Shown here piece by piece: positions 1 to 14,110 of a DNA stretch of 14,110 bases (positions within the stretch are counted from its first letter, which is position 1; every line of letters begins with the position of its first letter). The position numbers and the translations under genes were made by a program. The stretch comes from Gammaproteobacteria bacterium (GTDB taxonomy: Bacteria > Pseudomonadota > Gammaproteobacteria > SZUA-152): positions 1 to 14,110 of the forward strand of contig JAUWVK010000025.1 in the NCBI GenBank assembly GCA_030617485.1, in the 5' to 3' direction. The notes under the pieces are model-generated. The model was not told the origin of the DNA. It saw only the letters and a program-made list of their open reading frames with translations, and searched no databases.

Positions 1-127
1 GTAACATTCCTGATCTTATTTCATCATAGTGCTGTAACGACAATGGAGTGATAGAAAATCATTCTGCCTTCCTGATCTAACTTGAAATTAAATTAACAAT
101 CAAACTAACAACGATGGAGTAAATAAA
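1..127 (+). promoter_or_regulatory. Leader of the bufferin operon, with duplicated segments and the bufA ribosome binding site
   Basis: This AT-rich leader ends in a clear Shine-Dalgarno GGAG at 116-119, 8 nt before the ATG at 128. Two short direct repeats are visible. TTCCTGATCT occurs at 7-16 and 69-78, and ATGGAGT occurs at 43-49 and 114-120. The sequence after the first ATGGAGT resembles the true bufA start region, but ATC stands where the ATG would be. This suggests a partial duplication of the leader or the remnant of an older gene start. I could not identify a convincing sigma-70 promoter; TTGAAA at 82-87 has no good -10 partner. Confidence 0.5.
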
Positions 128-394
128 ATGAAAAAAAGTAAATTGATCGCCCATACAGCACTTGCCAGCTTGTTTGCAGTCACTGTAATGGCCGCCAGCC
201 AACCTGTAGAAGCAGGCAAAAAGAAAATGGAAAAATGCTATGGCATTGTTAAGGCAGGCCAAAATGACTGCCAAACTTCTAACAGTGCTTGTGCTGGTAC
301 AGCAGAAGTTGATGGAAAACCCACAGCATTTATTGCGTTGCCCAAAGGCAGCTGCGAGAAAATTGTTGGCGCTAGCCTGAAACCAAAAGCCTAA
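128..394 (+). CDS. bufA1: Bufferin-type copper-binding RiPP precursor (BufA1, DUF2282 family)
   Basis: This 88-residue exported precursor has a Lys-rich n-region (MKKSK), a hydrophobic core at about residues 6-23 and a probable signal peptidase I site after V27-E28-A29. The mature part is about 59 residues and has exactly four cysteines (C37, C48, C55, C76), in contexts typical of DUF2282: KCYG, NDC, CAG, and LPKGSCEK near the C-terminus. Known for the family: bufferins are ribosomally made, post-translationally modified peptides. The MNIO enzyme BufB modifies core cysteines, to thiooxazoles in the studied case, and the product chelates copper in the periplasm. Inference: the same role here, because bufB, bufC and a DoxX gene follow at once. 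The start is fixed by GGAG 8 nt upstream of the ATG. I am sure of the family. The exact modification pattern cannot be read from sequence. Confidence 0.9.
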   Translation: MKKSKLIAHTALASLFAVTVMAASQPVEAGKKKMEKCYGIVKAGQNDCQTSNSACAGTAEVDGKPTAFIALPKGSCEKIVGASLKPKA

Positions 395-427
395 ATTTAC
401 ATTACGAGTTTCATTAGAGCTTTTGTT

Positions 428-1378
428 ATGGCGACACTTGACCTCAATTCAGTTGGTGACAGCACAGAAATGAACATACCTCCGCGTGCAGGCATAGGTC
501 TGCGCGCGGAGCATTTTGAAGATATTCTGGAACAGCAACCGGATATTGGCTGGGTTGAGGCGCACAGCGAAAATTATTTTGGGCTGGGTGCTGCGAGCTT
601 AGCCAAGAGTGGTGGTAGCAAACCTTTTGAATACCTGGAACGGGTACGAAATTTATACCCGGTTAGTCTTCATGGTGTTGGTTTGTCTGTTGGTTCCACT
701 GACCCTCTGAACCAGCAACATTTAATTAATCTAAAGCATTTAATCGATCGTATTGAGCCAGGCCTGGTTTCAGAGCACCTGTCCTGGGGATCAGTTAATG
801 ATCAGTATTTTAATGATTTACTGCCAATGCCTTATACGCAAGAATCTCTGGATCATATGGTTCAGCGAATCGATGAAGTACAGGCGTTTCTTGGCAGGCA
901 GATTTTGATAGAGAATGTTTCCTCATATCTAGAGTACAGGGTATCAACCATTCCTGAATGGGAGTTTGTAACCGAACTTTCGCAGCGCTCTGGTTGCGCC
1001 GTGTTGCTTGATGTAAACAATATTTATGTTAATGCCATGAACCATGGTTTTAATGCAGAACGGTTTATCCAAAGTATTCCGGTAAACGTAGTAAAAGAAA
1101 TCCACCTTGCAGGCCACACCGTTAAGGAAATAGATGGCGGCGTGATTCGATTAGACACCCATGATCATCTGGTTTGCGATGAGGTATGGGAGTTGTATCG
1201 GTTAGCGGTCAATCGTTTTGGTCCCGTGCCGGCGTTGATAGAATGGGATAAAGACTTGCCGAAACTTGATGTGTTAGTAGGTGAAGCTAAACGAGCTGAC
1301 GAGATACGCGAAAGCCAGTTACCAGAATCCCGGTTCAGAAAAACAATGTCTGAGGCCAGCAATGAACAGTTTGCGTAA
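428..1378 (+). CDS. bufB: BufB, DUF692/MNIO multinuclear iron enzyme that matures the bufferin
   Basis: This 316-residue TIM-barrel-type protein belongs to the DUF692 (MNIO) family. It has the family landmarks in order: PRAGIGLR at the N-terminus, EAHSENYF, SLHGVGLSVGS, EHLSW (E116-H117), LIENVSSY, LLDVNNIYVNAMNHG (D195, N197), EIHLAGH (H226, H230), THDH (H245, D246, H247) and LIEWD. The conserved His, Asp, Glu and Asn residues are those expected to hold the iron ions. Known for the family: MNIOs oxidise cysteine or other side chains of RiPP precursors with O2. BufB acts on BufA together with BufC. The gene starts 33 nt after bufA. No strong Shine-Dalgarno precedes ATG 428, and ATG 470 (MNIPPRAGIGLR) is a possible alternative start. 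The 3' end overlaps bufC by 17 nt, which suggests translational coupling. Confidence 0.92.
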   Translation: MATLDLNSVGDSTEMNIPPRAGIGLRAEHFEDILEQQPDIGWVEAHSENYFGLGAASLAKSGGSKPFEYLERVRNLYPVSLHGVGLSVGSTDPLNQQHLINLKHLIDRIEPGLVSEHLSWGSVNDQYFNDLLPMPYTQESLDHMVQRIDEVQAFLGRQILIENVSSYLEYRVSTIPEWEFVTELSQRSGCAVLLDVNNIYVNAMNHGFNAERFIQSIPVNVVKEIHLAGHTVKEIDGGVIRLDTHDHLVCDEVWELYRLAVNRFGPVPALIEWDKDLPKLDVLVGEAKRADEIRESQLPESRFRKTMSEASNEQFA

Positions 1379-2177
1379 GTTGCAGGAAGGTTTTGCGCGC
1401 TCGGTGATTGAAGGCATGGATGAGAACTATGCTAGTTCAATTTGTGATGTCGGTTTAAGTGGTGCCCGCCGTCTGGGGATTTACCAGCACGGAGTTTCTA
1501 TTAGTTTGAGTGAAGCGTTAGGCGGCGTTTATGAGGTTGTAAAAAAACTGGTCGGTGACGAATTTTTTGCGCATGTTGCAGAGAATTATGTGAGGGTTCA
1601 TCCTTCGACATCAGGCAATATCCATGAGTTTGGCAAAAATTTTCCTGAATATCTGGAAAATTTCCTGGGGCTGGAAACATTGCCTTATTTGCCTGACGTG
1701 GCTCGGCTTGAATGGGCTTATCACGCTGCGTTCCATTCTCCAGTCGGAGAAATGCTTAACATTAACAAGTTATCCCAAGTGTCAGAATTGCAGTATGAGC
1801 AGTTAACGTTATTTTTATCATCCACGTGTTATTTGCTGCAATCAAGTTTTCCTGTTCTTCGTATTTGGCAAGTTAATCAGGAAGATGCTTTTAATGGTGT
1901 TAGTAACGGCGATAGTAACGGTGATGGGGTGGTGGACCTTAATGAAGGTGGTGTGGAGTTAGCCATTGTTCGGGAAGGTAAACAAATCGCGTTTCATTCA
2001 TTGAATCCTGGTACGTTCGCTATGCTAAAAGCAATTTCCGTTGGGGAAACATTTAACACTTCCTGTCAGGCGGCGTTGAATATTGATTCAGGCTGTGACG
2101 TTAGCAAGGTGTTGCAGGATGCGGTAATGAACAGAATTGTGGTTGGGTTTTCTGTGGGTGATGGCGTAAAAAAATAA
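1362..2177 (+). CDS. bufC: BufC, DUF2063 partner protein of the MNIO enzyme
   Basis: This 271-residue protein has an N-terminal DUF2063 domain (about residues 1-95) with the signature R-RLGIYQHGVSISLSEAL, followed by VVKKLVGDEFF, VHPSTSGNIHEFG and PDVARLEWAYHAAFH. A C-terminal domain contains FPVLRIWQVNQ. Known for the family: DUF2063 proteins bind the RiPP precursor and present it to the MNIO. I chose ATG 1362 because TGAGG at 1351-1355 lies just upstream and the family homology begins there. A longer in-frame start at 1281 would add 27 residues buried in bufB. An odd feature is a Gly/Asn/Asp-rich insertion at about residues 180-195. It is built by a 12-bp tandem duplication and ends in DSNGDGVVDLNE (184-195), which matches an EF-hand calcium-binding loop. 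The assignment is firm, but the loop's role is unknown. Confidence 0.9.
   Translation: MNSLRKLQEGFARSVIEGMDENYASSICDVGLSGARRLGIYQHGVSISLSEALGGVYEVVKKLVGDEFFAHVAENYVRVHPSTSGNIHEFGKNFPEYLENFLGLETLPYLPDVARLEWAYHAAFHSPVGEMLNINKLSQVSELQYEQLTLFLSSTCYLLQSSFPVLRIWQVNQEDAFNGVSNGDSNGDGVVDLNEGGVELAIVREGKQIAFHSLNPGTFAMLKAISVGETFNTSCQAALNIDSGCDVSKVLQDAVMNRIVVGFSVGDGVKK
1902..1925 (+). repeat. 12-bp tandem duplication inside bufC (AGTAACGGYGAT x2)
   Basis: AGTAACGGCGAT at 1902-1913 is followed directly by AGTAACGGTGAT at 1914-1925, with one base different. The copies encode SNGD-SNGD in frame. Together with the next bases they create an EF-hand-like Asp/Asn loop. The near identity of the copies suggests a fairly recent slippage event. 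Confidence 0.85.
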
Positions 2178-2219
2178 ATTTTCGTGTGCAAAAATTAGTT
2201 AGCAAGCTGGAGAATAACT

Positions 2220-2687
2220 ATGTCGAATATTATGAACAATGCATTAGTGCAAAAAGCCACAGGGTTGATTAAACCTATATACGGTAAATTGGATTATTTG
2301 TCTCCGCTGAGCATTTTGGCCTTACGTCTTTGGGTGGCTTGGGTCTTTTTTAAGTCAGGCATGCTTAAATTTAACTCCTGGGACTCCACGCTTTACTTGT
2401 TTGAATACGAATATGCTGTGCCGGTAATTCCTTATGAGCTTGCCGCTTATATGGGTACGGCTGCGGAACTTTTTTTGCCTGTTTTGTTGGCATTTGGTTT
2501 GGCCGGTCGTTTTGGAGCCATCGCTCTATTTGTGTTTAATATCACGGCGGTACTTTCCTACCCGGATATTAATGCAGCGGGCATACGTGACCATCAGGTA
2601 TGGGGATTGATGTTGCTGGTACCCATGCTAATGGGACCGGGCAAACTGTCTCTTGATCATCTAATAGGTAAAAAATTCAACCTGTAG
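2220..2687 (+). CDS. DoxX-family inner-membrane protein of the bufferin operon
   Basis: This 155-residue polytopic membrane protein has about four hydrophobic segments: around residues 30-46 (ILALRLWVAWVFFKSG), 74-95 (AAYMGTAAELFLPVLLAFGL), 99-114 (FGAIALFVFNITAVLS) and 124-141 (VWGLMLLVPMLMGPGKL). The LRLWVAWVFFKSGMLK stretch and the later AELFLPVLL resemble DoxX-family proteins. GGAG at 2209-2212, 7 nt before the ATG, supports the start. The gene lies 42 nt after bufC on the same strand, so it is probably co-transcribed. Known context: DoxX genes recur next to bufABC. Their exact role is unsettled, and a link to thiol or electron chemistry at the membrane has been proposed for DoxX relatives. 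I see no basis for a more specific function here. Confidence 0.85.
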   Translation: MSNIMNNALVQKATGLIKPIYGKLDYLSPLSILALRLWVAWVFFKSGMLKFNSWDSTLYLFEYEYAVPVIPYELAAYMGTAAELFLPVLLAFGLAGRFGAIALFVFNITAVLSYPDINAAGIRDHQVWGLMLLVPMLMGPGKLSLDHLIGKKFNL

Positions 2688-2694
2688 GGGATTC

Positions 2695-2721
2695 GCCTAA
2701 GGTCTTATAGGCTAGAGTTTT
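2695..2721 (+). terminator. Possible weak terminator after the bufferin operon
   Basis: A short inverted repeat, GCCTA at 2695-2699 and TAGGC at 2708-2712, has an 8-nt loop. It is followed by TAGAG and five T residues (2717-2721). It sits between two convergent genes and overlaps the last base of the opposite-strand gene's stop codon. The stem is only 5 bp, so efficiency is uncertain. Confidence 0.35.
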
Positions 2722-3134
2722 TGAACACAGAGCAAGTACTGTGCTTCGTCCGGGGCTGCGTTGTTTTGCTGAGATTCCCATAGCGCACGTCCCAGACATT
2801 CCATGATTTGATGTTCTACCTCATGCGGGTCCTGTAGACGAAGCAATAATTTTTTATGTGACGTGACAATGCCCGGTGGCCGGTCGGTACTGAGTTGCTC
2901 ACGGATGGCGATGTGCATGCCCATGTGCATAAAGGGGTTGGAATCACCCATTTCAGGCATAAAATCCTTATCCAGAGCATCTTCACCTTTGCCCAGCATG
3001 TCATGGTATTCAGGATGCATGGCAACCACCTCGGATATCATAACTTCTAGAGGCTGCATCACTTCACCTGCCTGATGTTTGCGCCAGGCGTCGATATACA
3101 TTTGTCGTAGCTGGTTACGGTCCTGTCCAAACAT
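2712..3134 (-). CDS. DUF1841 family protein
   Basis: This 140-residue soluble protein starts MFGQDRNQLRQMYIDAWRKH and contains HPEYHDML, GDSNPFMHMGMHIAIREQ and EVEHQIMECLGRALWESQ, the pattern of the DUF1841 family of proteobacterial proteins. It has no signal peptide or membrane segment. It is rich in His and Met in the middle region, but I would not claim metal binding from that alone. The gene begins 12 nt after the nth stop on the same strand with no good Shine-Dalgarno, so translation is probably coupled to nth. The family function is unknown. The pairing with nth suggests shared expression, not necessarily a repair function. Confidence 0.85.
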   Translation of the reverse strand: MFGQDRNQLRQMYIDAWRKHQAGEVMQPLEVMISEVVAMHPEYHDMLGKGEDALDKDFMPEMGDSNPFMHMGMHIAIREQLSTDRPPGIVTSHKKLLLRLQDPHEVEHQIMECLGRALWESQQNNAAPDEAQYLLCVQKL

Positions 3135-3146
3135 ATTGTTAGATAT

Positions 3147-3782
3147 TCACTCGTAAATTTTCTGTTTGTATTCGCACAAATCTTCGATCACACAAGAGCC
3201 GCATCGTGGTTTGCGCGCCACACAAGTATATCGGCCGTGCAGAATAAGCCAATGGTGAGCATCTTGCTTGAAGTCATCCGGCACAAATTTCAGCAGCTTT
3301 TTTTCCACTTCGACCACATTTTTACCTGGGGCGATTTTGGTGCGGTTTGATACCCGAAAAATATGGGTGTCCACAGCAATAGTGGGCTGACCAAAGGCGG
3401 TGTTCAGGATAACGTTGGCCGTTTTTCGTCCTACTCCGGGCAGGGCTTCCAGATCGGCACGATTCTCAGGAACCCGGCTGTGATGTTGTTCCACCAGCAT
3501 CTTACAGGCTTTAATGATGTGCCTGGCTTTGCTGTTAAACAGTCCAATCGTTTTGATGTAGGTCTTTAGTCCATCCTCACCTAACGCCAGAATGGCCTCA
3601 GGGGTGTTTGCTGCCGGAAACAGAATTGTAGTGGCTTTGTTAACGCCCTTGTCGGTGGCCTGGGCAGACAGCACCACAGCCACCAGCAACTCAAATGGGC
3701 TCTGATAGTTGAGCTCGGTTCTGGGTTCAGGATTTTGCTGTTGCAGGCGCTGGAAAATCTGCAGGCGTTTTTGAGGATTCAT
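3147..3782 (-). CDS. nth: Endonuclease III, bifunctional DNA N-glycosylase / AP lyase
   Basis: This 211-residue protein is the same length as the E. coli enzyme and keeps its landmarks at the same positions. The helix-hairpin-helix LPGVGRKTANVIL contains catalytic K120, D138 lies in VDTHIFRV, and a [4Fe-4S] cluster motif C-X6-C-X2-C-X5-C is formed by C187, C194, C197 and C203. It removes oxidised pyrimidines from DNA and cleaves the abasic site in base excision repair. I chose the ATG at 3782 because it gives MNPQKR and the standard length. An upstream in-frame GTG at 3881 would add 33 residues without homology. The gene leads a two-gene operon with the DUF1841 protein and diverges from priA across the DnaA-box-rich region. 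Confidence 0.96.
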   Translation of the reverse strand: MNPQKRLQIFQRLQQQNPEPRTELNYQSPFELLVAVVLSAQATDKGVNKATTILFPAANTPEAILALGEDGLKTYIKTIGLFNSKARHIIKACKMLVEQHHSRVPENRADLEALPGVGRKTANVILNTAFGQPTIAVDTHIFRVSNRTKIAPGKNVVEVEKKLLKFVPDDFKQDAHHWLILHGRYTCVARKPRCGSCVIEDLCEYKQKIYE

Positions 3783-3945
3783 TCTGGGTGTGTTGAGTCT
3801 TTTGAATAGTATTAAGGGATGCACATTCTGGCAAATTCGATGTGAGACTGGAAGTTTTTGCAGGGAACGATTAAAAAACACGTTATTTCACTAGGCCCCA
3901 GAAACGCTACTTTGTGTCAACACTTTTTAGAGCTTATTTTGACGG

Positions 3946-3954
3946 TTATACACA
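3946..3954 (+). promoter_or_regulatory. DnaA box TTATACACA
   Basis: TTATACACA matches the relaxed consensus TTWTNCACA exactly and equals the known R2 box of the E. coli origin. It lies about 170 bp from the main three-box cluster. Confidence 0.5.
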
Positions 3955-4051
3955 TGAACGTTGAAATGGTGGTTGTCAGCGCAAATTATTGCCAAAAATG
4001 CTGCTAAGTGCTTGAATGATTGTTAACTAGTTGAAATATATAGTAATAACA

Positions 4052-4060
4052 TGTGGTTAA
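4052..4060 (-). promoter_or_regulatory. Near-consensus DnaA box (TTAACCACA on the minus strand)
   Basis: The plus strand reads TGTGGTTAA, one base away from the consensus. It lies within the most AT-rich part of the region, next to TAGTAATAA at 4041-4049. It is weak support alone and relevant only as part of the cluster. Confidence 0.3.
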
Positions 4061-4120
4061 ATAGTAACCAATTTGTAAATGGAACTCGTATTGTAGTGTA
4101 AAAAGACCTTTTTCATAATG

Positions 4121-4155
4121 TTGTCCACAAAGTTATCCACAGCTTTTGTGGATAA
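4121..4155. promoter_or_regulatory. Triple DnaA-box cluster with a 9-bp inverted repeat
   Basis: Three boxes lie in 35 bp: TTGTCCACA (4121-4129, plus, one mismatch), TTATCCACA (4133-4141, plus, perfect) and TGTGGATAA (4147-4155, which is a perfect TTATCCACA on the minus strand). The two perfect boxes form a 9-bp inverted repeat around a 5-nt centre (GCTTT). The tight opposed arrangement resembles DnaA assembly or regulatory sites and is unlikely to arise by chance. Confidence 0.65.
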
Positions 4156-4333
4156 ACGATAAAGCCATTACAGGACATAGAGTTAGCGACTTTTAGTGAT
4201 AAGACTTGTGAACCAATAACGCTAAAACAGATATTAATATTAAATGCGGATGGGATTAGTGAGTGACGTTTAACCGATAATTTTTGTTCGTGAGTTCAAA
4301 CACTGGAACTTGCTCTTCATAACGCCATCTATT

Positions 4334-4342
4334 TTTTTCACA
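4334..4342 (+). promoter_or_regulatory. Relaxed DnaA box TTTTTCACA
   Basis: TTTTTCACA fits TTWTNCACA but not the strict consensus. It lies about 60 nt upstream of priA in a T-rich run, so a chance match is quite possible. Confidence 0.2.
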
Positions 4343-4399
4343 CCAAATAAACGAATGTGGCATGACATCCAGTGAATGATTTTAGGGTAAAATTGACTC

Positions 4400-6652
4400 A
4401 TGCCCCCCGCAAAAACCTACTGGCGTCTTGCCGTACCTTCACCCTTACGTCGTAGCTTCGATTACCTTCCATCAGCAGAGTCTGATCGTGGATCGTCCCC
4501 GGGGTGCCGGGTGCGGGTCTCCTTCGGCCGGACTTCGTCGGTTGCGGTAATGATGGAACACGCCGACAGTACGCTGGTGGCCCATAATCGTCTCAAATCA
4601 GCTCAGGAAGTGCTGGATAAAGAGCCTCTATTTTCACCAGAGTTATTGGCGCTTCTCAAGTGGGCGAGTACTTACTACCAGTACCCGATAGGCGAGGTGG
4701 TCAACAATGCCTTGCCCGCCATTCTAAGACAGGGCAAACCTGCTGAAGCAAAAGGTGAATCTTGTTGGCGTTTGACCACAGAGGGACGTGATGTGAACCC
4801 TGATTCACTCACACGTGCGCCGAAACAGGCAGCTTTGTTGCAATTGTTGGCGGCCAGTAAAGGTGGCTTGTTTGCCAGGGAGATTGACGCCGTACAGAGT
4901 AACTGGCGTGCCGTGATGCGGTCTTTACAGAAGAAGGGCTGGGTGAGTGTCGAGACGCAGGTTTCATCATCGAAATCAGGACTGGAATCAGGTTCGAAGG
5001 CAGACAGCAGAGCAAGTTCTGAAGTGGTGTCACCGGTTTTAAACAGCGATCAGCAGAAAGCCGTGGATGCGGTGACAGCTAAGTTAGGTGACTTCGGTAT
5101 ATTTTTACTCGATGGAGTGACCGGCAGCGGCAAGACCGAAGTGTATTTGACCGTCATCGAGAAAGTGTTGGCTCGCGGAGAACAGGCGTTGGTGCTGGTA
5201 CCCGAGATTGGCCTGACACCACAGTTAGTCTCTCGGTTTAGGGAGCGTTTTTCAAAACCGGTTGTCGTGATGCACTCGGGCCTGACAAACAATGAACGGC
5301 TAAGCGCCTGGTTGAAAGCAAAGGAAGGGGAAGCGTCGATTGTAATCGGGACGCGTTCAGCAGTGTTCACGCCATTGGCAAAACCTGGGGTGATTATTCT
5401 TGATGAAGAGCATGACCTGAGTTTTAAACAGCAGGAAGGTTTCCGTTATTCCGCCCGCGATGTGGCCATGAAGCGCGGCCAGCTGGAAAAAATTCCTGTC
5501 ATTCTTGGTTCGGCTACGCCTTCGTTAGAGAGTCTTGAGAACGCCAGGCAGAAACGTTATCAGCTGCTGGTGTTACCTGAACGCGCCGGTAAAGCCAATC
5601 ATCCCGAAATCGCGGTCATTGATGTGCGCAAACAACCCATGGCAGATGGTTTATCGTCTGCTTTGGTGAATGCCATGTCGCGCCCTCTGGAAAATGGCGG
5701 TCAGGTGCTGTTGTTTTTGAACCGGCGTGGATTTGCTCCGGTATTGCTTTGCCACGATTGTGGTTGGACGTCATCTTGCAAACGTTGTGATTCAAACATG
5801 ACGCTCTTTTTTGATAAAGGCAGCAAGCGGCTACGTTGTCATCATTGTGGCTCGGAACGACCGGCTGATCCAAAATGCCCTGATTGCAGCAGTACTGAAC
5901 TGAGACCCGTGGGTACCGGCACCGAGCGCCTGGAAGAAGCGTTGGCGATACAGTTCCCCGACATAGGCATTGCACGTATTGATCGTGATACCACTCGCCG
6001 TAAAGGAGCGATGCAATCGTTGCTCGATAGTGTGCACGATGGCAGCAAACGTATTCTCGTGGGCACCCAGATGCTGGCCAAGGGGCACCATTTTCCTGAT
6101 GTCACCCTGGTGGGCATAATTGATATCGATCAGGGTTTATTCAGTGCTGATTTTCGCGCCACCGAGCACATGGCTCAGCTTATTGTTCAGGTATCAGGCC
6201 GAGCAGGGAGGGCGGAGAAGGCGGGGCAGGTGCTGATACAAACACATCATCCCGATCATCCCTTGCTCAAGGTATTGCTCGATGAAGGTTACGGAAGCTT
6301 TGCCAGCAAGGCACTGGAAGAACGTCGTCTGGCCGAGTTGCCGCCGTACCAGTACATGGCACTGTTGCGTGCTGAGGCAGTGGATACATCCTTGCCCTTG
6401 CAGTTTTTGCAGCAAGCTCGTGAAATGGCAGAGTCGATAACTGCAGGAGCTAGCAGCGTTTTATTGCTTGGCCCGATTCCGGCCCCCATGGAAAAGCGGG
6501 CAGGGCGAATACGGGCGCAGTTGTTATTGCAGTCATCATCACGCGCTGACCTGCATAACTTGTTAACCCCGTGGCTTCAACAGTTAGAGTCTTCAAAATT
6601 GGGTCGGAAGGTCAGGTGGTCCATTGACGTGGATCCGCAGGAAATGTTTTAA
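4400..6652 (+). CDS. priA: PriA, primosomal replication-restart helicase
   Basis: This 750-residue protein is slightly longer than E. coli PriA (732). The N-terminal DNA-binding part starts MPPAKTYWRLAVPSPL. The helicase core has Walker A GVTGSGKT at 239-246, the DEEH box at 335-338, GSATPSLESL, and the motif V/VI region VGTQMLAKGHHFPD and VSGRAGRAEK. Eight zinc-binding cysteines are present: C451, C454, C460, C463, C480, C483, C493 and C496. The C-terminal domain follows. PriA recognises stalled forks and D-loops and reloads DnaB outside the origin. A Ser/Lys-rich linker at about 190-210 is the least conserved part. Only a weak AGGG precedes the ATG. It is the first gene of a plus-strand set, with the thioesterase start 30 nt after its stop. 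It diverges from nth across the DnaA-box region. Confidence 0.97.
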   Translation: MPPAKTYWRLAVPSPLRRSFDYLPSAESDRGSSPGCRVRVSFGRTSSVAVMMEHADSTLVAHNRLKSAQEVLDKEPLFSPELLALLKWASTYYQYPIGEVVNNALPAILRQGKPAEAKGESCWRLTTEGRDVNPDSLTRAPKQAALLQLLAASKGGLFAREIDAVQSNWRAVMRSLQKKGWVSVETQVSSSKSGLESGSKADSRASSEVVSPVLNSDQQKAVDAVTAKLGDFGIFLLDGVTGSGKTEVYLTVIEKVLARGEQALVLVPEIGLTPQLVSRFRERFSKPVVVMHSGLTNNERLSAWLKAKEGEASIVIGTRSAVFTPLAKPGVIILDEEHDLSFKQQEGFRYSARDVAMKRGQLEKIPVILGSATPSLESLENARQKRYQLLVLPERAGKANHPEIAVIDVRKQPMADGLSSALVNAMSRPLENGGQVLLFLNRRGFAPVLLCHDCGWTSSCKRCDSNMTLFFDKGSKRLRCHHCGSERPADPKCPDCSSTELRPVGTGTERLEEALAIQFPDIGIARIDRDTTRRKGAMQSLLDSVHDGSKRILVGTQMLAKGHHFPDVTLVGIIDIDQGLFSADFRATEHMAQLIVQVSGRAGRAEKAGQVLIQTHHPDHPLLKVLLDEGYGSFASKALEERRLAELPPYQYMALLRAEAVDTSLPLQFLQQAREMAESITAGASSVLLLGPIPAPMEKRAGRIRAQLLLQSSSRADLHNLLTPWLQQLESSKLGRKVRWSIDVDPQEMF

Positions 6653-6681
6653 AAATAACAGTGAAACGTATGGAGAACGTT

Positions 6682-7071
6682 ATGGATGATTTACCCAACT
6701 CTTTACCCGAGAGGGAACCAACCACACGCCTGGTGGCGATGCCGACAAACACCAACGCCGCGGGCGATATTTTTGGCGGCTGGATAATGTCGCAGGTGGA
6801 TCTGGCGGGTTCCATTGCGGCGCTTCGAAGTGCCGGAAAACGTGTGGTGACGGTGGCAGTGAATTCCTTTTTATTTAAAAAGCCCGTTTACGTGGGAGAT
6901 CTCATCAGCTGTTATGCCGAAGTGCAAAAAACTGGCAATACTTCGTTGACTGTTTTTGTGGAAGTTTATGCGGAGCGCAATCGAGAACAGCATGATGTGG
7001 TGAAAGTGACTGAAGCGACGTTGACATTTGTTGCTTTGGATGAAGAAGGTAAACCGATTTCAGTGGGATGA
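6682..7071 (+). CDS. YciA-type acyl-CoA thioesterase (hotdog fold)
   Basis: This 129-residue single hotdog domain resembles E. coli YciA (132 residues). The key motif is NTNAAGDIFGGWIMSQVDLA at about residues 23-42, with the likely catalytic D40. VAVNSFLFKKPVYVGDLI and EEGKPISVG also match the family. Such enzymes hydrolyse acyl-CoA to free acid and CoA, often with broad chain-length range, as hexamers in the cytoplasm. I chose ATG 6682 because GGAG at 6672-6675 lies 6 nt upstream. GTG 6661 and ATG 6670 are in frame but lack a ribosome site. The gene follows priA by 29 nt and is probably read with it. I see no functional link to PriA. Substrate range cannot be told from the sequence. Confidence 0.9.
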   Translation: MDDLPNSLPEREPTTRLVAMPTNTNAAGDIFGGWIMSQVDLAGSIAALRSAGKRVVTVAVNSFLFKKPVYVGDLISCYAEVQKTGNTSLTVFVEVYAERNREQHDVVKVTEATLTFVALDEEGKPISVG

Positions 7072-7124
7072 GGGAGTTGAATGTCTGTTTTATACTGAAA
7101 GCGGACATTCGTGCATTAGAGAAA

Positions 7125-7415
7125 ATGATGAAATTATTTATTACATTGTTATTTTCATTCTGTCTGCTTGGTTGTTCAGCGATTTCCAGTGAAAATAATT
7201 ACAAACAAATTACGCAACCCGATGCTAGAAATATTGCGGGGAAATATTTGAAAAATAATAATTTATTATGGGGCGAACCGACTTCAATTCGAGAATCTCA
7301 CAAGCACTACATCTTCTTTTATCTCACGCCTGATAGTGAAAACAAAAAGGTAGGTGGAAGAATATTGAATATTCATAAGGTTTCTGGTGGTGTGTCGTTA
7401 CCACCTAGGCTTTGA
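7125..7415 (+). CDS. Small predicted lipoprotein, unknown function
   Basis: This 97-residue protein has a type II signal peptide (MMKLFITLLFSFC) and a lipobox LLGC, with the lipidated Cys at residue 17 followed by Ser-Ala. It should therefore be anchored in a membrane, most likely the outer one. The mature part contains DARNIAGKYL, LWGEP and a C-terminal GGRILNIHKVSGGV segment. The WG...GG...K-x-(S/T)-G-G arrangement faintly recalls small NTF2-like or YbbC/YhhH-type proteins, but I do not assign it. ATG 7125 or 7128 is preferred over an upstream in-frame ATG at 7068, because only the former puts a signal peptide at the N-terminus. The gene is markedly AT-rich compared with the flanking thioesterase and argS. 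It interrupts an otherwise housekeeping gene set, which hints at acquisition. Confidence 0.7.
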   Translation: MMKLFITLLFSFCLLGCSAISSENNYKQITQPDARNIAGKYLKNNNLLWGEPTSIRESHKHYIFFYLTPDSENKKVGGRILNIHKVSGGVSLPPRL

Positions 7416-7656
7416 TGCTGGGAAATTCTAATGATCGCTTTCGCTGCAAAGCAGACATTGAGATTTAGGCGGTAAGTTTTGCAGCCTTTCTCCACAAAAA
7501 GAAAAACCCTCTACCCCGCCAAGGCTGAGAATCCGCGTACGCGCCAGAAGCAATAGGCTCCGGAACCACGTACAATCACTCTCTTGTGCCGCAAGCCTCT
7601 ATCAAGGGATAATGCGGCGCTTTTCCAGTAACGTTTTCCAGCAATAAATAGCCAAA
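7416..7656 (+). promoter_or_regulatory. Intergenic region with probable argS promoter
   Basis: This non-coding stretch of about 240 bp carries a plausible sigma-70 promoter: TTGTGC at 7584-7589 and GATAAT at 7608-7613, separated by 18 bp. The -10 matches 5 of 6 consensus bases and the -35 only 3 of 6. TTTTCCAG occurs twice (7621-7628 and 7634-7641) just before the argS start, with no known meaning. I found no clear terminator for the upstream lipoprotein gene. Confidence 0.4.
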
Positions 7657-9429
7657 ATGAAACAACAACTCGCCTCCCTGGTTCAAGCCGCCATTGCCAC
7701 CCTGCAAAGTCAGGGTGTGTTGCCCGCAGACCTAACGCCAAAAATCCAGATTGACCGTGCCCGCGATGCCAGTCATGGCGATTACGCCTGCAATATTGCG
7801 ATGATGCTGGCCAAACCAGCTAAATGTAAGCCTCGCGATCTGGCGGAAAAAATCGTTGCCGCGATGCCGGCCTCTGATCAACTGGAGAAGGTCGACATTG
7901 CCGGCCCGGGTTTTATCAATTTCACGTTGACGGATGCGGCGGGTTTTATGGTGGTGGGCGCGGTGCTGGAAGCGGGCGAGGCTTACGGTCGATCCAACAT
8001 TGGTGACGATAAATCGGTGCAGGTGGAGTTTGTTTCGGCCAACCCCACCGGCCCTTTGCATGTGGGTCACGGTCGTGGCGCGGCCTACGGTGCGGCGGTG
8101 GCGGACCTGCTGGCGGCGGTTGGTTACAAAGTTCATCGTGAATATTATGTTAATGATGCCGGTCGGCAGATGGATATTCTGGCCGCCTCGGTGTGGCTGC
8201 GTTATCTCGATCTGTGCGGTGAAAACGAGAATGATGAATTGCCTTTCCCAGTCAACGGGTACAAGGGCGATTATGTGTGGGACATTGCCGCGACGGTACA
8301 CCGTGAACATGGCGAGGCTTTCCGGCATGCGGCTGGAATCGTGCTCAGTAATTTACCTAAGGATGAATCCGAAGGCGGCGACAAGGAACAATATATCGAT
8401 GCGGTAATTTCCCGCGCCAAAGAGTTACTGGGCGACAAGGGTTACCGGACGGTGTTTGATGCCGGACTCAATAGTATTCTTGAAGATATCCGTCGTGACC
8501 TGGAAGGTTTTGGTGTGGTCTACGAAGAATGGTTTTCCGAGCGTTCCCTTACTGAAACGGGTGCAGTGGGTCGCGCCATTGAACGCCTTAAAGTCGCCAA
8601 CCACCTGTACGAAAAAGACGGCGCCTGGTGGTTCCGTTCTACCGATTTTGATGATGAAAAGGATCGTGTGGTGGTACGCGACAACGGCCAAACCACTTAT
8701 TTTGCGTCGGATATTGCCTATCATATGCAAAAACTGGAGCGCGGTTTTGATCGTGTTATAGACGTGTGGGGTGCCGATCATCATGGCTACGTACCCCGCG
8801 TAAAAGCGGCATTAACAGCACTGGGTGATGACGCAAGTAAGCTTGACGTGTTACTGGTGCAATTTGCAATTTTATATCGTGGCGGTGAGAGGGCACAGAT
8901 GTCCACTCGTTCCGGCGAGTTCGTTACGTTGCGGGAGTTACGCGAAGAAGTGGGCGACGATGCGGCGCGTTTCTTTTACGTGATGCGCAAGTGCGAGCAG
9001 CACATGGATTTTGATATGGACCTGGCCAAGTCACAAAGCAGTGATAATCCGGTGTATTACATTCAGTACGCTCACGCCAGAGTATGCAGTGTGATGCGTC
9101 AGCTTGATGAAAAATCAATTGAGCACGATAGTCAAAACGGCCTGGCTAATCTTGCCGTCCTAACTGAATCTCACGAACAAAGTTTGCTTACCGGTTTATC
9201 TCGTTATCCAGAAATGGTTGAAAGCGCGGCGCTGAATCATGAGCCTCACCAGCTGGCACATTTTCTGCGCGATCTCGCCAACGATTTTCACACTTACTAC
9301 AATGCACACCAATTTTTGGTAGACGATATAGCCCTGCGTGATGCGCGACTGTGTTTGATTCGTGCCACAAGGCAGGTGATCGCCAATGGTCTGGGTTTGT
9401 TAGGCGTGTCAGCGCCAGAGTCGATGTAA
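7657..9429 (+). CDS. argS: Arginyl-tRNA synthetase
   Basis: This 590-residue class I aminoacyl-tRNA synthetase charges tRNA-Arg with arginine. The N-terminal Arg-tRNA additional domain spans roughly residues 1-110 and ends in GPGFINF. The catalytic domain has [19 protein letters not shown], with the HIGH-type motif H135-V-G-H138. The usual KMSKS loop is replaced by QMSTRSG (M415-S416-T417-R418), a divergence common in bacterial Arg[13 protein letters not shown] and the C-terminal anticodon-binding helical domain ([12 protein letters not shown] onward) are present. The length is close to that of E. coli ArgRS (577). The start gives the expected [10 protein letters not shown]-terminus, although no strong Shine-Dalgarno is seen. 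The ftsN-like gene starts 4 nt after its stop, so the two are almost certainly co-transcribed, as in other gammaproteobacteria. Confidence 0.97.
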
Positions 9430-9433
9430 GAAA

Positions 9434-10036
9434 ATGGCAAAAGATTACAAAAATACTTCCAGGCGTAAGAGTAAAAAAACCAAAGTAACACCCGGTTGGG
9501 TGTGGATGCTGGGCGGTTTGGCTATCGGTTTGTTCGTCGCCTTGCTGGTTTATCTGCTGGATAACCCAATAGAAATGAAAAAGGGAGAAAATAAACCCGC
9601 GCCTGTGATAGACAAAAGTCGTACTGCTATTGCTGAACAGAAAACTTCTCAACAGAAGGATGCCCTAGCACAAAAACCACGCTTCGACTTTTACAACCTG
9701 TTGCCTGAAATGGAAGTGTTTATTCCCGAGCAGGAAATTGCTGCCGAGCGAGAAAAAAGCAGTAGTGGTGAAACGGTGGTGTATGACCTGCAGGTAGGTT
9801 CATTTCGTCAGTTTGAAGATGCCGACCGTTTGCGCGCCAAACTGGCGCTGATGAGTTTTGAGTCACACATCCAGCGCATCACTATCAATGGTAACTACAA
9901 TCGTGAACAAACCTGGCACCGGGTCCGGGTTGGGCCGTTTACAAGCGCCCGGGAGATGGGAAAAGTCCGCAATCGATTGCGAAAGCAGGCCTTTGATCCT
10001 ATTGTCCTGAAGACGGTTCTTAAACCCAAGAACTAG
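9434..10036 (+). CDS. ftsN: FtsN-like cell-division protein with SPOR domain
   Basis: This 200-residue bitopic membrane protein has a basic cytoplasmic N-terminus (MAKDYKNTSRRKSKK), the region by which FtsN contacts FtsA. One transmembrane helix covers about 21-43 (GWVWMLGGLAIGLFVALLVYLL). A short periplasmic linker follows, then a C-terminal SPOR domain at about 115-197 (YDLQVGSFRQFEDADRLRAKL to TWHRVRVGPF). The SPOR domain binds denuded septal peptidoglycan. FtsN triggers constriction through FtsQLB/FtsWI. Position directly after argS is the classic ftsN location. It is much shorter than E. coli FtsN (319 residues), mainly in the linker. The essential activating segment should lie around residues 70-100 but is not obvious. 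Another SPOR protein role is possible, but the context favours FtsN. Confidence 0.87.
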   Translation: MAKDYKNTSRRKSKKTKVTPGWVWMLGGLAIGLFVALLVYLLDNPIEMKKGENKPAPVIDKSRTAIAEQKTSQQKDALAQKPRFDFYNLLPEMEVFIPEQEIAAEREKSSSGETVVYDLQVGSFRQFEDADRLRAKLALMSFESHIQRITINGNYNREQTWHRVRVGPFTSAREMGKVRNRLRKQAFDPIVLKTVLKPKN

Positions 10037-10277
10037 CGATATTCAGGGACTTTGTTCCCATTTCCTCATGGCCTTGAGGCCTGGCTCCAATTGACTCTGT
10101 GATTCCTGTCACAGTATCTCTATCTCTCTGTTTTTAAACTCACTTACTGAGAAATCAGAGTAAACCTTCCGTCATGCCTGCCGTTACTATACTAAGAGAT
10201 GTGCCGCGTTAATCTGTGGGAGAGATTGCGCTTTTTACCACCATTTTTTACTACATTTAGGCCCGTTAAAACAGAAT
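10037..10277 (+). promoter_or_regulatory. Intergenic regulatory region before the giant cNMP-binding gene
   Basis: This non-coding stretch of about 240 bp contains a small hairpin GGCCT-TG-AGGCC at 10070-10081, which has no T tract after it. A CRP/Vfr-like palindrome is annotated separately. A possible extended -10, TATACT, lies at 10188-10193 with only a poor -35 (TTCCGT, 10167-10172). A weak -35 would be compatible with an activator-dependent promoter. No strong Shine-Dalgarno precedes the ATG at 10278. I see no clear terminator for ftsN. Confidence 0.4.
10097..10114. promoter_or_regulatory. CRP/Vfr-like palindromic binding site (TGTGA-N6-TCACA)
   Basis: CTGTGA at 10097-10102 and TCACAG at 10109-10114 form a perfect 6+6 palindrome around TTCCTG. 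The core TGTGA-N6-TCACA is the exact CRP half-site spacing. It is centred about 85-95 bp upstream of the start point implied by the -10 at 10188, a position compatible with class I activation. It could instead be a chance hairpin. The coincidence with a cyclic-nucleotide-binding gene downstream makes it notable. Confidence 0.45.
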
Positions 10278-13200
10278 ATGAGCGCTGCCAAACAATTACT
10301 TGATCATAAACTACTCAGATCGTTATCACCCCTGTGTGATTTGACGCCGGATATGCTGACTGAGTTGAGCGCTAAATCACGCCTGGAGGAAGTGGCATCC
10401 GGAGTGACTGTTTTTTCTATCGGTGAGCGGGATCACCGCACGCTATATCTTATTGCTGGGAAGCTGGAGTTAACTGACGCCAGTGGCCGAACCACCAGGC
10501 TGGCCGCGAATACTAAACAGGCTCGCCAGCCGTTAGATCAGGAAAAACCTCGTACCGTTACAGCTATTTCAATTGGTGCGGTCACCTTGCTTAACATCGA
10601 TACCAGTCTGCTGGATATGTTGGTTAACTGGGGTAGCAACCAGACGTATGAGGTTTCTAATTTAGATGTGTCAGAGGAAGAAGAAACGGACTGGATGAGC
10701 CGGTTTCTGCAATCCAAGGTTTTCCTGAAACTGCGCGCCGAAAATATTCAGGCGATGATGATGCGCATGGAGGAAGTATCTGTGCGTGCCAACGATATCA
10801 TCATAAAGCAAGGTGATATCGATGAAAATTATTACATTATTGCCAAGGGCAAGGCCAAGGTTGCTCGTCGGGTATCTCCTGATGCGCCATTAATGAAGCT
10901 TGCCGTACTGACTGCAGGCAGCGGTTTTGGTGAAGAGGCATTAATAGCAAACAGTAAACGAAATGCTACCGTTGTGATGATGGAAGATGGCAAGCTTATG
11001 CGGCTGTCTAAAGATGATTTCATAAGCCTGTTAATTACTCCCGTGTTGCAATATGTAACCTATGATGAAGCGAAAGCCATGGATGCCCCAGATGTGGAAT
11101 GGCTGGATGTTCGCAAGCTGGATGAATTTTCTCGCGGTAGTTTGCCCGGTGCAAAAAATACACCGGTGACTGAATTGCGCCTTGGTCTACGCAAACTAAA
11201 TAAGCTTCACAAGTATATTGTTTTCAGTGAGACCGATGATCGTGCAGCAGCAGCTGTTTTTTTGCTTAATCAAAATGGTCTGGACGCCTATGTGTTGAAG
11301 GATGGCCTGGCCAAAGTTCCTAAATCGGCACAAAAAACTGCGCTACAAAAACAACAAACACCCACAGTAGATGTAGATGACGATGAGCCAATCACTGATG
11401 TTAGTAAGTGGCAAAAAAGTCCTGTTGTCAAAATGCCTGCTAATACGGAAGCTGCAGCCAGGCAGCGTGTAGAAGAGGAAATAAAACGTACTCAAGCTGC
11501 AGATCTGGCGAGGAAGCAGGCCAGCGAAGAAGTTGCTCGCCTCAAGGCCGAGGTTGTAGCATCTCGCAAACGAGCTGAAGAAGAAGCCAAAAAGGCAGCA
11601 AAAAAGGCTCAAACCGAGGCTGAAAAGGATGCGGCTGAAAAGCGTGCTGAAGCAGTGGCGCAAGAACGAGCCAGGAGCGAAGAGGCGCTGAAGCGTGCAG
11701 AGGCTGAAGCGGCAAGAGCAAAAATGGCTGCTGTGGCAAAACAGAATGCAGAGAAAGAAATTGAGCGTCTTAAGCAAGAGGCAACCAGGTCGCGCCAGGA
11801 ATCAGAAGAACAGGCTCGACGAATGGCGGCTAATGCAAAAAAAGAAGCAGAAACTGAAATTATTCGCCTTAAAGCTGAGGCAGTAGTAGCGCGCGATAGT
11901 GCAGCCAACCAGGCCAAACTGGCGGCGGATCAGGCTCGATCAGAAACAGAACGTAATCTCGCGGAGCAACAATCACAGGAAAGTGCTCGCTACCAGGGGG
12001 AGATGGAAGAGGCCTTACAGCGGGCAGAAGTTGAAGCCATGCGTGCAGAGCAATCCGAGTCGGCACGTCGTGCGGCTGAAAAAGAAACCGAACAAATGCG
12101 TGCTCAGGCTTCAAAAGCGCAACAGGAAATGGAACAGCAGACTCGTTTGGCTGCTGACCAGGCACGCTCAGAGGCAGAGCGCAAAGCTTCTCAACAGCGT
12201 GCTGAAGAACTTGCCGCCAAGCAACAGGAAATTGAGAATGCCATGAGTGCAGCTGAGTCGGAATCGGCACGAGCTCAGGCAGCGGAAAATGAGGTCGAAC
12301 GACTTAGAAATCAGGCTGATGAAGCTCGGCAGCAGGCTGAGTCTCAGGCTCGTCTGGCGGCGGATGCAGCGCGTTCTGAGGCAGAACGTGAAATGTCAGC
12401 TCAGCGTTCACAGGATATGGCACGTCTTCAGGAAGAACGTGAGGCGCTGGCAGCGCGCGCCGAGGATGAGGCGGTTCGTGCTCGAGCGGCTGATGAGGCA
12501 CGTTTACAGGCTGAGGCAGAAATTCAACGGCTAAAAGTGGAAGCAGAAGTTTCGCGCATGCAATTGGAAGAGCAGGCACAGCGCGTAGCCGATGCTGCAA
12601 GAGGTGAAACTGAGCGTGAATCTGCTCGGGCAAAAACTGCCGAAGCGGCTCGTTTGCAGGCAGAATCGGAATTGGAACGACTGGCTGCTGAGGTTGCGCA
12701 AATTCGTCTGGAGGTGAAGGCTCAGGCAAATGTGGCTAAAGACCAGGACCGTACGGAAGCGGAGCGTGAAGAGGCTTATGTGCAGGCAGAAGTTTTGGCC
12801 GAACAGCAAAAACAGACTGAGGCTATTGCGCGTCAGGCAGAAGAAGAAGCTGAACGAGCACAGATGGCTGATGAGGCCAGGCAACGTGCAGAAAATGAGA
12901 TTGCACGTCGGGAACAGGAAGCAGCGGAAGCAGCGCGTCGGGCTGAAGAAGAAGCGCAGCGTGCCCAGGAGGCAGCAGATGCGCATCGCAAGCTGGAACA
13001 GGAGCTGGTACAGCTGCGTGCAGAGGCGGAAGCTGCTCAGTCGTTAGAAGATGAAGCAGAAATTCAAAAACAGGAAGAGGCTAAGGCCGCCGAGGCTGAT
13101 GAGATTGCGCGTAAGGCAGCTGAAGAAGCGGAGCAGGCCAAAGTTAACGCTGAAAAAATGCGCCAGCAGGCTGAAGAAGATATCAAACGCCTTAAAGCGC

Positions 13201-14110
13201 AGGCTGAAGCTGCACGCATCCAGGCAGAAATTGAGGTTAAGCGATCAATCGCTGCAGCACGACGGGAAGTTGATCCTAATGCTATCAAGAAAAAAGTGCT
13301 GGCCAAAATGCAGGCGAAAGCAGATTTGGCAGCCGGGCCTAAAGGTAATTCACCCAGCGAGGTCGCTCAGCGAACACGGGCAGCTCGTTTAGCCCGTGAG
13401 TCACGCGAAGCGGGCCTTGAATCGCTAATTAGTGATGATGGTGATGACCTGGAGTCATTTTTTGGCAACGATGATGTCGTCGATCCAGATTCCAACGTTA
13501 ATTCAGCAGGCGAAAAAGCCCAGCGTATGCGCGCTCTGCAAGCAGCAAAGGAATCTGCGAGTGTTGATGAAAGTGTCGATAATATTACGGACAACGATAA
13601 TCTTATCGATCCAACAGAAGTGTTGAATGTTGATGAAGAAGAGCAAAAACGTCACTGGGGATCTGATGATCATGCCTGGGAAGCTGCTGTAGGACATCGG
13701 AAAGATCCTAATGTTGAGCGCTATGACGGTAAGTTACCGGAAGGTCTTGGGAAGGAACAACAAAAACCGGAACCTTCAACACCTAAGGTTGAAGCAGAGC
13801 CACCGAGGGAAAAGGCTGAAGAAAAAATTGTAATAGATTCTGGTACGCCAAAATATGAAGTGCAGGACGTAGATCGAAGCATCCGCCCGCAAGTGGTTAA
13901 ACCTGTAGGGAAACCTGTCAGGGAATCTGGCGGTAAGGGTAAGCTTGTAATAGGAAGTTTGATAGTGATTGTCGCCGTTGCTACAGGCGGCTGGTTTTAT
14001 GCGCAGGACGAGAGTGCGCCAAAAGAGTTGAAACAGGTTGTTGAAATGAGCGCAGAATCTCTATCGGGGTTAAAAGAAAAAATTGCTGAAACGATAAAGC
14101 AAATTAGTGA
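10278..14110 (+). CDS. Giant membrane-anchored coiled-coil protein with two cNMP-binding-like domains and a rhodanese-like domain (3' end outside window)
   Basis: I read 1277 codons without a stop to the window edge. Residues 10-115 are a degenerate cyclic-nucleotide-binding domain: YLIAGKLEL is kept but the phosphate-binding cassette is missing. Residues 149-255 are a canonical one: IIKQGDIDENYYIIAKGKAK, then FGEEALIANSKRNATV with E219 and R228 at the spacing seen in cAMP-binding proteins. Residues 262-360 are rhodanese-like (WLDVRKLDEFSRGSLPGA). The active-site loop starts with S317 instead of Cys but keeps R322, so it is probably non-catalytic. Residues about 390-995 are Ala/Glu/Arg/Gln-rich coiled coil. 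Residues 1000-1210 are acidic and probably disordered. One transmembrane helix spans 1223-1242, with Lys before and Asp/Glu after it, implying N-in/C-out. Inference: a cAMP- or cGMP-responsive scaffold on the inner membrane. The periplasmic C-terminus, and so the full role, is not visible. Confidence 0.88.
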   Translation, partial: MSAAKQLLDHKLLRSLSPLCDLTPDMLTELSAKSRLEEVASGVTVFSIGERDHRTLYLIAGKLELTDASGRTTRLAANTKQARQPLDQEKPRTVTAISIGAVTLLNIDTSLLDMLVNWGSNQTYEVSNLDVSEEEETDWMSRFLQSKVFLKLRAENIQAMMMRMEEVSVRANDIIIKQGDIDENYYIIAKGKAKVARRVSPDAPLMKLAVLTAGSGFGEEALIANSKRNATVVMMEDGKLMRLSKDDFISLLITPVLQYVTYDEAKAMDAPDVEWLDVRKLDEFSRGSLPGAKNTPVTELRLGLRKLNKLHKYIVFSETDDRAAAAVFLLNQNGLDAYVLKDGLAKVPKSAQKTALQKQQTPTVDVDDDEPITDVSKWQKSPVVKMPANTEAAARQRVEEEIKRTQAADLARKQASEEVARLKAEVVASRKRAEEEAKKAAKKAQTEAEKDAAEKRAEAVAQERARSEEALKRAEAEAARAKMAAVAKQNAEKEIERLKQEATRSRQESEEQARRMAANAKKEAETEIIRLKAEAVVARDSAANQAKLAADQARSETERNLAEQQSQESARYQGEMEEALQRAEVEAMRAEQSESARRAAEKETEQMRAQASKAQQEMEQQTRLAADQARSEAERKASQQRAEELAAKQQEIENAMSAAESESARAQAAENEVERLRNQADEARQQAESQARLAADAARSEAEREMSAQRSQDMARLQEEREALAARAEDEAVRARAADEARLQAEAEIQRLKVEAEVSRMQLEEQAQRVADAARGETERESARAKTAEAARLQAESELERLAAEVAQIRLEVKAQANVAKDQDRTEAEREEAYVQAEVLAEQQKQTEAIARQAEEEAERAQMADEARQRAENEIARREQEAAEAARRAEEEAQRAQEAADAHRKLEQELVQLRAEAEAAQSLEDEAEIQKQEEAKAAEADEIARKAAEEAEQAKVNAEKMRQQAEEDIKRLKAQAEAARIQAEIEVKRSIAAARREVDPNAIKKKVLAKMQAKADLAAGPKGNSPSEVAQRTRAARLARESREAGLESLISDDGDDLESFFGNDDVVDPDSNVNSAGEKAQRMRALQAAKESASVDESVDNITDNDNLIDPTEVLNVDEEEQKRHWGSDDHAWEAAVGHRKDPNVERYDGKLPEGLGKEQQKPEPSTPKVEAEPPREKAEEKIVIDSGTPKYEVQDVDRSIRPQVVKPVGKPVRESGGKGKLVIGSLIVIVAVATGGWFYAQDESAPKELKQVVEMSAESLSGLKEKIAETIKQIS
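11910..11954 (+). repeat. Coiled-coil repeat motif copy 1 (residues 545-559)
   Basis: It encodes QAKLAADQARSETER. Related 15-residue copies begin 76, 145 and 221 residues later in the same frame. The codons differ synonymously between copies, so the protein sequence rather than recent DNA duplication has been conserved. Confidence 0.7.
12138..12182 (+). repeat. Coiled-coil repeat motif copy 2 (residues 621-635)
   Basis: It encodes QTRLAADQARSEAER. It differs from copy 1 at three residues and begins 76 residues after it. Confidence 0.7.
12345..12389 (+). repeat. Coiled-coil repeat motif copy 3 (residues 690-704)
   Basis: It encodes QARLAADAARSEAER. It begins 69 residues after copy 2, exactly one heptad less than the 76-residue spacing elsewhere. 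Confidence 0.7.
12573..12617 (+). repeat. Coiled-coil repeat motif copy 4, diverged (residues 766-780)
   Basis: It encodes QAQRVADAARGETER, the most divergent copy, and begins 76 residues after copy 3. Confidence 0.55.

Follow-up and report, generated by a model that had tools for sequence, protein, structure and literature searches.

A giant gammaproteobacterial gene predicted to encode a membrane-anchored helical rod with a tandem cyclic-nucleotide-binding and rhodanese-like head

The analysed DNA (14,110 nucleotides of gammaproteobacterial contig JAUWVK010000025.1; here, the window) ended inside an open reading frame that ran from the ATG at 10278 to the window end without a stop (10278–14108, + strand; 1277 codons), which raised the question of whether so long a frame is a real gene and what its product might do. 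By chance, a stop-free run of 1276 codons at the given base composition would have p ~2e-30. The closest relative P0001 (head 94% identical) aligned with the whole frame with four gaps, of which the only one longer than 5 residues covered 43 residues in the helix, and it extended 136 residues beyond the window end. The head was common to 82 long relatives in the database comparison, and complete ones were present in several named MAG contigs; because these relatives share the head, the frame is, on sequence comparison, a real gene. An assembly error or read-through fusing two genes, a danger raised in the preliminary description, has in its favor that the frame is cut by the window end and that the rod looks repetitive by eye (no tandem DNA repeats were found within the gene), but its probability is negligible given the long relatives on other contigs, and it was ruled out by the whole-frame alignment of P0001. 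The proposed uninterrupted frame of at least 1277 codons with two cyclic-nucleotide-binding (CNB) domains, a rhodanese domain, a long helix, and a hydrophobic segment was borne out by ORF analysis, Pfam, AlphaFold2, and hydropathy (Table 1).

Table 1. Features of the giant gene and its upstream neighbors in the window
Feature	Residues	Coordinates	Strand	Basis or remark
argS (presumed)		7657..9429	+	next upstream neighbor
ftsN-like gene (SPOR domain)		9434..10036	+	241 bases upstream of giant gene
Giant gene		10278..14108	+	3′ end open; ~136 more residues expected from P0001
CNB1	24–120	10347..10637	+	CNB fold; Pro91-Arg92 in a non-canonical phosphate-binding cassette
CNB2	139–256	10692..11045	+	canonical; matched in fold by single CNB domains from PKG and PKA-R
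CNB2 canonical phosphate-binding cassette	214–232	10917..10973	+	Glu219 and Arg228
Rhodanese-fold domain	262–346	11061..11315	+	Pfam, fold match
Ser at catalytic Cys position	317	11226..11228	+	alignment with relatives
Predicted helical rod (~610 residues), Ala/Glu/Arg-rich	388–997	11439..13268	+	AlphaFold2, composition, charge pattern
Conserved cytoplasmic motif around W-x-S-D-D-x-x-W-E-x-x-x-G-x-R-x-D-P	1127–1144	13656..13709	+	
Second conserved motif (VDRSIRPQ in window)	1198–1205	13869..13892	+	
Single hydrophobic, likely transmembrane segment	1223–1241	13944..14000	+	hydropathy
Start of predicted periplasmic tail	1242–1277	14001..14108	+	

The long relatives came from 87 proteins scored from the 7993 candidates sharing most words; P0083–P0087 were without the full head domain set and were excluded from all counts, leaving 82. 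The search for stand-alone CNB-CNB-rhodanese proteins gave 784 matches, 120 of which were listed, and exclusion of P0088–P0093 (which look like truncated giants) left 114; some proteins of both sets may be fragments, since their contigs are short. A tree was built by a quick method with no bootstraps, and its branches are long; the 94 rows selected for it comprised 9 of the 25 long relatives closest to the giant, 51 of the 57 other long ones, 23 of the 120 stand-alone proteins listed, ten loci, and the window. The Cys-loss clade (the window's clade, n = 32) and its sister clade were defined from this tree, and rows outside it were assigned with their near relatives. The head was found in some form in 129/274 sampled genomes of the class. 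The stand-alone proteins (~350 aa) shared the whole head (40–46% identity in those listed) and, as in the giant, an invariant CNB2 cassette, but they had neither rod nor transmembrane segment. They appeared in databases as 'CRP-like cAMP-binding protein' or unnamed. A literature search on the CNB-CNB-rhodanese-rod-transmembrane architecture found no paper, and one table row of PMC2246266 places the rhodanese domain among the partners of bacterial CNB domains. The earlier statement that no characterised bacterial protein has this order therefore agreed with the literature search, but the order itself was common in sequence databases; the family is widespread but seemingly unstudied.

Pfam assigned cNMP_binding (PF00027; two stretches, best 167–252; 74.8 bits versus a gathering score of 27.5) and Rhodanese (266–346) to the giant, both over cut-off, and at E 0.1 these were the only two domains in its window part, with no kinase domain. 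In the predicted structure, the head is composed of two CNB domains resembling those of the PKA regulatory subunit (PKA-R) and PKG plus a rhodanese fold. The CNB2 Glu and Arg, shared with PKA-R/PKG, were invariant (82/82 long relatives). CNB1 had been described as degenerate, which held for the canonical cassette (the Glu was missing) but overlooked a conserved cassette of its own, with Pro91 kept in 79/82 long and 114/114 stand-alone relatives and Arg92 in 69/82 and 113/114, respectively (weaker in the window's clade: 20/32, with His in 12). Compared to PKA-R/PKG, the giant had this non-canonical CNB1 cassette and no kinase domain, and it had rhodanese, rod, and transmembrane parts added; Foldseek matched the tandem head to 4z07 with E 7.6e-20, but the whole-tandem superposition was poor (TM 0.31, rmsd 14.9), and thus a PKA-like arrangement of both domains is unsupported by the model and the likeness is limited to single CNB folds. 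The residue following the CNB2 cassette Arg was Asn (25) or Gly (7) in the window's clade, unlike the consensus Ala in PKA and Thr in PKG given in PMC2246266, and thus the CNB2 ligand may be other than cAMP or cGMP.

The C-terminal membrane anchor of the preliminary description was recovered as a single hydrophobic segment by a plain hydropathy window (threshold 1.5), with six Lys/Arg among the 20 residues preceding it and two among the 20 that follow, which predicts an N-in, C-out orientation. The segment was absent in 11/82 long relatives (P0044 named partial); the charge bias was N-in in 67/71, opposite in three (all SUMF1-bearing), and equal in one, and this bias places head and rod, by prediction, in the cytoplasm. 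The tails of P0001–P0004 beyond the window end were 130–139 residues long and of low-complexity appearance, and the precomputed Pfam list of P0001 held no domain in its 136 residues; an effector domain in the unseen C-terminus, as once suggested, was thereby ruled out for the window's close kin. The suggestion fits other branches, where an FGE-sulfatase/SUMF1 domain, absent from the window part of the giant (its last ~136 residues lie beyond) and from that list, ended 11/82 long relatives beyond the membrane. These (e.g., P0063, P0034, and L103) shared the head, the long helical part, and the hydrophobic segment before the C-terminal part, but they differed in the terminal domain and in keeping the rhodanese Cys (11/11), neither of which the giant had in the window. 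The SUMF1 ending did not form one clade in the tree: three changes were counted, at least two of them forced by starred branches.

AlphaFold2 predicted helices at residues 388–570, 576–817, and 828–997, with a mean pLDDT of only 72 from eight sequences, and rod length varied among the long relatives. Degenerate repeats were visible by eye in the giant protein. Charge pairs at i,i+3/i+4 in the rod were enriched when attractive (z 6.3) and depleted when repulsive (z −8.8); the TolA control displayed the same pattern (z 2.6 and −6.8), and the MukB controls displayed neither effect. Heptads of large hydrophobics were no better than shuffles over the whole rod (z 0.6; −1.0, 2.5, and −1.0 by thirds, the 2.5 belonging to residues 601–800), versus z 5.2 and 5.4 in the MukB controls, while counting Ala raised the score to z 4.2 (0.3, 2.8, and 4.2 by thirds). 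Of the '600-residue coiled coil' claimed before, the ~610-residue helix stood, but its pairing into a classic coiled coil is uncertain, a dimer built on Ala-based heptads being conceivable. The rod resembled domain II of Escherichia coli TolA, an Ala-rich helix with a salt-bridge pattern and no large-hydrophobic heptad, homology not being claimed; the TolA helix is periplasmic, and the giant rod is predicted to be cytoplasmic. Two SUMF1-ended relatives tested (P0034 and P0069) had strong heptads, unlike the giant rod.

The neighborhood bears on a quite unlikely reading, in which the giant would act with FtsN at the septum and relay a cyclic-nucleotide signal to peptidoglycan synthesis via its periplasmic tail. 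The upstream neighbor was confirmed as ftsN-like by its SPOR domain (the gene before it we take to be argS by recall of the family), and the giant directly followed it in 19/21 genomes with a readable upstream flank, at head identities down to 43–45%. Two long relatives located elsewhere also adjoined envelope genes: genes of the MotA/ExbB and ExbD families stood before the relative in L100, and a sub-threshold TonB_C match before that in L093. A simple consensus scan of 9900–10400 detected neither promoter nor terminator, which is weak evidence. Against the septal reading, (i) gaps of 157–477 bases to ftsN in 13 loci left a single operon unsupported; (ii) in G006, neither argS nor ftsN was matched in the 8 kb upstream, and in G019 other ORFs lay in between; (iii) in L048 and L049, the argS matches were just 26–30% and the ftsN matches 35% and 27%; and (iv) SUMF1-type L103 lay between radC and a PfkB kinase gene. 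Moreover, downstream genes varied in ten relatives without the giant at argS/ftsN (10 of 15 genomes queried), and thus the site may be a mere settling place for genes. The conserved adjacency may be an inherited position. The order ftsN–giant was conserved in the window's clade, but long relatives of other branches lay elsewhere, which weakens the neighbor as a pointer to a division or envelope role.

Self-assembly of the rod into a passive structural filament, whose head would sense nothing any more, is unlikely: the long helix, its Ala-inclusive heptads, the large hydrophobics of residues 601–800, and local periods of 3.43–3.48 in residues 816–1026 favor it, but the invariant Glu219/Arg228 would be needless in a non-binding module, and heptads of large hydrophobics do not exceed shuffles over the whole rod. 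Improbable is a sulfur or redox sensor, in which a head from a sulfurtransferase/CNB ancestor would report sulfane sulfur or cyanide stress. The best rhodanese match was in an NADH-dependent persulfide reductase, and the catalytic Cys was kept in 113/114 stand-alone relatives among the matches listed (an earlier count of 113/116 included two of P0088–P0093 as short); however, it was present in 0/32 of the window's clade (Ser or Gly in 32/32), and Cys20 was the sole Cys among the 1277 residues of the window. The 'pseudo-rhodanese' label was therefore apt, the fold being present with Ser317 in place of Cys.

We favor, at a tentative probability of about 0.45, a bitopic inner-membrane protein that would serve as a far-reaching tether in the cytoplasm, its docking head switched by a ligand. 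Near the C-terminus, a single transmembrane helix would hold it in the inner membrane and leave a disordered tail on the periplasmic side, and the ~610-residue charged helix (~90 nm at full extension, counting 0.15 nm/residue) would carry the N-terminal head into the cytoplasm. There, CNB2 would bind a cyclic nucleotide, the dead rhodanese domain would serve together with CNB1 for packing or docking, and ligand binding would alter head–partner contacts, so that a partner would be gathered at or released from the membrane. Computation supports the domain order, an intact CNB2 cassette, loss of the Cys, the helix, a single transmembrane segment with an N-in charge signature, and variation in rod length, whereas ligand identity, switching, partner, and cellular place are inferred. 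The second-messenger scaffold from cytoplasm to inner membrane proposed before fits the topology and the intact cassette. Cyclases were also found in 23/35 other relatives, a set including several small genomes, and this was counted against the tether reading.

Golgins are eukaryotic Golgi tethers, long rods with a C-terminal transmembrane anchor, and, as predicted for the giant, their N-terminal end is free in the cytoplasm; we know of no golgin with CNB domains. It is a doubtful but conceivable extension that the family represents golgin-like bacterial tethers, rods up to ~90 nm long and fixed by their tails in the inner membrane, with a cyclic-nucleotide-gated head that would capture cytoplasmic cargo and draw it to the membrane; in branches where this head is coupled to a periplasmic SUMF1 domain, a second messenger would be read inside and acted on outside. 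With the Cys missing from the window's clade yet retained in the sister clade, the family offers a natural test of docking versus catalysis. In bacteria, CNB domains have mostly been described in transcription factors, channels, and small regulators, and mounting a PKA-R-like sensor on so long a rod at the membrane would be a novel spatial placing of a second-messenger response.

The giant gene of the preliminary description was indeed unterminated: it ran from ATG 10278 to the window end without a stop (1277 codons by frame reading; chance of such a stop-free run from base composition alone, ~2e-30). The proposed cNMP-binding and rhodanese domains were recovered by Pfam, with cNMP_binding (two stretches) and Rhodanese each above the curated cut-off. 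The stop was sought in relatives rather than in the window's own genome: P0001, the closest long relative, was identical to the window at 330/350 head and 508/559 aligned rod positions, and it extended 136 residues past the window end as a short charged stretch followed by an acidic low-complexity tail. By this comparison, the full-length giant should comprise about 1410 residues. The copy in locus L049 was split into two frames in its assembly, which reflects either disruption of the gene itself or an error in sequencing. The DUF2914 gene of L003 was convergent with the giant's 3' end, where L004, L006, and L013 had ORFs similar to it in size and start.

Coordinates of features in the window and in the loci (L) of relatives
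Feature	Location	Strand	Content
Giant gene	window 10278-14108	+	open at 3' end
Bufferin-type gene set	window 128-2687	+	small DUF2282 protein, MNIO enzyme (MbnB_TglH_ChrH), DUF2063 protein, DoxX
DUF2914 protein gene	L003:12717-13193	-	
Giant in two frames	L049:6536-10097	-	
Two adjoining long genes	L055:4995-9702	-	781 and 764 aa, both with this head
Long relative	L093:4548-9489	+	behind gene with sub-threshold TonB_C match
Long relative	L100:4962-11590	-	behind genes of MotA/ExbB and ExbD families

A search with residues 1-400 yielded 87 proteins, 82 of which (P0001 to P0082; 734-1910 residues) had CNB and rhodanese domains, and the head alone matched 784 proteins; among the 120 matches listed, 114 were stand-alone proteins, 335-396 residues long and sharing 40-46% identity with the window. 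Head matches at E 1e-20 or better were present in 129/274 sampled genomes of the class holding G011 (a carrier of the giant), and open frames with the head in that draw spanned, among the matches listed, lengths of roughly 340 to 2000 residues. These searches and genome counts indicate an abundant head module that underlies several long forms, the giant being one of them. The 15 named contigs that the window's head retrieved were MAGs titled Gammaproteobacteria, Chromatiales, or Ectothiorhodospiraceae. The gene pair of L055 was an apparent duplication; stand-alone CNB-CNB-rhodanese genes in L064 and L065 adjoined birA-like and coaX-like ORFs (named by eye), in genomes also carrying the giant (G020 and G006). 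Literature searches returned no paper about this architecture by title or abstract start, and PMC12419801, in partial text, was not about it; the one relevant mention found was a table row in PMC2246266, where 'Rhodanese homology domain' is given as one of the domains partnered with CNB domains in bacteria.

On the tree, the clade holding the window comprised 21 rows (SH-aLRT at least 95) and was nested in a 48-row clade of long proteins (SH-aLRT 99). The active-loop Cys was kept in 113/114 stand-alone relatives among the matches listed and in 44/82 long relatives: (i) 0/32 proteins of the window's clade (31 Ser and 1 Gly), (ii) 27/29 of the sister clade, and (iii) 17 of the remaining 21 outside both clades. 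Since the window's clade retained the rhodanese fold without this Cys, the domain is most simply read as serving in docking or packing.

Residues 388-997 were predicted to be helical with two short breaks (AlphaFold2, pLDDT 72), and residues 396-997 were composed of 26% Ala, 20% Glu, 12% Arg, 10% Gln, and 13% Leu/Ile/Val/Met. Compared to shuffles, i,i+3/i+4 charge pairs of the rod were enriched when attractive (z 6.3) and depleted when repulsive (z -8.8), while heptads of large hydrophobics were not above shuffles across the whole rod (z 0.6; 2.5 in residues 601-800); with Ala counted, z reached 4.2, the signal coming from the C-terminal two thirds, and residues 816-1026 displayed local periods of 3.43-3.48. 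Escherichia coli TolA had the same charge pattern and no heptads, whereas MukB arms lacked the charge pattern but had heptads (z 5.2 and 5.4). Seven other relatives were tested: P0005 and P0012 (window's clade) and P0029 (sister clade) scored like the window (z 1.2, 1.3, and 2.3), and P0034, P0069, P0077, and P0080 had strong heptads (z 12-18). The coiled coil initially proposed is therefore right for some cousins but unproven for the window, whose rod may as likely be a single charged helix or an Ala-coil as a classic coiled coil.

Residues 1223-1241 formed a hydrophobic stretch, and 71/82 long relatives had a comparable one after residue 400. The positive-inside rule allows topology to be read from Lys/Arg bias; Lys/Arg were commoner on the N-side in 67/71, equal in one, and fewer in three, all SUMF1-bearing, by which head and rod are predicted to be cytoplasmic. 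All 11 SUMF1-bearing relatives had exactly four cysteines at similar spacing after the stretch, compatible with periplasmic disulfides. Two pre-membrane motifs kept in the window's clade, around WxSDDxxWExxxGxRxDP and RxIRPQ, are candidate partner sites.

Whether the giant always follows ftsN, as first asked, was answered differently inside and outside the window's clade. Among its 22 genomes (G001 to G022), the upstream flank was readable in 21 (G022, cut by a contig end, was left out), and 19 of these, like the window, had an ftsN-like gene directly upstream; G019 had other ORFs in between, and G006 lacked any match to argS or ftsN over 8 kb. The adjacency extended to head identities of 43-45%, with weak upstream matches in L048 and L049 (argS, 26-30%; ftsN, 35% and 27%). 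Long relatives outside the clade lay at other places: the one in L100 followed genes of the MotA/ExbB and ExbD families, and the one in L103 was flanked by radC and a PfkB kinase gene (Pfam confirmed PfkB and RadC there, along with the SUMF1 ending). Ten relatives had no giant at argS/ftsN: nine had an ftsN-like gene near argS (next to it in eight), followed by differing genes (hslVU in one). We read the adjacency as an inherited position; a functional link with ftsN is possible. The genes preceding the long relatives of L100 and L093 were of energy transduction. Other settings recurred among the long relatives: ORFs resembling xth or pyrE lay nearby upstream in L098, L099, L106, and L107, and PfkB-kinase-like ORFs downstream in L095, L101, L103, L106, and L110 (all named by eye except L103).

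Elsewhere in the window, a bufferin-type gene set was recognized, its DUF2063 gene overlapping the MNIO gene by 98 bases; bufferins are described in PMC12452194 as copper-chelating RiPPs.

Class III cyclases were found in 21/22 genomes with the giant gene and in 23/35 other relatives; therefore, a messenger is available, but this co-occurrence makes no strong link to the giant. We infer a ligand, a partner, and a place in the cell, and the best-supported reading is that the giant would be a tether anchored in the membrane and facing the cytoplasm, with a head that cyclic nucleotide would switch.
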